Positions 1-64,000 of a DNA stretch of 64,000 nt are shown one piece after another (the stretch's first letter is position 1; every line of letters starts with the position of its first letter). The stretch spans positions 310,001 through 374,000 of the forward strand of contig NZ_QAYX01000019.1 in the NCBI RefSeq assembly GCF_003054705.1, given 5' to 3'. Below the pieces are notes generated by a model. The model was not told the origin of the DNA and did no database searches. It saw only the letters and a list, made by a program, of their open reading frames with translations. Position numbers and translations under genes: made by a program. Source of the stretch: Opitutus sp. ER46. GTDB taxonomy: Bacteria; Verrucomicrobiota; Verrucomicrobiia; Opitutales; Opitutaceae.

Positions 1-85
1 CGCAGCGGTTTACCTCGCGAGCGAGTTCGACGGCTTCATCACCGGCGCCACGCTCGACATCAACGGCGGCGTGTACTGCGCGTAA
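1..85 (+). CDS. C-terminal end of an SDR-family dehydrogenase (partial)
   Basis: The window opens inside a reading frame whose last 27 residues include the segments ASEFDGFITGATLDINGG and GGVYCA, ending at a TAA at 83-85. The G-x-x-L-x-I-N-G-G pattern is the standard C-terminal signature of short-chain dehydrogenases/reductases of the FabG/KduD type. The nucleotide-binding and catalytic parts lie outside the window, so substrate and cofactor cannot be judged. The downstream GH105-type genes would fit a role in sugar acid metabolism, but that is only context. Confidence 0.75.
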   Translation, partial: AAVYLASEFDGFITGATLDINGGVYCA

Positions 86-196
86 TCCGATCCGATTTCG
101 CTGCCGCGAAATCGGATAAGTTTGAGCCCAGGACGGCGTCGCCAAGGCCCGACGCTAGCCCACTTTCACTCTGACTTTCACTTTCCCCTCTCACGT

Positions 197-1303
197 CTAC
201 CGCGCTGGCTTGGCGGCGCGGTAGAGCTCACTGCCGGCGAGGAGGAAGGCGCCGACGCCGTAGGGCTCAGTGGAGGCGGGGTCGAAGCGTTTTGGGTCGG
301 CGCCGATCGGCTGCACGTGGGTGAGTTTGCCGTCGGGCTGCACGCAGCCCATGAGCCCCTGCCAAGCGCGCAGGGCGGCAGGCAGGTACTTGCCGCGGTC
401 GAGCAGGCCCTGGTTCACGCCCCACAAAAGCCCGTAGCAGTAGAAACCGGTGCCGCTTGTCTCGAGCGCGGGGTAACTTTCGGCGTCGAGCAGACTCGAG
501 CGCCAGAAACCGTCGGGCTGCTGCAGCGTGAGCAGCTTGGCCGCCATCTCCTGGAATTGCTGCACGAAGCGCGCCCGCGCCGGATGCTCCGGCGGGAGGA
601 GTTGCAACATGCGGACGAGGCCGCCGAACACCCAACCGTTGCCGCGCGACCAGAAGATCTTTTTGCCGTTGGCTTCGCGCTTCTCGAAGTAGGTGCTGTC
701 GCGGAAATACAGGTGCTCCTCCTTGTCGTAGAGGTAGTCGGACGTCTGCCACCAGTGCGTGACGGCGAAGTCGAGGTAGGCGGTATTGCCGGTGGCGCGC
801 CAGAGCTTGGCCCAGGCCGGCGGCGCCATGAACAGCGCGTCGCACCACGACCACTGCGTGCTGCGATTCTGGCCGACGAACTCGAGGCCACCGGGCGCGG
901 GGTTCTTGAGAATGTGATCAAAGCGCTCGATCGACGGGGCGATCGTCTCGGGCTTGTGGTCGCGCAGGAACAGATCGGCGTAGGTCTGGATGACGACGTG
1001 ATCGTCGGCGTGATACACGCGCGTGCCGGGCTGCCAGGCGTTCTTCGCGCCCATCTGGCGCATTGCCTCGAGGAAGCGCGGACTCGGCGACACTTCGGCG
1101 AGCGCCATCATGCCGGTGTAGCCGGCGCCCTGCACCCAGCCGCGGGGGTCGTGGCGGGCCGGGTTGGCGAGTTGCCAGTCCGCCACGCGCTCCATCACCG
1201 CGAGCACGTCGGCCGCCTCCGGCATCGGGGGCGAAACGGTTTCCGCGGCGGGCGCGGCCAAGGGTGAACATGCGAGGAGGGCAACGAGAAGGAGGGGGCG
1301 CAT
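197..1303 (-). CDS. secreted GH105/GH88-type unsaturated uronyl hydrolase
   Basis: A 368-residue protein with a signal peptide (about residues 1-20, ending near AAPAA) and an (alpha/alpha)6-barrel sequence of the GH105/GH88 type. Visible family landmarks are DDHVVIQTY around 100-108, WCDALFMAPP with the probable catalytic Asp at 155, and SRGNGW at 219-224. Known members remove the unsaturated uronic acid from oligosaccharides made by polysaccharide lyases, for example unsaturated rhamnogalacturonan disaccharides. The length matches the family. The signal peptide points to periplasmic or outer-surface action. A second member of the family lies 870 bp away on the same strand, but the two are separated by a repeat array and are not a tight operon. 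The exact substrate is not determinable. Confidence 0.85.
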   Translation of the reverse strand: MRPLLLVALLACSPLAAPAAETVSPPMPEAADVLAVMERVADWQLANPARHDPRGWVQGAGYTGMMALAEVSPSPRFLEAMRQMGAKNAWQPGTRVYHADDHVVIQTYADLFLRDHKPETIAPSIERFDHILKNPAPGGLEFVGQNRSTQWSWCDALFMAPPAWAKLWRATGNTAYLDFAVTHWWQTSDYLYDKEEHLYFRDSTYFEKREANGKKIFWSRGNGWVFGGLVRMLQLLPPEHPARARFVQQFQEMAAKLLTLQQPDGFWRSSLLDAESYPALETSGTGFYCYGLLWGVNQGLLDRGKYLPAALRAWQGLMGCVQPDGKLTHVQPIGADPKRFDPASTEPYGVGAFLLAGSELYRAAKPAR

Positions 1304-1447
1304 GGCAGGAAAGAGTCAGCGGCTGCGGCGCGGACAATGCCAGCGCCTTTTAAATGGTTAAGCAGACGCGGCGCTGCCGCGCCGCGTTTCCAAGTGGGGA
1401 AGGTGCAGGTTCAAGGGTTGCGATCCGCGGATCGAACCCTCTGCGTG

Positions 1448-2160
1448 CTCCTGTAAAATGGCTTGGATGTCTGGGAGCTTTGAGTCTCAAACCCCCAAGG
1501 CACTGTTACAGGAGCTAAGGGAGGAAACAGAGGAGTGAGCTTCTGGCTCCTGTTCGGGCCCTCCGTTGCCTCCTGTAAAATGGCTCGGGCCTTTGTGGAT
1601 CTTGGTCTCAAACCAAGGCAGCCTCACAGGAGTTCGCTGAGGCCGCAGAGGGCAAAAGCAGAGCTCAATTCGGCTCCGGATCGAGCATCTGCGTACTCTG
1701 CGTGCTCCTGTGAAACGGCTTGGATGCCTGGGAGCCTCAAACCCCAAGACACTTTTACAGGAGCCAAGGGAGGAAACAGAGGAGTGAGCTTCTGGCTCCT
1801 GTTCGGCCCCTCCGTTGCCTCCGTTTCCTCCTGTAGAATGGTTTGGGCCTTTGTGGATCTTGGTCTCAACCAAGGCAGTCTCACAGGAGCTCGCTGAGGC
1901 CGCAGAGGGCAAAAGCAGAGTTCAATCCGGCTCCGGATTGAGCCTCTGCGCGCTCTGCGCCCTCCTGTGAAACGGCTGGGATGCTTAGGGGCTTGTTCCT
2001 CAAACCCCAAGGCATTCTTACAGGAGCCAAGGGAGGAAACAGAGGACGATCCAGTGCGCTTCGGGCTCCTGTTCGGGCCCTCTGTTGCCTCCGTTTCCTC
2101 CTGTAGAATGGCTTGGGCCTTTGTGGATCTTGGTCTCAAACCGAGGCAGTCTCACAGGAG
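1448..2160. repeat. array of alternating inverted-repeat units bounded by CTCCTGT/ACAGGAG
   Basis: This stretch between two genes holds six units, each starting with CTCCTGT and ending with its reverse complement ACAGGAG. Two types alternate. Type A is at 1448-1514, 1705-1763 and 1962-2026. Type B is at 1570-1632, 1828-1889 and 2098-2160 and contains an internal CTTGGTCTCAAACCAAG hairpin, altered in some copies. The segments joining the units are also conserved, giving a period of 249 and then 263 bp. Small open frames cross it in all directions but look like by-products of the repeat. Related single units occur near 4700 and at 6844-6901, so this is a dispersed family and not a unique sequence. 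Confidence 0.85.
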
Positions 2161-2173
2161 TTCGCGACCGCGC

Positions 2174-3346
2174 TCAGCGCGCGAGTTGGTACACCTCGGC
2201 GCCGGCGAGCAGGAAGCAGCCGACGCCGAAGTCCTCGAAGTCGGGCTTGCTGTCATACTTCGTCGGCTGGCCGTCCTTCGGCTCCTTGCCGGTGCCTTGG
2301 ATATAGCCAAGGAAGCCGTCGGGGTGCACCGCGTCGTTCACGAGGCCCTGCCACGCCTTGGTGATCACGGGCAGGTACTTCTCGGCGGGCAGCACGCCGT
2401 GGCGTACGCCCCACGCCATCGCGTACACGAAGAGCGCGGTGCCCGAGGATTCCTTGCCCCCGAAATTGTCCGGGTCGTGCAGGCTGCAGTTCCAGAAACC
2501 ATCGGCGCGCTGCAGCGGGACGAGCGCCTCGGCCATGTCGCGGAGCATCGTCTCGTACTCGGCGCGGTGCGGGGCGTTGGCGGGCAGGACATCGAGCACG
2601 CGTGCCATGGCGGCGATCACCCAACCGTTGCCGCGCGACCAGTAGCAGTCCTCACCGTTGGGCTCGCGGTACGGCGGCACGAAGTCCTTGTCGCGCCACC
2701 AGAGCTTGTCGGCGGGGTTGTACAGGCCCTTACCGCCGTGCTGGTTCTTGGTGTAAGTGTAGATCGCGTGCGCCTTTTCCCAGTAGCGCGGGTCCTGCTT
2801 GAGCACACCCAGCTTCGCATAGACCGGCATCGCCATCTGGATGGCGTCAATCCACCACCAGTCGTCGTTTCGCTCGCCGGCGACGATGAAGTCGATGTTG
2901 GCGACGATGTCGCGGAGGCGCTCAGGCTTGGGGTCGAGCTGGTAGAGTTCGATGTAGGTCTGCCCGCAGCATTGGTCGTCGGCGTTGCGCGTCGTGGTGC
3001 CGTGGCGGAGGCCCCACTGATGCGCCTCGCCCCAGCGCACCGCGTAGTCGAGGGAAGCGGCGTCGGGGGCGACGGCGTGCAGCGCCATCAGGCCCTCGTA
3101 ATAGACGCCGCGCGTCCAGATGTTACTCGGGCGGGCGCGCCGGGTGACGATGGGTTTCGCCGGGTCGGGCCAGGCCTTCATGAACCAGCCATTGGCGAGC
3201 CGCATCTTGGCGAGGACCTCGGCCTTGGCGGGCAACGCGGGCGCCGGCGTCGTCGGGACGGAAGCGAGCTTGGCGGAGGGAGCGTCGGTTGCGCCCGCGA
3301 TGGCGGTGGCGGAAAGCAGGAGGACGAAGGCGAGAAGGCGGCGCAT
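2174..3346 (-). CDS. secreted GH105-type glycoside hydrolase
   Basis: A 390-residue protein starting at the ATG that gives MRRLLAFVLLLSATAIAG, a good signal peptide; upstream in-frame codons would place about 30 charged residues before it. Family landmarks are NADDQCCGQTY around 121-131, WWWIDAIQMAMP with the probable catalytic Asp at 167, and SRGNGW at 237-242. This places it in the GH105/GH88 superfamily of unsaturated uronyl or rhamnogalacturonyl hydrolases. It is clearly divergent from the GH105-type protein at 197-1303 and so is not a recent duplication. Likely role: release of terminal unsaturated uronic acids from lyase products in the periplasm. Confidence 0.83.
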   Translation of the reverse strand: MRRLLAFVLLLSATAIAGATDAPSAKLASVPTTPAPALPAKAEVLAKMRLANGWFMKAWPDPAKPIVTRRARPSNIWTRGVYYEGLMALHAVAPDAASLDYAVRWGEAHQWGLRHGTTTRNADDQCCGQTYIELYQLDPKPERLRDIVANIDFIVAGERNDDWWWIDAIQMAMPVYAKLGVLKQDPRYWEKAHAIYTYTKNQHGGKGLYNPADKLWWRDKDFVPPYREPNGEDCYWSRGNGWVIAAMARVLDVLPANAPHRAEYETMLRDMAEALVPLQRADGFWNCSLHDPDNFGGKESSGTALFVYAMAWGVRHGVLPAEKYLPVITKAWQGLVNDAVHPDGFLGYIQGTGKEPKDGQPTKYDSKPDFEDFGVGCFLLAGAEVYQLAR

Positions 3347-3483
3347 GTGGATGATTCGGCGAAACGGTGCGGCCGAGAAAGCGGGGATTGCCGGTGAGGG
3401 GAAGCGGGCCGGTTTCAGACGGTCCGCGGGATGGGGATACACAGTTGCGCCGGGGGCGAAGCGCCGGCAAACACGAACCCTCC

Positions 3484-4305
3484 ATGAAGCAGACTACCCG
3501 TCTCTCTCTCCGTGTCCTGGGTTGCGTCGCGATCCTGGGCGTGGGCGCGTTGTTCACCAGCTGTGCCACTCAGGCACCGCTGCCCGCCGCCTCGGCGGCC
3601 GAGTTGGCGCTGCGCGATCCGGCGCGCAACAGCGCCATCAATCCCGTCCCGCGCGACGAGAAGTGGATGAAGCGCCACCAGGGTTTCGTGGCGGCCGCGG
3701 CGAAGGGCGGCGTGGACCTGCTCTTTGTCGGCGATTCGATCACCGATTTCTGGCGCAATGCGCCGGAGAAGAACGGTGGCCGCGCGGTCTGGGATCGCGA
3801 GTTTGCCCCGTTGCACGCGCTCAACATCGGCATCAGCGCCGACCGCACCCAGCACGTGCTGTGGCGGCTGCGCAACGGTGAGCTCAACGGCATCGATCCC
3901 AAGGTGATCGTGCTGATGATCGGCACCAACAACACCGGCTTCGAGAAAGACAAGGTCACGCCCCGCAACACCCCCGCGCAGGCCGCGGAAGGCGTGCGCG
4001 CGATCGTGCGCGAGCTCCGCCAGCGCGAGCCGCAGGCGAAGATTCTCCTGCTCGCGATCTTCCCCCGCAATGAGGGCCCGCTCGATGCGCAGCGCCAGCA
4101 GGTAAACGAGATCAACCGCGAGATCGCGCAACTGCACAACGGCGACACGATCCGCTTCCTCGACATCAACGCCAAGCTGCTGGAGCCGGATGGCACGCTC
4201 TCGCGCGACATCATGCCCGACCTCCTCCACCCCGGCCCGAAGGGCTACGAGATCTGGGCCGCCGCCATCAAGCCGGCGGTCCTCGAAATGCTCGGCCAGA
4301 AGTAA
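3484..4305 (+). CDS. SGNH/GDSL-type esterase lipoprotein
   Basis: A 273-residue protein with a lipoprotein-type signal ending LFTSC (Cys27). The catalytic blocks of SGNH hydrolases are all present: GDSIT with nucleophile Ser85 (block I), a Gly in NIGISADRT (block II), IGTNN with the Asn (block III), and DLLHPGPKGY with Asp and His (block V). It resembles the platelet-activating-factor acetylhydrolase-like group. In polysaccharide-degrading bacteria such enzymes often remove acetyl groups from sugars, which fits the neighbouring glycosidases, but lipid or other ester substrates are possible. The ATG at 3484 is chosen because it begins the signal peptide. The gene is divergent from the GH105 gene to its left. 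Confidence 0.85.
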   Translation: MKQTTRLSLRVLGCVAILGVGALFTSCATQAPLPAASAAELALRDPARNSAINPVPRDEKWMKRHQGFVAAAAKGGVDLLFVGDSITDFWRNAPEKNGGRAVWDREFAPLHALNIGISADRTQHVLWRLRNGELNGIDPKVIVLMIGTNNTGFEKDKVTPRNTPAQAAEGVRAIVRELRQREPQAKILLLAIFPRNEGPLDAQRQQVNEINREIAQLHNGDTIRFLDINAKLLEPDGTLSRDIMPDLLHPGPKGYEIWAAAIKPAVLEMLGQK

Positions 4306-4339
4306 CGGCCGCAGTCATCCGCTCGCTGCTTTCGCCCGC

Positions 4340-4680
4340 GCCGCCGTAAAACGGGGCGCGGGTTTTGGGTAAATGGGGCGCGCGGTTTCGTCCCACTCCG
4401 CGGACAAGGGGCGCGCCCTTTCGAACGCCTTTCGCGCCAGGTGGGCGTGCCCTTTCGCCCCCGTTTCGCCGTGCCGGGGCGCGCGGTTTCGCCGCGGTTC
4501 CACACAAAAGGGGCGCGCGGTTTCGAACGCGTCTCGCGCCACATGGGCGCAAAATGGGCGCGCCGTTTCGAACGCGTCTCGCCCCACGTGGGCGCAAAAG
4601 AGGCGCGAGGTTTCGCATCGGACGATGCACGCGTTTCGGCACGACTTCGCCCCTTTGGGCGCGCCGTGACCTGGTGAGAT
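4340..4680. repeat. degenerate GGGCGCG-rich repeat block
   Basis: A block of imperfect repeats built around GGGCGCGCGGTTTCG. The clearest pair is two adjacent copies of about 47 bp starting near 4513 and 4559, both containing GTTTCGAACGCGTCTCGC and GTGGGCGCAAAA or a close variant. Long open frames cross the block on both strands, but they are Arg/Ala/Gly/Pro-rich and have no recognisable domain. A matching block in opposite orientation follows at 4810-5075. The 950 bp between the esterase and the next gene contain no gene I can support. Confidence 0.65.
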
Positions 4681-4809
4681 TCGGGGTCCTGTTCGGGCCC
4701 TCCGTTGACTCCGTTTCCTCCTGTAAGGATGTCTTGGGGTTTGGGGCCCAAGAGGCGCGGGCTTCATTGATCGTCAGCATCGAAGCTGCCCGGGCGGCGC
4801 CCAGAATGG

Positions 4810-5075
4810 GCGGGGAAAATCGGCCGGCAGGTGCGCGCATGCCCGCCCCGTTCGCGCCCCTCTTCCGCCCCAGTTTCGTTGAGGCGTCGCAGGTATCCCG
4901 CCCCTTTCGCGCCCCGGTTTTGCGCCCTTCTCTCCTCGTTCCCTGCGCATCGGCGCCCCTTCCGCGCCCAAACTCTGCCCCCGGCGCGCCCTTTTTCCGC
5001 CCCGTCCGTGCCCCAACTGCGCCCCGCTTTGTTTGGCTCGGAGCCCCGCTTCCCGCCCCTTTCCGTTTTCGTGGC
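4810..5075. repeat. degenerate CGCCCC/TTTCGCGCCCC repeat block, inverted relative to 4340-4680
   Basis: The sequence repeats variants of CCCGCCCCTTTCGCGCCCC and TTTTGCGCCC. These are the reverse complement of the GGGGCGCG/GCAAAA motifs in the block at 4340-4680, so the two face each other. Between them lies a fragment related to the CTCCTGT array (about 4685-4735, containing CTGTTCGGGCCCTCCGTTG). No coding function is supported. Confidence 0.55.
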
Positions 5076-5102
5076 AACGAAAACGGACGATCAGGAGGTG
5101 AC

Positions 5103-5203
5103 GAGGGCTGCAATTATTATCCGTTATCCACCAACGGATAACGCGATAATGTCCAGATACTCCCGAATAATGTCCGGATACTTTTTCATAATGTCCGGAT
5201 ACT
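5103..5203 (+). repeat. copy 1 of a dispersed ~100-bp element with three 21-bp-spaced direct repeats
   Basis: The element starts with GAGGGCTGCAATTATTATC (5103-5121), continues with a hairpin whose arms are CGTTATCC and GGATAACG, and ends with three copies of ATAATGTCCGGATACT at 5146, 5167 and 5188 (the first has one substitution, GTCCAG). The repeat starts are exactly 21 bp apart. The same layout occurs in reverse orientation at 49269-49370, with the 19-bp end identical. It is AT-rich compared with its surroundings. It sits just beyond the 3' end of a minus-strand oxidoreductase gene. Confidence 0.85.
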
Positions 5204-5204
5204 T

Positions 5205-5234
5205 CTCTCGTTTTTTCGCACGAAAAAACGAGAG
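5205..5234. terminator. perfect 14-bp stem hairpin, possible bidirectional terminator
   Basis: CTCTCGTTTTTTCG, two bases, then the exact reverse complement. It lies 21 bp beyond the stop codon of the minus-strand oxidoreductase and immediately after the third 16-bp direct repeat. The T-run is inside the stem and not after it, so it is not a textbook intrinsic terminator. It could instead be part of the neighbouring repeat element, although the second copy of that element lacks it. Confidence 0.45.
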
Positions 5235-5254
5235 ACGTGAGCGAAGCGAACGCG

Positions 5255-6640
5255 CTATTTCACGCGAATCGGCATCGGCAGCGGTTCGGTGCGCGATGGC
5301 ATCGGCGGATAATCGGGGCGTTCGAGTCCGGGAACGAGGTCGTTGATGTTGACCTTCGCACCGGTCTGCAGGCTGCGATTGGCCGCGATGCCCACGAGGA
5401 TTGACCACGCACCCGCGCGCTCGTCGGCGACGCGCTTGTAGCGATCGATCGACGGATCCGGCGCGAAGATGTCCTGCAACATGAGCCGATCGCCACCGCC
5501 GTGATCGCCCTCCGCGGTCCACGGCGTGATATCGTAACCCGCGCCGCGCAGCGGAATGATGCGCGTCTTCACACCGTTGGCCGCGATGCCGCCCTGCACG
5601 GTTTCGGCGCCGTTGATGTACGTCGACTCGACAATCGTGTGTTCGAGCCGGCCCTTGGTGCCGTTGAAGGAAACCGTGTAGCCCTCCCACGCGTTGAACG
5701 CGTTGAGCGAGTAGCTGAGCGTCGCGCCCGTGTCGTAATTCACCAGCGCGTTCATTGTGTCCTCGATATCGATATCGGGCCGCCACACACAGCGATCGCG
5801 GTAGTAGCCGTCGTGCGCCTCGCAATCGAGGTACAGGGCCTTCAGGTGCGGAAACGCCGCGAGATCCATGTAAAACCCGCAGCGATCTTTTTCGGGACAG
5901 GTGTGACAGCGCTCGTGCGGACCGGTGAGGCCCATGCGCTTGGCGGTCGCCGGCGTGTAAAACTCGCGCTTGCCCATCGCCATAACCGACACGGGGGTGG
6001 CACCGAGCCACCAGTTGATGAGGTCGAAATGATGCGTGGCCTTGTGGACGAACAGGCCGCCGGAAAACTGCTTGTGGCTGTGCCAGCGGCGGAAGTAGTC
6101 GGCGCCATGGTGCGTGTTGAGCAGCCAGTGAAAATCAACCGAGAGAATTTCGCCGATCTCACCCGCCATGAGGAGCTCCTTCACCTGCGAACGCGGCGGC
6201 GAGTAACGATAGTTGAAGGTGACGCGGCAGTTGCGACTGGTGCGGCGACGCGCATCGACGATCTGCCGGCACTTCTCGGCGTCGATCGTCATCGGCTTCT
6301 CGGTGATCACGTCGCAACCGGCCTCCATCGCGCGCACGAGATACTCGTGGTGCATGAAGTCCGCCGTGGTTACGATGACGACGTCGGGCTTGGTCTCCTT
6401 CAGCATCCGGCCAAAATCCGCGGCGACATAACCCAGAGGCACCACCGCACCATTTTTCTTGGAGCGCTCGCGGGCCAAATCGACCCGCGCGACGTTGGAA
6501 TCGCAGAGCCCCACCAACTGCGCCCGGTCGGCGTAGGGCTGCTCAATGGCATCCTGGTAGATTTCGTGGCGCGAACCCAGGCCAACGATCGCATAACGAC
6601 GCCGTTGGGACTCGCCGGACTTGGAAGTGAAAGCGGACAT
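5255..6640 (-). CDS. Gfo/Idh/MocA-family oxidoreductase with a cysteine cluster
   Basis: A 461-residue NAD(P)-dependent sugar oxidoreductase of the Gfo/Idh/MocA family. Residues 17-24 (YAIVGLGS) begin the Rossmann fold, and the EKP signature is at 114-116. The segment FVHKATHHFDLINWWLG near 197-213 is typical of the C-terminal domain. An insertion carries cysteines 245, 248, 254, 273 and 284 (HERCHTCPEKDRC and onwards). CxxC clusters of this kind occur in a subset of the family and may bind metal or an Fe-S centre; I infer this from spacing only. I chose the ATG at 6640, close before the Rossmann strand; an ATG 33 bp upstream is possible. The substrate is unknown, likely a sugar or polyol. 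Confidence 0.82.
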   Translation of the reverse strand: MSAFTSKSGESQRRRYAIVGLGSRHEIYQDAIEQPYADRAQLVGLCDSNVARVDLARERSKKNGAVVPLGYVAADFGRMLKETKPDVVIVTTADFMHHEYLVRAMEAGCDVITEKPMTIDAEKCRQIVDARRRTSRNCRVTFNYRYSPPRSQVKELLMAGEIGEILSVDFHWLLNTHHGADYFRRWHSHKQFSGGLFVHKATHHFDLINWWLGATPVSVMAMGKREFYTPATAKRMGLTGPHERCHTCPEKDRCGFYMDLAAFPHLKALYLDCEAHDGYYRDRCVWRPDIDIEDTMNALVNYDTGATLSYSLNAFNAWEGYTVSFNGTKGRLEHTIVESTYINGAETVQGGIAANGVKTRIIPLRGAGYDITPWTAEGDHGGGDRLMLQDIFAPDPSIDRYKRVADERAGAWSILVGIAANRSLQTGAKVNINDLVPGLERPDYPPMPSRTEPLPMPIRVK

Positions 6641-6843
6641 GGAAGGGTCGAGATTGGGCACATCCACGCGCAAGAGCCAGACCCGGGTTGACGCCGGCTG
6701 GGCCGCGCGCCGAGGCCGTTTTCACCCTGCGACATGGCTTCGCCGCCAGCAACGGATGGACCTGCCGGACAGTTGGGCCGTGGCCGGGGACGCGCCGCGG
6801 GGTGTAAGGTTCTCAGGATCGGATCCTCTGCGGGTTCTGCGAG

Positions 6844-6901
6844 CTCCTGTTGATAGTTTGGGATCGGGAGCCGCGGATTTCCAAGGCAGGTTTCACAGGA
6901 G
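6844..6901 (+). repeat. solitary CTCCTGT...ACAGGAG inverted-repeat unit
   Basis: A single unit bounded by CTCCTGT (6844-6850) and ACAGGAG (6895-6901). It is preceded by GATCCTCTGCGGGTTCTGCG and followed by CTAAGGGAGACAACAGAGGG, the same flanks as in the array at 1448-2160. It lies in the 450-bp gap between a minus-strand oxidoreductase and a plus-strand receiver-domain gene. I see no other gene in that gap. Confidence 0.75.
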
Positions 6902-7092
6902 CTAAGGGAGACAACAGAGGGTAGAATTGAGGTTTGAGCGCCCGCGGAGGCAGCCCGGCTTCCGATCAAGCCCCCGGAAGAATCCCGGGGAAAAGTTCGG
7001 TCATTCTCCCGCCCCAATCGCCAAAGATTCGGTTGCGGCAGAGGTGAGGGACCTTGTGTTCTACACAACCCTAGCCCGCGATTTTCCCACGT

Positions 7093-7515
7093 ATGTCCAT
7101 CCCCGCCAGCCCCTCCCTCAACTTTCTGGTGATCGATGACAACGCGGACAGCCGGTTCCTGCTGGTGAAGACATTGCTGCGGAAGTTCCCGGCCGCGCTC
7201 GTGCAGGAGTGCCAGAGCGCGCCGAGCGCGATCGACTTGGTGCGGCAGGAATCCCACTCGGCTGTCGTGATGCATCGCGCGTCCGAGCTCACGGGCCTGC
7301 AGTTGCTGCGGGAACTCCGCGCGGCCAACGGCACGGTGCCCATCATCGTGGTTTCGAGCATCGATCGGAGCCAGGAGGCAAAGGCGCTCGGGGCTGACGG
7401 CTTCCTGCTTTACGACGAATGGCTGCGCATCGGGACCGTCGTGGCCGAATTGCTCAAGAGCCGGTCCTCACGGCCACCCTTCGCCACCGAGTCCCAGGAA
7501 GAAGCCGCGAAGTGA
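7093..7515 (+). CDS. divergent receiver-domain protein lacking the phospho-acceptor Asp
   Basis: A 140-residue single-domain protein with a CheY-like fold. It has the acidic pair in FLVIDDNADS near the N-terminus, the ELTGLQLLREL helix, and the GADGFLL segment at the expected spacing. However, the strand that should end in the phosphorylated Asp reads SAVVMHRASELTG, with Met/His where Asp is expected. It is therefore probably a pseudo-receiver acting by protein contact and not by phosphorylation. It has no output domain. No kinase gene is adjacent. The start gives MSIPASPSLNFLVIDD; no clear ribosome-binding site precedes it. Confidence 0.72.
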   Translation: MSIPASPSLNFLVIDDNADSRFLLVKTLLRKFPAALVQECQSAPSAIDLVRQESHSAVVMHRASELTGLQLLRELRAANGTVPIIVVSSIDRSQEAKALGADGFLLYDEWLRIGTVVAELLKSRSSRPPFATESQEEAAK

Positions 7516-7574
7516 TGGCGACGAAGTTGCCCTCCGGCAGGCGCTGGTCGCCCGGCGCCCGCTCGACGCCAGCG

Positions 7575-8564
7575 TCACGCGCGGCTCGCGGCGAGCAACC
7601 GATCGAGCAGCTCCGCGTTGCGCACCGTCTCGACCAGCCTGAAGGCCGGGGCTCGCCCCTGCATCACGGCGTCGGAGAAATCTTCGATCTCCAACTGGTA
7701 CCGGTCGCAGGTCGGCAGGCTGAGCTCGCGGCGCGAGTCGCCCTGCAGCAGAACCAGCGGGCTGCCGTCGCCCAGGAACGCGTCGGGCACCTCGAGCGTG
7801 CCCTCGGTGCCGATGATCTCGGCGTAGATCCGCCGGTGCGCGCTGAAGCCGGACTGCAGGGTGGCCATGAGGCCAGAGCGATAGTGCAGGAGCGCGGAGA
7901 AATTCATGTCCACCCCGCCCTCGCACACGCAGTCGACCGCCACCTTTTCCGGCTGACCGCCCGCAGCGGGCCCCCCGCCCGCGAGGATATCGACGACCAG
8001 GCCGATGAAGTTGATCGGGTAGCAACCGACATCGTACAGCGAGCCGCCGCCGAGCTCGGGGTGCAGCTTGATCGACGGCGCCTGCAGCCGGAACCGGAAG
8101 AACGCGTTCACCTGCTTGATCTCGCCCAGCACGCCGGAACGCAGGATCTCAACGACCTTCTGGGTGCGCGGCGTGTAGCGGTACATGAACGCCTCCATCA
8201 GCGTCACGCCCCGCGCCTCCGCGGCGGCGATCATCTCGCGGCTCTCGGCGGCGGAGAGGCCCATGGGCTTCTCGCAAAGCACGTGCTTGCCCTGAGCGAT
8301 CGCCTGCAACGTCCACTCCCGGTGCATCGAGTTGGGCAGCGGGATGTAAACCGCCTCCACCTCGGGATCGTGAACGAGGTCCTCGTAGCTGGCGTGGCAG
8401 TGCGGCGGCGCGCCCTCGGCGCGGCATTGGTCGAGCTTGGCGCCGTCGCGGGAGGCGAGCGCGTGGAAGACGGCATTGCGGGATTTGCGGATGGCCGGTA
8501 TGACTGAGACGCGGGCAATCCGTGCATAACCCAGGACGCCCCAACGCAGCTGGCGAGTGTTCAT
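7575..8564 (-). CDS. Gfo/Idh/MocA-family oxidoreductase
   Basis: A 329-residue cytosolic oxidoreductase. The N-terminal Rossmann fold begins RWGVLGYARIA (7-17), and the family signature CEKP is at 97-100, followed by MGLSAAESREM. The MEAFMYRYTP segment is typical of the glucose-fructose oxidoreductase/dihydrodiol dehydrogenase branch, whose Lys in EKP takes part in hydride transfer on sugars or diols. Length is normal. It is not closely similar to the oxidoreductase at 5255-6640. It converges on the receiver gene with a 59-bp gap. The specific substrate cannot be assigned. Confidence 0.85.
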   Translation of the reverse strand: MNTRQLRWGVLGYARIARVSVIPAIRKSRNAVFHALASRDGAKLDQCRAEGAPPHCHASYEDLVHDPEVEAVYIPLPNSMHREWTLQAIAQGKHVLCEKPMGLSAAESREMIAAAEARGVTLMEAFMYRYTPRTQKVVEILRSGVLGEIKQVNAFFRFRLQAPSIKLHPELGGGSLYDVGCYPINFIGLVVDILAGGGPAAGGQPEKVAVDCVCEGGVDMNFSALLHYRSGLMATLQSGFSAHRRIYAEIIGTEGTLEVPDAFLGDGSPLVLLQGDSRRELSLPTCDRYQLEIEDFSDAVMQGRAPAFRLVETVRNAELLDRLLAASRA

Positions 8565-8632
8565 GAAAGTGAGGAGTGAGAGTGAAAGTGAGAGTGACGA
8601 TCGGAGTGAGGGTGAAAGTGAGAGTGAGAGTG
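8564..8632. repeat. GTGAGAGTGAAA low-complexity tract
   Basis: A purine-rich tract of degenerate hexamers (GTGAAA, GTGAGA, GTGAGG) beginning right at the start codon of the minus-strand oxidoreductase. Tracts of the same composition on the other strand occur in the twin elements at 18450-18670 and 40495-40715. Confidence 0.6.
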
Positions 8633-8746
8633 GAGGGAAACCACGTAGGGTGAGGTGGACAAGGCCCTCGACGCTCTATCCCGACGAACGCGCCATTGGG
8701 GACGAGGTTGACGACCTTGTGACGAAGGCGTGCACCCGATGGCGCG

Positions 8747-11023
8747 TCAGCGTTTCAGGACCTGGTAGAGGCTGGCGCGGTCGTCGGTCCAGAGAGGCTG
8801 GTAGATGGCCGGGCGCTCGAGGCCCTCGGAGACCTCGCGGATCTCTGGCGTCTCCAGGAGCGCGCGATTGCGGCTCACGAGCATCCAGGTCGTGCGGTAC
8901 ACCCACCAGTTGGGCTCGTCGTCCTCCGAGATCGTCACCGCGGTGAGATCGAACTCGCCAGCGAGGCGCTCCACGACGGGGCGCAGGTCGAGGTAGCGGT
9001 TGGAGATGTGCACGGCGATGATGCCGTCGGGCTTCAGCTGTTGGAGGTAGATGGCGAACGCCTCGCGGGTGAGCAGGTGGATGGGGATGGCGTCGCTGCT
9101 GAAGGCATCGAGCGCGAGGAGGTCGAACTTCTGCGGCTCGTGGGCGGCGAGCTCATACTCCATCGAGAGCCGGGCGTCGCCCATGACGACGTCGACCTTG
9201 GCGGGGCTGCGCTCGAGGTAGGTAAAATGCGTGCGGGCGAGCCGTTCGACGGCCGGGTTGATCTCGTAGATGCGGACGTAGTCACCGGCGGCGCCGTAGC
9301 GCGCGAGCGTGCCGGTGCCGAGACCGACGAGCCCGAGCCGGCGCTGGCCGGGAGGCGTGGGCAGGTGCTTGATCGCGAGACCGACGCCGCTGGTTTCGCC
9401 GTAGTACGAGGTGGCGAAAAGGGCCTTGGCCGGATCGGTGAACTGGAGGCCGTGCGTGGTGGCGCCGTGGAGCAGCAAACGGTACCGTTCGCCCTGAGTT
9501 TCCGGGCTGTAGTCGTACACCTTGAGCGTGCCGTAGAAGTTGCGGGAGGTGGCAATGGCGGCGGCGCCGCGGGCAACGTTCCATTGCACGATGGTGACGA
9601 TACCGACGAGGACGCTGAGTCCCATCAGGTAGCCGCCGAGCTTCGGGGTCCACTCGGTGCTGACGCGGCGCGTGCGGGCATCGATGACGCAGCCGAGGAA
9701 GAACGCGAGGCCGCCAACCATGAACCAAAGGTAGCGGTCACACACGAGCAGCCACTCCTCCCAGATCGAGAGCCCGCCGGAGAAGCGCGACTGCAACACC
9801 GGGATCAGGAGAACGGCGATGATGGCGCCGACGGCGGCACCGAGCCCAAGCGAGCGGCTCGCCTGCCGGAAGCAGATCACGCCGGCAAGGTAGCTGAGCA
9901 CCCACAGACCGAGTGAGAGATCATGGTAGTCGTCAAACAGCGCCGGCGCGACGAGCGCCACGAGCACGCCGCCGAGCGCGCCGCCCAGCGAGATCGCGAG
10001 GTAGAAGGACGTCAGGTACCGGGGCGACGGCTTCAGCTGGTAGAGCTCGCCGTGGCAGAACATGCAGGCGACGAACAGCGTCCCGCTGTACACCGCGATC
10101 TGGAGGGGCAGCGGCGCGTTGTTGCCCGCGGGCATGACCTGGAAGCAGGCGGCGATGCCGACCGCCAGCAGCGCGGCGAAAACCCCGCGGGCATACCAGC
10201 GCGCGTGATCGAAGCAGATCACGAAGCTCAGGAGATAGAGCGCCAGCGGCAGCACCCAGAGGAACGGAATGACGGCAACCTCCTGGCAGAGCTTGTTGGT
10301 GGTCGCGAGGAGGAGGACGGAAGCCGTGGCGGGTAGCAGGACCCAGAGGGCCTTGTCGAGCGGCGCGGGGCGGGCCTCCGCCTCGTCGACGGGGTTGGCG
10401 GGCGCGGCCGGGTCGGCCGCGGGAGTGGACGGGCCGGGCACGGGCTGGCGCGCCAGGCGCCACGCGCAGTAGCCGCAAAGGGCGACGAAGACGACGAAGC
10501 CGGAGGACCAGAGCGCGGCCTGGGTGAAGCGCGAGAACTTGACCTCAAAGAACACCGGGTAGCTCAGCAGCGCGAGGAGCGAGCCCACGTTGGACAGCGC
10601 GTAAAGCCGGTAGGGGGAGACGCCCGGGTGAGAGGCGCTGAACCACTGCTGCATGAGCGGACCGGTGGCGGAGAGCACGAAGTACGGCAGCCCGATGGTG
10701 CCGGCGAGGAGGAGGAGAATTTGCCACGTCGGGTTGCCGGCGACATGAAGCTTCCAGTGGTCACCGGGAGCGATGGGCAGGAGGAGCATGGCGGCGACGA
10801 GCAGCACGCCGTGCACGATCGCCTGACGCCGCGGGCGCACATGCGTGGTCAGGAAATGCGCGTACGCGTAGCCGCCGAGCAGGACGACCTGGAAGAAGAG
10901 CAGGCAGGTGGTCCACACGCCGGGACCGCCGCCGAACCACGGCAGGATGTATTTCCCGATGAGCGGCTGAACCTGGAACAGGAGGAACGCGCCGGTGAAG
11001 ATCGCGAGGGCGTAGGACAGCAT
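8747..11023 (-). CDS. membrane-anchored spermidine-synthase-like protein
   Basis: A 758-residue protein with many hydrophobic helices in roughly the first 470 residues (beginning MLSYALAIFTGAFLLFQVQP), followed by a soluble methyltransferase-fold domain. The soluble part shows LVGLGTGTLARYG (nucleotide-binding Gly-rich loop), YEINPAVERLA, GDARLSMEYE and LLALDAFSSDAIP, the pattern of spermidine/spermine synthases. Proteins of this fused architecture are common in bacteria, but their reaction is mostly unproven. The first residues of the soluble domain start near 500. The gene stands alone, with low-complexity sequence downstream and a divergent metallo-hydrolase upstream. Confidence 0.8.
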   Translation of the reverse strand: MLSYALAIFTGAFLLFQVQPLIGKYILPWFGGGPGVWTTCLLFFQVVLLGGYAYAHFLTTHVRPRRQAIVHGVLLVAAMLLLPIAPGDHWKLHVAGNPTWQILLLLAGTIGLPYFVLSATGPLMQQWFSASHPGVSPYRLYALSNVGSLLALLSYPVFFEVKFSRFTQAALWSSGFVVFVALCGYCAWRLARQPVPGPSTPAADPAAPANPVDEAEARPAPLDKALWVLLPATASVLLLATTNKLCQEVAVIPFLWVLPLALYLLSFVICFDHARWYARGVFAALLAVGIAACFQVMPAGNNAPLPLQIAVYSGTLFVACMFCHGELYQLKPSPRYLTSFYLAISLGGALGGVLVALVAPALFDDYHDLSLGLWVLSYLAGVICFRQASRSLGLGAAVGAIIAVLLIPVLQSRFSGGLSIWEEWLLVCDRYLWFMVGGLAFFLGCVIDARTRRVSTEWTPKLGGYLMGLSVLVGIVTIVQWNVARGAAAIATSRNFYGTLKVYDYSPETQGERYRLLLHGATTHGLQFTDPAKALFATSYYGETSGVGLAIKHLPTPPGQRRLGLVGLGTGTLARYGAAGDYVRIYEINPAVERLARTHFTYLERSPAKVDVVMGDARLSMEYELAAHEPQKFDLLALDAFSSDAIPIHLLTREAFAIYLQQLKPDGIIAVHISNRYLDLRPVVERLAGEFDLTAVTISEDDEPNWWVYRTTWMLVSRNRALLETPEIREVSEGLERPAIYQPLWTDDRASLYQVLKR

Positions 11024-11397
11024 AGGTCAGTCCACGCGCGGGCTCCGCAAGGCGGCGGGGTAGCGGTCGCTTGTGGCCATGCGCGGACGTCAACGGAACC
11101 GGCGGGACGTTGCGAGCCCACAAACCGCGAGAGTGCAAATTCGCGGGCACGCGGGCCGGGGTGTGTCGGCGGGACGTCCGGACTGAGCGTGCGGGCGGGG
11201 CTGCGCTCCCCTGCCCCGCCGGAGGCGGCGAAGGCGGGATGCGGGGCGTCCCGGCCGGGCTGCGGCTCAAGGCGGGGTGAGCGGGATGGCGGGCGGGCGA
11301 AATCGCGCGCGGAAAACGCGGTGCGTCCGCAGGCAACGGCGCGGGACCAAGAATTGGATTGGCGGGCGCAACCCGCGGCGTTTCAACCCATGCCAAC
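11024..11397. other. intergenic region, no gene seen
   Basis: This 374-bp divergent gap between the membrane spermidine-synthase-like gene and the metallo-hydrolase is extremely GC-rich and holds only short, unconvincing open frames. It presumably contains both promoters, but I cannot point to a clear -35/-10 pair. Confidence 0.5.
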
Positions 11398-12198
11398 ATG
11401 GGCATGAGGTTTTGCATTCTGGGGAGCGGCAGCGCGGGCAACTCCGCGCTGTTGATCACGGAGAACACCCGGGTGCTGGTCGACGCGGGCTTTTCGGCGC
11501 GGAAGCTGTCCACGCTGCTGGCGGCGGTGGGCGAAACCCTGGAGCGCATCGATGCGGTGTTCCTCACGCATGAGCACGGCGACCACTGCGCCGGCGTGGA
11601 GGGGTTGAAGAAGTTTCCGCACCTGCAGTTCTTCGCCAACGCGGCGACCGCGCGCGCGATCCAGCGGGGGCTGAGCCACCAGCCCAACTGGCAGCTTTTC
11701 GAGACCGGCGGGCGCTTTCGGTTTCGCGACCTGGAGGTGCAGAGCTATGCGGTGCCGCACGACGCACAGGAGCCGGTGGGTTTCCGGTTCAGCAGCGGCA
11801 TCGACGGCGATCTCTTTTCGCCGCGCCGGTCGATCGCGGTCCTCACCGACCTGGGCTATGCCCCGCAGAACGTCCACGAGTGCATCCGCGACTGCGAAGT
11901 TGTCATGGTGGAGTCGAACCACTGCCCGGAGTTGTTGAAGGCCGACACCCGCCGGCCGTGGTCGACGAAGCAGCGCATCGCAGGGCGGCACGGGCATCTG
12001 TCGAACGCCGCCGCGCGCGAGCTGCTCGCGACGGTGGCGAGCCCGCGGTGGCGCCGCATCTACCTCACGCATCTCTCGCGCGACTGTAACTCGCGCCCGG
12101 CGGTCGAGGCCGCGTTTGCCGATGTGCGCCGCGCGCTGAACGCGTGCGAGTTTTCCATCGTCGAGCAGGGACAGAGCACGCCGATCTACGACCTGTAG
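11398..12198 (+). CDS. MBL-fold metallo-hydrolase, YycJ/WalJ-like
   Basis: A metallo-beta-lactamase-fold protein of about 266 residues beginning MGMRFCILGSGSAGNSALL. The metal-binding motif THEHGDHCAGV is clear. Later ligands are in SYAVPHDAQEP and VMVESNHCPELL, and a final His is in YLTHLSRDCNS. The FCILGSGSAGNS start and the SNHCPE motif are typical of the YycJ/WalJ group, putative exonucleases or RNA-processing enzymes. The ATG at 11404 is an equally good start, and no ribosome-binding site decides between them. It probably acts in the cytosol with two divalent metals; the nuclease role is family knowledge, not shown here. Confidence 0.85.
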   Translation: MGMRFCILGSGSAGNSALLITENTRVLVDAGFSARKLSTLLAAVGETLERIDAVFLTHEHGDHCAGVEGLKKFPHLQFFANAATARAIQRGLSHQPNWQLFETGGRFRFRDLEVQSYAVPHDAQEPVGFRFSSGIDGDLFSPRRSIAVLTDLGYAPQNVHECIRDCEVVMVESNHCPELLKADTRRPWSTKQRIAGRHGHLSNAAARELLATVASPRWRRIYLTHLSRDCNSRPAVEAAFADVRRALNACEFSIVEQGQSTPIYDL

Positions 12199-12225
12199 TC
12201 TCGGCGCCCCACCGGCGCCGAGATG

Positions 12226-12350
12226 TTGCAGGTGGGAAGGTCAGAACGTTGCAGGTTCCACGTTGGAAAGTTGCAGGTTCGGAAGCGGAACGACCGTTGC
12301 AGGCGAGGAGCCGCCCCGCGTTGCAGGTGGGAAGGTTGGCAAGTTGCAGG
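12226..12350 (+). repeat. six TTGCAGG repeats
   Basis: TTGCAGG occurs at 12226, 12249, 12271, 12297, 12321 and 12344, mostly followed by T and a G-rich segment (GTTGCAGGTGGGAAGGT). Spacing is irregular at 22-26 bp. The tract fills the gap between the metallo-hydrolase and the convergent alcohol dehydrogenase. Confidence 0.7.
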
Positions 12351-12414
12351 TTGGGAGGGTCCGAACCTTAAGCCTTAGGACTTCCAACCTTAAACAGCGG
12401 CGCGGGACGCGCCG

Positions 12415-13428
12415 CTAAACCTCGATCATCGCTTTCAGCACCGCGGGATTCCCGGCGATCTCCGTTGGAAACACGCGCGGCGTGTCGGCCAGGGCGAAGC
12501 GGTGCGTGATCCACGGGCTGGTGTCGACCTTGCCCGCCTCGACCAGCGCGATGATGTCGCGGAATGTCTGCGGCAGCGAGTTGCGGCTGCCGGACACTGT
12601 GAGCTCGCGGCGGTGGAAGTTAGGGTCGTTGAAGGTAAGATCGCCCTGGAAGAGGCCGACGAAGACGATCCGCCCGCCGTGCGCCGCCAACTCGAAGGTG
12701 CCGGCCATGGACTTGGGGTTGCCGGTGGCGTCGATCACGACGTTGGGCAGATCGCCGCCGCCGATCGCCTTGAGGGCGTTCGCGGCCTCCGCGCCGGCGG
12801 TCACGACATGGCGGACGCCCAGTTTCTCGCGGCAGAACGTGAGGCGCGTTTCGCTGACATCCATGACCGCGACGGTCGCGCCGCTCACGAGGGCGAACTG
12901 GATCACGCTCAGCCCGATCGGGCCGGCGCCGATCACGACCACGAAGTCATCGCGCTGCAGGGCGGCGCGTTCCACGGCGTGCGCCCCGATGCCGAGCGTC
13001 TCGACGAGGGCGAGTTGCTCGAAGCCCAGCTTGGCGGAGCGGTGGAGCTTGCGCGCCGGGAGGGCGAACAACGGCCGCATGCCGCCGTCCGCATGCACGC
13101 CGAGCACCTTCAGCTCGGAGCAGCAGTTGGGTTTGCCGCGCCGGCACGCCACGCAGCGGCCGCAATTCACATAAGGTTCGACCGAGCAGCGGTCGCCCAC
13201 CTTGAGGCCATGCGGCTCAGAACCGGGGTCGACCACCTCCACGCCGAGTTCGTGTCCGAGCACGCGCGGGTAGCTGAAGAACGGTTGCTTGCCGGCGAAG
13301 GCGTGCAGGTCAGTGCCACAGACGCCCACGCGGTGCACGCGGACCAGGGCCTCGCCCGGCGCGGGCTTGGGCTCGGTCACGTCGACGGCGCTGAACGAAC
13401 CGGGTTTCTCGAGTACGATTTGAAGCAT
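12415..13428 (-). CDS. zinc-dependent alcohol dehydrogenase (MDR family)
   Basis: A 337-residue medium-chain dehydrogenase. Catalytic zinc ligands are Cys37 (GVCGTDLH) and His59/Glu60 (LGHE). The structural zinc lobe has cysteines 89, 92, 95 and 103 (NCGRCVACRRGKPNCC). The NAD(P) loop GAGPIG is at 167-172. I start at the ATG giving MLQIVLEKPGSF, the normal family N-terminus; the frame remains open further upstream but without family similarity. It resembles the sorbitol/threonine/galactonate dehydrogenase group. It is followed, 71 bp upstream on the same strand, by an aldo/keto reductase, and the two may catalyse successive oxidations of a sugar such as L-fucose or L-galactose; this is inference. 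Confidence 0.87.
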   Translation of the reverse strand: MLQIVLEKPGSFSAVDVTEPKPAPGEALVRVHRVGVCGTDLHAFAGKQPFFSYPRVLGHELGVEVVDPGSEPHGLKVGDRCSVEPYVNCGRCVACRRGKPNCCSELKVLGVHADGGMRPLFALPARKLHRSAKLGFEQLALVETLGIGAHAVERAALQRDDFVVVIGAGPIGLSVIQFALVSGATVAVMDVSETRLTFCREKLGVRHVVTAGAEAANALKAIGGGDLPNVVIDATGNPKSMAGTFELAAHGGRIVFVGLFQGDLTFNDPNFHRRELTVSGSRNSLPQTFRDIIALVEAGKVDTSPWITHRFALADTPRVFPTEIAGNPAVLKAMIEV

Positions 13429-13499
13429 GGAAGAGGGGGAAGACGAAGCGGGGCGGCGCGACGGCACGAGGGCGGCGCGGGACGAACACCACTGGCGGC

Positions 13500-14453
13500 T
13501 CAGCCGATCAGCGCATCGCGGTTCTCGGGCCGGCCGCGGGTGAAGTTGTGATTGTGGATCGGCTTCAGGATCGCGAGCACCTGGGCCATCAGCTCGAAGT
13601 CGATCGGCTCTTCGATGTAGCGGACGTTCCGGCGGATGTTCTCCGGGTTGGCGCTGCCCACGAGGGTCGTGGCGATCGCCGGGTGCGCGACACAGAACTG
13701 GACCGCGAGCTTCACAATGTCGGCTCCGACGGCCTGGCAGTACGCCACCGCACGGCGGCTCACCTCCACCATCTGGCGCGGCGCCGGGTGCCACGACGGC
13801 ACGCCGCGCTCCGTGAGCAGCCCCATGCCGGTCGGCGAGGCGTTGATCACGCCAATGCCCTTGCCTTGCAGGTACGGAATCAGCCCGTCCAGCGCCGTAT
13901 CATTCAGTTCGTAGCGGCAGAACGACAGGATGGTCTCGACCGTCCCGGCCGGCGCCTGGTCGAGCACGCCCGAGAATATCTTCAATGGCAGGCCCGTGAT
14001 CCCGATGTGCCCGATCCGGCCGGCATCGCGCAGCTTCACCAGCGCCGGCAGCGTCTCGTGCACGATTTGGTTCAGGTCGGCGAACTCGATGTCGTGGCAC
14101 TGCAGCAAGTCGATGTACTCAACCCCGAGGCGCTGGCAGCTCTCGTCCAGGCTGCGCGTCACGCGGGCGGCGGAGAAATCAAACTGCCCCTCGCCATACT
14201 GGCCCACCTTGGTTGCCAGCACATAGCTTTCCCGCGGCACGCCCGCCAGCGCCCGGCCGAGCACCGTCTCCGCCCGGGTCGCGCCGTAATACGGCGACAC
14301 GTCGATGAAGTTCATCCCCAGGTCCAGGGCGGTGCGCACGGCACGGATCGACTCGGAGTCGTCCGTCGTCCGGAACACGCCGCCCAGCGACGACGCGCCG
14401 AAACTCAGGACCGACACATCCAGACCGGTGTGACCAAGGGGGCGGTAAAGCAT
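13500..14453 (-). CDS. aldo/keto reductase, L-fucose/L-galactose dehydrogenase-like
   Basis: A 317-residue TIM-barrel oxidoreductase. The catalytic tetrad is visible: Asp51 and Tyr56 in FIDVSPYYG, Lys82 in ATKVGQY, and His120 in LLQCHD. The start MLYRPLGHTGLDVSVLSFGASSLGG and the GQFDFSA segment are characteristic of the branch containing plant L-galactose dehydrogenase and bacterial sugar dehydrogenases. It probably oxidises a sugar at C1 with NAD(P). The gene lies directly upstream of the zinc dehydrogenase on the same strand, so co-transcription is likely. It is divergent from the large TonB receptor gene. Confidence 0.85.
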   Translation of the reverse strand: MLYRPLGHTGLDVSVLSFGASSLGGVFRTTDDSESIRAVRTALDLGMNFIDVSPYYGATRAETVLGRALAGVPRESYVLATKVGQYGEGQFDFSAARVTRSLDESCQRLGVEYIDLLQCHDIEFADLNQIVHETLPALVKLRDAGRIGHIGITGLPLKIFSGVLDQAPAGTVETILSFCRYELNDTALDGLIPYLQGKGIGVINASPTGMGLLTERGVPSWHPAPRQMVEVSRRAVAYCQAVGADIVKLAVQFCVAHPAIATTLVGSANPENIRRNVRYIEEPIDFELMAQVLAILKPIHNHNFTRGRPENRDALIG

Positions 14454-14695
14454 GGTTCGGCCAGCGTGGACGGCGCGGCGCCCGACGGGAATCCCGGAGT
14501 TTCCGATCCGTCACGTGCGGGCGACGGACTGTCCGCCATTTTGTGTGATTCCCGCCTCCCGCGTCTCCTGCCAGTCAACGATGCGCGCACCGGTCTCCTT
14601 GGCTCCTTATTTCATCGGGCGCACTGCTTGATCTGCCCGCTGACTACCCCCGTTCCCGCAGGTATTCCCCCGTCCCCGAACAATATGAACTTGCG

Positions 14696-14711
14696 GCGGA
14701 CACGTGTCCGC
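14696..14711. promoter_or_regulatory. 16-bp perfect palindrome upstream of the TonB receptor
   Basis: GCGGACACGTGTCCGC is a perfect palindrome about 90 bp before the receptor start and about 240 bp before the divergent aldo/keto reductase start. The rest of the 348-bp gap shows no gene. A dimeric regulator controlling the sugar genes and the receptor is plausible; there is no direct evidence. Confidence 0.4.
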
Positions 14712-14801
14712 GCCATTGGGCATATTTGCTTAAACCCTGACAGAGATACCCCCTCCAACAGACCCCTTCGGTGACGCCGTTGGTTCGTTGACCGCGACGC
14801 C

Positions 14802-17800
14802 ATGCTGCCACCGCTCAAACCTGCTACAACTATGACTCCACATCGATCAATGACGCTGCGCCCGATCGTGCGGGCACAAGCTCTCGCCGCCATGCTCGCG
14901 GCTACCGGCCTCGTCGCCCAAGTGGCGCCGGCGCCGGCTCCCGAGGCCGCCACGGCTCCGCGCCAGCCGGTGCCGGTAACGCAAAACACCGCTGCCAAGC
15001 CGGCAGCCTCCACCGACGAGGTCATTGAACTCTCGCCGTTCGAGGTCGTCTCCGACAGCCGCGGTTACTTCGCGACGAACACGATGTCCGGCACCCGCTT
15101 CAACACCAAGGTCGAGGACCTGGCGTCGTCGCTGAGCGTCGTGACCAAGGAGCAGATGGAAGACTTCGGCATGCTCGATCTGAACGACGTCTTCCTCTAC
15201 ACCGCCGGCGCGGAAGGCACGGGCACCTACACGGACTACGTCATGGACCGTAACGGCCAGCTGACGGACAACGTGCAGATGAACCCCACGGGCGCGAACC
15301 GCATCCGTGGCGTCGCCGCTGCCAACCAGTCTTACGGCAACTACGAGACGCAGGGCCGCATGCCGATCGACCCGTTGATCACGGACGCGATCGAAGTCAG
15401 CCGCGGCCCGAACGCCAACGTGTTCGGCCTCGGCAATGCCTCCGGTACCGCCAACGCCGTCCCGGTCTCCGCCAACCTCACCCGCGACCGCAGCCGCGCC
15501 GAGGTTCGCGTCGACAGTTACGAAGGCTATCGCACGAGCTTGGACATCAATCGTGTGATCAAGAAGAACGTTCTCGCCGTGCGCGTGAACGGCGCCTTCC
15601 AGCACGACGCCTTCATCCGCAAGCCCTCCGGCGTCAACACGGTGCGCTACAACGGCATGATCAAGTACCAGCCATTCAAGAACACCACGATCTCCGGTGC
15701 CTTCCTGCACTACCGCATGAACGGCAACCGCCCGAACTACACCCCGCCGCGTGACTACATCAGCGACTGGGTCAACAACGGGAAGCCCTCATGGGATCCG
15801 GTCCGCCAAGTTATCCACCTGAACGGCCAGACGATCGACAAGAATGGCGTCGTCACCGGCGGCCGGGCGATCGTCCCGATCACGGCCGACTCGGCCATTC
15901 CGTCCTATGTCCCGATCACCCGGTCGGGCACGATCCAGACTCGCGGCAACCTTTACATCGATCAGGGCGGCATCGGCTACTGGTCCGCCCCGAACGCCAA
16001 CTCGCAGACCGCCTCCTTCGTCACGCCCGCGGCCAACAACCAGACCGTCCGCCTCATGCAAACCGGCATTCTGGGCGCCAACCTCGGCCGCTTCACCAAC
16101 CAGCCCCTCTGGACCACCACCCCGACGGTCGGTGACCATAGCTGGTACGACTGGTCCGAACAGAACTTGTCCTCGGTCAACCGGCTGATGGACCGGACCA
16201 ACACGTATAGCGCGCAGATCGACCAGACGTTCTTCAACACGCCTCGTCAGATGCTCGTCGCCCAGGTGGGCTTCTTCCGCGAAGATTCCCTCCGCTACCA
16301 GCGTACCCCGCTCGGCAATTCCGGCACCTCCGGCCAGACCGGCCAGCTCTTCGTCGACGTCAACGAGTATAATCTCGACGGCACGGTGAACCCGTACTTC
16401 GGCCGGCCCTATCTGGCCGCCACCGAACCCCTCACTCGCTGGATGCCGATGAAATGGGACACCTATCGCGGCCAGGTCGCCTATAAGCTCGACCTTCGTG
16501 AGGAGAGCAACTGGCTCAAGTGGCTCGGCATGCACCAGCTGAGCGGCTACAACGAGTACAAGTACCGCATCCAGCGCCAGTACTCCTATCGTGAGGCGCT
16601 GACCTCCAATCACACCTGGACCGAAACGGGCCGTACCGGCTTCCTTTCGACCATGGGCCGCGCCGTGCAGAGCAATGTCAGCGGCGGCCCGCAGGCCGGC
16701 GCCAACGTTGTGCGCCAGTACCTCCGGTACTATGTCGGCGACGCCAACGGCTCGAACATCGACTACGCCCCGCAGGACTTCAATCACGGCAACTACACGT
16801 TCAACTGGGGCGGCTATCGCACCGTCAGCAGCGGCGTCGTGAGTGATCCGGTCTTCTACAAGGAGAACGCGACCCTCGGCCTGCTCGCCTCGACCGATGG
16901 CACCGGCGGCAACAACAACGTCAAGACCATCATCAAGACCCCCGGCGCCGTCCTTCAGAGCCAGTTCTTCAACGGCGCGCTCGTCACGATGTTCGGTATG
17001 CGCCAGGACAAGGTATACTCGAAGTTCGGCAACACCCCGAATCTCGTGAACGGCAACACCGAGCACGACTTCATCACCGACAATGGCTGGCAGACCGGCG
17101 ACTACCGCTACAGCAGCGGCCGGACCAAGACCACCAGCATCGTGGCCCGTCCGTTCCGTGAATTCGCGTTCACCCGGAACATGATGAACAGCAACAACCC
17201 GGTCGTCAGCGCCCTCGGCCATGTCGCCCGCGGCCTCTCGGTCACCTACAATCAATCCGACAACTTCTTCCCGCAGGCCCCCGCGGTCGACCTGTACTTC
17301 AAGGAGCTGCCCAACACCACCGGCAAGGGCAAGGACTACGGCTTCTGGCTCGACCTCTTCGACAGCAAGCTCGTCCTCCGCTTCAACCACTACATCACCC
17401 GTCAGCTGAACGCGCGTGATGGCGATGCCAACACCGTCGCCCAGCGCGTGCTCCGCCTCGACCTCGATATCTCGGCCGACAACTACCAGTTGTATGATCG
17501 CGCCACCGACTGGTGGACGCTCACGCATCCTGACTGGACCGCCACTCAGGTTCGCCAAGCCGTCGCTGACCAGATGAAGATTCCGATCGATCAATACGAT
17601 CGTCTGGTCACGAACTTCCGCGCCGGCACCATCGCCGCCACCAACGACATCATCGCGACCGGCAACGAAGTCGAAATCGACTTCAACCCCACGCGCTATT
17701 GGACCGTCAAGGCCTCGGTCGTGCAGCAGAAGTCGATCAGCGCGAATGTCTCGCAGACCGTTCAGCAATGGATCAACGAACGCATGCCGATCTGGACCTC

Positions 17801-18389
17801 GATCGTTGACCAGAACAGCGATCCGAACCTCGGCACCGGTGCGTCCCAGGGCTGGGTCGACGCCGCCAATCCGCAGCACCTCTGGTGGAAGCACAGCTAC
17901 AGCGGCTCCCAGACGCCTGAGCAGAACTACGCTTCGTTCGTCAACGCGCCCTACAGCGTGATCAAGCAGATGGACGGCAAGTCCAAGCCGAGCGTTCGCG
18001 AGTACACCGTCAAGGTCAGCTCCAGCCTCCAGCTCGCCCAGTTCACCGAGAACCGCATCCTGAAGAACTTCAAGGTCGGCGGCGCGGTGCGTTGGGAAGA
18101 CCAGGGCGCCATCGGCTTCTACGGCCTGCAGGAACTGCCCGCCGTCGTCACTGAGCTCAACCCGAACCGCCCGATCTGGGACAAGGCCCACACCTATGTG
18201 GACGCCTTCATCAGCTATCGGACAAAGCTCTTCCGGAACCGCGTCGGCGCCAACTTCCAGCTGAACGTCCGAAATCTGGGCGAAAACGGCCGGTTGCAGC
18301 CGATCGGCGCCTTCCCTGACGGCACCCCGAACGCGTTCCGCATCGTCGACCCGCAGCAGTTCTTCCTGACGGCGTCGTTCGATCTGTAA
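14802..18389 (+). CDS. large TonB-dependent outer-membrane receptor
   Basis: A 1195-residue outer-membrane receptor. A signal region (RAQALAAMLAATGLVAQ, about 24-40) is followed by a Pro/Ala-rich linker and the motif ELSPFEV (76-82). The plug domain follows (MSGTRFNTKVEDLASSLSVV), including SRGPNANVFGLGNASGTANAV, the usual plug signature. The rest is a beta-barrel rich in Tyr/Asn/Thr, ending FFLTASFDL. Starts at 14832 or 14850 are equally possible. Receptors of this family are numerous in Opitutaceae, and many are thought to import oligosaccharides; the nearby secreted glycosidases and sugar dehydrogenases fit that. The ligand is unknown. A strong terminator follows 27 bp after the stop. Confidence 0.88.
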   Translation: MLPPLKPATTMTPHRSMTLRPIVRAQALAAMLAATGLVAQVAPAPAPEAATAPRQPVPVTQNTAAKPAASTDEVIELSPFEVVSDSRGYFATNTMSGTRFNTKVEDLASSLSVVTKEQMEDFGMLDLNDVFLYTAGAEGTGTYTDYVMDRNGQLTDNVQMNPTGANRIRGVAAANQSYGNYETQGRMPIDPLITDAIEVSRGPNANVFGLGNASGTANAVPVSANLTRDRSRAEVRVDSYEGYRTSLDINRVIKKNVLAVRVNGAFQHDAFIRKPSGVNTVRYNGMIKYQPFKNTTISGAFLHYRMNGNRPNYTPPRDYISDWVNNGKPSWDPVRQVIHLNGQTIDKNGVVTGGRAIVPITADSAIPSYVPITRSGTIQTRGNLYIDQGGIGYWSAPNANSQTASFVTPAANNQTVRLMQTGILGANLGRFTNQPLWTTTPTVGDHSWYDWSEQNLSSVNRLMDRTNTYSAQIDQTFFNTPRQMLVAQVGFFREDSLRYQRTPLGNSGTSGQTGQLFVDVNEYNLDGTVNPYFGRPYLAATEPLTRWMPMKWDTYRGQVAYKLDLREESNWLKWLGMHQLSGYNEYKYRIQRQYSYREALTSNHTWTETGRTGFLSTMGRAVQSNVSGGPQAGANVVRQYLRYYVGDANGSNIDYAPQDFNHGNYTFNWGGYRTVSSGVVSDPVFYKENATLGLLASTDGTGGNNNVKTIIKTPGAVLQSQFFNGALVTMFGMRQDKVYSKFGNTPNLVNGNTEHDFITDNGWQTGDYRYSSGRTKTTSIVARPFREFAFTRNMMNSNNPVVSALGHVARGLSVTYNQSDNFFPQAPAVDLYFKELPNTTGKGKDYGFWLDLFDSKLVLRFNHYITRQLNARDGDANTVAQRVLRLDLDISADNYQLYDRATDWWTLTHPDWTATQVRQAVADQMKIPIDQYDRLVTNFRAGTIAATNDIIATGNEVEIDFNPTRYWTVKASVVQQKSISANVSQTVQQWINERMPIWTSIVDQNSDPNLGTGASQGWVDAANPQHLWWKHSYSGSQTPEQNYASFVNAPYSVIKQMDGKSKPSVREYTVKVSSSLQLAQFTENRILKNFKVGGAVRWEDQGAIGFYGLQELPAVVTELNPNRPIWDKAHTYVDAFISYRTKLFRNRVGANFQLNVRNLGENGRLQPIGAFPDGTPNAFRIVDPQQFFLTASFDL

Positions 18390-18416
18390 TCGCCAGATCA
18401 ATACCTCTCGCTTTCA

Positions 18417-18449
18417 AGGCGGCCCTCATTTTCGAGGGCCGCCTTTTTC
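18417..18449 (+). terminator. rho-independent terminator after the TonB receptor
   Basis: AAGGCGGCCCTC, a six-base loop, GAGGGCCGCCTT, then a run of T. The stem is perfect and the T-run follows directly, so this is a textbook intrinsic terminator for the plus-strand receptor gene. Confidence 0.92.
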
Positions 18450-18670
18450 ATCTCTTTCTCTTACTCCTACTCTTCCGCTTTCTCCCGAGGGATTGAGGGA
18501 TTGAGGGATTGAGGGATTGAGGGATTGAGGGATTGAGGGTCGCCCGCTCAGTGGCTTCGCCACTTTCACTTTCACCCTCACTCTCACTTTCACTCCGAAG
18601 GCGTTCTCGGCCGGCCTCCACCGGCCGGCCTGAGGGGGAGTAAGAGAAGGAGGAAGAGTAAGAGTGAGAT
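18450..18670. repeat. repeat element with six GAGGGATT units, copy 1
   Basis: Six exact tandem copies of GAGGGATT (18487-18534) plus a partial unit lie between a CTTACTCCTACTCTTCC tract on the left and a GGAAGAGTAAGAG-type tract on the right, which are inverted relative to each other. In between are ACTTTCACTC-type tracts, CCGAAGGCGTTCTCG, and a hairpin with GGCCGGCC arms (18609-18630). A second copy with the same order and also exactly six units is at 40495-40715. No gene lies in this gap. Confidence 0.8.
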
Positions 18671-18715
18671 CTGAAAACGGACCCTCACTCCACCCTGCTG
18701 CGTCAGGCTGCCCAC

Positions 18716-21700
18716 ATGTCTCCCCTCTCGTTCGCTCCGTGGCGCACGCTCCGTCAGCTGTTACTGTTCCCCTGTCTCGCGCTCGTTGCCATCGCTGCCA
18801 CCCGTCCCGTGGCGGCGTCCGCCGCCGACCGCGTCGACCTCGATCTCTCCGGCCCGGGCTGGTCGCTGTGGTTCGATCGCGATGCCCCCTGGCGCGACGA
18901 CAAGCTCCACTTCCCCGCCCCACCGCTCAACCAACTCCCCATCCACCCGCCCACCGGCGGCTGGGCCAGCCTTGCCTCGTCCGCCGCCAAGCCCGTCTCT
19001 GTTCCCGGCACGGTCGAAGAGTACCTGCAAACCGTCCCCGGCCCCGCCGGCGATCTCACCGGCGTCAGTTGGTGGTCACGCACGATCACGCTCCCTGCCG
19101 CTTCTGCTCCGCGCACCGTTCTGCTGCGTTTTGAATCCATCCGCCAGCGCGCCGAGGTCTTCGTCAACCGCCAGCTCGCCGGCTACGACATCGTCGGCAA
19201 CTCGCCGCTCGAGTTCGACATCACCCGCTTCGTCACGCCCGGCCAGCCCTGCGAGATCGCCGTCAGGGTCACCGACCCCGCCGGCAACTTCGACTGGCGT
19301 GACTCCCAGCCCATGCTCTGGGGCAAGCACGCGTTTCCGCTCAGCCATGGCTTCGGCGGCATCACCGGACGCGTCCGCCTGGTCGTCTGCGCCCCAGTCC
19401 ACATCGCGGATATCTACGTCCAGAACACGCCCGCCCTCACCACGGCCAACGCCCACGTCACGATCCGCAATCCCGGCCGCCAACCGGTTCAACGCGACGT
19501 CATCGTGCGCGTGCGTGAACACTCCCCGGCTCCCGCCTCCGTCGGCGCCGCCCCGGCAACCGTCCTCGAAACGACGCTCACCGACATCACGCTGCAACCC
19601 GGCGAGAACGTCGTCACCGCCCGCCTGCACGTCCCACAGGCCCGCCTCTGGGACGTCGACCGCCCCAACCTCTATGTCTGCGAAGCCAGCCTGCGCAGCT
19701 CCGCCCCCGTCGCCGACGCCGACGCTGACTCCGCGTCCCAGACCTTCGGCTTCCGCTGGTTCGCCATCGACGGCATCGGCCAGGACGCCGTCCTGCGCCT
19801 CAATGGCCGCCGCTTCGTCGCGCGCACCGCGATCAGTTGGGGCTTCTGGCCGATCAACGGCATCTACCCAACGTCCGAACTCGCCGCGCGGCAGATCCGC
19901 ACCGCCAAGGCGATGGGGTTGAACATGCTCAATTTTCACCGCGCCATCGGCAACCCCGTCGTCCTGGAGCAGGCCGACGCACTGGGCCTGCTCTATTTCG
20001 AAGAACCGGGCGCCTACAAATCCGTCGACCGCGAGCCGTTCGGCCAGCCGCTCGCGCGCGAGAAGTTCCTTCGCATGGTCCGCCGCGACCGCAGCCACCC
20101 TTCCCTTGTCATCTACAATCTCATCAACGAGTGGGACTCCCGAAACCCGCACCCCAACCCGGCTGAGATCGCGCGCCACCGCGACGACATGGCCGCCGCC
20201 CGGGAAATCGATCCGAGCCGGCTCATCCTTCACACCTCCGCCTGGGCCCGCGGCGTCGACATCGAAGACCCCGCCAAGCTACACTTTCGCCCCTTCGACG
20301 CGCAGCCGTACTTGAATGGCTGGTACGACGTTCACCACGCCGGCGGTCCCGCCACGTGGAACGAGAGCCTGTATCGCAACCCCGACAACTTCTACGGTCG
20401 GACCGAAAACCGCCGTGAAGTCGTCTTCTGGGGCGAGGAGGGCGCGATCTCCACCCCGCCGCGCCTCGACCGCATCGCCGCCGAGCTCAAGGCCGGCCCG
20501 CGCCTCGGCTGGGACGGCGCCATGTATCTCGATTGGCACGCGACGTTCACCCGATTCCTCGACGAAAAGCATCTCCGCGCCGCGTTCCTCACGGTCGATG
20601 CCCTCACCTGCGCCATGGGCGCCGTCTCGCTCGGCCATCAAGGACGCCGCATCGAAAACATGCGCATGTCCAACGTCGGCGACGGTTACGCCATCAACGG
20701 CTGGGAAGCCGAGATCGTCGAAAACCACTCCGGTGCCGTGGACTGCTTCCGAAACCCCAAGGCCGATCCGGCGATCATCGCCTACTATAACCAGCCGCTC
20801 TACGTGGCCGTGAAGCTCCGCACGACCGTCGTGCATCCGCCCGCCGCGCTCCTCGCCGATTTCTACATCGTCAACGAGACCAACCTCCACGGCCCGCATC
20901 AGCTCGAGATCGTCACCCGTGACGCCGCCGGACGCGAACTTGCCCGCGCGCAGCGCGCCGTCACCGTCACCGGCGGCGATACCTTCGGCGAACTGATCGC
21001 CGCCGCGGTTTCCCTGCCACTCGACGCCACTGTTCACGGCTCCCTCCGCGTCGATGCCCGGCTGCTCGACGCCTCCGGCGCCGAGCGTGCCCGCGGCCAC
21101 GACGACGCCGTCGCGGTTGACTGGCGCGGCGTTGACGTGCCCGGCAGCGGCGCCGTCTGGGAAACCGAGGACCACGTGGGGCGCTTCCTCACCCAGGAAA
21201 TGCACCTCGCCGCCCCCGCCTTCCGCCCCGACGCCCCGCGACTCGACTGGATCGCCGTCGCCCGTGGTCCGGCCGAGGGCGAGCCCACGCCCCTGCCCGC
21301 CAGCCGGCTCACCTTGCCGGACGGCTCCGGGCCGGGACTGCGCACCACGTTCTTCCGTGACCTGCGCCTCACCGACAAAGTCCACGAACGTATCGACCCC
21401 GCCGTGACGTACGCCGTCGATGATGGCGCCGCGCCCGATCCCGCGTTGTCCGTCATGACCAATTACGGCGTGCGCTGGGAGGGCCGCCTCACCGCTCCCG
21501 CCGAGGGCACCTACACGTTCGTCGCCCGCGCCAGCGGCGGGGTGCGCCTGCTCATTGACGGCCACCTGGTCATCGAATCGCAGCTCGCCCGCAATCCGCC
21601 GCCCGTGCGCGGCTCAGTCCCCCTCCGACGCAACCAACCGGTGTCATTCACGCTCGAGTTGCGGCATCTCCGCGGCAACGCCGCGTGCGAGGTCTCCTGG

Positions 21701-22186
21701 ATCGCCCCGGAAACCGACTCCACCATCGCCCCGTCCATCCTGGAACGCGTCCGCCGCGACGGGACCACCCTCGTGATTCTCGAGCGCGCCGAATCGTGGA
21801 TGCCGCTGATCACCGGCGCGGCCAACCCGGTGGTGACCTACGATGGCGCGTTCAAGGTCGGCAAGGCCTGGCTCGGCGGCATTCACTTCGCCCGCGAGCA
21901 CCCGCTGTTCGCCGGTCTCCCCGTCAACGCCGCTCTCGATTGGCCGTACCAGGCAGTCGTCCGCAACGGTGACGAACGCACTGGGCTCCTGCTTCACGGC
22001 GAAGACCTCGCCGCCGGTTGCTACCACAGCTACCCGATGCAGCTCGGCACCGCCGTGGGCGTGATCCCCTTCGGCCGCGGCAAGATCGTCTTCTCCACGC
22101 TGGACATCTGCTCGCAGCTCGACTCCCGCGAAGGCCCCGCCCACGTCGCCCGCCGGCTCCTCCTCAACTACCTCCGTTTCCGCTGA
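18716..22186 (+). CDS. secreted GH2-type glycoside hydrolase with PA14 domain
   Basis: An 1156-residue secreted protein. A signal peptide (to about ASAAD) precedes a GH2-type sugar-binding domain with GVSWWSRTI and a beta-sandwich. A TIM barrel follows, with INEW containing the probable acid/base Glu472 and FWGEEG with a probable nucleophile Glu574 or 575. At about 875-1005 is a PA14 domain (YGVRWEGRLTAPAEGTYTF), which usually binds carbohydrate. A C-terminal domain of about 150 residues is unassigned. The linear order is that of large beta-galactosidase/beta-glucuronidase-like enzymes, but the specificity cannot be read. It follows the TonB receptor by 327 bp across a terminator and repeat, so it has its own promoter. 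Confidence 0.83.
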   Translation: MSPLSFAPWRTLRQLLLFPCLALVAIAATRPVAASAADRVDLDLSGPGWSLWFDRDAPWRDDKLHFPAPPLNQLPIHPPTGGWASLASSAAKPVSVPGTVEEYLQTVPGPAGDLTGVSWWSRTITLPAASAPRTVLLRFESIRQRAEVFVNRQLAGYDIVGNSPLEFDITRFVTPGQPCEIAVRVTDPAGNFDWRDSQPMLWGKHAFPLSHGFGGITGRVRLVVCAPVHIADIYVQNTPALTTANAHVTIRNPGRQPVQRDVIVRVREHSPAPASVGAAPATVLETTLTDITLQPGENVVTARLHVPQARLWDVDRPNLYVCEASLRSSAPVADADADSASQTFGFRWFAIDGIGQDAVLRLNGRRFVARTAISWGFWPINGIYPTSELAARQIRTAKAMGLNMLNFHRAIGNPVVLEQADALGLLYFEEPGAYKSVDREPFGQPLAREKFLRMVRRDRSHPSLVIYNLINEWDSRNPHPNPAEIARHRDDMAAAREIDPSRLILHTSAWARGVDIEDPAKLHFRPFDAQPYLNGWYDVHHAGGPATWNESLYRNPDNFYGRTENRREVVFWGEEGAISTPPRLDRIAAELKAGPRLGWDGAMYLDWHATFTRFLDEKHLRAAFLTVDALTCAMGAVSLGHQGRRIENMRMSNVGDGYAINGWEAEIVENHSGAVDCFRNPKADPAIIAYYNQPLYVAVKLRTTVVHPPAALLADFYIVNETNLHGPHQLEIVTRDAAGRELARAQRAVTVTGGDTFGELIAAAVSLPLDATVHGSLRVDARLLDASGAERARGHDDAVAVDWRGVDVPGSGAVWETEDHVGRFLTQEMHLAAPAFRPDAPRLDWIAVARGPAEGEPTPLPASRLTLPDGSGPGLRTTFFRDLRLTDKVHERIDPAVTYAVDDGAAPDPALSVMTNYGVRWEGRLTAPAEGTYTFVARASGGVRLLIDGHLVIESQLARNPPPVRGSVPLRRNQPVSFTLELRHLRGNAACEVSWIAPETDSTIAPSILERVRRDGTTLVILERAESWMPLITGAANPVVTYDGAFKVGKAWLGGIHFAREHPLFAGLPVNAALDWPYQAVVRNGDERTGLLLHGEDLAAGCYHSYPMQLGTAVGVIPFGRGKIVFSTLDICSQLDSREGPAHVARRLLLNYLRFR

Positions 22187-22373
22187 AGAGATCGCTGCCG
22201 CGATTTCTTATGGACCGGAAGGAGGCGTGGAATACGCCACGAAGATCCTCCGCCCCGCGGGAAGGATAGGATGTCCTGAACGCACCCGCACCGCGTCGTC
22301 CGGCATTCTCCATTCGCCATTCTCAATTCTCCATTAGCTGCCGTGCGTCGGCAGCCGCCGGCGCGAGGCAGCG

Positions 22374-23459
22374 TCAGGCCGCCCCCACTTCGCGGAAGCA
22401 TGCCTCGACGAGATGCGCCGGCACGTTCTCGGCCGTGACGGAGTCGCCGATTTCCTTCAGCACCACGAAACGCAGGCCACCGGAGCGCACCTTCTTGTCG
22501 CGCTTCATCGCCGGCAACAGCGCGCTGTACGGCAGCGGTCGTTGCAGCCGCACCGGCAGCGCGTGCGCCCGCACCACGGCCTCGACCCGCTCGGCGTCGG
22601 CGGCGGTCATGTAGCCAAGCTTCTGTGACAACCGCGCGGCGCCGTTCAGACCGATCGCCACCGCCTCGCCATGCAGGTACGTGCCGTAGCCCGCCGCATT
22701 CTCGATCGCGTGGCCGAAGGTATGGCCAAGGTTCAGCAACGCCCGCCCGCCCGTCGCCGCCGTCTCGCGCTCGTCCGCCTCGACGATCCGCGCCTTGGCC
22801 GCGCAGCACCGGCGCACCACGTCCGCCAGTTCCGGACTGTTCACCGTCACCGGCGCACGTTCGAGCTGCTCAAAGAGCGCGCGATCGCCCAGCAGCCCGT
22901 ACTTGATCACCTCCGCCATGCCGGCCGCGAACTCCCGCGCCGGCAGCGTGGCCAGCAGACGCGTGGAGATGAAGACCGCCCGCGGCTGGTGAAAGGCCCC
23001 GACGAGATTCTTGCCCGCCGCGATATTGATGCCCGTTTTTCCGCCAACGGAGCTGTCCACCATCGCCAGCAACGTCGTGGGCACCTGCAGAAAATCGATT
23101 CCGCGCAGCCACGATGCCGCCGCAAAGCCCCCCAGGTCACCCACTACGCCGCCGCCGATGACCAGCAGCACGCCATGCCGGTCGACCTGCTGGTTCGCCA
23201 GGAAATCGAGCACCGCCCCCAGCCCGGCGAGCGACTTCGCGCCCTCGCCCGGCTCGACCGCAAAGATCGGCAGGCCCGCCGTCACCGCCGTGATCCACTC
23301 CGACTGCGCCGCTTGGACGCGCGTATCCGTCAGCACCACCACCTTGCGCCCCGCCGCGGCGAGCTCCGCGAGCGTCTGCCGGATCGTCCCGGCCAGATCC
23401 GTCCCGAAATGGATCGGGTAACTGCGATCGCCCAACTGGACGGTGAGAGTGTCAGCCAT
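22374..23459 (-). CDS. aroB: 3-dehydroquinate synthase
   Basis: A 361-residue enzyme of the shikimate pathway that converts DAHP to 3-dehydroquinate using NAD and a divalent metal. Family motifs are GGGVVGDLGGFAAASWLRG (NAD and substrate site), PTTLLAMVDSSVGGKTGIN, AGMAEVIKYG with the metal-binding Glu, and LNLGHTFGHAIE with the metal-binding His residues. Length is typical. The ATG giving MADTLTVQLGDRSYPI is the natural start; the frame is open for another 92 codons upstream through low-complexity sequence. It is alone, with no other aro gene nearby. Confidence 0.96.
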   Translation of the reverse strand: MADTLTVQLGDRSYPIHFGTDLAGTIRQTLAELAAAGRKVVVLTDTRVQAAQSEWITAVTAGLPIFAVEPGEGAKSLAGLGAVLDFLANQQVDRHGVLLVIGGGVVGDLGGFAAASWLRGIDFLQVPTTLLAMVDSSVGGKTGINIAAGKNLVGAFHQPRAVFISTRLLATLPAREFAAGMAEVIKYGLLGDRALFEQLERAPVTVNSPELADVVRRCCAAKARIVEADERETAATGGRALLNLGHTFGHAIENAAGYGTYLHGEAVAIGLNGAARLSQKLGYMTAADAERVEAVVRAHALPVRLQRPLPYSALLPAMKRDKKVRSGGLRFVVLKEIGDSVTAENVPAHLVEACFREVGAA

Positions 23460-23587
23460 GCCTCGGTTAAAGGGAGCGCCCTCCCCGGCGACAAGACCCT
23501 TTCCGCCTCCGCCAAGCCTACGGCGGACAGGTCCGCCCACGGCGGCTCGCAGGTTCAGCGTCTGCTCCCGCGCCTTCGCCAAGCCTA

Positions 23588-23850
23588 CGGCCGGAAGCCA
23601 GAAGCCAGAGGCCGGAGGACGGAGGACGGAGGACGGAAGGCCAGAAGCCGGAGAATGGAGGCCGGAAGCTGGAGGCCAGCGGCGAACTGGTTGAATGGGC
23701 GGGGCACAGAGTTCACAGAGCTCGGAAGAGGGCACCGAGCTTCTGCCCTTCGGCTTCCGACGCTGGCCTCCGGCTTCTGACTTCTGTCTTCTGGTCTCCG
23801 TCCTCCGGCTTCCGGCTTCCGGCTTCAGCCCTTCAGCCTTTCAGTCCTTC
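23588..23850. repeat. low-complexity GGAAGCC/GGAGGACG tracts arranged as an inverted pair
   Basis: The left arm (23588-23690) repeats GGAAGCCAGAAGCC and GGAGGACGGAGGACGG. The right arm (23756-23850) repeats the complementary CTTCCGGCTTCCGGCTTC and CTTCTGTCTTCTGGTCTCCG. A unique spacer of about 65 bp lies between. The right arm runs into the last codons of the minus-strand gene that ends at 23841. No gene lies in this 380-bp gap. Confidence 0.65.
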
Positions 23851-24662
23851 AGCCCTTTCTTCCCGAGCTCCCTTACGACCTCGCCTGCCGCAGCCAGGCC
23901 GAAAGCCCCGGTCACGAACACGCCCGTGCCAAAGCCGCTCGCGCAGTCGAGCCTCAGGTTCGAGCCCGGCTCCGGCTCTGCCGCGCAGGTGCCGTCGGCC
24001 CAGGGAAAGACCTGCGGCTCCTCCGACCACACACAGCGCACACCAAAATGCATCCGGCCGCGCTGCGCGCCGGGCGCAAAGCCATGCTCCCGCCGCAATG
24101 TCTTCCGCACCAGCCGCAGCAGGCTGTCCACCGACGCCTGCCCAAGATCGCCCGTCCGGATCTGCGTCGGATCCATCCGCCCGCCCGCGCCCCCCGAGGT
24201 CAGAACCGGCCAGCCGCGCTGCTTCGCGCTCGCGATCAGCAACGCCTTGGCCGGCACCTTGTCGATCGCGTCGACCACATAGTCGAACGGCCCCGCCAGC
24301 AGCCGCTCCGCCGTCGAACTCGTGAAGAACTCCGGGAGCGCCGTCACCCGGCACGCGGGATTGATCAGCCGCACGCGGTCGGCCAGCACCATCGGCTTCG
24401 GCCGGCCAATCTGCCCGTCCAGCGCCGGCAACTGCCGGTTCACGTTCGTCACGCAGACATCGTCCATGTCGATCAGCGTGAGCGCGCCCACGCCGCTGCG
24501 CGCGAGTCCTTCCACAACCCAGGATCCGACCCCGCCCAGCCCCACGACGCACACGTGCGCCGCGGCCAGCCGCTCGAGCCCAGCCCAGCCCAACAGCCGC
24601 CCCACCCCGCCGAAGCGGTCAAGGTAGTCGGCCGACAATTCAACTGCGGTTCCAGAGGTCAT
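23841..24662 (-). CDS. tcdA: tRNA threonylcarbamoyladenosine dehydratase (ThiF/E1 family)
   Basis: A 273-residue E1-like protein. The adenylate-binding loop GLGGVGSWVVEGLARSG is followed by LIDMDDVCVTNVNRQ, the signature of the TcdA (CsdL/YgdL) group. FDYVVDAIDKVPAK and GAGGRMDPTQI match the family further on, and the C-terminal GSNLRLDCASGFGTGVFVTG is also typical. The enzyme cyclises t6A at position 37 of ANN-reading tRNAs to ct6A using ATP. I chose the ATG at 24662; a TTG nine bases upstream is less likely. Its C-terminal codons run into the repeat tract. There is no csdE-like partner in view. Confidence 0.92.
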   Translation of the reverse strand: MTSGTAVELSADYLDRFGGVGRLLGWAGLERLAAAHVCVVGLGGVGSWVVEGLARSGVGALTLIDMDDVCVTNVNRQLPALDGQIGRPKPMVLADRVRLINPACRVTALPEFFTSSTAERLLAGPFDYVVDAIDKVPAKALLIASAKQRGWPVLTSGGAGGRMDPTQIRTGDLGQASVDSLLRLVRKTLRREHGFAPGAQRGRMHFGVRCVWSEEPQVFPWADGTCAAEPEPGSNLRLDCASGFGTGVFVTGAFGLAAAGEVVRELGKKGLKD

Positions 24663-24793
24663 CCGGCCCAACCTCTAGGCGTCGCGCCCTCGTCGGCAAG
24701 CGCGCGGACGCACCGGCCGAACCGGTGTCCATCCCACGCCGCCGCCGCAACGCTGCGCGCGCCGCGGTCCCGGGGCCTGGATTTGCCTCGTCA

Positions 24794-24813
24794 GGCGCGT
24801 CCCAAGACGCGCC
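24794..24813. other. hairpin after the response regulator gene
   Basis: GGCGCGTC, four bases, GACGCGCC: a perfect 8-bp stem 6 bp beyond the end of the minus-strand regulator. It has no T-run on either side, so a transcription terminator role is possible but unproven. Confidence 0.35.
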
Positions 24814-24819
24814 CGAACC

Positions 24820-25551
24820 TCAAATGCTGCCTTCGTTGCGCGCCCACTGGATGGCGTGACGCACAAGTTCGGCGCCCGACTCCAGGTTGAGCTTCAACTT
24901 CAGGTGCTCGCGGTACGAATCGATCGTCTTGGAGCTGAGGTTCAGCTTCTGCGCGATCTGCCGCGTGCTGTAGCCGTTGCCAATCAGCTGGAAGACCTCC
25001 ATCTCGCGGTCGCTCAGCGTGTCGATCGAGAACACCATGCCGTCGCCCTTCTTGTTCACGAAGCGGTGCAGCATCTTCTCCTTGATCTTGTCGCTAAGGT
25101 AGATCTCACCCTGCAGCAGCCGCTGGATGGCCTGGATGATTTTCTCGCCGGCCTCCTGCTTCATGAGATAACCCATCGCGCCCGCGCGCAGCGCGCGCTC
25201 GGCGTAAAGCCCCTCGTCGTGCATCGAGACGATCAAGACGGGGAGGTTCGGCGCCTGCACCTTGATGTTCTTCGTCAGCTCGATGCCGTTGGTCGTCTTC
25301 AGCGCGATGTCCACAATCGCGAGGTCCGGCTGCAGCTTGCTCACCAGCTCGATCGCGTACGCCGCGTTGTCGGCCTCGCCGCAGACTTCCAGATTGGGCT
25401 GCTGGTTGACCAGCGCCTTCATGCCCTGGCGGGTGATCGGATGGTCGTCGACGAGCAACACCTTCAACTTCGGGGGCTGGACCGGCAGCGTCTCCGGTTC
25501 CATCACCGTCCCCGTGGTGGCGGTCGGCGCGGCTTTCTTCTTGGGTTTCAT
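24820..25551 (-). CDS. NarL/LuxR-type response regulator
   Basis: A 243-residue two-component regulator. The receiver domain (about 30-150) has the acidic pair in VLLVDDHPITRQG, phospho-acceptor Asp81 in LAIVDIAL, and a Lys in YLMKQEAG. The C-terminal LuxR-type HTH is clear: LSDREMEVFQLIGNGYSTRQ with LNLSSKTIDSYREHLK. It is 17 bp downstream of, and presumably co-transcribed with, the PAS histidine kinase on the same strand, its likely partner. An alternative ATG at 25593 would overlap the kinase gene by 25 bp. The N-terminal Lys/Pro/Thr-rich leader of about 28 residues is extra relative to the family. Targets are unknown. Confidence 0.92.
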   Translation of the reverse strand: MKPKKKAAPTATTGTVMEPETLPVQPPKLKVLLVDDHPITRQGMKALVNQQPNLEVCGEADNAAYAIELVSKLQPDLAIVDIALKTTNGIELTKNIKVQAPNLPVLIVSMHDEGLYAERALRAGAMGYLMKQEAGEKIIQAIQRLLQGEIYLSDKIKEKMLHRFVNKKGDGMVFSIDTLSDREMEVFQLIGNGYSTRQIAQKLNLSSKTIDSYREHLKLKLNLESGAELVRHAIQWARNEGSI

Positions 25552-25568
25552 GGTGTCAGCTAAGGTAT

Positions 25569-27671
25569 TCACGACGGGTATACGAATCGACATTCCACTG
25601 TGGTGCCCGCGCTGGGTTGCGAGGTGATGTTCAGTGTGCCTCCGATCATCGCCGCGCGGTAGGGCATGAGATGGAGACCACTGCTCGGCCGATGCTTCAC
25701 CTCGGGATCGAAGCCGCAGCCGTCGTCCTCAATGCGAAGCACTTTGTTTTCCTGCGAAAAATCCAGGGTCACGGTGATGTGCTGCGCGCCCGAGTGCTTC
25801 ACCGCGTTGTTGATCGCCTCTTGCGCGATCCGGTACAGGTGCAGCGCCACCGTCGAGTCACAAGGTGGCATCGTGCCGGCCGAGACAAAGCGGCAGTCCG
25901 TGTTGTGCATCCGCTGCACCTGGTAGGTCAGGTCCTCCAGCGCCGTGTCGAGGCCGGCCGTTTCGAGCTGCACCGGACACAGGCCGCGCGCGAGCGCCCG
26001 CGTCTGCGCGATTGCCTCCTGCACCAGGCTGGAAATCGTAGCCGCCTCCTCCGCCTCCGAACGCTGGTTGGCGCTGAGTTTGTCGCGCAAGGCCGCGCTC
26101 AGGCAGGAGATGCCGGTAAGGTACTGGCCAAGGCCGTCGTGCAGGTCACTGCCGATGCGGTTTTTCTCCACGTCGCTCACGCGCAGCAGTTCCCGCTCGA
26201 TCATTTTCCGCTGCGTGATGTCGCAGCCGAAGAACAGCGCCCCGCGGTCGAGTTCGTGGTCAAAAAAGAGGAACACGTCCGCGAACCACTCGGTGTCCTC
26301 GTAGCGCGACGTCAGCACCGAGTTGACCGCCCCGCCCGCCAACGCTTCCGCCACCGAGGGCTGGAGCTGCGGATAGAGGTCGGCGAGCCGGCGACCGATA
26401 ATCGCCTCGGGATTCATGCCGTACTGCTCGAGCTTCTGGCCCTGCGCCTCGACGACCACGCCGTCCGGATCCAGGCGCCCCACCACCATGGGCAGGTTCG
26501 CCACGAGCCCGTTCAGCAACTGGCTCTTCTGCTTGATGGCCTTCTCCGCCTCGACCCGTGCCGTGACGTCGATGGTGAAGCCCATCGCACCGGCCCCCCG
26601 GCTCCGGTCGAAGCGATAATAGTTCTCGAAGTGGCAGGTCTTGTCGCCCTGCGTCACTTCCGACGTGAAGTTCGCCGACCCGCCGCCCAGCGCCTGCTGG
26701 ATCGAGGTCTCCGCCTGCGGGAACAGCGAGAAAATGCTCGCCCCGTTCAATTCGTTGTCGCGCAACCCGAGCGCCGCCAGCGCCTGGCCCCGCGCCTCGC
26801 GGATCGTGCCGTTCTCATCCACCCGCGCCACCGCCACGGGCAGCGTCGCGAGCATGCCGTTCAGAAATTCCGACGTCTTGCGGAGCGCCTCCTCCGCATT
26901 GATGCGGGTTGTAATGTCGATCGCCGCGAGGCCCTGCAGCGCCCGCCCGTTCTGCTCCACCATCGGGAACGAACTGATCAGCCAGTGCCGGTTCGCATGG
27001 TAGAAATGCGTCGGCACCTCCGCCGCTCCGCCGTGCTGCTGGAACCGTACGATGGCTTCGACCGTGAAGTGCCGGCTGAAAATCTCGTTCTGGAACAGCA
27101 GCGCCGAGGTCGTCTCGTCGTAGATGCACACCGCGCAGGGCACGCTGCGCATGAAGAGCTGCAGTTGCGCCTGGCTTTGCCGCAGCGCCGAGAGCATCGC
27201 CGCATGACTCCGCGAGTACCGGATCGCCCGCTCCAGCCGCGTCGTGTCGAGCGACGACTTGCACAGGTAATCCGCCGCGCCCGCGTCCAGCGCCGCCTGG
27301 TCCACCTCGGGATTCTCCGAGCCGGTCAGCAGGATGATCGGCATCTCGCAGGAGTCGGCCTGCAGTTTGCGCAGCAGATCCAGGCCCGTCGTGCCGGCGA
27401 GCCGGTAGTCAAAGAGCCCGACATCGGGCCGGCGCTCACGGATCGCCTCCAGCGCCGCCTCCTCGGTGGGCGCCCACTCCAGCTCGTATTGGAAGGTCAC
27501 GCTCTTGCCCAACAGGACCTTTACGAAGGCAAAATCATCCTCGTTGTCATCGAGCACCAGCACGCGCACGAGCGCGCCCCGCGCCCCGCGACGCGGACCC
27601 AGCGCGCCGAGCTTCAGCGGCGGCAGCGCCGTGGGCGCCAGGGCGGGAGAAACGGCATCCGAAATCTTCAT
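25569..27671 (-). CDS. hybrid sensor histidine kinase: receiver, PAS repeats, HisKA_3, HATPase
   Basis: A 700-residue cytosolic kinase with no evident transmembrane segment. An N-terminal receiver domain (about 35-155) has Asp88 in VGLFDYRLAG and Lys138 in YLCKSS. PAS-like domains follow (about 165-480, three by repeated patterns such as FLNGMLATLPVAVARVDENG and LLNGLVANLPMVVGRLDPDG). The NarX/DesK-type dimerisation and phospho-acceptor segment NRIGSDLHDGLGQYLTGIS has His511. The ATPase domain has EAINNAVKHSG and EDDGCGFD. With the receiver first, it probably receives a signal from another kinase. The next gene encodes a NarL-type regulator. I start at MKISDAVSPAL; the open frame upstream has no family similarity. 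Confidence 0.9.
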   Translation of the reverse strand: MKISDAVSPALAPTALPPLKLGALGPRRGARGALVRVLVLDDNEDDFAFVKVLLGKSVTFQYELEWAPTEEAALEAIRERRPDVGLFDYRLAGTTGLDLLRKLQADSCEMPIILLTGSENPEVDQAALDAGAADYLCKSSLDTTRLERAIRYSRSHAAMLSALRQSQAQLQLFMRSVPCAVCIYDETTSALLFQNEIFSRHFTVEAIVRFQQHGGAAEVPTHFYHANRHWLISSFPMVEQNGRALQGLAAIDITTRINAEEALRKTSEFLNGMLATLPVAVARVDENGTIREARGQALAALGLRDNELNGASIFSLFPQAETSIQQALGGGSANFTSEVTQGDKTCHFENYYRFDRSRGAGAMGFTIDVTARVEAEKAIKQKSQLLNGLVANLPMVVGRLDPDGVVVEAQGQKLEQYGMNPEAIIGRRLADLYPQLQPSVAEALAGGAVNSVLTSRYEDTEWFADVFLFFDHELDRGALFFGCDITQRKMIERELLRVSDVEKNRIGSDLHDGLGQYLTGISCLSAALRDKLSANQRSEAEEAATISSLVQEAIAQTRALARGLCPVQLETAGLDTALEDLTYQVQRMHNTDCRFVSAGTMPPCDSTVALHLYRIAQEAINNAVKHSGAQHITVTLDFSQENKVLRIEDDGCGFDPEVKHRPSSGLHLMPYRAAMIGGTLNITSQPSAGTTVECRFVYPS

Positions 27672-27972
27672 GGGCACGACGAAGTCCAAGCCGACGAAAT
27701 ACGCTGCGGTTCCTGGTTTGTCCAACGCCCCGCCAAAATCCGGGTTTTGGCCAGGGGCTCCGGAGCATGCGTCCGCCGGGGAAACATGCAACTCGGGTTT
27801 CGGGAGGGAGACAGTGGAATCATGCGGAACAAAGCAGCGGCATGGACGTTTGCAGGAGAAAACCCACCGCCACATGACGGTATCATCCGCCGCGCCATCG
27901 TCACAATCAGGACCCCGCCCGGCAGCGCCATCGGGCGAATTCCTACTTGGCCCCGCACGGGGTTCCCGCCCC
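27672..27972. other. intergenic region, no gene seen
   Basis: The 301-bp divergent gap between the histidine kinase and a DUF4142 gene has only shadow frames. No repeats or clear promoter stand out. Confidence 0.4.
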
Positions 27973-28584
27973 ATGGTGCGTCCTCGAACTGCGGCCCAGG
28001 ATGCGGGTGTGTTCGCTCTTCGGATTAGCCCTCCCCTCCCGCTGGCCGTGATGGCCCTGGCCGCCGTCTGCGCGCCCTCGGCGGGAGCCCAGCCGGTGGC
28101 ACCGCCCACCGGCGCCAGCACCGCCGCGGCCGAGCGCGAAGCCGCCGCGAGCTCGCTCCGCCCACTCGAACGCGACTTCGTGCTCGCCAGCGTCAGCAAT
28201 GCCCGGACCCAGGCCGAGTTGTCGCGCCTCGCCGTCAGCCAGGCCACCGCGAGCGCGCTGCGCGACTTCGCCCAGCAAGTCGCCGCCGACTACAGCGACA
28301 TCAATCGTTCCCTCGAAACGCTCGCGCGGCGCAAGGCGCTGCCGGTGCCGCTGCAGCCGGTGTCGTTTTCCGAGCGCTACCGGGCGTTCGCAGAACGCAG
28401 CGGCGCGGCCTTCGACCGCGCGTACCTGCTCGAGGCGACCACCGCCAGCCAGCACGCCCTCCGGCTGTGCGAGGACGCCGTACGCCATGCCCGAGACCCG
28501 GACGTCCGCGATCTCGCCGGCCGCATGCTGCCCACGCTGCGCGAGCACGTGAACCTCACCACCCAGCTCCTCAAGGATCTGTAG
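27973..28584 (+). CDS. secreted DUF4142-family protein
   Basis: A protein of about 203 residues with a hydrophobic export signal (LPLAVMALAAVCAPSAGA) and an alpha-helical domain of the DUF4142 type: RDFVLASVSNARTQAELSRL, ALRDFAQQVAADYSDINRSL and DRAYLLEATTASQHAL. This family forms a ferritin-like helical bundle of unknown function and is common in periplasm and outer-membrane contexts. The true start is uncertain: ATG 27973, GTG 28009 or ATG 28051 all lie in frame, and the last would shorten the signal. It is divergent from the kinase. Function is unknown. Confidence 0.75.
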   Translation: MVRPRTAAQDAGVFALRISPPLPLAVMALAAVCAPSAGAQPVAPPTGASTAAAEREAAASSLRPLERDFVLASVSNARTQAELSRLAVSQATASALRDFAQQVAADYSDINRSLETLARRKALPVPLQPVSFSERYRAFAERSGAAFDRAYLLEATTASQHALRLCEDAVRHARDPDVRDLAGRMLPTLREHVNLTTQLLKDL

Positions 28585-28629
28585 GTGACGCGTGGGGCGC
28601 GCGACACCACCGGCCGCCCTTCGCCATCG

Positions 28630-28860
28630 TCAGAAGAGCTGCAACTCATGGCCTTCGTGGCGCAGCGCCCGCCGCGCCTCCGTGCGCCAGACCCACAACT
28701 GCAGCTCGGCCTCGCGGGCATAGACCTTCGCCTGCTCCGGCGGCTCTCCTTCCTTCCGAGCAATCTCAGCAGCATAGGACGCAATCTCCTCGGGCGACGG
28801 GTGAGCGGAAGGGGAAAAGAGACTTTGAGCGGAACGTACTCGGGAAGCGGAGGGTTTCAT
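28630..28860 (-). CDS. small DUF2934-like protein
   Basis: A 76-residue protein with SPEEIASYAAEIARKEGEPP followed by a Glu/Ala-rich helix (AKVYAREAELQLWVW). This resembles the short DUF2934 helical motif (P-x-x-E-x-I-x-x-x-A-Y-x-I-x-x-x-x-G). The start is the ATG giving MKPSASRVRSAQ; further upstream the frame is open but without similarity. It is convergent with the DUF4142 gene, 45 bp apart. Function is unknown. Confidence 0.6.
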   Translation of the reverse strand: MKPSASRVRSAQSLFSPSAHPSPEEIASYAAEIARKEGEPPEQAKVYAREAELQLWVWRTEARRALRHEGHELQLF

Positions 28861-29130
28861 GGCGAACACCGAACGGATTTGGGAGGGGTTGAAGCATGGA
28901 AGGCGGTAAGCCGACCGGGATAGCTGGAGATCGGCACCTTCGTCACCGCGGCCAACCACTTAACCACTTGCGCAGGCGCCCGCCAATCCGGCGCCCCGCC
29001 GTTTCCCGCTTGCGGCAATCTCCGATGGCGAGTCGGAGCCGCGGGGGCCCCGCCCCGTGGCAGGTTGCCACCGTTCCCTTTCGCGGGAGCGGCCCCATTT
29101 TGCTTCCGCCGACACGCGTTACCTTGCCGT

Positions 29131-29568
29131 ATGCCACTTCGAAAAATTCCCCAGACCCAAGGGCCCAAGATCAACCTGCACGGCCGGGGCACCGGCGGCT
29201 TCACCAAGGGTGACGTCGAACGGCGCGCCAAGGAGCTCGCCGAAATCGACAATCGCCTGGTCGTCAGCAACGAGGACCGCGAACGCGCCCGCGCCGAGCT
29301 CCTCGACCGCCATCTGCCGGAGGCCCTCAACGAGGACGCCGACACCTCCCGCACGATGTCCCGCGATCCAAGCGATCCTGCCTCCTCCCGCGGACACCAG
29401 GTTCCCAACTACATTGAGGCCGACGAGGAGACCTCCCTGCAACGTCTGGCCCTCGACGGGGTTGAGGAGGCGCAGCACGACCAGATGACCGCCGCGCGCT
29501 CGACCGAGGAGCCGTTTCGCTCCCAACCCAAGTCCCGCTCGCGTCGCCGGCCCCCGGGCCAATCCTGA
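29131..29568 (+). CDS. hypothetical charged protein
   Basis: A 145-residue hydrophilic protein with no signal peptide or membrane segment. It starts MPLRKIPQTQGPKINLHGRG and has a charged helical middle (KGDVERRAKELAEIDNRL) and a basic C-terminus rich in Ser/Arg/Pro. I do not recognise the family. The codon pattern and length are consistent with a real gene, and no competing frame on this stretch looks better. It is followed by the glycosidase gene 140 bp later on the same strand. Confidence 0.5.
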   Translation: MPLRKIPQTQGPKINLHGRGTGGFTKGDVERRAKELAEIDNRLVVSNEDRERARAELLDRHLPEALNEDADTSRTMSRDPSDPASSRGHQVPNYIEADEETSLQRLALDGVEEAQHDQMTAARSTEEPFRSQPKSRSRRRPPGQS

Positions 29569-29708
29569 ACGCTCGGCCCCACCGCGGCGTGGCCGGCCGC
29601 TTCCGTATCCGCCACCGCCGGCCTGCCGCGTCGCCGGTTCAACGCGACCGCAAAAATCGTGCCCGGCAGGGATCAACTGCTTCCCGCGCCGGACAATGCC
29701 GCGGTGGT

Positions 29709-31970
29709 ATGCTTCTCAACTCCTGGCCGATTCGTGTCCTGATCAGCCGCGCCGCACGCGCTTACGGGTTCCTCGATCCCGTGAAGCTCGTCGCCAAGAT
29801 TCGCAGCTTCGCCCAGCCCTCCGAATTCTCGGAGCCCATCGAGCTGCTCCGCGCCGGCATGCTCTTCCACGCCCGCGGCCTCGTGAACACCAAGGCCATC
29901 CAGAACAACCTCGACTGGATCTGGCCCTACTGGGTCGAGCGCCAGTTCAACCCCGCCGACGAATCCTTCATTCCGCGCGCGTTCTCCTTCAGCCACATCA
30001 ATCTCACCCACCGCAACTGGACCGCCGTCGGGCTGCCCGACGTTCCGTTTTACCCGATCGTCGATCCGCGCGGGCTTGTCACCCCGCTCTTCGACGGCTG
30101 GTCGCTCGACTTTTGGCTCCTCCCCACCCGCCAACAGATTCTCGCTCCGGCCCGGCTCCCGGAGTTTTCCCAGCAGCTCGCCTGCGACCCCAACCTCCAC
30201 GTCCGCTCCACCGCCCGCTGGGGTGATATCTCGCTCGAGATGGATGTCGCCCTCGCGCTCCACAACCTGGAGCCGCACTGCACCGTGAGCCTCAGCCCCG
30301 TCGGCCTGCGCGAGGGCTTCGTCGCAGTCTCGCTGCGCCCGTACAACCCCGAGGGGATTAGCTTCGTGGAAAAGGTCGCCGTGTCCGCCGATGGCGGCGG
30401 CTGGATCGTCAACGGCCGGCATCCCGTCCTCTTCGACCGGCGCCCCGAGCAGATCATTCTCTCGACCTACACCCACGGCGACGCCTCCCACCGACTCACC
30501 GAACCGGTGCCGGAAACCACTGTGAGCTGTAGCGTCGGGATGGCCACCGCCGTCGCCCTCTTCCGAATCGACGGCCTCCGCGAACATCCGCTCGAGGTCC
30601 GCACGCCGATCTACAACGAGCTCGAGCCCAACAAGCGCCCGGTCGTCACGCGGCCCGTGTCGTGGGCCGACGCGCGCTCGCGCTTCTCCGCGCTGCGCAT
30701 CTCCGACCCGCGGCTGCAGCGGCTCTACGATCTCGCGGTGGCCAATCTGGTGCTGCACGCGCCGCGCGAGGTCTATCCCGGTCCCTACACGTACAAGCGG
30801 TTCTGGTTTCGTGACGCCGCCTTCATCCTGCACGCGATCCTCGCCCTCGGGGATATCGAGCGCACCCGGCGTACGCTCGCGCTTTTCGCCCCGCGCCAAC
30901 GTCACGACGGCTATTTTCTCTCGCAGGAGGGCGAATGGGACTCCAACGGCGAGGCGATCTGGATCTACCACCGTTTTGCCCAGCTCACCGGCGAACCGCT
31001 CCCGGAACCCTGGCTCAACGCCATCGAGAAGGGCGCGCGCTGGATCATCCGCAAACGGCTGCCCGCCGACAGCGGCCTGCCCGAGGCGGGCCTCCTCCCC
31101 GCAGGGTTCAGCGCGGAGCACCTCGGTCCAAACGACTTTTACTACTGGGACGACTTCTGGGGCGTCGCCGGGCTGCGCTGCGCCGCGGACCTCCTCCGCG
31201 ATCGCGCGCCCGACACCGCGATCGAGTTCACCCGCGCCGCCGCCAATTTCATGGCGACGATCGAGCGGTCGTTCCCCCAGAGCCCCCATCGCCGCTTTCC
31301 CGGTGCCATCCCGGCTTCGCCGCGCCGGCGGATGGATTCCGGCGCCATCGGATCGATCGTCGCCGACTACCCGCTGCAACTCTTCACCCCGCGCGATCCA
31401 CGGATCCTCAAGACCGCCGACTACCTCCGCGATCACAGCAGCTTCGAGGGTGGCTTCTTCCAGAACATGATCCACTCGGGCATCAACGCGTACCTCACGC
31501 TGCATCTCGCGCAGGTGCGGCTCCGCGCCGGTGAGGTCGAGGCCGCCCATCAGCTCATCAACCGCGTCGCCGATCTCGCGTCGCCCACCGGGCAGTGGCC
31601 CGAGGCCATCCACCCTCGCACCGGCGGCGGCTGCATGGGCGACGGCGAACACATCTGGGCCGCCGCCGAGTGGGCGCTCATGCTGCGCGCCTGTTTCGTC
31701 CGCGAAGAGGATGACGGGCTCGTGGTCGCGCCTGGTGTGCCGCCGGCGTGGTGGCGCGACGAGCCCGCGACCTTCAGCCGGACCCTGACACGGTATGGAG
31801 AGGTTTCCGTCGAGGTCGCGCCGGCAGCCGCCGGCCGGGCCGTCGTCACCGTCAAGGGCAACTGGCGCGGCGCCCCGCCCCACCTGGTGATTGCCCTGCC
31901 CGGCGCCCGGCCGCAGGCGCGCCGCGCCGCCGGCCCGCGGGAGGAATTCCACCTGGAGGTCGCCCCATGA
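29709..31970 (+). CDS. six-hairpin glycosidase, glycogen-debranching-like
   Basis: A 753-residue protein with no clear signal peptide. The first half is a beta-rich domain. The second half is an (alpha/alpha)6 barrel: YGPYTYKRFWFRD-like segment (PGPYTYKRFWFRDAAFIL), QEGEWDSNGEAIW and YYWDDFWGVAGL. These resemble amylo-alpha-1,6-glucosidase and related six-hairpin glycosidases, but motif conservation is not enough to name a substrate. The ATG giving MLLNSWPIRVLISR is preferred over the longer frame upstream, which is Arg-rich. The stop TGA overlaps the ATG of the following glycosyltransferase (ATGA), so they are translated together. It is the first gene of a three-gene cluster. Confidence 0.72.
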   Translation: MLLNSWPIRVLISRAARAYGFLDPVKLVAKIRSFAQPSEFSEPIELLRAGMLFHARGLVNTKAIQNNLDWIWPYWVERQFNPADESFIPRAFSFSHINLTHRNWTAVGLPDVPFYPIVDPRGLVTPLFDGWSLDFWLLPTRQQILAPARLPEFSQQLACDPNLHVRSTARWGDISLEMDVALALHNLEPHCTVSLSPVGLREGFVAVSLRPYNPEGISFVEKVAVSADGGGWIVNGRHPVLFDRRPEQIILSTYTHGDASHRLTEPVPETTVSCSVGMATAVALFRIDGLREHPLEVRTPIYNELEPNKRPVVTRPVSWADARSRFSALRISDPRLQRLYDLAVANLVLHAPREVYPGPYTYKRFWFRDAAFILHAILALGDIERTRRTLALFAPRQRHDGYFLSQEGEWDSNGEAIWIYHRFAQLTGEPLPEPWLNAIEKGARWIIRKRLPADSGLPEAGLLPAGFSAEHLGPNDFYYWDDFWGVAGLRCAADLLRDRAPDTAIEFTRAAANFMATIERSFPQSPHRRFPGAIPASPRRRMDSGAIGSIVADYPLQLFTPRDPRILKTADYLRDHSSFEGGFFQNMIHSGINAYLTLHLAQVRLRAGEVEAAHQLINRVADLASPTGQWPEAIHPRTGGGCMGDGEHIWAAAEWALMLRACFVREEDDGLVVAPGVPPAWWRDEPATFSRTLTRYGEVSVEVAPAAAGRAVVTVKGNWRGAPPHLVIALPGARPQARRAAGPREEFHLEVAP

Positions 31971-33289
31971 AAGTCTGCATGATGACCAACACCTACCTGC
32001 CGCACGTGGGCGGGGTCGCGCGGTCCGTCAGCACCTTCGCGCACGAGTTTGTCCGTCTCGGCCATGAGGTGCTCGTCGTCGCGCCCAACTTCGACGGCAA
32101 GCCGCTCCCACCCGAGCGCGAGGCCATCGTCGAACGCGTGCCCTCCCTGCAGAACTTCAACGGCAGCGACTTCTCCGTACGCCTCCCGTTTGCCGCCGCG
32201 CTTTCGGAGCGCATCGACGCTTTCCAGGCCGACATCATCCACGCGCATCACCCTTTCCTGCTCGGCGACACCGCGCTCCGCGTCGCGCTGAACAAGAACG
32301 TGCCCATCGTCTTCACCCACCACACCCGCTACGAGGACTACACCCACTACGTGCCGTTCTCCGAAACGCTCCGCGAGGTCGCGATCGAGCTGCCCACGCA
32401 CTTTGCCAACCTCTGCGATGGCGTCATCGCCCCCAGCGAGAGCATCGCACGCCTGATTCGAAAGCGTGGCGTGACGGCGCCAATGACAGTCGTGCCCACC
32501 GGGATCGACGTGGCGGCGTTTGCCCAGGCCAACCGCGCCCGCGGCCGCACGCGCCACGGCATTTCCGCCGACGCGTTCGTCGTCGGCCACGTCGGCCGGC
32601 TCGCCCCGGAGAAGAACCTGCCGTTCCTGGGCGAGGCGGTCGCGCTCTTCCTGCGCGAGCACCCCCACGCCCGCTTCCTCGTCATCGGCGACGGCCCCGG
32701 GCGCGCGGAGCTCGAGGCGCAGTTCACCGCGCACGGCGTGCGTGAGCAGTTGATCCTCGCGGGCAAGCGCACCGGCGCCGCCCTGCGCGAGGCGTACCGC
32801 GCGATGGACCTGTTTGCCTTCGCCTCCCGCAGCGAAACGCAGGGCATGGTCGTCGCCGAAGCCATGGCCGCCCACCTGCCCGTCGTCGCCCTCAACGCGT
32901 CCGGGGTTCGCGAAGTCGTCGACGCCGGCAACGGCGAACTGCTGCCCGCCACGGCGACCTCCGCCGACTTCGCCGCCGCCCTGCAAGCGCTCGCGGATGA
33001 TCCCGGGCGGCGCGGCGCCCTCGCCACCGGCGCGGCGACGGCCGCACACGCATTTTCCCGGGAGCGCAGCGCCGCCCGCGTGCTCGCGTTCTACGAAGAA
33101 ATCCGCCGCGCCACCCGCGCCCGCCGGCTCCTGCACGACCTCCACCCGTGGGCCGCGCTCCTCCAACGGGTCGGACTCGAGTGGGACATCCTCTCCGCCC
33201 GCACCCAGACACTCGCCGCCGCCGTGTTCAGCGACAAGGAGAGCACCGACAACAAGCCGGCCGAGCCCACCGCGGCGGCCGGTCGCTGA
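31967..33289 (+). CDS. GT4-family glycosyltransferase
   Basis: A 440-residue retaining glycosyltransferase of the GT-B fold. It starts MKVCMMTNTYLPHVGGVARS, with the acceptor-side Gly-rich loop, and has IIHAHHPFLLG in the N-terminal domain. The donor-side domain carries VVPTGIDVAAF, VGHVGRLAPEKNLPFL and SRSETQGMVVAEAM, the E-x7-E type signature. The closest known activities are lipid glycosyltransferases such as diacylglycerol glucosyltransferase, or mannosyltransferases. A good ribosome-binding site (GGAGG) lies 8 bp before the start, and ATGA overlaps the upstream gene. The acceptor is unknown; a lipid is inferred from the adjacent phosphodiesterase fusion. Confidence 0.88.
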   Translation: MKVCMMTNTYLPHVGGVARSVSTFAHEFVRLGHEVLVVAPNFDGKPLPPEREAIVERVPSLQNFNGSDFSVRLPFAAALSERIDAFQADIIHAHHPFLLGDTALRVALNKNVPIVFTHHTRYEDYTHYVPFSETLREVAIELPTHFANLCDGVIAPSESIARLIRKRGVTAPMTVVPTGIDVAAFAQANRARGRTRHGISADAFVVGHVGRLAPEKNLPFLGEAVALFLREHPHARFLVIGDGPGRAELEAQFTAHGVREQLILAGKRTGAALREAYRAMDLFAFASRSETQGMVVAEAMAAHLPVVALNASGVREVVDAGNGELLPATATSADFAAALQALADDPGRRGALATGAATAAHAFSRERSAARVLAFYEEIRRATRARRLLHDLHPWAALLQRVGLEWDILSARTQTLAAAVFSDKESTDNKPAEPTAAAGR

Positions 33290-33315
33290 GTTTCGCTCCT
33301 CCCTGACTTCAAACG

Positions 33316-35781
33316 ATGTTTGCCCGCATTGAGTCCATCCTGCGCCAGGCGCGCCGTCGCCTGAGTCGGAGCGAATGGGCCATCCGGCACCTGGGGTTGG
33401 CCCCGTCCGAGGGCACCGCCGAGGAGCCTGGCCTCCTGCTCATCCAGATCGACGGCCTCGCCCGCGTGCACCTGGAAAAAGCGATTGCCCAGGGCCGTAT
33501 GCCGTTTCTGCGCCGGCTGATCCGGCACAACGGCTACGAGTGGCACGCGTTCTACCCCGGGCTGCCCACCACCACGCCCGCGGTGCAGGCCGAGCTCTTC
33601 TACGGCGTCCGGAGCGCCGTCCCCGCCTTCGCCTTCCTCGACCGGCGGCAGCAGGACCTCTCGGTGATGTTCTCGCCGGCGCCCGCGAAGGAACGCGAGG
33701 CGGCCTGTGCCGCCCAAGCCGAGGGCCTCCTCCGCGATGGCAGTAGCTGGTCCAACATCTACACCGGTGGCGCCGGCCCGCACGAGGCTCACTTCTGCAT
33801 CGCCAGCAACAGCCTCGCCGATCTCTGGCGCACCGGGAAGTTCGGCAACCTCGTCCTCTTCTCGCTCCTCCAACTCCCCGCCGCGCTTCGTATCGCCGGA
33901 CTCCTCACGCTTGAACTCGGCGCCGCAGTCCGCGCCGCCCTCCTGGGCATTCGCCACGGGCGCAAGCCCAGCCTGGAGTTCACCACCGTCCTGTCCCGCG
34001 TCTTCATTGCGACCGGGCTGCGCGAGTTGATCCGGATCGGCGGGCGCATCGACGTGACCCGCGGGCTGCCGATCGTACACGCCAACTTCGTCGGCTACGA
34101 CGAACACGCCCACCGCCGCGGCCCCGGCTCCCGTTTCGCGCTGCGCTCCCTGCGCGGCATCGACCGCGCGATCAAGGGCCTCTGGCGCGAGGCGCAAAAA
34201 TCCCGCCGGCGCGACTACAGCGTCTGGATCTACTCCGACCACGGCCAGGAGCACACCCGCTCTTTCGCCCTCGAATTCCCGGGCGGCGTCGAACGGATGG
34301 TCCGCGAGGTGTACGACGAACTCCGGGCCGCCTCCCCACCGGACCAGCCGCCGGACGCCGCGACGCAACCCGAGGCGGAGGGCCCGCGCGCATGGCACCG
34401 GCGCCGCTACCACGGCACACCCCAGTACTTTGTCTCCTCCCCCGACCAGCCCTTCGTCCTGGCCGCGCTCGGTCCCGTCGGCCACCTGTACTTCAAGGAA
34501 CCGCTCGACGACGCCCAGCGCCGCCGGTTCGCCGAACGGCTGGTCCATCAGCACCACGTCCCGGGCGTGCTCCTGCAAGCCGGTGACGGCACCATGACCT
34601 GGGTGCACGCGCGCGGCGCGACCCGCATCCCAGACGAGGTGCCACCGCTCCTGACGACCCATCCCGAGCCGCTCCGCCAGGAAATCGCCCGCGACCTCGT
34701 GACCTGGCTGCAGCATCCGCACAGCGGCGACCTCGTGCTCGTGGGGTGGAGTCCATGGTCGGGCGCGTGGACCTTCGCGCCCGAGAACGGCTCGCACGCC
34801 GGCTTCGGGCCCGAGGAAACCCAGGGCTTCGCGCTCCTGCCCTCGGGCACGCGGCTCCCGCCCGGCACCGAGCACTTCATCCGGCCCAGTGCGCTCCGGG
34901 TCGCCGCGCTACATCACCTCGGCCGCAGCCCACTTACGGCGTGGCGCCCGGCCACGCGGCACGGTTCCCACCTGCGGCTCATGACCTACAACACGCATGG
35001 CTGCAGCGGCATGGATGGCCGCGTCTCGCCGCGGCGCATCGCCCGCGCGATCCGGGAGCAGGCGCCCGACGTCGTCGCGTTGCAGGAGCTGGACCTCGGC
35101 CGGCGACGCTCGCGCGCCGAGGATCAGTCGGCGATCATTGCCCGCGAACTCGGCATGCACGCGGTGTTCTGCCCCACCGTGACCCGCGGCGACGAACACT
35201 ACGGTCATGCGCTGCTCAGCCACTGGCCCATCGAGATCGTCAAGCGGGCGCGGCTGCCCGACGACCCGCATGGCTGGTGGGATGAACCCCGCTCCGGACT
35301 CTGGGCCCGCATCCAGGTGGCCGGGCACAGGGTGAACGTCGTGACCGCCCACCTCGGCCTGGGAGTGCACGAGCGCGAGCTGCAGATGCGCGCGCTGCTC
35401 GGCCCCGAATGGCTCGGGCCGATCCTCGACGCCGAGCCGATCATCCTGTGCGGCGACTTCAACCTGCTGCCGGGCAGCACGCCCTACCGGCTGGCCAGCG
35501 CGCGGCTGCGCGACGTGCAGTTGCTCGACCGCGCCCACCGGCCATTGAACACCTTCAGCTCCATGCACCCGCTGCTGCGCATCGACCACATGTTCGTGAG
35601 CCGGCACTTCCAGTGCGACGGCATTGTCGCCGTGCGCAACGACCTCACCCGTGTGGCCTCGGATCACCTGCCGCTGCGGGCGGATTTGCGAGTTCTCGAC
35701 GCAGGCGCCGGTACAACCACCAGGAACCCGCCGCGAGCGCCAGGGCATACGCCCCCAGCATGCCCAGTCGCAGGGGCGTGA
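33316..35781 (+). CDS. fusion: alkaline-phosphatase-superfamily phosphodiesterase plus EEP phosphohydrolase
   Basis: An 821-residue two-domain protein. Residues about 30-480 look like the alkaline phosphatase superfamily: LIQIDGLARVHL (first metal Asp), PTTTPAVQAE with a possible nucleophile Thr, VGYDEHAH and YSDHGQEHTR (metal-binding Asp/His). Residues about 555-790 form an endonuclease/exonuclease/phosphatase domain: LMTYNTHG (556 on), VVALQELDLG with the metal Glu, GDFN with Asp714 and Asn716, and SDHLPL with His784. The EEP domain in such proteins cleaves phosphoesters, often phospholipids or nucleic acids. Two phosphoester-cleaving domains in one chain are unusual. No signal peptide is seen. 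The last 37 residues overlap the convergent gene. Confidence 0.78.
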   Translation: MFARIESILRQARRRLSRSEWAIRHLGLAPSEGTAEEPGLLLIQIDGLARVHLEKAIAQGRMPFLRRLIRHNGYEWHAFYPGLPTTTPAVQAELFYGVRSAVPAFAFLDRRQQDLSVMFSPAPAKEREAACAAQAEGLLRDGSSWSNIYTGGAGPHEAHFCIASNSLADLWRTGKFGNLVLFSLLQLPAALRIAGLLTLELGAAVRAALLGIRHGRKPSLEFTTVLSRVFIATGLRELIRIGGRIDVTRGLPIVHANFVGYDEHAHRRGPGSRFALRSLRGIDRAIKGLWREAQKSRRRDYSVWIYSDHGQEHTRSFALEFPGGVERMVREVYDELRAASPPDQPPDAATQPEAEGPRAWHRRRYHGTPQYFVSSPDQPFVLAALGPVGHLYFKEPLDDAQRRRFAERLVHQHHVPGVLLQAGDGTMTWVHARGATRIPDEVPPLLTTHPEPLRQEIARDLVTWLQHPHSGDLVLVGWSPWSGAWTFAPENGSHAGFGPEETQGFALLPSGTRLPPGTEHFIRPSALRVAALHHLGRSPLTAWRPATRHGSHLRLMTYNTHGCSGMDGRVSPRRIARAIREQAPDVVALQELDLGRRRSRAEDQSAIIARELGMHAVFCPTVTRGDEHYGHALLSHWPIEIVKRARLPDDPHGWWDEPRSGLWARIQVAGHRVNVVTAHLGLGVHERELQMRALLGPEWLGPILDAEPIILCGDFNLLPGSTPYRLASARLRDVQLLDRAHRPLNTFSSMHPLLRIDHMFVSRHFQCDGIVAVRNDLTRVASDHLPLRADLRVLDAGAGTTTRNPPRAPGHTPPACPVAGA

Positions 35782-36346
35782 AGTGCGCCGCCTGGTCCCC
35801 CAGCAGCACGGTCACCGTCGCGCGCAACGTGTGCAGCGGCCAGCAGCACAGCAGGTACGTCCGCAACCGCACCCCCAGCAGCGGCAGCAGGTAATTGATC
35901 GCCACATACGGCGCGCCGGGCAGCAGTACCGCGAAAACCGCGATGCTCGCATGCGCCCCCGGCGGGATCCGCTGCCGCAGGTCGCCGAGCCGCGCCGCAA
36001 AGCGCTCCGGCCAGAGCCGCACCAGCGCGTAGCTCACGAGCAGCTGGAACCCGATTGAGGTGCTCACCAGGACCAGGCCCAGGCCCGCGCCAAACCGCAC
36101 GCCCGCGGCCACGTGCAGCAGGCTGACGGGGAACCCCACGAGCGGGAGCACGCACAGCAGCGCAAACACCACGCCCCCGTGGCGGCGTTGCGCGAACGCG
36201 TGCATCGCCTCCACATCAATGCGGTCCCGCAACAGCAGGAAGGCCCCGATCAGCACCAGCCCGATCACCGCCATCCGCCACAGGGCGGCCGCAGCCAGGC
36301 GATCCAGCGGCGACGGGCGGGCGGGTGGGGCCACGGCGGAATTCAC
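35645..36346 (-). CDS. TVP38/TMEM64 (VTT-domain) membrane protein
   Basis: A 233-residue inner-membrane protein with about five hydrophobic helices. VTT/SNARE-associated features include VGFPVSLLHVAAGVRFGAG and GAPYVAINYLLPLLGVRL. The family (DedA/TVP38) is implicated in lipid scrambling and membrane homeostasis. The gene converges on the phosphodiesterase fusion and overlaps its 3' end by 137 bp, with the overlap falling in non-conserved tails of both. Its position next to lipid-type enzymes suggests a membrane-lipid theme. It ends with a Pro-rich tail. Confidence 0.86.
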   Translation of the reverse strand: MNSAVAPPARPSPLDRLAAAALWRMAVIGLVLIGAFLLLRDRIDVEAMHAFAQRRHGGVVFALLCVLPLVGFPVSLLHVAAGVRFGAGLGLVLVSTSIGFQLLVSYALVRLWPERFAARLGDLRQRIPPGAHASIAVFAVLLPGAPYVAINYLLPLLGVRLRTYLLCCWPLHTLRATVTVLLGDQAAHFTPLRLGMLGAYALALAAGSWWLYRRLRRELANPPAAAGDPRPHG

Positions 36347-36352
36347 GTCGAT

Positions 36353-36399
36353 AAAAAAGCGGCGGGCTCCGCGGGGCTCAGCCCACGGCGCTCGCCGCC
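36353..36399 (-). terminator. intrinsic terminator after the BON-domain gene
   Basis: Read on the minus strand, a GC-rich stem with arms GCGGCG and CGCCGC (plus an inner GGGCT/AGCCC stem) is followed by six T. It lies just past the end of the minus-strand BON lipoprotein gene and before the TVP38 gene, so it separates the two transcripts. Confidence 0.75.
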
Positions 36400-36415
36400 C
36401 ACGAGGTTTCCCGGA

Positions 36416-36736
36416 TTACTTGATCGTGATGTTGTTGGTCACGTTCTGCACGCCCGGCACGTTGCGGGCGATCTGCTCCGCACGCGCCTTGTGCTCCTGG
36501 GAATCCACAAAGCCGCTGAGCTGCACCGTGCCCTTGAAGGTCTCAACCTTCACGTCGAGGGCCTTGACGATCGGATCGCGGACAAACGCGGCCTTCACCT
36601 TCGTGGTGATGCCGGCGTCGTCGATATACTCGCCCGTGCTCTCCTGCGTGGAGGTGCCGGCACAGCCGGTCTGGACGAGGGCGATGCCGCTGCTGAGCGC
36701 CAGCACCGCGAGAATGGTAGTGAGTGATTTCTTCAT
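36416..36736 (-). CDS. BON-domain lipoprotein
   Basis: A 106-residue lipoprotein with a signal ending LVQTGC (Cys25) and one BON domain: DDAGITTKVKAAFVRDPIV, VKVETFKGTVQLSGFVDS and NVPGVQNVTNNI. BON domains of OsmY-like proteins bind phospholipid or envelope components and are often osmotically induced. Length is standard for single-BON members. The likely location is the periplasmic side of the outer membrane. A terminator follows. Confidence 0.92.
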   Translation of the reverse strand: MKKSLTTILAVLALSSGIALVQTGCAGTSTQESTGEYIDDAGITTKVKAAFVRDPIVKALDVKVETFKGTVQLSGFVDSQEHKARAEQIARNVPGVQNVTNNITIK

Positions 36737-36921
36737 TGGTTATGCGACGGGGTTTACGCGGCGATAGTAGCGGTCCCGCGGGGCCTGTTCCGTGGCGGAG
36801 TCCGGTAAGCCGCATCCGGAATTTCGCCCCGGCCTGCGGTAGGCCCAAAACCCACCCGCGGATGGGGGCCGTCGCCGCGCCCCGCCTCCGCCCGGCGCCC
36901 CGGCCCGGGCGCGACGTCGCG

Positions 36922-37542
36922 TCAGCCGGCTTTCAATCGCCGCGCGATCTCGGTGACGTGCCGGCCCTGATACCGGGCGATTGCCCGTTCGTTTTCGCTC
37001 GGCCAGCGCTCGCCTTCGCCGCCCGTGATCGTGCCGGCGCCGTACGGGGAACCACCCGTCATTTGGTCCATCACCAGCAACCGTTGCTCCGCATACGGCA
37101 CGCCCACCACGATCATGCCCTGGTGAAACAGGAACGTCTGCATGCTGATGATCGTCGTCTCCTGGCCGCCGTGCTGCGTCGCGGTCGAGGTGAACACGCT
37201 CCCCACCTTGCCCACGAGCGCGCCCTTGCTCCACAGCGAGCCCGTGGCGTCAAAGAACGCCTGCATCTGCGCCGTGGCGCTGCCATAGCGCGTGCCGCTG
37301 CCGAACAGGATCGCATCTGCCTCGGGCAGCTTCTTTGGGTCCGCCACCGGCACGTGGGCAAACGCCGTTCTCGCCTCGACCGCGCCCATCTTCTCCAACA
37401 CCGCCGCCGGCAGCGTCTCCGCCACTTGCAGCAACTCGACCTCGGCGCCGCCCACCTCGCGCGCCCCCGCCGCCACCGCCTCGGCCATGCGAAACACATG
37501 CCCGTGGATACTGTGAAAGATGACTTTGATTTTGACGCTCAT
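36922..37542 (-). CDS. wrbA: NAD(P)H:quinone oxidoreductase, WrbA-type flavodoxin
   Basis: A 206-residue flavodoxin-fold protein. It starts MSVKIKVIFHSIHGHVFRMAE (phosphate loop of FMN), and continues with LFGSGTRYGSATAQM, FTSTATQHGGQET and MTGGSPYGAGTITGG, the classic WrbA segments. The protein reduces quinones with FMN and NAD(P)H and is usually a response to oxidative or stationary-phase stress. I chose the ATG at 37542; ATG 37551 is nine bases upstream. Four palindromes lie from 41 bp upstream of the start, so they are well placed to control it. Confidence 0.93.
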   Translation of the reverse strand: MSVKIKVIFHSIHGHVFRMAEAVAAGAREVGGAEVELLQVAETLPAAVLEKMGAVEARTAFAHVPVADPKKLPEADAILFGSGTRYGSATAQMQAFFDATGSLWSKGALVGKVGSVFTSTATQHGGQETTIISMQTFLFHQGMIVVGVPYAEQRLLVMDQMTGGSPYGAGTITGGEGERWPSENERAIARYQGRHVTEIARRLKAG

Positions 37543-37582
37543 GCCCGCCATGGAACGCGCGCCGCGCCCGGAGTTCACCGGC

Positions 37583-37753
37583 AGTGTCACGCAATACGTG
37601 ACACTTTCGGCCGTCCGACGCTGCGCCCAGTGTCACGCAATACGTGACAGTTTTCCGCGCCGTTCCCTCGTGCGCGAGGCGCTAGTGTCACGTATTGCGT
37701 GACAGTTTTCCGACGTGGGAGGGCGCCCGAAGTGTCACGTATTGCGTGACACT
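37583..37753. repeat. four near-identical 19-bp palindromes, possible operator array
   Basis: Arms TGTCACG and CGTGACA flank a 5-base centre at 37585-37603, 37631-37649, 37686-37704 and 37733-37751. The outer two extend to 9-bp arms. The centre is CAATA in the first two copies and TATTG in the last two, while the sequence to the right is always T-rich (CTTTCGGCCG in copies 1 and 4, GTTTTCCG in 2 and 3). The array fills the divergent gap between wrbA and a YkgJ-like gene. It could be a regulator binding cluster or a REP-like repeat. Confidence 0.8.
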
Positions 37754-37780
37754 TTCGGCCGGGCGCCCAGGGTGGCGGGC

Positions 37781-38035
37781 ATGGATTGCCGAGCAGGCTG
37801 CGCGGCGTGCTGCATCGCGCCTTCGATCTCTTCGCCGATCCCCGGCATGCCGCAGGGGAAACCGGCGGGGGTGCCTTGCGTGCAGCTCCTGCCCGACCTG
37901 CGCTGCGCCCTGTTTGGGAGACCGGAGCGCCCGGCGGTCTGCGTGAGCCTGCGCCCGACGGATGAGATGTGCGGCGCGGGGCGCGAGCACGCCCTCGCCC
38001 ACCTCACCACGCTGGAGCGGGCGACGCGGCCCTGA
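37781..38035 (+). CDS. YkgJ-like cysteine-cluster protein
   Basis: An 84-residue protein beginning MDCRAGCAACCIAPSISSPI, with a C-x3-C-x2-CC cluster, then GMPQGKPAGVPC, a later Cys in DLRCALFG, and CVSLRPTDEMCG. This matches the YkgJ/Fe-S or zinc-binding cysteine cluster family of unknown function. The ATG at 37781 fits the family start. It lies immediately downstream of the palindrome array and divergent from wrbA. Confidence 0.8.
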   Translation: MDCRAGCAACCIAPSISSPIPGMPQGKPAGVPCVQLLPDLRCALFGRPERPAVCVSLRPTDEMCGAGREHALAHLTTLERATRP

Positions 38036-38108
38036 GCGCAGTCCCGACACCGGACGCCCCCGCCGCGTTTGCAGCCCGCACCGGGATCGCTTCCATAGGC
38101 GACCACCC

Positions 38109-38966
38109 ATGTCCCTCGCGTTCACGTCCTTGTCCACGTTCGGTCTCGAACCGGCGGCCGCGGTGCTCACCCACGGGTTCGCCGACTACTTTGTCCAAAT
38201 CCCCTTCACCGCCGGTGCGCTGCTGCAGGCCGCCCGCGTAGACAGCGTGGACTTGGCGGAGAGCCAGATCGTCAGCGCGGACGGCGCTGCCATTGGGGCC
38301 GCGTTGCTGGCGCGCCGCGGCTGGACGTGCCGGTTGGCCGGGATGTGCCTGGTGCCCGAGGCGCGGAGACGCGGCGCTGGCGAAGCGTTCGTCCGGCATC
38401 TCGTCGCGATGGCGAAAGCCCGGGGTGATCGCTCCTTCGTCCTCGAGGTCATCGAGCAGAACGCGCCGGCGGTCGCGTTGTACCGGAAGTGCGGCTTTCG
38501 CGAACTCCGACGGCTGCTTGGCTTCGCCCGGACAACCGAGATTGGGGCGACCGCCGAGCGCGCCTCTGCCTGCGCCCTCACCGAGATTGATCCGGCCGAG
38601 ATGCCCCAGCACATGGCCAACGTCGGCACTGACTGGCCATGGCAGATTTCCGCCGCCACCGCGGCCCAGTTCGCGCCGCCGCTCCGCGCGTTTCGGCTCG
38701 GCGACGCGGGCGTTGCGGTGGCCTGCCCCGACCAAGGCGACGTCGTGATCCGGGCCCTCGGCCACCCAGCTGACGCCGCCGGGACGCGGGCCGCGACGGC
38801 GCTGCTGCGTGCGCTGCCGGCGCATTTTTCCGGCCGGCGGTGCGTGATCAAAGCCGTCTGGCCCGAAGCCGCCGCCGTCGTGTTCGTCGAGGCGGGGTTC
38901 CAACGCACCGAGTTGACCCAACTCCAGATGCACCGCGCGCTCACCGCCGGCGTGAGCGGCGCGTGA
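38109..38966 (+). CDS. GNAT-family N-acetyltransferase
   Basis: A 285-residue protein. The central GNAT core is seen in LAGMCLVPEARRRGAGEAFV, the acetyl-CoA binding motif (R/Q-x-x-G-x-A/G), followed by SFVLEVIEQNAPAVALYRKC and GFREL. The C-terminal half (from about 160) is extra relative to single-domain GNATs and might be a second, degenerate GNAT-like domain (VFVEAGFQRTEL near the end). The substrate is unknown. The ATG at 38109 follows the YkgJ-like gene by 74 bp. Confidence 0.83.
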   Translation: MSLAFTSLSTFGLEPAAAVLTHGFADYFVQIPFTAGALLQAARVDSVDLAESQIVSADGAAIGAALLARRGWTCRLAGMCLVPEARRRGAGEAFVRHLVAMAKARGDRSFVLEVIEQNAPAVALYRKCGFRELRRLLGFARTTEIGATAERASACALTEIDPAEMPQHMANVGTDWPWQISAATAAQFAPPLRAFRLGDAGVAVACPDQGDVVIRALGHPADAAGTRAATALLRALPAHFSGRRCVIKAVWPEAAAVVFVEAGFQRTELTQLQMHRALTAGVSGA

Positions 38967-39128
38967 ACCGGCCGCCCGGCGGTGCGCGCGAGGACGAGGG
39001 CGCACCGCCGTTCTCTCCGCCGGGCCAACCAGTCAGGCCCGGCGGAGAGAACGGCTGCGATTACCGCCCCTTCATCAGCGGCGAATGCAATCGTCGGGAT
39101 TCTCCCCCGGCTCCTGCGCCCAAGGCGG

Positions 39129-40223
39129 CTACTCCGACCGTTCCTCGAGGCGGGTCCGCTGGCGGTGATCCTTGTAGATCTTCTTCCAGCGATCGCGGTG
39201 TTCGCGCGCAAGCTGCGGGTCGGCCCGACGGGCGGCGTACGCCTGCTCGCGGCGGAGTTTCTGATAGCTGGCCCAGCGGGTTTCATCCAACTCCCCCGAC
39301 TCAAGTGCCGCCACGACGGCACAGCCCGGCTCGCCGCCGTGCGTGCAGTCGTGGAACCGACACTGCGCAATCACCGCCGCGACGTCATCGAACGACTCGG
39401 CCAACGTGTCCTCCGAGACGTCCCACAACTGCAGTTCCCGGAGTCCGGGTGTGTCGATGACGAGCGCGCCCCCGGGCAGCGGCAGCATCTCGCGGCGGGT
39501 GGTCGTGTGCCGGCCCTTGTTGACGGCCGTGCTGATCGCGCCGGTGGCCAGCACCTCCTCGTCGAGGAGCCGGTTGATGAGCGTGGACTTGCCGACGCCC
39601 GACGAACCGAGCAGCGCGATCGTCGCGCCCGGCAGCAGCCAAGGCGACAGCCCATCGAGCCCGGCGTTCTCGACCGCGCTCAACGTGACGACCGGCACAG
39701 TGCGCACGATGGACCGCACCTCGGCCGCGGCCTCCGCCGGCGCGGGATGCAGGTCGGCCTTCGTGAGCACCACCACGGGCTCCGCCCCGCCGGCACGCGC
39801 CACCGCGAGGTAGCGCTCGATGCGGCGCAGGTTGAAGTTCGCGTCGAGGCCCATGACGAGGAACACGGTGTCGATGTTGGCTGCGAGGACCTGTTCGCGA
39901 CCGGGCGCGCCGGCCGCGGCGCGCGAAAAGCAGGTGCGCCGCGGCAGCACGAAGTGAATGTCGGCCGTGGGCACGCCGTCGGGGCCGGGGGTGGGACGCG
40001 GGCACACCGCGACCCAGTCGCCCACCGCGGGCAGTTCGGCGGACTCTGCCGCGAGGTGCAACAACCGGCCGGTGCAGACGCCGGCCAGCTCGCCGTCGGC
40101 GCCGAGCAGGTCGTAGGCGTGCTTGTGCTCGCACGCCACGCGGGCGGGCACGAGTCCGTTGGAGGAATAAGGCTGGAACGCGTTCGCGAAGAAGTCGTCC
40201 CAGCCGAGGGAAGAGAGAGTCAT
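39129..40223 (-). CDS. rsgA: ribosome small subunit-dependent GTPase A
   Basis: A 364-residue circularly permuted GTPase that helps mature the 30S subunit. An N-terminal OB-fold is followed by the permuted motifs: G4 LTKADLH, G1 LLGSSGVGKSTLIN, G3 IDTPGLRELQLW. The C-terminal zinc site is CRFHDCTHGGEPGC. Length is typical. The ATG giving MTLSSLGWDDFF is chosen over an upstream frame start 17 codons before. It converges on the acetyltransferase gene. Confidence 0.95.
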   Translation of the reverse strand: MTLSSLGWDDFFANAFQPYSSNGLVPARVACEHKHAYDLLGADGELAGVCTGRLLHLAAESAELPAVGDWVAVCPRPTPGPDGVPTADIHFVLPRRTCFSRAAAGAPGREQVLAANIDTVFLVMGLDANFNLRRIERYLAVARAGGAEPVVVLTKADLHPAPAEAAAEVRSIVRTVPVVTLSAVENAGLDGLSPWLLPGATIALLGSSGVGKSTLINRLLDEEVLATGAISTAVNKGRHTTTRREMLPLPGGALVIDTPGLRELQLWDVSEDTLAESFDDVAAVIAQCRFHDCTHGGEPGCAVVAALESGELDETRWASYQKLRREQAYAARRADPQLAREHRDRWKKIYKDHRQRTRLEERSE

Positions 40224-40290
40224 GATCGTAAGCGGAATCGAAGGAAGGAACCGGGAAACGCGCCGGCAGCGCACGGCTGCGCGCGGGCAT

Positions 40291-40311
40291 AAAAAAACCG
40301 CCTCGGGGCGG
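40291..40311 (-). terminator. intrinsic terminator on the minus strand
   Basis: On the minus strand CCGCC, four bases, GGCGG, followed by seven T. It lies between the permease gene that ends at 40723 and rsgA, so it can end transcripts coming from the right. Confidence 0.7.
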
Positions 40312-40494
40312 CCGGTCCGGATTCAAACGATCCTACGCGTCAGACCGACGCGTCCGCGCCAACCCACGAGAGCGAAAAACTCAGAACAATCTCCGGCATA
40401 GATGAGTGGTGTTGAGCGGTTGAAGGTTGCGCCTCTCGCGAGGCAGAAGGCTGCCACTCAGCCGCAAACTCCCCCCGCCGTCAACCCCCTCCTG

Positions 40495-40715
40495 GGTTCT
40501 TACTCTTGCTCGTACTCTTCCTCTTTCTCTCGAGGGATTGAGGGATTGAGGGATTGAGGGATTGAGGGATTGAGGGATTGAGGGTCGGTCAGTCAGTCAC
40601 TCCGCACTTTCACTCTCACTTTCGCTCTCACTCCGAAGGCGTTCTCGTTCTCGCGCCCGGCCTCGGAGAGAAAGAGGAAGAGTAAGAGGAAGAGAAAGAG
40701 CTCGCGGCGGACGCG
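40495..40715. repeat. repeat element with six GAGGGATT units, copy 2
   Basis: Same layout and orientation as 18450-18670: a TACTCTTCCTCTTTCT tract, six exact GAGGGATT units (40532-40579) and a partial one, ACTTTCACTCTCACTTTCGC tracts, CCGAAGGCGTTCTCG, and GGAAGAGTAAGAGG-type tracts that invert the left side. It lies in the 499-bp gap between rsgA and the permease gene, which shows no gene. Confidence 0.8.
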
Positions 40716-40722
40716 CCGCCGC

Positions 40723-43227
40723 TCAATCCACCCGCAGGGCTTCCAGCGGGCTGATCCGGGCGGCGCGGCGCGCGGGGAGGAAACTGGCGACCGCCGCCAC
40801 TCCGAGCAGCAGCAGCGCGACGACGCCGTAGGACCACGGGTCGAACGGGCTCAGGTCGAAGAGCATGGAACGCAGGTATCGACTCAACCACCACGCGCCG
40901 ACGAGGCCGATCGCGAGGCCGATGACGGCGCGCCAGATTCCCTGGCGCATGATGAGGCTCACAACCTGGGCTTCGGAGGCGCCGATGGCGCAGCGCACGC
41001 CGATCTCGCGCGTGCGCTGCGAGACGTCGTACGCGAGCACGCCGTAAATCCCGATGCCGGAAAGGAACAGCGCGAGGCCGGCAAAGCTTCCCAGCAGGAT
41101 CATCACGCCACGCCGCTCATTGAACGATTCGGCGATATAGCCCTCGAGGGAGTTCGACTCGTAGATCGCCGCCCCCGGGTCGAGCGCCCGGAGTTTTTCA
41201 CGCAGCAGCGGAATCACCTCGGCCGCATGCCGCTCGGTGCGGGCCAACAGCATGACACCGCCCGGGCGCCCGCCGAGCGCCTGGTAGACGAAAGGCACGC
41301 CGCTGCGGTCCTCCACGCCGTTGTGGGGCACGTTGCGCACGACACCGACGACCGTGGCCCAGCCGTCATCCCGCTGGGGCCGCCCGCCAAACGCAAAGCG
41401 ACCGCCCACCGCGGAGCGGCCCGGGAAGTACTTGCGCGCGAAGGTCTCGTCGACCACGAAGGCGCGACGCCCGGGCGCGAGGTCGGCCGGTTCAAGGAAC
41501 CGGCCCTCGATGAGCTGCACGCGGAGGGCCGCGAAATACTCCGGCGAGACGATCACCCGGTACGCGCCGGGCTGGGGCGAACCAGGAGGGAAGGGATCAT
41601 TCTGCAGGATCAACGCGTTGATCGGCAGGCCGCGGCGGAAGGGGATGGCAAACGACAATGACGCCGCGGACACGCCGGGAATCTCCTTCGCCGCCTGCAC
41701 CAGCCGTTCCTGAAAACTCTTCGCCGCGGCGTCGTCCGCCCGGTGGCTCCGCGGGATGACGATGCGCGCGGCCACCACGCCTTGCGGGTCAAAGCCGGGG
41801 TTGACCGCGGTGGCCTTGAGGAAGCTGCGAATGAGCAGCCCGGCGCCGGTGAGGAGCATGAGCGCGATCGCGATCTGCGCCACGACCAGCAGGCTGCTCA
41901 CCGCACGCACGCGCGAGCCGCCGGACGACCCGCGGGCGCTGCGATGCACCAGCGCGAGCAGGTTGCCCCGGAAGACGTGCACCAGCGGGACGACGGTGAT
42001 CAGGAGAGCCGCCAGCACGGTCACCGCCATCGTGATCACCAGCACCTGCCCGCTGAGCGAGAACGGCAGGGCGTGCGCGAGCATCTGCTCACGGTAATGG
42101 TTCAGGACGCGCACCCCCAACGCCGCCACGCCCAGGCCGCCGAGCATGCCCGCCGTCGTGAGGAGGAGATTCTCCACGAACAACTGCCGCGCAATGTGCC
42201 CGCGGGAGGCCCCGAGGGCGAACCGGACGGCCAGCTCCGCCTGCCGGCCATTGGCCCGCGCGAGCTGCAGGTTCGCGACATTGAGGCATCCGATCAGCAG
42301 CACGAAAGCCACCCCGCCCTGCAGGAGGAGCAGCCGGCTGCGCAGGGGTTCGATCCGCAGCACATGCAGCGTGCCCACGCCGATCTGATGCCCCGCCCGG
42401 TCAATGAACTCCCGGAGCGGGGGCACCGCGGCGTCATAGTAGCGCCGCTCGATCAACCGCGCCTCGGCGAGCGCCTGCTCCGGCGTGACGCCCGTCTTGA
42501 GCCGGCCGAACAGAAAGGGCGACACGCCGTGCCGGCCCTGCGGATTCTCTGCCGCCGGCGACCACGAATACGGCAGGATGAAGCGCACTGTGGCATTGAA
42601 CTCCTCGACCTCGCGCGGGGCCACCCCCACGACGGTGTAGCTTTCACCATCGAAACGCACCGTGCGCCCGATCACCGCGGGATCGGCCTGGAAGTGGCGC
42701 TCCCAAAAGGAGCGGGTCAGGACGACCACCTTGTCCGCGTTCTGCTGGCTGTTCTCGAGCGTGAAGAACCGCCCGAGAAACGGCTGCACCGCGAGCACAT
42801 CGAAGAAATCGGCCGTTGCCCGCGCGCCCGTCATCACCTCCGCCTGCGCGTCCTCGCCGAACAGGCCGGAGGCGCCCGACCACAGCGCCAGCGCGCGGTA
42901 GGACGTGGCGTTCCGCTTGTAGTCCAGGTACTGCACCACGTTGCTCGGCATCTTCGGCAGCCCCGCTTTCGGATACTGGTTGTAGACCTCGACGATGTCG
43001 TCGGGCTTCGGATACGGCAGCGGCCGCAACATGAGCCCGTACACGGCGGAGAAGATCGCGGTGTTCGCGCCGATGCACAGCGCCAGGGTCAGCAGCGCGA
43101 CACTGGTGAAGCCGAGATGCTTGCGCAGCAGGCGGACCGCATGCCGCAGGTCGGAACCGATCCCCGCCCCCAAGCGGGCGGTCCATGGTTCAGCCGGGTG
43201 ATGCGAGGTAGGAGCGGGGTTGGACAT
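40723..43227 (-). CDS. ADOP-type ABC transporter permease (MacB/FtsX domains)
   Basis: An 834-residue membrane protein with two FtsX-type permease units. It starts [20 protein letters not shown]; the [20 protein letters not shown] segment and the first transmembrane helix follow at once, typical of the ADOP family permeases that are abundant in Acidobacteria and Verrucomicrobia. Periplasmic MacB_PCD-like domains ([18 protein letters not shown]) lie between the helices. Near the end is [20 protein letters not shown], the usual ADOP signature, and the protein ends [15 protein letters not shown]. There is no ATPase subunit adjacent. It is probably involved in export or envelope stress. Confidence 0.9.
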
Positions 43228-43452
43228 ACCTGGGAAAAAGGCGGCGGTCGCAGGCAAGAGCCGGGGAATGCCGCAGTTACGTCGCGAACAGGGTCCGTCA
43301 GGCATGGCTGCAGCCGCCGGGGCGCGCAAGCACCACGTAGATTTCCCGAGGCTCGCCGCTGGGCGATCGCCGGGGAACGGCGGCGACCTCGGTCGGTCCC
43401 TCGGCGCGCGCGGCGCGTGTCGCCGGCGCACGAAACCTGGAGGGATCACATC

Positions 43453-43674
43453 ATGCTTAAATGGGCCGCCATCTCCGCCATTATCGCCATCGTCGCCGCC
43501 GCGCTGGGCTTCACCGGCATCGCCGGGGCCGCGGCGAGCATCGCCAAGGTCCTGTTCTTCCTGTTCCTCGCGCTCTTCGCGATCCTGCTCATCGCCGGCC
43601 TGGCGATCGGCCGGAAAGTCAGCTCGTCGCTCCATCGCGGCGACTCCGACACCCATCTTTCGCCCGGCCACTAG
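43453..43674 (+). CDS. small DUF1328-family membrane protein
   Basis: A 73-residue protein with two hydrophobic helices ([19 protein letters not shown] and [19 protein letters not shown]), with the DUF1328/UPF0391 pattern [20 protein letters not shown]. These membrane proteins are widespread and often associated with stress genes. A good ribosome-binding site (GGAGG) lies about 10 bp before the ATG. Function is not established. Confidence 0.9.
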
Positions 43675-43770
43675 CCCCGCGAGGGTGCCCCCCGCCGGCT
43701 CCGCTCCACAGTTTGACCGAGGGGCCGGTTGCGTGCGCGCGGCGACGCGGCTTCGCTGGGGTCCCTCCCC

Positions 43771-44499
43771 ATGAAGCTTTTCGCCGCGCTCTGCCTGGCC
43801 ACCGCCGCCCTGCTCGCCCCCGCCGCGTCCGCCGCCCCCGCGAAATTGTCCGACCCGCATGCGGCCGTGTTCATGCTCGTGCACGGTCGGATTCCGACCG
43901 ACACCGAGCGCGCCACGCTCGCAGGGAAGCCGGCGGACCTATGGCGCACGCTGGGCAACGCTTTGGCGACGGCGCCGGAGTCGGCCCGGCGCACGGTGGT
44001 GGAACGCGCCTATGCTGACGTTCTTGGTCGCGCTCCCAGCCCCACCGACCTCCAGCGCTGGCAGGGACAAGGGAAAACCTACTTTGCGATCAGCTCCGAA
44101 CTCGCCTGCGAACTCGAGCAGCCGACCGCCGAATACCGGGCCGTGATGGAGCGGGCATATCGGCGGGTCTTGGACCGGGCCGTGTATCCCGGCGAAATCG
44201 AGTACTGGAGCCGACGGCCGGTCGTGACGTTCGCGCTGATGACCGGCTGCATCGATGATTGGGCGCGCCGGAATCAGCCGGGGTTGATGGAAACGGCCGG
44301 GACCGCCTCCGTGTCGGTAAACAGCGCGTGGCTGACCACCCTCCGGCTGTCACCGGCCGACGCCGACCAGCTTCGCGCCACCCTCGGCTTGCCGGCGGCG
44401 CCGCGAAGTCGCGCCGCGGGCCGCAACGTGATCGCCGCCGCCGGCGAGAACGTTGTCTCGGTGGGCGGCGTCCACTTCGTGGCTGCCGGGCGTCAGTGA
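43771..44499 (+). CDS. secreted protein with DUF4214-like segments
   Basis: A 242-residue protein with a signal peptide (MKLFAALCLATAALLAPAASA). Two segments RTVVERAYADVLGRAPSPTDLQ and VMERAYRRVLDRAVYPGEIE have the A-Y-x-x-V-L-x-R-x-P pattern of the DUF4214 (phycobilisome-linker-like) repeats, which usually sit in large secreted proteins. The remainder is without recognised domain. It is convergent with the RRM gene, overlapping it by 7 bp. Confidence 0.6.
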   Translation: MKLFAALCLATAALLAPAASAAPAKLSDPHAAVFMLVHGRIPTDTERATLAGKPADLWRTLGNALATAPESARRTVVERAYADVLGRAPSPTDLQRWQGQGKTYFAISSELACELEQPTAEYRAVMERAYRRVLDRAVYPGEIEYWSRRPVVTFALMTGCIDDWARRNQPGLMETAGTASVSVNSAWLTTLRLSPADADQLRATLGLPAAPRSRAAGRNVIAAAGENVVSVGGVHFVAAGRQ

Positions 44500-44834
44500 C
44501 GGCGGTTGCCGCGCTGGTGGAACGCGCCCGCCTTCCGGTTCGGGCTCGTGTAGGTGCGACCGGCCACGGTCGTGCCGCCCGCCTCATCGCGGGCCTTGGC
44601 CTCGCTGACGCTGATGGCGCGACCGTCCAGCTCGGCCCCGTTCATCTTCTCCGTGGCGAGCTTCGCCTCTTCCGGCGTGGCGAAGGTCACAAAGGCAAAC
44701 CCACGCGGACGCCCGGTCACGCGATCGGTGGCAAGATAAACCTCCGTGACATTGCCGAACTGCCCGAACGCGTCGTGCAGCTCACCTTCCGCGATCCTGA
44801 ACGACAGGTTCCCGACATACAGTTTGGTGCTCAT
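44493..44834 (-). CDS. RRM-domain RNA-binding protein
   Basis: A 113-residue RNA-binding protein with RNP2 LYVGNLSF (near residue 4) and RNP1 RGFAFVTF in a single RRM, followed by a short basic tail with NRKAGAFHQRGNRRH. Similar small RRM proteins are common in Verrucomicrobia and cyanobacteria, where some are cold-induced. The ATG giving MSTKLYVGN is the family start; upstream frame continues without similarity. Its target RNAs are unknown. Confidence 0.93.
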   Translation of the reverse strand: MSTKLYVGNLSFRIAEGELHDAFGQFGNVTEVYLATDRVTGRPRGFAFVTFATPEEAKLATEKMNGAELDGRAISVSEAKARDEAGGTTVAGRTYTSPNRKAGAFHQRGNRRH

Positions 44835-44999
44835 GGTGCTGATTCGTTTATTTCGTCCGCTGTCAGCGCGTTCCCGACACTCGGGTTTCGAATCATCACC
44901 TGAGGATTCACCAGCGGCTGGCATCATACGCCAATTAACGAGCCGCCACCCTCGCCGTGACCGCGGGGAAAGGCAAGGCCCCTCCTGCCCGGCCCCTCT

Positions 45000-45476
45000 T
45001 CAGGCGTTCGTCGGCGTCGGCCGGATGCCCGGCAGGACGAACTTCTCGATCTCGTCGACGGTGAGCATCGCGTTCGCGAGTTGGAACACCGTCTTCACGT
45101 CGGAGGCGACCGGGTACTTGCCAAAATAGGTCTTCGCTCCGAGCGCATACGCCTTGTCGACGTCACGCGAGCTGGTCGAGGAGCTCAGCACCACCGTCAA
45201 CAGCCGGCGCAGCCGCGGTTCCTGCCGGATCCAGTCGAGCACTTGAAAGCCATCCGTGCCGGGCATCTTGAGGTCGAGGAAGAGGACGAGCGGCAGCGCG
45301 TGGTCGCCCTCCGCCAGGCAGTGTTTGAGGTAGCGGATCGCGTCGTCGCCATTCTCGCGGACGTCGATCTGGGTTTTGATCCCGGCCTTGGCCAGGGCGT
45401 GTTTGGTGAGCGCCACGGCATCCGGATCGTCATCGACGATCAGGATCGGGCGGGTGCGCGGCGTCTGCGGTGTCAT
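45000..45476 (-). CDS. single-domain response regulator (Rcp1-like)
   Basis: A 158-residue receiver with the acidic pair in ILIVDDDPDAVAL, a long loop RYLKHCLAEGDHALP, phospho-acceptor Asp in LFLDLKMPGTDGFQVL, and a Lys in TYFGKYPVAS. The long loop before the strand and the DLKMPGTDGFQVL pattern are typical of the Rcp1/CheY-like regulators that partner with phytochrome or PAS kinases. It has no output domain. The ATG overlaps the stop of the upstream gene (ATGA), so it is translationally coupled to the second regulator. A kinase is not encoded nearby. Confidence 0.9.
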   Translation of the reverse strand: MTPQTPRTRPILIVDDDPDAVALTKHALAKAGIKTQIDVRENGDDAIRYLKHCLAEGDHALPLVLFLDLKMPGTDGFQVLDWIRQEPRLRRLLTVVLSSSTSSRDVDKAYALGAKTYFGKYPVASDVKTVFQLANAMLTVDEIEKFVLPGIRPTPTNA

Positions 45477-45862
45477 CACGACTTCTCCGAATGGCCGGTG
45501 GTGTTGCAGTGCAGGACCTCGCGCACGACCTCGCCGAGCTCGCGCCAGCGAAACCAAGGCAGGACGTAGTCCACTCCGGCCGCGCGGGCCTGCGCCTCGA
45601 GGTCCTCCATGGCCGTCCGCATGATGATCGGCACCGGGAGGTTCCGTTCGCGGATCTTCCGGACGAGCGTCAGGCCGTCCATCCAGGGCATGCGGTAATC
45701 CGTGATGACGGCCGTGAACTCGTCACGGGCCAGCGCATCCAGCGCCGCCTGGCCGGTCTCGACCTGTTCGATCGCGGCGTGGGGAAAGGCGACGGCGAGA
45801 TTGCGACGCGCGAGGAACGCGCTGTCGGCATCGTCATCAACAATGAGAAAGTGCTCAGACAT
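45476..45862 (-). CDS. single-domain response regulator lacking the conserved Lys
   Basis: A 128-residue receiver with FLIVDDDADSAFLARRN and phospho-acceptor Asp in AVITDYRMPWMDGLTLV, so phosphorylation is possible. In the segment where a KP motif is expected (YVLPWFRWRE) the Lys is missing. It is the first of two receiver genes on this strand, joined to the next by an ATGA overlap. This pair may form a small phosphorelay with an unseen kinase. Confidence 0.85.
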   Translation of the reverse strand: MSEHFLIVDDDADSAFLARRNLAVAFPHAAIEQVETGQAALDALARDEFTAVITDYRMPWMDGLTLVRKIRERNLPVPIIMRTAMEDLEAQARAAGVDYVLPWFRWRELGEVVREVLHCNTTGHSEKS

Positions 45863-45949
45863 CAGGCTGTTTTCGATTACGCCCCTCTAAACTCCCGGGG
45901 TGGAGGGGGCGCAAAATCTATTCGGCCGCGGGGTTCCCGAATCACGCAT

Positions 45950-45999
45950 GGGGAAATTCACGGGCGCCGCGCAACCGCCTGCGCCGGTGAAATTTCCCC
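45950..45999. other. 17-bp imperfect inverted repeat upstream of the regulator pair
   Basis: GGGGAAATTCAC followed by GGGCGC, about 13 bases, then GCGCC and GGTGAAATTTCCCC. The arms are complementary apart from a small bulge. It is within the 348-bp gap between the YdeI-family gene and the regulators, which shows no gene, and could be a regulatory hairpin or binding site. Confidence 0.4.
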
Positions 46000-46053
46000 T
46001 TTCCCGCAATGGGTTGAGCACCGCCCCTGTGAGCAGGTCCGCCCCCCCGCTTG

Positions 46054-46076
46054 CCGTAACCACACGGTGGTTACGG
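46054..46076. other. 10-bp-arm inverted repeat CCGTAACCAC/GTGGTTACGG
   Basis: Perfect 10-bp arms with a three-base centre. It lies about 190 bp before the regulator start and 135 bp past the YdeI-family stop. A short tract GAAGGCTGAATGCTGAAGG follows. No T-run is present, so it is not a clear terminator. Confidence 0.45.
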
Positions 46077-46210
46077 AAGGAAGGCTGAATGCTGAAGGCC
46101 GAAGGCTGAACCCCAGTCCCAGAGGAGGCGGAGTCAGGACCGGAACGCGCCCGCGCGCGAGGCGGAGTGTTCGACCGGTCAGCCGTCAGGTGGACCGACC
46201 TGCCGCGGGC

Positions 46211-46786
46211 TCACGCGTTGGGGGCCATCAGGTCGAGGCGGCGGCGGTCGGCGGAAGCGCGGATCAGGTGGCAGATTCGCCGCTCGCGCGTGACGTCCTG
46301 CTTCGCGCTGGTAACCCAGCGCAGAATGGTCCGGCGATAGCCCGGCGGCTGCGCCAGGAAGAACTCATAGGCGGCCTGCTCGCGGCGAAACTGCGCCTCC
46401 ATTGCCGGCGGCAACTCCGCGGTCGGCTGCTCGAACGAGTACACCCCGGTCCGCTCGGGCACGCGCAATTTGAACGCGGCCAGTCCCGGCGGCTGCATGC
46501 GCCCCTCGCCGATGAGCCGCTCGATATGGCGCACGTTGACGCGACTCCAGAAGCTCTTCGGCTTACGCGGCGTGAACCGGATGGTGTAGCCCTCCGCGTC
46601 GAGCGAGCGCCTGATCCCGTCGATCCAGCCATAGCACAGCGCCTCATCCAGCGCCTCGGCGTAGGTGATGCCCCCGCGACCCGACTCCTTCTTGTAGAAC
46701 AGCAGCACGAGCTCAGTCGCGCTCGCGTGATGACGCGCGAGCCAGCGGCGAAACGCGGCGCCGGAACGGAAAGGAACGGGATCCAT
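46211..46786 (-). CDS. YdeI/OmpD-associated family protein
   Basis: A 191-residue cytosolic protein of the YdeI/OmpD-associated family (bacteriocin-protection type). The segments SATELVLLFYKKESGRGG, YAEALDEALCYGWIDGI and TPRKPKSFWSRVN are the family pattern. Function is unproven; resistance to peptides has been suggested. It lies 30 bp downstream of prmA on the same strand, so it may be co-transcribed with it. Confidence 0.88.
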   Translation of the reverse strand: MDPVPFRSGAAFRRWLARHHASATELVLLFYKKESGRGGITYAEALDEALCYGWIDGIRRSLDAEGYTIRFTPRKPKSFWSRVNVRHIERLIGEGRMQPPGLAAFKLRVPERTGVYSFEQPTAELPPAMEAQFRREQAAYEFFLAQPPGYRRTILRWVTSAKQDVTRERRICHLIRASADRRRLDLMAPNA

Positions 46787-46816
46787 GACGCGATGGGGTT
46801 GAACGCGTCGCGAAGG

Positions 46817-47722
46817 TTATGCGGCCCGCGGGCGTTGCAGCAAGACGTCGCTCCACTCGCCCATCGTGCGGGCGTTTACGGTCCAGCCCGGCACCACTTT
46901 TTCAAACGCTGTCCGCACCGCGGCGTTCTCGTGGGCCAGAATGCCGCTCAGGATCAGCACCCCGCCGGGCGCGACCGCCGCCACGAGTTCACGGGCAAAG
47001 CGCATCAGCACGTCGGCCTGAATGTTCGCCATGACCACCTCGGCCTCGCGGCCGGTGAGGCCCGAGACGAGATCGCCGACGGCGAAGCGCACGCGGTTCT
47101 GCAGTCCGTTCATCGCGGCGTTTTCGCCGCTGATGCGGATCGCCTCGGGATCGTTGTCGAAGCCGTCCACCTGCACGTACCCGAGCAGCGCCGCCGACAA
47201 CGCGAGAATGCCCGAGCCACACCCCGCATCGATGATCCGCGCCGACTCGTGCGTCCAGCCGTGCCCGGGCAGCTCCGTGTCGATCGCGACGAGCCGCTCG
47301 ATGCACAACCGCGTCGTCTCGTGGTTGCCGGTGCCGAACGCGAGCCCCGGGTCGAGCCAGAGCACGGTATCGCCTGGCGGCACTTGGAAGGTGGGTTTCT
47401 CCCAGATTGGCACCCAGTGCAGCCGGCCGAACTGCCACGCGTGGAAATGAGCCTTGTAGCTCTCGCGCCAGTCCGTGTCCGCCAGCGTCCGCATCACGCC
47501 GGCCTCAACCGGCGTCACCCCGGCTTCGGCCAGCGCCGCGGCCAAGGGGGTCCATTCGCCGCGCAGCGTCATTTCGCTGTCGCCGAGCCCGACGAGCCAG
47601 GCCCGCAGCGCGATTGCATCCTGCAGAATGCTCCAGTTCGCCGAGCCGCGCTCGAGCAGCACCGTATCCGCCGCATCGGCGCCAGCCGCCGGGATTTCGA
47701 CCTTGAATTCAAAGAGAGCCAT
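46817..47722 (-). CDS. prmA: ribosomal protein L11 methyltransferase
   Basis: A 301-residue SAM-dependent methyltransferase. Key motifs are LDPGLAFGTGNHETT, the PrmA signature, then IIDAGCGSGILALSAALLG for SAM binding, FDNDPEAI and VMANIQADVL. It trimethylates L11 of the 50S subunit in known species. The ATG giving MALFEFKVEI is preferred. Downstream of purN on the same strand, separated by a TTCTCG repeat tract. Confidence 0.92.
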   Translation of the reverse strand: MALFEFKVEIPAAGADAADTVLLERGSANWSILQDAIALRAWLVGLGDSEMTLRGEWTPLAAALAEAGVTPVEAGVMRTLADTDWRESYKAHFHAWQFGRLHWVPIWEKPTFQVPPGDTVLWLDPGLAFGTGNHETTRLCIERLVAIDTELPGHGWTHESARIIDAGCGSGILALSAALLGYVQVDGFDNDPEAIRISGENAAMNGLQNRVRFAVGDLVSGLTGREAEVVMANIQADVLMRFARELVAAVAPGGVLILSGILAHENAAVRTAFEKVVPGWTVNARTMGEWSDVLLQRPRAA

Positions 47723-47818
47723 GCGCCCCCACCGTCGCCACAACGCCGCGGGCACGCAAGCCGGCGGAATGGGGCGGCGGGATCCGAGGGGGATCTCAGG
47801 AGCCCTCGCCCCGCGGGG

Positions 47819-47872
47819 TTCTCGTTCTCGTTCTCGTTCTCGTTCTCGTTCTCGTTCTCGTTCTCGTTCTCG
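47819..47872 (+). repeat. nine tandem TTCTCG hexamers
   Basis: A perfect run of nine TTCTCG units, followed at 47923-47940 by GAGAACGAGAAAGAG-type purine tracts which are the complement of the first. Located in the 228-bp gap between purN and prmA, 97 bp before the prmA start. A hexamer in a non-coding gap would vary in number without a frameshift. Confidence 0.9.
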
Positions 47873-47950
47873 TTAGGTCGCACCAACCGGGGCGGCGCAC
47901 GGCGGCGCCGCAGTCGAGAGAGAACGAGAAAGAGAAAGAGGGGGGGCGGG

Positions 47951-48538
47951 CTACTCCCCCGGCGTCCAGCGCTCGCTCAGGCGAGCGATCACGGTGGGCA
48001 GCAGGTGATGCTCGGCGGCGTGAACCTTGGCGGTGAGCGATTCCAGCGTGTCAGTCTCCTCGATCCTCACCGCGGCCTGGTCGATGATCGGTCCGCCGTC
48101 CACTTCGAGGGTCACGTAGTGGACCGTGCAGCCGGTGACCTTCACGCCGCGGCGAAACGCCTGCCCGATGCCATCCAGCCCCGGGAAACTCGGCAGCAGG
48201 CTCGGGTGGAGGTTGATGATCCGACGCTCGAATGCCGCGATGAACGGCATCTTCAGCACGCGCATGAAGCCGGCGAGGACGACGAGGTCGGGCCGGCACG
48301 CGGTGATCGCCGCGATGTAGGCCTGCTCGGCCGCGCCATCGAGCTTCGACTTGTACGGCGCCGGATCCAGGAAGTGCGCCGGCACGCCGAACCGCGCGCC
48401 TAGCTCCAGCAACCCGGCGTCAGGCCGGTCCGCAAAAATCTGCACAACCTCGGCCCGACCCAGCCGGTTTTCTTTCTGGGCTTTGAGGATCGCCTCGGCA
48501 TTCGAGCCGCGGCCGGAACCAAGAATGACGACGCGCAT
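47951..48538 (-). CDS. purN: phosphoribosylglycinamide formyltransferase
   Basis: A 195-residue enzyme of purine synthesis that transfers formyl from formyl-THF to GAR. It starts [18 protein letters not shown], and the catalytic residues are in [16 protein letters not shown] (Asn, His) and [15 protein letters not shown] (Asp). Length is typical. The start is clear and the gene is followed on the same strand by prmA. Upstream on the same strand is the RfaE2-like gene. Confidence 0.95.
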
Positions 48539-48640
48539 GGTACGGCAGAGCCAAGCCGGTTTGCCGGCGAATGCACACGAATAAATCCGTGGCGTGCGTC
48601 ACCCGCCCGCGAGGCCTGCCGCACCCGCCGCGTGCCCGCC

Positions 48641-49138
48641 CTAAATCTCGCCCGCCGCCTTGATCCGCGCGATCAGCGACGTGGTGCTGAACCCGGGCAG
48701 GAACGGCAGGAAGCGGATTTCCGCCCCGACCTCCTGGAGCGCGGTGCGCTCGCCGGCATCGAGTTTTTCGAGCGTGTAGTCGCCCGCCTTGCAGTAGAGG
48801 TCCGGACGCAGCGCGCGGATCTCCGCCGTCAGCCGCGGCTCGCGAAAAATCGTCACCGCATCGACGCACGCCAGCGCAGCCAGCGCGTAGGCCCGCTGCT
48901 CCTCGGACTGAACCGGACGCGCGGGGCCCTTGAGCAGGCGAACGCTCGCGTCGGCGTTGAGGACGATGACGAGCGCGTCGCCCAGCGCCCGCGCCTGCTG
49001 GAGGTAGTAGAGATGCCCCGTGTGCAGCAGGTCAAAGACACCATTGGTCAACACCACGCGACGTTTGGCCGTCCGGCAGCGTTCACGCCAGGCAACCGCC
49101 TCCGGCAACGGCATCAGTTTGGGATTCTCGAGCACCAC
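48641..49138 (-). CDS. cytidylyltransferase-family enzyme, RfaE2-like
   Basis: A protein of about 165 residues with the nucleotidyltransferase motif LTNGVFDLLHTGHLYYL and the later FSTTSLIARIKAAGEI. These fit the D-glycero-beta-D-manno-heptose-1-phosphate adenylyltransferase (RfaE C-terminal, HldE) group, which makes ADP-heptose for LPS. I propose the GTG at 49138 or 49135 (VLENPKLMPLPEAV); the ATG at 49114 is also possible. The frame continues upstream through the dispersed ~100-bp element (residues MSGYFPHNVRILRNN), which is certainly not part of the gene. It is a stand-alone domain; no heptokinase is fused. Confidence 0.8.
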   Translation of the reverse strand: MVLENPKLMPLPEAVAWRERCRTAKRRVVLTNGVFDLLHTGHLYYLQQARALGDALVIVLNADASVRLLKGPARPVQSEEQRAYALAALACVDAVTIFREPRLTAEIRALRPDLYCKAGDYTLEKLDAGERTALQEVGAEIRFLPFLPGFSTTSLIARIKAAGEI

Positions 49139-49268
49139 GCCCCCACCCTCGCCAGAGCCACGCGGGTTGTAAATCCCGGGTTTGGCCGGCGCGTCGACGT
49201 TTCCTACCAGCGGCTCGCGACTGTCGACGCTGCCCGGTCGACCGCCACGCCGATCGGAGCGCGCCGCG

Positions 49269-49370
49269 AGTATCCGGACATTATTCCGGAGTATCCGGAC
49301 ATTATGCGGGAAGTATCCGGACATTATTCCACAACCCATTATGGATTAGTTGATAATAATTGCAGCCCTC
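49269..49370 (-). repeat. copy 2 of the dispersed ~100-bp element (opposite orientation)
   Basis: AGTATCCGGACATTAT occurs at 49269, 49290 and 49312 (spacing 21 and 22), followed by a hairpin-like segment that pairs with G-U wobbles, and GATAATAATTGCAGCCCTC at 49352-49370. Read on the minus strand this is the order seen at 5103-5203. It lies in the 422-bp divergent gap between the RfaE2-like gene and a secreted-protein gene. The rest of the gap shows no gene. Confidence 0.85.
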
Positions 49371-49560
49371 GGCCCCTGGGCTCCTGCCGCCGACGCGTGC
49401 CGCTGCCTCCGAACGCCACCTCCGGATCGGCGTGGCCGCGTGCCGACGTTCGCCAGGAGGATGGAACCGGCGGCGCCATGGATTGCCTGAAGCTAAGAAA
49501 GCGGGCATTGCCGCGTCTTTCGCCCTGACTGCATCGTTCTGCTCCCGCCTCTCCTGCTCC

Positions 49561-50841
49561 ATGCGCATCACTCCCCTGCTCCTTGCCGGCTCGCTGCTCG
49601 CGAACGGCGTGCTCATCGGCTTCGTCCTCCAACGCTCGGGCGGCACCGCCCCGACTCGCGCCACGTCGCCGGCCCCGGAGCGCCGCGCGAGTTCCGACCG
49701 GGGCGGCGGCACGGCGGCCGCGCTGCAGGCGGCGCTGGAGTCGGGCGACGCCGATGCGCTGATCGCGGCCGGCTGCACGCCCGAGGTGGCGCGGCAACTG
49801 GTCATTGGCCGCGCGATGTTTCGGCTGCAGGCGCGCATGAAGGAACTGCGCGCGTCGCAGCAGGCCGACGCCCGGTACTGGCGCCGGACGCCTTTTGATC
49901 CGGACGCCACGGCGCAGTCGCGCGTCGAGGTCCGCAAGGCGCAGCGCGAGTTCAACGACGAACTGCGGCGTGCGTTTGGGGCGGACGTCGGCACGATTTT
50001 TGGCGGTGGCAGCGAGCGCTACGGCTACCTCTCGCCCGAGAAGCGAACGAAGCTGCAGCGGATTGAGCAGGACTATGCCGACATGATGGAGAGCGCGTAC
50101 GCAGATCAGGGCGCGATCCAGCTCCCCTCCGATCGCGAAAAGATGAAGCTGCTGCGCGAGGAGCGGGAGCGCGACATCGCGGCGGCGATGACCCCCGAGG
50201 AGCGCGAACAGTATGAACTCCACGACTCACCGGCGGCGCATCAGGTGATGTGGCGCTACGGCGCGGCGCTCGAAACCGAGGAGCAGTACCGGCAGGTTTA
50301 CGCGCTGCAGAAGGCGTTCGCCGACCAATACGCGAACAACGACGGTCAGCTCACGCCCGACCAGATGCGCGAGCGGCGCGAGGCGGAGCGCCAGTTGCAG
50401 GCGACGATTGATGCCACGCTCACGCCCGACCAGCGCGCCGCCCTGCAACGCGCGCACGACAGCGACTATGGCACGCTCGCCGCGATTTCCCGCCGGCTAA
50501 ACCTTCCCGCCACCACGACCGACCAGGTGATCGCCCTGCGCGCCTCGTACGCGACCCAGTCGCTCGACATCCAGCGCAACGCCGCCCTGACCGACCAGGA
50601 GCGCCGCACGCAGCTCACTGCGCTCGCCAAGCGGGCCGAGGCCGACCTGCAGGGCACGCTCGGCAATGAAGGCGCCGACGCCTACGCGCGCCGTGCCACG
50701 TGGATGAACCACCTGCGCAGCGGCGCCGCGTTTTCCACGAACGCCAAGGATGCACCCAGCGGGGTCGAGACGACTTACCAAGGCGTATACCGCGTCGGCG
50801 GCACCCGCGAAATGCGCCGCGTGACCGCCCCCGGGCGCTGA
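49561..50841 (+). CDS. membrane-anchored or secreted helical protein of unknown function
   Basis: A 426-residue protein with an N-terminal hydrophobic segment (MRITPLLLAGSLLANGVLIG) that would act as a signal or membrane anchor. The rest is long charged helices rich in Glu/Arg/Gln (KAQREFNDELRRAF, EEREQYELHDSPAAHQVMW), including the pattern LTPDQMRERREAERQLQATI and LTPDQRAAL. I do not recognise the family; a scaffold or Spy-like role cannot be excluded. It lies between the RfaE2-like gene and dnaJ, and is convergent with dnaJ. Confidence 0.7.
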   Translation: MRITPLLLAGSLLANGVLIGFVLQRSGGTAPTRATSPAPERRASSDRGGGTAAALQAALESGDADALIAAGCTPEVARQLVIGRAMFRLQARMKELRASQQADARYWRRTPFDPDATAQSRVEVRKAQREFNDELRRAFGADVGTIFGGGSERYGYLSPEKRTKLQRIEQDYADMMESAYADQGAIQLPSDREKMKLLREERERDIAAAMTPEEREQYELHDSPAAHQVMWRYGAALETEEQYRQVYALQKAFADQYANNDGQLTPDQMRERREAERQLQATIDATLTPDQRAALQRAHDSDYGTLAAISRRLNLPATTTDQVIALRASYATQSLDIQRNAALTDQERRTQLTALAKRAEADLQGTLGNEGADAYARRATWMNHLRSGAAFSTNAKDAPSGVETTYQGVYRVGGTREMRRVTAPGR

Positions 50842-50865
50842 GCGACGGGGGCGGCGGTCGGAAGC

Positions 50866-52020
50866 TCAGAAGAACTTTTTCGCCTTCTCGAAGAACGAGC
50901 GTGACGTCGGCTCGGCGGCGTCGCCGCTCACGCGAGCGAACTCCTCCAGCAGGCGACGCTGCTCAGCGGTGAGCGACTGCGGCACCTCCACCTGCACGCG
51001 CACCAACTGGTCGCCCTGGTGGCCGCCCCGCAGGCTCGGCATGCCCTTGCCGCGAAGGCGGAAGGTCGTGCCGCTCTGGGTACCGGCGGGAAGCTTCAGC
51101 GCGCCCTTGCCGAACAGCGTGGGCACCTCGACGGAACCGCCGAGCGCCGCGAGCGTGTACTTGATCGGCACCTCGCAGAAGAGGTCCTCGCCCTGGCGTT
51201 CGAACAACTCGTGCTCCTTCACCGTGAGCACGATGTAGAGGTCGCCCGGCTGACCGCCGGCCAGTCCGGCCTCGCCGTTGCCGGACGAACGCAGCCGCGA
51301 ACCCGTGTCGACGCCCGCAGGGATGCGCACGTTGAGCTTGGTGCTCTTCGGCACGCGGCCTTCGCCCCGGCACGCCGAGCAGGGCTTCTCGATCTTCGTG
51401 CCCGCGCCACCGCACGTGGGGCACGTCTGCGTAAACGTGATGATGCCGCCGGACCGCCGGATCTGGCCCGCGCCGCGACAGGTCGGACACGTCACGCGGC
51501 GTGAACCCGGCTCCGCGCCGGTGCCATCGCACCGCTCACAGGTCACGTTCTTGCGGAAAGCGATCTCCTTCTCCACGCCGCGCGCGGCCTCCTCGAGCGT
51601 GATCTCGAGGTCGTAGCGCAGGTCGGCACCGTCGCGGCTGCCGTCGCGGCCGCCGCCACCGCCGAACATCTCCTCGAAGATGCCACCGCCGCCGCCTTGC
51701 TGGCCGAAGACCTCGCGGAAAATGTCGAACGGATCGTGGAACCCGCCGCCGCCCATGCCGCCCGGACCGCGTGGGCCTGGGGCGCCGGCACCGCCTTCAA
51801 AGGCCGCCGGGCCATAGCGATCATAGGCCGCGCGCTTGTCGGCGTCGCTCAGCACCTCGTAGGCATGGGAGACCTTCTTGAACATCTCCTCGGCCTCCTT
51901 GTTGCCCGGGTTCTTGTCCGGGTGAAACTGGACCGCCTTCTTCCGGTAAGCCTTCTTGAGCTCTTCCGGAGAGACGGTTTTGGAGACGCCAAGCAGTTCG
52001 TAATAGTCTTCCTGGGCCAT
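50866..52020 (-). CDS. dnaJ: chaperone DnaJ
   Basis: A 384-residue type I Hsp40. J-domain (1-70) has the HPDKNPG motif, a Gly/Phe-rich linker ([11 protein letters not shown] and onwards) follows, and the four zinc-finger repeats are [24 protein letters not shown] and CSACRGEG. The C-terminal client-binding domain has [20 protein letters not shown]. It stimulates DnaK ATPase. It lies 42 bp downstream of grpE on the same strand; dnaK is not in the window. Confidence 0.97.
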
Positions 52021-52062
52021 GGGTCAGCTGGAGTAAATCGGCAGAGGGCTGCGCGAAAAGAA

Positions 52063-52692
52063 TCAGGCGGGCTTCCCGTCGGGCGCGGGTTTGGCGGGGC
52101 CGCTGGAGACCGTCACCGCCGCGGCCCGGAGCAGTCGCCCATTGAGCGAATAGCCGGTGCGCACGACGTTGATCACGTGCTCCGCCTTCACCGTCGCGCT
52201 GGGCTCGTGCGAAATGGCCTCGTGCTGGTGGGGGTCGAAGGGCTGTCCGACGGGGTTGATGTCCTTAACGCCGTGGTTGCCGAGCGCGGACTTGAGCTGG
52301 CTGAGCACCATTTCTACCCCGCCCAAGAGCGACTTCACGTCAGCATTCGGCTGGCGGGCGTGGGCCACCGCGAGGCTCAGGTTGTCCAACACCGGGAAAA
52401 GGTCTTCGAGCACGCGCCCGGTCGCGATGGTCCGCAGCTCGTCCTTCTCGCGGACCGCACGGCGGCGGAAATTTTCCAGGTCGGCGACCGCGCGCATGTA
52501 CTTGTCGTAGTTGGCCGAAGCCTCCGCCTTCGCCGCGATCAACTGCACGGCGGCATCGGTGGCCGTCGTCGCGCTGCCCGCCTCCGTTCCGGCGGTGGGC
52601 GTGGCGTTCGCGGCGTCGGTGGCAGCAGTCGCTGCTTCATTCTGCTTTTCAGCAGCTTGGGTCGTTGGCTTGGAAGGATCTGCGTCAGGCAT
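52063..52692 (-). CDS. grpE: nucleotide exchange factor GrpE
   Basis: A 209-residue protein with an N-terminal acidic/Ala-Thr-rich extension and a coiled coil (KYMRAVADLENFRRRAVRE) that matches GrpE dimerisation. The beta-wing domain has HQHEAISHEPS-type sequence (FDPHQHEAISHE) and the conserved VINVVRTGYSLNGRLLRAA. GrpE is the ADP-release factor of DnaK. The gene order grpE-dnaJ on one strand suggests a heat-shock operon. It starts at MPDADPSKPTT. Confidence 0.95.
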   Translation of the reverse strand: MPDADPSKPTTQAAEKQNEAATAATDAANATPTAGTEAGSATTATDAAVQLIAAKAEASANYDKYMRAVADLENFRRRAVREKDELRTIATGRVLEDLFPVLDNLSLAVAHARQPNADVKSLLGGVEMVLSQLKSALGNHGVKDINPVGQPFDPHQHEAISHEPSATVKAEHVINVVRTGYSLNGRLLRAAAVTVSSGPAKPAPDGKPA

Positions 52693-52935
52693 GCGGCAAA
52701 AGAGGGCCGAATTAACAGTGGGTTCCTGGTTTCTTCAAGTCTGCCGTGCAGCGGCCGCCCCTCGTGCAACCCGCCGGCGGCACCGAGGTTCGCGGCGCGC
52801 CGTCAAGTTGCGACGCGGCGCGGGGCGCGGGCGGGGCACAGAGCGGCAAGCTCGACGGCGGACCGCGCCGATGTGCTGCCGTGGCGCGGCGATCCGGGCG
52901 CCACGTGAGACCGCGACGCCGGAGCCGTGCGCGAC

Positions 52936-53925
52936 TTATTCGATGATCCCGGCGAAGTTCTCCGTCACGAGCAGGATGGTCGTCGTCTCGGCGGAGAACG
53001 TGAAGGCGCCGGCGTAGGGCACGAGAACGTTTTCTCCGCGCGGGAGCTTCTGGCCGAGCGGCGAACGCGTGCCGGAAGGATTCTCGCCGGCGGCACGAAC
53101 CGTCCCGCTCACGATGCTCACGATCCGCGGCTGCTCGCCCGCGCGCAGGTGCAGGCGCTCGCCAGCCCCGAGCACGAGGCGGCGAATGCGAAACTCGGCG
53201 CAATCCGCGATCACGCCGCCGGTGGGCGCGGCGCGCACCGGCGCAGGCTCGAAGTCATCCCAGTCGATCGAGCGCAGGGACTGCGCGATGTGAAGCTGGC
53301 GCGGCTTGCCGTCCAGGCCGACGCGTCCCCAGTCGTACACGCGATAGGTCGTGTCGGAGTTCTGCTGGATCTCGAGGATCAGGTTGCCCGCGTCGATCGC
53401 GTGGACCTGGCCGCTGTGCACGAGAATGGAATCGCCGGCGGCCACGCGGAAATGGTGCACGCAGGATTCGACCGTGTTCTGCTCGATGGCCTTCTCGAAC
53501 TGCGGGCGGGTGACGCCGCGCTTCAGGCCGACGATGAGTTCGGCGCCGGGGCCGGTGGCCGCGATGTACCAGTTCTCGGTTTTCGGCTCGCCGCCCAGTT
53601 CCGGGGCAACGTTCGCCGGCGGATGCACCTGGAGGCTCAGCCGTTCGCGGCAATCGAGCCATTTGACGAGGATCGGAAACGGCCGCTCGGCCGGCCATGT
53701 CGGCCCCATGATGTCGGCAGCATGCTTGGTCAGGACATCGCGCAGCTTCTGGCCGGCCAGCGCGCCACCCGCGATCAGCGACTGGGCCTCGGGGCGATCC
53801 ACGAGCTCCCAGCTCTCCCCAATCGGTCGATTGGGCGGCAGGACGCGCTCCAGCGCGGTCTCCAGCGCCCTCCCACCCCATACTCGTTCCTGATAAAGTG
53901 GTGCAAACCGCAGTAGGTCGCGCAT
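52936..53925 (-). CDS. manA: mannose-6-phosphate isomerase, class I
   Basis: A 329-residue zinc cupin enzyme that interconverts mannose-6-P and fructose-6-P. Metal-binding segments are SLQVHPP (Gln99, His101), EPKTENWY (Glu117) and VHSGQVHAID (His). The start RFAPLYQERVWGGRAL and the DLLRFAP pattern are typical of the bacterial short type. It stands alone, convergent with nothing nearby and divergent from ftsK. It supplies mannose for glycan or nucleotide-sugar synthesis, or uses imported mannose. Confidence 0.93.
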   Translation of the reverse strand: MRDLLRFAPLYQERVWGGRALETALERVLPPNRPIGESWELVDRPEAQSLIAGGALAGQKLRDVLTKHAADIMGPTWPAERPFPILVKWLDCRERLSLQVHPPANVAPELGGEPKTENWYIAATGPGAELIVGLKRGVTRPQFEKAIEQNTVESCVHHFRVAAGDSILVHSGQVHAIDAGNLILEIQQNSDTTYRVYDWGRVGLDGKPRQLHIAQSLRSIDWDDFEPAPVRAAPTGGVIADCAEFRIRRLVLGAGERLHLRAGEQPRIVSIVSGTVRAAGENPSGTRSPLGQKLPRGENVLVPYAGAFTFSAETTTILLVTENFAGIIE

Positions 53926-53982
53926 GGAATTCTGAGATAAGGATTTGATGAGAACTTAACTCGGGCCCGGGGGCATTTACAT

Positions 53983-54010
53983 TTGACCGGCTTCTTCGTT
54001 AGCGTGGAAT
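53983..54010 (+). promoter_or_regulatory. possible promoter for ftsK
   Basis: TTGACC, then 16 bases, then TGGAAT, about 30 bp before the ftsK start. The -35 is a good match to TTGACA; the -10 is only moderate. The spacing is within range. Confidence 0.3.
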
Positions 54011-54040
54011 CCGCGCAGATCGAAAACCGGTCGAGATCAA

Positions 54041-56602
54041 ATGCCTAAGTCTGAGAGTTCAAACCCAAACGACGGGCCGTCGTTTCAGGGACCGCGCTAC
54101 CAGCCCAATTGGCTGGTCGCCGTGGGCTGCTTCCTGGTGGCGTCCTGGTTGTTGGTGGCGATGCTCGATTTCACCCCGAACCAGACCAGCCTCATCTCGA
54201 CCCAGCCGGTCGACACCAACCTGGCCGGCAGTTGGGGCGCGCACGCTGCGTGGGCCGCATTCTGGACGTTCGGCGTCAGCGCCTGGTGCATCCCGTTTTA
54301 TCTCTACTGGCTCGTCTACCTCGCGATCCGGATGTCGAAGCACCTCACCACCGGGCGGTATCTCGCCATGGTGTTCGGGCTGATCTCCGGCTCTGGCCTG
54401 CTCGCGATGGTCGAATACGGGAAGAGCAACTACTTCCCCAATGACTGGGGCGGGCTGGTGGGTGAACTCGTTTACCAGAGCGGGCTGAAGGTGCCGCTCG
54501 GCGGCTTCGGTTCCGCCATGGTGCTCGGCGCCATATACATCGGGTGCTTCCTGTTCATCCTTTTCACGAAGGACATCGGCGCCGAGTTCGAGCGGCTGCT
54601 CGCCCGTTTCCAGGCGTGGCGCGAGGAACGCGCGAAACTGCGCGCGGAGGTGGCCGAAGCGAAGACCCGCGAAAAGGACGCCCGCGAAAAGCAGAAGGCG
54701 GCCGCCGCCGTCATTGCGGCCACCACCGGCGCGAACAACACGCCCCCGCCGACCGCCGCCGCTCCGGTCGGCCCCGCCGGGAAGAAGACGTTCGTTCCGA
54801 AGTCGGGCGAAGACCCTCTCGCCCGCGCCGCCACGCCTCGCAGCACCGGCGCGACCACGCCCGCGACTTCCCCGGCCGCCGAACCCGACGCGGCGACCAT
54901 CCGTGCCGCCGCCGGGAAGCCCGAGCCGAAGGCGCCGTCGCTTCGCCTCGGCAACGGCCGCGGCGCCACCGAGCCCGCGACCGACACCAAGTCGCTCGCC
55001 GTCGCGACGGGCAAAGTGGAGCTCAACATCGTCAAGCCCGAGGAGCCCAAGAAGGCAAAGATCACCCTCCCGCAGAGCGACGACGCCAATTACCAGTTTC
55101 CCCCGCTCACGCTCCTCAAGGAGCAGGTGAAGCCCGACGCCTCCAACACCGAGGAGGAGCACCGCCAGAACGCCGAGAACCTCCTGCGCATCCTGAGCGA
55201 ATTCGGCGTCGAGGTCACCCTCGGCGAAATTCACGTCGGCCCGGTCATCACCCGCTACGAGGTCGTCCCCGCGCCCGGCGTGCGCGTCGAGAAGATCGCC
55301 GGCCTCGACAAGAACATTGCCCTCGGCATGCGCGCGCAGTCGGTGCGCATCCTCGCCCCGATTCCCGGCAAGGCGGCGGTCGGCGTCGAAGTGCCGAACC
55401 AGAAGCCCACGCCGGTCGGCATGCGCGAGCTCCTCGAAAGCGAGGATTGGGTGGGCGCCAAGGCCGAGTTGCCCATCGCGCTGGGCAAGGATGTTTCCGG
55501 CAAGCCCCTGATTTCCGACCTGGCGAAGATGCCGCACCTGCTGATCGCCGGCGCCACCGGCTCCGGCAAATCGGTCTGCATCAACTCCATCGTCGCCTCC
55601 GTCCTCTACTCCAAGAGCCCGAAGGACGTGCGACTCATCATGGTGGATCCGAAGGTCGTCGAGCTGAAGATCTTCAACACCCTGCCGCACATGCTCATTC
55701 CGGTCGTCACCGAGCCCAAGAAGGTGCCGGCCGCCCTGAAGTGGCTCCTCGGCGAAATGGAGCAACGGTACCAGATCTTCGCCAAGGCCAACGTCCGCAA
55801 CATTTCCGGCTTCAACTCCCGCAAGCGCACCCCGAAAACGGATACGCCCCCGCCCGAAGCCGCCGAGACCCAGGCCTCGCTCACCGGCGTCGATCCCGCG
55901 CTCGAGGAGATCGAGATTCCCGACCGCCTGCCCTACATCGTCGCGATCATCGACGAGCTCGCCGACCTCATGATGGTCGCGCCCGCTGAAATCGAGACGA
56001 GCATCGCCCGCCTCGCGCAGCTCGCCCGCGCCGCCGGCATCCATCTCATCATCGCGACGCAGCGTCCGTCCGTGAACGTCATCACCGGCGTCATCAAGGC
56101 CAACCTGCCCTCGCGCATCGCGTTCCAGGTCGCTTCGCAGGTCGACTCGCGGACCATCCTCGACACCAAGGGCGCCGACACGCTGATCGGCCGCGGTGAC
56201 ATGCTCTTCTCCCCGCCCGGCACCTCCCGGCTCGTGCGCGCCCAGGGCGCGTTCGTTTCCGACGACGAGGTCTCCGAGATGGTCGAATTCCTCAAGCGCA
56301 ACGGCCCGCCGCAGTACGCCCAGTCCGTCCAACAGCACATCGACCGCGCCGCGCGCGAGGATGAGGACGGCGAGGACGGCGGTGACGACGGCGATCTCGG
56401 CGACGATGAGGATTTGTACGAGCAGGCGCTCGACGTCCTGAAGTCCACCCGGCGCGCCAGCACCTCCATGCTCCAGCGGCGGCTCCGCATCGGCTACAAC
56501 CGCGCGGCCCGTATCATGGAGATCATGGAGGAGAAGGGCATCGTCGGACCGGAGAATGGCTCCAGCCCGCGCGAGATTCTGGTGGATCTCGACTCACTCT
56601 GA
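54041..56602 (+). CDS. ftsK: DNA translocase FtsK/SpoIIIE
   Basis: An 853-residue DNA pump. The N-terminus has several membrane helices (VAVGCFLVASWLLVAMLDF and FWTFGVSAWCIPFYLYWLVY), then an Ala/Pro/Arg-rich linker. The motor domain has Walker A GATGSGKS (504-511) and Walker B IIDELADLM with Asp638, and ATQRPSVNVITGVIKANLPS with the FtsK-type sensor. The gamma (KOPS-reading) domain is DEDLYEQALDVLKSTRRAST onwards to the end. It moves chromosome termini through the division septum. Length is typical for the four-helix type. It starts with ATG at 54041. Confidence 0.97.
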   Translation: MPKSESSNPNDGPSFQGPRYQPNWLVAVGCFLVASWLLVAMLDFTPNQTSLISTQPVDTNLAGSWGAHAAWAAFWTFGVSAWCIPFYLYWLVYLAIRMSKHLTTGRYLAMVFGLISGSGLLAMVEYGKSNYFPNDWGGLVGELVYQSGLKVPLGGFGSAMVLGAIYIGCFLFILFTKDIGAEFERLLARFQAWREERAKLRAEVAEAKTREKDAREKQKAAAAVIAATTGANNTPPPTAAAPVGPAGKKTFVPKSGEDPLARAATPRSTGATTPATSPAAEPDAATIRAAAGKPEPKAPSLRLGNGRGATEPATDTKSLAVATGKVELNIVKPEEPKKAKITLPQSDDANYQFPPLTLLKEQVKPDASNTEEEHRQNAENLLRILSEFGVEVTLGEIHVGPVITRYEVVPAPGVRVEKIAGLDKNIALGMRAQSVRILAPIPGKAAVGVEVPNQKPTPVGMRELLESEDWVGAKAELPIALGKDVSGKPLISDLAKMPHLLIAGATGSGKSVCINSIVASVLYSKSPKDVRLIMVDPKVVELKIFNTLPHMLIPVVTEPKKVPAALKWLLGEMEQRYQIFAKANVRNISGFNSRKRTPKTDTPPPEAAETQASLTGVDPALEEIEIPDRLPYIVAIIDELADLMMVAPAEIETSIARLAQLARAAGIHLIIATQRPSVNVITGVIKANLPSRIAFQVASQVDSRTILDTKGADTLIGRGDMLFSPPGTSRLVRAQGAFVSDDEVSEMVEFLKRNGPPQYAQSVQQHIDRAAREDEDGEDGGDDGDLGDDEDLYEQALDVLKSTRRASTSMLQRRLRIGYNRAARIMEIMEEKGIVGPENGSSPREILVDLDSL

Positions 56603-56650
56603 GCGTCGCGCCCACCTCCCATTTCCCAGATATTCCCGGCCGCACCCTGT

Positions 56651-56690
56651 CCCGACCCGACGCTGCCCGACCCGACGCTGCCCGACCCGA
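56651..56690 (+). repeat. 15-bp tandem repeat
   Basis: CCCGACCCGACGCTG is present in two full copies and one partial of ten bases, in the gap after ftsK. Confidence 0.75.
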
Positions 56691-56815
56691 TACGAATGAC
56701 CTGCGCCCCCCGCGGGCTCCGTCCCTCCCTCGGGTATCCGTCAGCGCCCGGCGTTTCGCCCGCGGCAGTTCCGGCTTCCCCTCCTTCCCTAAACTCCCTA
56801 ACTCACTAGCACTCC

Positions 56816-57682
56816 ATGCAGACAATCGGCGAACGGCTTGAGGAAGCACGCAAGAAGAAGGGCGTTTCCATCCGCGAAGCGGCCGAAGCGACCAAGATCC
56901 GCGGGGACTATCTGCAGAAGTTCGAAAGCAACCAGTTCGACATCGGGCTCACCGAGATCTACACGCGCGGCTTCCTGCGCACCTACGCCAATTTCCTGAA
57001 GGTACCCGCCGATCGCATCATGAGCGACTACGCCGCGCTCGGTCGTGGCGAGGTGCGCCCGCGCCAACCCAGCCGCGAGGTGTATGGCCGCATGGACATC
57101 AGCGTCGCGAGCGCGGGCGATGCCACCGACCGCAGCGCCCCGCCGCCGCCTGAAGCCGCCCCCGCGCCCGAACCCGCCGCCGGCGGCCGCCAGCAGCAGC
57201 CGCACTATCCGCGTGGCACTGGCTCCTCTCTCCCCACCGGTCCCGACCCGGCCGTCGTGTTCAAGTGGGTGAAGATCGGCGGCGGCATCATCGTGGCCCT
57301 GCTCGTGGTGCTTCTGATTCGATCGATCTTCAGCGGCAACCGCGCCGCCCCCGCGCCCGCCGCGCAGCCTGCCGCCGCGTCCAACGTCCCGCCGCCCGCC
57401 CCGACGCTGCCGCCGACCCCGCGCTACACCTTCACGCTCGTCGCGGTCAATCCCGTGCACGTCCGCGTCAACCGGAAGAACCCGGACGAGTCGACCGGCG
57501 CCGTCCTTTTCGAGGGCACGCTCAACCGTGGCGATGCGCAGATCGTCGAATGGCCCGGCCCGGTGTACATCGCCGCGACCGCCTGCGAGAATCTGCAGCT
57601 TGAGATCCGCGGCCGTCGCATCGGCATGGGGCTCCGCGGCAACACGGTCGGCCAGCTTCCGGCGCCGACCGGCACGCCGTAA
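56816..57682 (+). CDS. RodZ-like helix-turn-helix membrane protein
   Basis: A 288-residue protein with an N-terminal Xre-type HTH (MQTIGERLEEARKKKGVSIR ... YLQKFE), a Pro/Arg-rich linker, one transmembrane helix (VKIGGGIIVALLVVLLIRSIF, about 150-170) and a C-terminal DUF4115 domain (ITPR-like; VAVNPVHVRVNRKNPDESTG to RGNTVGQLPAP). This is the RodZ architecture, a cell-shape factor that links MreB to the envelope. No mreB is in view. It follows ftsK by 213 bp on the same strand. Confidence 0.88.
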   Translation: MQTIGERLEEARKKKGVSIREAAEATKIRGDYLQKFESNQFDIGLTEIYTRGFLRTYANFLKVPADRIMSDYAALGRGEVRPRQPSREVYGRMDISVASAGDATDRSAPPPPEAAPAPEPAAGGRQQQPHYPRGTGSSLPTGPDPAVVFKWVKIGGGIIVALLVVLLIRSIFSGNRAAPAPAAQPAAASNVPPPAPTLPPTPRYTFTLVAVNPVHVRVNRKNPDESTGAVLFEGTLNRGDAQIVEWPGPVYIAATACENLQLEIRGRRIGMGLRGNTVGQLPAPTGTP

Positions 57683-57751
57683 CCGGCGCGGTCGCGACGC
57701 GCGCAGGAAAAGACTTTGCGCGCGTCACCCTTGCCGCTTACTTCGGCGGTG

Positions 57752-58672
57752 ATGGAACAGATCCCCTACAAAGGCCAGACCCTCACCCGCTGGCGCGTCG
57801 GCAACTCCACTTTCCTCGCCCTGCCGGAAAAAGGGGCGCGACTCCTCAACTGGAATCTCACCCTGCCCGACGGCTCCGTCCGCGACGTGATCTACTGGCC
57901 GGAGGACGCTGACTTCGGCGACATTGCCAAGGTTCGCGGCGGCAACCCGATCCTGTTCCCCTTCAACGGCCGCTGCTTCGACCAGGGCGAGATCTTCTTC
58001 TGGCGCGCCGCCGACGGCGTGCGCCGCCCGATGCCCATCCACGGCCTCGCCCGCCAGGGCACGTTCCACGTCTCGCACCTCGATGCGCGCGGCTTCGTCG
58101 CGCACTTCGTGCCGGGCGCCGAGGCGCAGACGTGTTTCCCGTTCAAATACGAGTTCGTCGTCACCTACCGCTTCGAGCCGTTCGGCCTCTCCTGCGAGTT
58201 CGCCGTCACCAACCACGGCACCGAGCCGCTGCCGTGGAGCGCCGGCCACCACTTCTATTTCACCGTGCCGTGGCAGGAGGGCTCGAGCCGCAGCGACTAC
58301 ATGATCCGCATCCCGGCGGGCAAGCGCCTGAAGCAGGATGCCACCGGCCACCTCGTCGCCGGCCCGACCCTCCAGCTCGAGGAAAAGCTCTCCCATCCCG
58401 ACCTGATCGATACGTTCCACACCGAGCTCCGCGGCAACGAAGTCGTATTCGGGGAAAAAGGACAGCGGGGCGACGTCATCGTCCGGCTCGGCGTCGACAA
58501 GGTGCCGCCGCCCGAAGCCACGTACGTCACGTGGTCCGGCGCGCCCGACGCGCCTTACTACTGCGTGGAGCCGTGGATGGGGCCGGCCAACGCCCCCGGG
58601 CACAAGGTCGGGCTGCATCTCGTGCCGCCCGGCGAAACCGGCAAGTTCGTCGTCAGCGTGCAGGTAAAGTAA
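57752..58672 (+). CDS. aldose 1-epimerase-like protein
   Basis: A 306-residue galactose-mutarotase-fold protein. It has NPILFPFNGRCFDQ and the catalytic-type His segments HGLARQGTFHVS and SAGHHFYFTVP; the C-terminal YYCVEPWMGPANAPG has the conserved Glu. These fit the aldose epimerase/GalM superfamily. It could be a hexose-6-phosphate epimerase or a mutarotase; the sequence does not decide. The ATG at 57752 is preferred. It is followed by tatA/B 19 bp later. Confidence 0.85.
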   Translation: MEQIPYKGQTLTRWRVGNSTFLALPEKGARLLNWNLTLPDGSVRDVIYWPEDADFGDIAKVRGGNPILFPFNGRCFDQGEIFFWRAADGVRRPMPIHGLARQGTFHVSHLDARGFVAHFVPGAEAQTCFPFKYEFVVTYRFEPFGLSCEFAVTNHGTEPLPWSAGHHFYFTVPWQEGSSRSDYMIRIPAGKRLKQDATGHLVAGPTLQLEEKLSHPDLIDTFHTELRGNEVVFGEKGQRGDVIVRLGVDKVPPPEATYVTWSGAPDAPYYCVEPWMGPANAPGHKVGLHLVPPGETGKFVVSVQVK

Positions 58673-58691
58673 CCCTCGCCACCCTGTCCGA

Positions 58692-59111
58692 ATGCTTTCC
58701 GTGCTCGCGACGTTTCCCGGCCAGCCGCTCGCGCTGTTTGACATGCTCGGCGGCTCCGAGGTGCTCGTCGTCTTCCTGATCATCCTCATCCTCTTCGGCG
58801 GCGAAAAGATGCCGGAGTTCGCGCGCGGCCTCGCCAAGGTCATCCGCGAGGTGCGCAAGGCCGCCTCCGGCGTCGAGCAGGAGTTCCGCCGCGCGATGGA
58901 GGAGGAGCCCACGCCCGCGTCGCGTCCCCAGGACGCGACGCCGAAGATTCTGCCGCCGGTGCAGGCGCCCACGCCCGTTGCGCCCGCCGCACCCGCGACC
59001 GACCCGACCGCCGGCACCGTGCCCGCCCCCGAAGCCGCGAACCCGCCGGCAACGCCGACGCCGCCGGTCCCGCCGAGCACGCCGCCGGCATCCTCCCCGC
59101 ATGCCGGCTGA
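58692..59111 (+). CDS. twin-arginine translocase TatA/TatB-type subunit
   Basis: A 139-residue protein with one N-terminal membrane helix (SEVLVVFLIILILFGGEK) followed by the hinge FGGEKMPEFARGLAKVIREV, an amphipathic helix, and a long Pro/Ala/Thr-rich tail. This is the TatA/B pattern; the short tail-like length and the FG-x-x-x-M-P motif do not settle TatA or TatB. The stop overlaps the next gene start by 11 bp, so they are likely one operon with galM-like upstream. Exported folded proteins would include some of the cofactor enzymes. Confidence 0.88.
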   Translation: MLSVLATFPGQPLALFDMLGGSEVLVVFLIILILFGGEKMPEFARGLAKVIREVRKAASGVEQEFRRAMEEEPTPASRPQDATPKILPPVQAPTPVAPAAPATDPTAGTVPAPEAANPPATPTPPVPPSTPPASSPHAG

Positions 59112-59394
59112 GCCGCCCGAGGATGCGCCCGTGCCGCTGCCGATCACGGGTGAACTCGATCTGCACACGTTTCGACCCGCCGACCTAGGCGAACTGATCC
59201 CGGCCTACCTCGGCGAATGCGAGCGCGCCGGCCTGCGCGAGGTCCGGATCATTCACGGCAAAGGAACCGGCACGCTGCGCACCACCGTCCACGCCCTGCT
59301 CCGCCGTTCGCCCCTCGTGGCGTCGTTCCGCCTGGGCGATGAGACCTCCGGCAGTTGGGGTGCCACCCTCGTGCAACTGCGGCCGCGGCCCTGA
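59101..59394 (+). CDS. Smr-domain protein
   Basis: A 97-residue protein that is essentially one Smr domain: LDLHTFRPADLGELIPAYL and VRIIHGKGTGTLRTTVHALL (the HGKGTG-x-LR motif), as in the MutS2 C-terminus and stand-alone Smr proteins with nuclease or RNA-cleavage links. It overlaps the 3' end of the tatA/B gene by 11 bp in another frame. The ATG at 59101 gives MPAEPPEDAPVP. Confidence 0.88.
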   Translation: MPAEPPEDAPVPLPITGELDLHTFRPADLGELIPAYLGECERAGLREVRIIHGKGTGTLRTTVHALLRRSPLVASFRLGDETSGSWGATLVQLRPRP

Positions 59395-59464
59395 TTCCGC
59401 CCACGGCACCGTCATTTGCCAGCCGCGACCACCGCGCGTTACCTGAGCCCGCCCCCTTTCCGCC

Positions 59465-60724
59465 ATGCGCCTGCTGCTGCTCCTGTTCGTCCTCGCCCTT
59501 CCGGTGTCCCGCGCCGCCGCTGCCGTTCCCAGTGGCGCCGCTGCCGTCCCCAGTGGCGCCGCCGAGACGGCGCATGCGACCGTGCTGCTGATCTCGATGG
59601 ACGGCTTCCGCTGGGATTACCTGAACCTCTACCCCCAGGCGACGCCCGTGTTGCGGCGCCTCGCGCGGGAGGGCGTGACCGCCCGCGGGCTCGTACCGGT
59701 GTTCCCGAGCAACACCTTTCCCAACCACTACGCGATCGCGACCGGGCTCTATCCCTCTCACCACGGCATCATCAACAACCGCATGGTCGATCCGCAGCTC
59801 GGCGTCTTTGTCTCCAGCAAGACCCAGTGCGCGGAGGACGGCCGCTGGTGGGGCGGCGAGCCGGTCTGGATCACGGCCGTCAAGCAGGGACGGACCAGCG
59901 CGTGCTACTTCTGGCCCGGCTCCGAGGCGCCGATCGCCGGCCTGCACGCCACGCACTGGAAACCATACGACTACAGCATTCCCTTCGCCCGGCGGCTCGA
60001 CGAATTGATCGGGTGGCTCAAGGTTCCCGCTCCTCAGCGCCCGGCCGTGGCAACGTTCTACTTCGAGGAATCGAACAGCAGCGGCCACCGGTACGGTCCG
60101 GACTCGCCCGAGCTCCAGGCCACGCTGAAGACGCTCGACGCCCAGCTCGGCACGATGCTCGCCCGCTTCCAGGCGGAGAACCTGCCGATCAACCTGGTGA
60201 TCCTGTCGGACCATGGGATGACGCCGTGCGGCCCGGACCGGGTGCTCCTGCTCGACGACTACGTCGACCTGACGAAGGTCGCCGTCGACTTCGCGGACAC
60301 CGCCTGCGGGCTGCGTCCCGCCCCGGGCGTGGCGCCGGAGACCATCCTCGCCGCGCTGGGCCGAATGCCGCACGCGAAAGCCTATCGGTCCGCCGATCTT
60401 CCCGCCCGCCTCCATGTCGACCCGGCCAACCCGCGCGTGCCCGGGATCTGGATACTGCCCGACGAGGGCTGGCTCGTGCAGCGCCGCGCGGCGTTCGCGG
60501 CAGCCCGGAACCACTTTGTGAAGGCGCAGCACGGCTACGATCCCGCGCTGCCCTCGATGCACGGGATCCTCATCGCCCACGGGCCGGCCTTCCGACGCGG
60601 CGTCACGCTGCCCGAGGTGGAAAACGTCCACGTGTACAACCTGCTCTGCGCCGCCGCCGGGCTGAAGCCGGCCGCGAACGATGGCGACGACCGCCTGGTG
60701 AAGTCAGCGCTGCTCGCGCCCTGA
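59465..60724 (+). CDS. ENPP-like secreted phosphodiesterase/nucleotide pyrophosphatase
   Basis: A 419-residue secreted protein with a signal peptide (MRLLLLLFVLALPVSRAAAA) followed by a short duplicated VPSGAA. The alkaline phosphatase superfamily core has LLISMDGFRWDYL with metal Asp46, FPSNTFPNHYAIATG with nucleophile Thr84, and later metal sites NSSGHRYGPDSPE and LSDHGMT, plus PSMHGILIAHGPAF. This is the NPP/ENPP pattern, hydrolysing phosphodiesters such as nucleotides or lipid headgroups in the periplasm. It follows the Smr gene by 70 bp. Confidence 0.92.
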   Translation: MRLLLLLFVLALPVSRAAAAVPSGAAAVPSGAAETAHATVLLISMDGFRWDYLNLYPQATPVLRRLAREGVTARGLVPVFPSNTFPNHYAIATGLYPSHHGIINNRMVDPQLGVFVSSKTQCAEDGRWWGGEPVWITAVKQGRTSACYFWPGSEAPIAGLHATHWKPYDYSIPFARRLDELIGWLKVPAPQRPAVATFYFEESNSSGHRYGPDSPELQATLKTLDAQLGTMLARFQAENLPINLVILSDHGMTPCGPDRVLLLDDYVDLTKVAVDFADTACGLRPAPGVAPETILAALGRMPHAKAYRSADLPARLHVDPANPRVPGIWILPDEGWLVQRRAAFAAARNHFVKAQHGYDPALPSMHGILIAHGPAFRRGVTLPEVENVHVYNLLCAAAGLKPAANDGDDRLVKSALLAP

Positions 60725-60852
60725 CGCGGCGAACACGTCATAAGCCGCGGCGATGCGGCAGGTTGGCGTTCCCCCTGCCTTCCGGCGCACGCGCCCGCCG
60801 CGCTTCGGTGTAACTTTTCGGGGGACACCGGTGTTCTGACGGCATCCCACCC

Positions 60853-61062
60853 ATGAACGCCAAATACACTTCCGCCCTCGCCTCCCTCAGCGTGATCGCC
60901 GCCGTCATCGGCATCAGCATCAGCGCGCTCTCCCCCGCCGCCTACGGCATCGCCCTCGTCGGCATGATCTGCCTCATCGGCACCATTGATTACGCCGCTC
61001 CGCGCCACTACCACGCGCGCCGCGGGGCCCGGGTCGCCGAGTCGCTGCCGTTCGCCGCCTGA
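60853..61062 (+). CDS. small predicted membrane protein
   Basis: A 69-residue protein with two hydrophobic stretches ([20 protein letters not shown] and [18 protein letters not shown]). No recognised family. The clean start and hydrophobic pattern support a real gene but function is unknown. Confidence 0.55.
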
Positions 61063-61183
61063 GCACGGCCGCGAGGTGCGCCGCGGCCATTTTGGGGCCC
61101 ATCGCTCCCCCTCGAAACGGCATCCCCGTTTCCACCGCGTCCCAGATTGCCGCCCCTGCCGCCGCCACCCAGCCTTCGCCGCC

Positions 61184-61984
61184 ATGAACGCAATGCACGA
61201 AATCGACTACCAGATCCACGGTGACGACATGCAGTTCGTCGAGATCGAACTCGACCCGAGCGAGGCCGCCGTCGCCGAGGCGGGTTCGATGATGTTCATG
61301 GAGGACGGCATCGCGATGGAGGCGATCTTCGGCGACGGCTCCAATCCGTCCGGCGGCATCATGAGCGCGCTGCTCGGCGCCGGTCGCCGTTTGCTCACGG
61401 GCGAATCCCTTTTCATGACGGCGTACCAGAACCGCGGCACCGGCAAGCGCCGCGTCGCGTTCGGCGCGCCCTACCCGGGCAAGATTCTACCGGTGCGACT
61501 GAGCGACATCGGGGGCGAGCTGATCGCCCAGAAGGACTCGTTCCTCTGCGCCGCCAAGGGCGTTGCCGTCGGGATCGCTTTCCAAAAGCGACTCGGCGTC
61601 GGCCTGTTTGGTGGCGAAGGCTTCATTCTCGAGCGACTCACCGGCGATGGCCTCACCTTCATCCACGCCGGCGGGAACATCTACGAGCGCACGCTCGCCC
61701 CGGGCGAAACGCTGCGCGTTGACACCGGCTGCATCGTGGCTTTCCAGCCCACCGTCGACTACGACATCCAGTACGTCGGCGGCATCAAGACCGCCCTCTT
61801 TGGCGGCGAGGGGCTGTTCTTCGCGACCCTGCGTGGCCCCGGCAGAATCTGGCTGCAGTCGCTGCCTTTCTCCCGCCTTGCCTCCCGCATCGTCGCCGCC
61901 GCGCCGAAGACTGGCAGCGGAGGCAAGGAGGAAGGCTCCATTCTCGGCGGCATCGGCCGCATGATCGACGGCGACAATTCGTAG
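61184..61984 (+). CDS. AIM24-family protein (TIGR00266)
   Basis: A 266-residue beta-rich protein of the AIM24/TIGR00266 family: [20 protein letters not shown] and [17 protein letters not shown] at the start, [38 protein letters not shown] and [20 protein letters not shown] later. The function is not established in bacteria; related yeast Aim24 is mitochondrial. It begins at the ATG in [15 protein letters not shown]. The stop is inside a long hairpin. Confidence 0.9.
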
Positions 61985-62015
61985 CAGCCTGTCGGACTTC
62001 GTCCGCAGGCTGCTA
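61982..62015. other. hairpin containing the AIM24-family stop codon
   Basis: TAGCAGCCTG and CAGGCTGCTA form a perfect 10-bp stem, with an inner CGGAC/GTCCG stem and a TTC loop. The first TAG is the stop codon of the AIM24 gene. An A-run follows the stem, opposite to a plus-strand intrinsic terminator, so this looks more like a REP-type or post-transcriptional hairpin. The 62016-62261 gap shows no gene. Confidence 0.6.
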
Positions 62016-62261
62016 AAAAAAACGGCTGCGCCATTTTGGAAGAGTGAAGGAGCCAGAGTCGGATGGAGATTTTGGGCATGGGGCGGGGAGGTTTTATCGA
62101 GGGCAGAACGCGCGGACTCTGTTCCGATCGGGTCGGTGATTTCGGGGACGCGAAAACGCCAGAAGGGAGTGGCCGGTCCTTTCGGACCGCCTGTAAGGCG
62201 TGTGCGCCAGTTATCGAGGTCGACGTTGAAGCCTAACCTGGGCTGTGGCAGGTTGGTCGCG

Positions 62262-62816
62262 ATGAAAACACCCCTGCTCTATGGAGCGCTGATCGCACTC
62301 GTCGGCGCGCTGCTCACCTTTGGCCTCTATTTTGCCGGCTACCACGACACGCCGGAGAAGATGAAGGCCATGCAATGGCTGCCCGGCGTCGTTGGCCTTA
62401 TCGCTTCGATCATCTGCCTCGCCCTCGCAATGCGCGAACGGCGCGTCGATTTTCCCGCGGATCGCACGTGGGGCTATGGCTCGGCCTTGGGCACCGGCGT
62501 CATGACCGGCCTATGGGCCGCGCTCTTCAGCGCCATCGTCGCCTTCGTGTACTTCGTGATCGTCAACCCCAACTTCAGCGAGACGCTGCACGAGCTGCAG
62601 ATTGCCTCCCTGGTGGACAAGGGCATGTCCCAGTCCCAAATCGATGCCGCCGCGCCAATGATGCGGAAGATGAGCGCCCCCATTCCCATGACGATCATGC
62701 AGACGGTCTTCGGCTTCATCTGGTCTGTGATTCTGGCCCTCATCATCGCGATCTTCTTCCGCAAGCCGCTGCGCACGGCCGAAGTCGCCGTGGATGCCCC
62801 GCCGCCGCTGGCCTGA
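62262..62816 (+). CDS. DUF4199-like membrane protein
   Basis: A 184-residue protein with four hydrophobic helices (MKTPLLYGALIALVGALLTF, VVGLIASIICLALAM, TGVMTGLWAALFSAIVAFVY, IMQTVFGFIWSVILALIIA) and a loop with FSETLHELQIASLVDKG. The ordering and the length fit the DUF4199 family, found mainly in Bacteroidetes and Verrucomicrobia, with no known function. The ATG at 62262 gives the first helix; the frame upstream is unrelated. Confidence 0.75.
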   Translation: MKTPLLYGALIALVGALLTFGLYFAGYHDTPEKMKAMQWLPGVVGLIASIICLALAMRERRVDFPADRTWGYGSALGTGVMTGLWAALFSAIVAFVYFVIVNPNFSETLHELQIASLVDKGMSQSQIDAAAPMMRKMSAPIPMTIMQTVFGFIWSVILALIIAIFFRKPLRTAEVAVDAPPPLA

Positions 62817-62910
62817 TCGCCTGACCGAAAACGTCGACGCGGCCCAACCCCCGCGTCATCCCGAGGGCCGAGCACCTGCTCCGCCCTCTTTTTGTGCCCG
62901 AAAATAAAAA

Positions 62911-62937
62911 GGGCCCGGTTAAGCCGGGCCCTGTTTT
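62911..62937 (+). terminator. bidirectional intrinsic terminator
   Basis: GGGCCCGG, five bases, CCGGGCCC, then TGTTTT; to its left is an A-run, so it can also serve the minus strand. It separates the plus-strand DUF4199 gene from the convergent small gene. Confidence 0.88.
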
Positions 62938-62965
62938 GGATCTAACCTCGAGGGACGGTCCTCAG

Positions 62966-63148
62966 TTACCGTCCCAGGAGCCGCTTCCGGTCGATGCGGT
63001 ACTCGAGCGCCGCCAGCCCCATGAGCGCGAAAACGCTCAGGTAGCCAAGCAGGGAGTCAGCATCAACGGGGAACCGGGAAGAAAGCGCAAAGGCGGCGAT
63101 AGCAAACGCACTCAGGGCGGCCGCGGTGACGATTAGGATGTTCTTCAT
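62966..63148 (-). CDS. small membrane protein of about 60 residues
   Basis: A 60-residue protein beginning MKNILIVTAAALSAFAIAAF with two hydrophobic segments and a basic C-terminus (RIDRKRLLGR). No recognised family. Terminator-flanked on its right and divergent from a LysR gene by 101 bp, which may regulate it. Confidence 0.5.
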   Translation of the reverse strand: MKNILIVTAAALSAFAIAAFALSSRFPVDADSLLGYLSVFALMGLAALEYRIDRKRLLGR

Positions 63149-63249
63149 GTTCTTGTGGGTTTGCCGGTCACTTGACCGACGCCAGGAGTATACCGCCAAT
63201 TTTCAATAGTTGAAATCGACTGATCCTATCTATTCCATAGGCTCGAGCT

Positions 63250-64000
63250 ATGGAACTCCACCAATTGCGTTACCTTGTCGCCGTCGCCGAGTCTGGTAAC
63301 TTCACGCGTGCTGCCGAACGGTGCAATGTAACCCAACCATCTCTTAGTCAGCAGATAATAAACCTTGAACAAGAAGTCGGACACAAGCTGTTCCACCGCT
63401 TGGGCCGAAAGGCCGTGCTCACGGAGGCTGGCGCTACCTTCCTGCAGCGCGCCAAACGCATCCTCTTTGAGGTAGAGAACGCCGCCAAGGAACTGAGCGA
63501 TCACCCCAGCTTGGAGCGACGCATCACCGTCGGTGCCGTCCAGACGGTGATGCCCTACCTCATCATCCCGCTCATTGCCCGCTGCCGCGAGGCCCTCCCT
63601 AATCTCACGATCGACGCTCGCGAGGACTTCCGCGCCGATCTGGTTCATGCGGTCGTTGAAGGCGAACTCGATCTTGCCGTGGTCCCCCTGCCCGTCGACG
63701 AACACCGCGTCTCCATCGAGCCCATCCTCAACGAGCCGCTCCTGCTGGTCGTGGGCAAAAACCACCCGATCGCCCGCCGCACCGAGATCAGCATCAATGA
63801 CATCGCCGAGGAGAACTTCATCTCGATGGGCAGCTCGTCCACGCTCGCCGAACAGATCCGGGTGTTCTTCGGCGGCCACAACTTCTCGCCGCGCATCGGC
63901 TACCGCTGCGCCCAGGTGCGCACGCTCAAGCTCCTGGTCGCAATGAACGCCGGCATCTCCATCCTGCCGCAAATCGCCCGCCAGGAGCACGACAACGACC
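63250..64000 (+). CDS. OxyR-like LysR-family regulator, 3' truncated by window end
   Basis: The first 250 residues of a LysR-type regulator. The HTH is LRYLVAVAESGNFTRAAERC with VTQPSLSQQIINLE, and the rest is a periplasmic-binding-type effector domain (ITVGAVQTVMPYLIIP). Overall it resembles the OxyR branch. At the position where OxyR has its peroxide-sensing Cys, this protein has a Ser-rich segment (ISMGSSSTLAEQ), so the redox switch is missing. A LysR-type T-N11-A site can be drawn upstream but is not decisive. It is divergent from the small membrane gene. Confidence 0.88.
   Translation, partial: MELHQLRYLVAVAESGNFTRAAERCNVTQPSLSQQIINLEQEVGHKLFHRLGRKAVLTEAGATFLQRAKRILFEVENAAKELSDHPSLERRITVGAVQTVMPYLIIPLIARCREALPNLTIDAREDFRADLVHAVVEGELDLAVVPLPVDEHRVSIEPILNEPLLLVVGKNHPIARRTEISINDIAEENFISMGSSSTLAEQIRVFFGGHNFSPRIGYRCAQVRTLKLLVAMNAGISILPQIARQEHDND

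Follow-up and report, generated by a model that had tools for sequence, protein, structure and literature searches.

Some 87 composite intergenic DNA elements with compensated spacing in Opitutus sp. ER46, tentatively read as platforms for a protein complex

The window analyzed here, by which we mean the whole 64,000-nt stretch of Opitutus sp. ER46 contig NZ_QAYX01000019.1 from position 310,001 to 374,000, contains two copies of an intergenic element built around tandem 16-mers, and raises the question of whether such an element is a piece of a transposon or a site at which a protein assembles. A first-pass annotation had described three 16-mers on the plus strand, and their starts at 5146, 5167 and 5188 are indeed separated by steps of exactly 21 bp. 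The first of them reads ATAATGTCCAGATACT, one base off, and the second and third are exact. The annotation's second copy in the opposite orientation is also real, with minus-strand 16-mers starting at 49327, 49305 and 49284 (steps of 22 and 21 bp), and the 19-bp end GAGGGCTGCAATTATTATC is common to both copies. With up to three mismatches allowed, the window holds six matches to the 16-mer compared to 0.08 expected, a number reached in none of 100 shuffles.

Column conservation across 85 copies of the element (and also across 66) places copy 1 at 5084..5207 on the plus strand. It begins with a weakly conserved, G/A-rich outer part (GGA ... AGG ... C, 5084..5102), which is followed by a left block, GAGGGCTGCAATTATTA (5103..5119), with the C of the family form CGAGGGCTGCAATTATWA at position 5102, and by a 26-bp linker (5120..5145). 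Site 1 (ATAATGTCCAGATACT, 5146..5161) and site 2 (ATAATGTCCGGATACT, 5167..5182), both located by 16-mer match, precede site 3 (ATAATGTCCGGATACT, 5188..5203), whose start lies 85 bp from that of the left block. Copy 2 occupies 49265..49389 on the minus strand, with the left block at 49354..49370, sites 1 and 2 at 49312..49327 and 49290..49305 (again by 16-mer match), and site 3 at 49269..49284, which starts 86 bp from the left-block start. The gap that holds copy 1 is convergent and flanked by a GDSL lipase-type and a Gfo/Idh-type oxidoreductase gene, and that of copy 2 is divergent.

The window carries several other repeats. Identical GAGGGATT arrays of 6.6 units at 18487-18539 and 40532-40584 each lie within a composite of polypyrimidine/polypurine tracts, and these composites are likely to be another dispersed repeat of ~200 bp. 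In addition, GTTCTC is repeated 9.5 times at 47818-47874, a 257-bp unit 2.8 times at 1439-2165, and a GC-rich 45-bp unit 2.5 times at 4505-4615, in the gap that also contains element copy 1.

Genome-wide, the element is present not in the two copies known from the window, but in about 87 (the ER46 genome, G000, consists of 5.71 Mb in 25 unordered contigs; L-numbers below denote fetched loci). The pattern ATAATGTCCRGATACT has 194 exact matches, 96 of which read ATAATGTCCGGATACT and 98 ATAATGTCCAGATACT, and the reversed-pattern controls gave zero each. About 8 kb around each 16-mer cluster was taken, and the resulting 83 stretches together with the window contain 86 elements, each located via at least one exact ATAATGTCCRGATACT. 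The 87th element (L422, two sites) was located later; it is excluded from the layout and neighborhood counts, and its position is included in the spacing test described below.

The element is ~124 bp long, lies nearly always between genes, and runs from the left block CGAGGGCTGCAATTATWA through a ~26-bp linker to what are usually three 16-mers (three in 57 of the 86 elements, two in 27, one in 1 and four in 1, for a total of 230 sites). In the aligned copies, the left block takes the form (C)GAGGGCTGCAATTATWA and is preceded by the weak G/A-rich outer part, and the conserved span, derived from 85 copies, extends from ~19 bp upstream of the left block to a point ~19 bp past the last site's start. 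The fixed columns of the linker are a C at −22, CAG at −14, and ACTT..CGGG before site 1, the rest being mostly free. Its ATAAnnnnC ... CAGnnACT pattern looks like a split, degenerate 16-mer, the right half of which would be located ~22 bp before site 1. The sites themselves are not entirely equivalent, as in 79 of the 86 elements position 10 of the first 16-mer is an A, and the later sites mostly carry a G there. Linkers and flanks are unlike in most copies, and the sites are alike.

This constancy can be put in numbers. Sites 1 and 2 diverge between copies by ~3% regardless of whether the corresponding linkers are 26% or 75% different, and the left block diverges by 14–16% across the same linker range; in the eight pairs whose linkers are less than 20% different, the values are 1% and 6%, respectively. 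With up to three mismatches allowed, the 16-mer has 247 matches in the genome (4 for the reversed control), of which 230 are inside the 86 elements. The 17 matches outside include, among the matches listed, two in L422 and four single ones in fetched loci. The left block in its family form CGAGGGCTGCAATTATWA has 78 matches at the same threshold (control 3), 77 of them within elements. Decayed pieces are therefore few. The exact 16-mer by which elements were entered may miss heavily decayed ones, and the left-block search is independent of it.

The hairpin that had been noticed at ~5122-5143 is present in the linker of window copy 1 but is not a feature of the family: RNAalifold, run on 55 copies, puts no pair there, and none of the eight pairs covaries. 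Nor does any base-pair covariation stand out among 1248 variable column pairs of 77 copies (largest z 2.7). The linkers of 86 copies reach a somewhat lower folding energy than their mononucleotide shuffles do (−4.7 compared to −3.5 kcal/mol), presumably because of the conserved CC and GG columns. Separately, hairpins of the GTTTTCG...CGAAAAC type adjoin some elements (window 5063-5086, L058, L062, L071), and such a hairpin can overlap the third site (GGATCTTTTGTTTTCG).

The spacing of the sites is tightly constrained. Of 144 spacings between adjacent sites, 139 are 19–23 bp, four are 32 bp and one is 11 bp, and none falls within 12–18 or 24–31 bp. The 11- and 32-bp spacings represent whole helical turns, and the vector strength at 10.5 bp is 0.89, a value that mostly reflects the 21-bp spacing itself. 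In the 57 three-site elements, in which every spacing is 19–24 bp, the distance from the left block to site 3 is 85 bp (36 elements), 86 bp (19), 84 bp (1) or 88 bp (1). In all but two of the 57 it is thus 85 or 86 bp, despite three intervals that vary by up to 4 bp, and none of 20,000 permutations matched this tightness. In eight elements site 1 is shifted by 2 bp toward the left block, and the spacing that follows is 23 bp in six of these. When the analysis is confined to elements whose linkers are unlike (32 elements), the first compensation persists (0 of 20,000 permutations) and support for the second drops (p = 0.037, 19 elements). We read the compensated intervals as reflecting a single rigid assembly that gauges the overall length. 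The earlier proposal of cooperative protein binding on one face of the DNA agrees well with site spacings of 19–23 bp, rarely 11 or 32 bp, that compensate one another, and such binding is what this sequence pattern would predict.

To describe the placement of the elements, genes were called with a custom codon-usage script and not with a standard gene finder. By these calls, an overlap with a gene is seen for two of the 86 elements, and one element lacks a called gene downstream. The 84 element-bearing gaps comprise 38 same-direction, 35 convergent and 11 divergent ones, compared to 191, 46 and 67, respectively, of 304 gaps without an element (p = 7e-7), so that convergent gaps are enriched and divergent, promoter-bearing gaps are depleted. 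The orientation of elements in same-direction gaps is split 19 vs 18, which argues against a direction-dependent role. Likewise, the GC skew in element orientation is balanced (mean 0.0003; 48 positive, 38 negative), and there is therefore no link to replication direction; a KOPS- or Chi-like polarity was rejected, as element orientation does not follow GC skew. Next to the third site of the element in L048, at ~4040-4090, we noticed what appears to be the 3′ half of a tRNA-Arg, where ARAGORN reports no tRNA.

The copies are also distributed more evenly than by chance. For 86 positions (one of a tandem pair was dropped and the 87th element added), the coefficient of variation of the gaps is 0.66 compared to 0.95 for random positions on the same contigs (0 of 20,000), and 11 gaps are shorter than 20 kb compared to 20.5 expected (p = 0.002). 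Elements are found on 15 of the 25 contigs, with an even density over the 11 contigs longer than 100 kb (chi-square p = 0.96), and neighboring elements on a contig are on average ~57.5 kb apart. Eight neighbor pairs are closer than 12 kb, seven of them in the same orientation and one inverted at a distance of 7.4 kb; the sole pair closer than 7 kb is a same-orientation duplication.

Outside ER46, the family was not encountered. The first-pass annotation had considered that its two copies might be the only ones and that no relative might show the layout; the former is contradicted by the ~87 copies, but a conserved layout was indeed found in no relative searched. The exact 16-mer is absent from all 56 genomes of relatives, 26 of which are congeners. 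The two-site pattern is found in one of 372 genomes sampled from the order and in one of 387 sampled from the phylum (the two sets overlap), and the sole genome in each case is ER46. A covariance model, with which 59 ER46 hits, many of them used in building it, scored at least 80.7 bits, produced weak hits of 15.3–18.7 bits in three other genomes under strict filters that let through at most 59 scored candidates per genome; the 300 bases read at these three hits contain no 16-mer array. A script that searches for families of the same style, and that recovers this family in the window and 40 ER46 loci, detected none in 200 kb of G018, 400 kb of G008 and 163 kb of G014, three congeners of which G014 is the nearest by RimO (90%).

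In 26 congener loci, no element is present within 420 bases after rimO, and the next gene is, by eye, apparently unlike that of ER46. The adeC/NCS2 permease pair is complete in only one of 15 congener loci (G004; one other is an unusable partial and one is at a contig end), and its gap without the element measures 138 bp compared to 262 bp with it, i.e., it is 124 bp shorter. Among viral contigs, single matches occur in 24 stretches and two-site matches are absent, and plasmids yielded two weak matches, both to one copy; a phage or plasmid origin was rejected on this basis. A wider scan of contig collections returned at least 119 stretches, with one match per stretch among the 80 stretches listed. 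Among the papers listed, published repeats of such organisms or of such a style include no counterpart as far as titles and the opening parts of abstracts describe them. Downstream of rimO in many congeners (e.g., L308, L312-L316, L319-L324), a recurrent GTAGxAxCACxTA ... TAAGTAAATCCGC/TAAAAGCGCAGTTTG motif is seen by eye before the next gene and is perhaps a shared promoter, and contig C3 of G008 (L337-L356) contains dispersed repeats of other styles (CTCTCAACTCTCAG; TCACTTAATCGGAGGGAATCC).

Could the elements be mobile DNA? The ends of Mu and Tn7 carry several tandem transposase-binding repeats, and target immunity is a property of Mu/Tn7-like systems. It is conceivable, if rather unlikely, that the elements are non-autonomous mobile elements or single transposon ends, the tandem sites of which bind a transposase and the even spacing of which results from target immunity. 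The tandem sites do resemble the ends of Mu, Tn7 and IS21, the likeness being several tandem repeats at an end (for IS21, the L1/L2 and R1/R2 repeats, as given in PMC10122671). The linkers of L046, L047 and L048, which lie within 31 kb, are 85–100% alike in unrelated flanks, and the element was therefore copied to new places, so that some past mobility is likely; in general, pairs less than 30 kb apart are barely more alike than others (0.46 vs 0.41, 19 pairs). Nine of 85 copies, including window copy 2, bear a 3-bp direct repeat exactly at their conserved edges, compared to 1.5 expected. This is a weak hint at insertion, with an excess of this size reached at some offset in 9 of 300 permutations, before correction for the five repeat lengths tried. 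Of the other lengths, the 5-bp repeat at its best offset is found in 4 of 85 copies at unrelated edges (5 of 300 permutations), and repeats of 4, 6 and 8 bp are not significant by permutation of the 85 copies. The shorter gap of G004 and the absence of the element from congeners also speak for mobility.

Several observations stand against it. There are no terminal inverted repeats (the best inverted identity near the ends is 0.53 over 10 bp), and inverted end pairs a few kilobases apart are not the pattern, given neighbors that average 57.5 kb; seven of the eight pairs closer than 12 kb share one orientation, unlike the two ends of a transposon. Decayed copies and fragments are few, though dead copies should yield these, and the sites are conserved while the linkers diverge. 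The rve-domain search has one match in ER46 (and matches in 6 of 14 control genomes), a gene that by its sequence we take to be an IS3-type transposase and whose nearest element is ~34 kb away, and the suggested pairs of elements flanking a transposon gene are thus not found for istA-like (rve-domain) genes. Of the 11 loci fetched in a transposase search that covered rve and Y1, one contains elements, owing to a separate Y1 insertion there. An IS21-type end, as proposed initially, is not supported, as the rve-domain search yielded no IstA-type gene in the genome and the element has neither terminal inverted repeats nor a second inverted end. The proposed MITE fares no better, considering the lack of terminal inverted repeats, the mostly diverged linkers around intact sites and the few relics.

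Other known kinds of element were compared as well. Tandem, phased sites are typical of operators, and the intergenic placement would also suit a large regulon in which a transcription factor occupies the three sites to regulate adjacent genes. We consider this improbable because, compared to gaps without an element, enrichment is strongest for convergent gaps and depletion strongest for divergent ones, same-direction gaps show no preferred orientation, none of the gene families represented by the 577 called genes of these loci exceeds eight members, and 20 neighbors read by eye look functionally unrelated. Plasmid iterons are directly repeated at intervals of about two helical turns next to an AT-rich block, and the element shares both the spacing and an adjoining block, but it has ~87 copies over 15 contigs. 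A transcribed RNA element (a terminator, sponge or small RNA that acts via its sequence or structure) would account for the enrichment at gene 3′ ends and for the terminator-like hairpins that, by eye, flank several copies (window 5205-5234, L026, L058); it is nevertheless very improbable, with no covarying pairs, evenly split orientations, and a helical phasing and compensated spacing that make sense for double-stranded DNA and not for RNA.

REP or BIME-like repeats dispersed by a Y1 (RAYT-type) transposase are an equally remote explanation. In PMC3733652, REPs are described as mostly intergenic, with some families being species-specific, and as situated predominantly between convergent and same-direction genes, which parallels the placement and lineage specificity of the element. 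ER46 has 13 Y1_Tnp matches (12 above cut-off), and one such gene lies between two elements in L042. However, only one of the ten Y1 loci fetched, which cover ten of the 13 matches, has an element in its stretch, and the element consensus, in contrast to REPs and BIMEs, contains no palindrome, no covarying hairpin and no GTAG/CGTC tag. The six loci with an L042-type Y1 unit bear ends of their own (GCCAAGGGGGACAGAC ... ATGTCCGTCCCCT, with variants) that are unrelated to the element, and since the unit recurs at five other fetched loci from which the element is absent, the L042 Y1 gene was rejected as a partner. The unit in L042 (3995-5952; also in L386) lies between direct repeats of 512 bp that are 96% alike, and an edge of these coincides exactly with a left-block start. 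The same locus has a CRISPR-like array at 6175-7152 (15 copies found, 65–68 bp spacing), which begins ~0.2 kb from an element. The element fits none of the known families tested, with IS21, MITE and REP/RAYT not supported.

The explanation that we favor, tentatively and at somewhat below even confidence, is that each element serves as a platform of double-stranded DNA on which one rigid multi-subunit protein docks, and that selection maintains these platforms, probably for organizing the chromosome. Several copies of one sequence-specific protein would line up next to one another along a single face of the helix, possibly joined by a second protein at the left block, to form a single rigid complex that spans about eight helical turns from the left block to the third site. 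Selection would maintain some 87 such platforms, fairly evenly placed and depleted from divergent gaps, and their likeliest purpose would be chromosome-wide organization (nucleoid folding, anchoring or positional marking, or the control of topology at convergent gene ends). Protein binding, the single complex and the organizing role are all what we infer from (i) the compensation between intervals, (ii) the helical spacings, (iii) the constancy of the sites, (iv) the small number of orphan sites, (v) the even spacing and (vi) the convergent bias, each of which supports the platform.

Several observations count against a platform. The element is missing from 26 congeners, which is odd for an important chromosome function, and the congener stretches of G018, G008 and G014 contain no analogous family. 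The near-identical linkers in unrelated flanks at L046-L048 are how mobile DNA behaves, and the 3-bp direct repeat signal lowers our confidence in the platform and raises that in mobile DNA. The G004 gap, shorter by the length of an element, counts in the same direction, as do the even spacing, which could also stem from transposon target immunity, and the position of one of the two window copies in a divergent gap.

To our knowledge, bacterial chromosome-wide site families are few and consist mostly of short single sites. The proposed platform might work like Noc- or SlmA-type sites or like the REPs that bind gyrase. Noc forms oligomeric nucleoprotein complexes at ~70 NBSs in Bacillus subtilis according to PMC4331003, and NBSs are 16 bp long according to PMC8429893; the Noc sites of B. 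subtilis and the SlmA sites of E. coli resemble the element in being tens of dispersed chromosome sites. NBSs, however, are described as discrete palindromes with a gap at the terminus, whereas the element usually consists of two or three direct, phased sites and a separate left block, and the ER46 genome is represented by 25 unordered contigs. E. coli REPs are targeted by gyrase (PMC3733652) and BIMEs bind several proteins (PMC2817692).

Taken further, it is possible, though doubtful, that ER46 possesses a lineage-specific system of ~87 large multi-site platforms, fairly regularly placed, bound by an undescribed protein that gauges overall length in helical turns, and without a known counterpart among the families compared. 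A large composite site with length-compensated spacing that is kept in one species and was not encountered in its congeners would show that such systems can arise and spread fast. If the elements are mobile DNA instead, the scarcity of the decayed copies they leave behind would also be unexpected. The element itself offers a clear DNA bait for its candidate binding protein.
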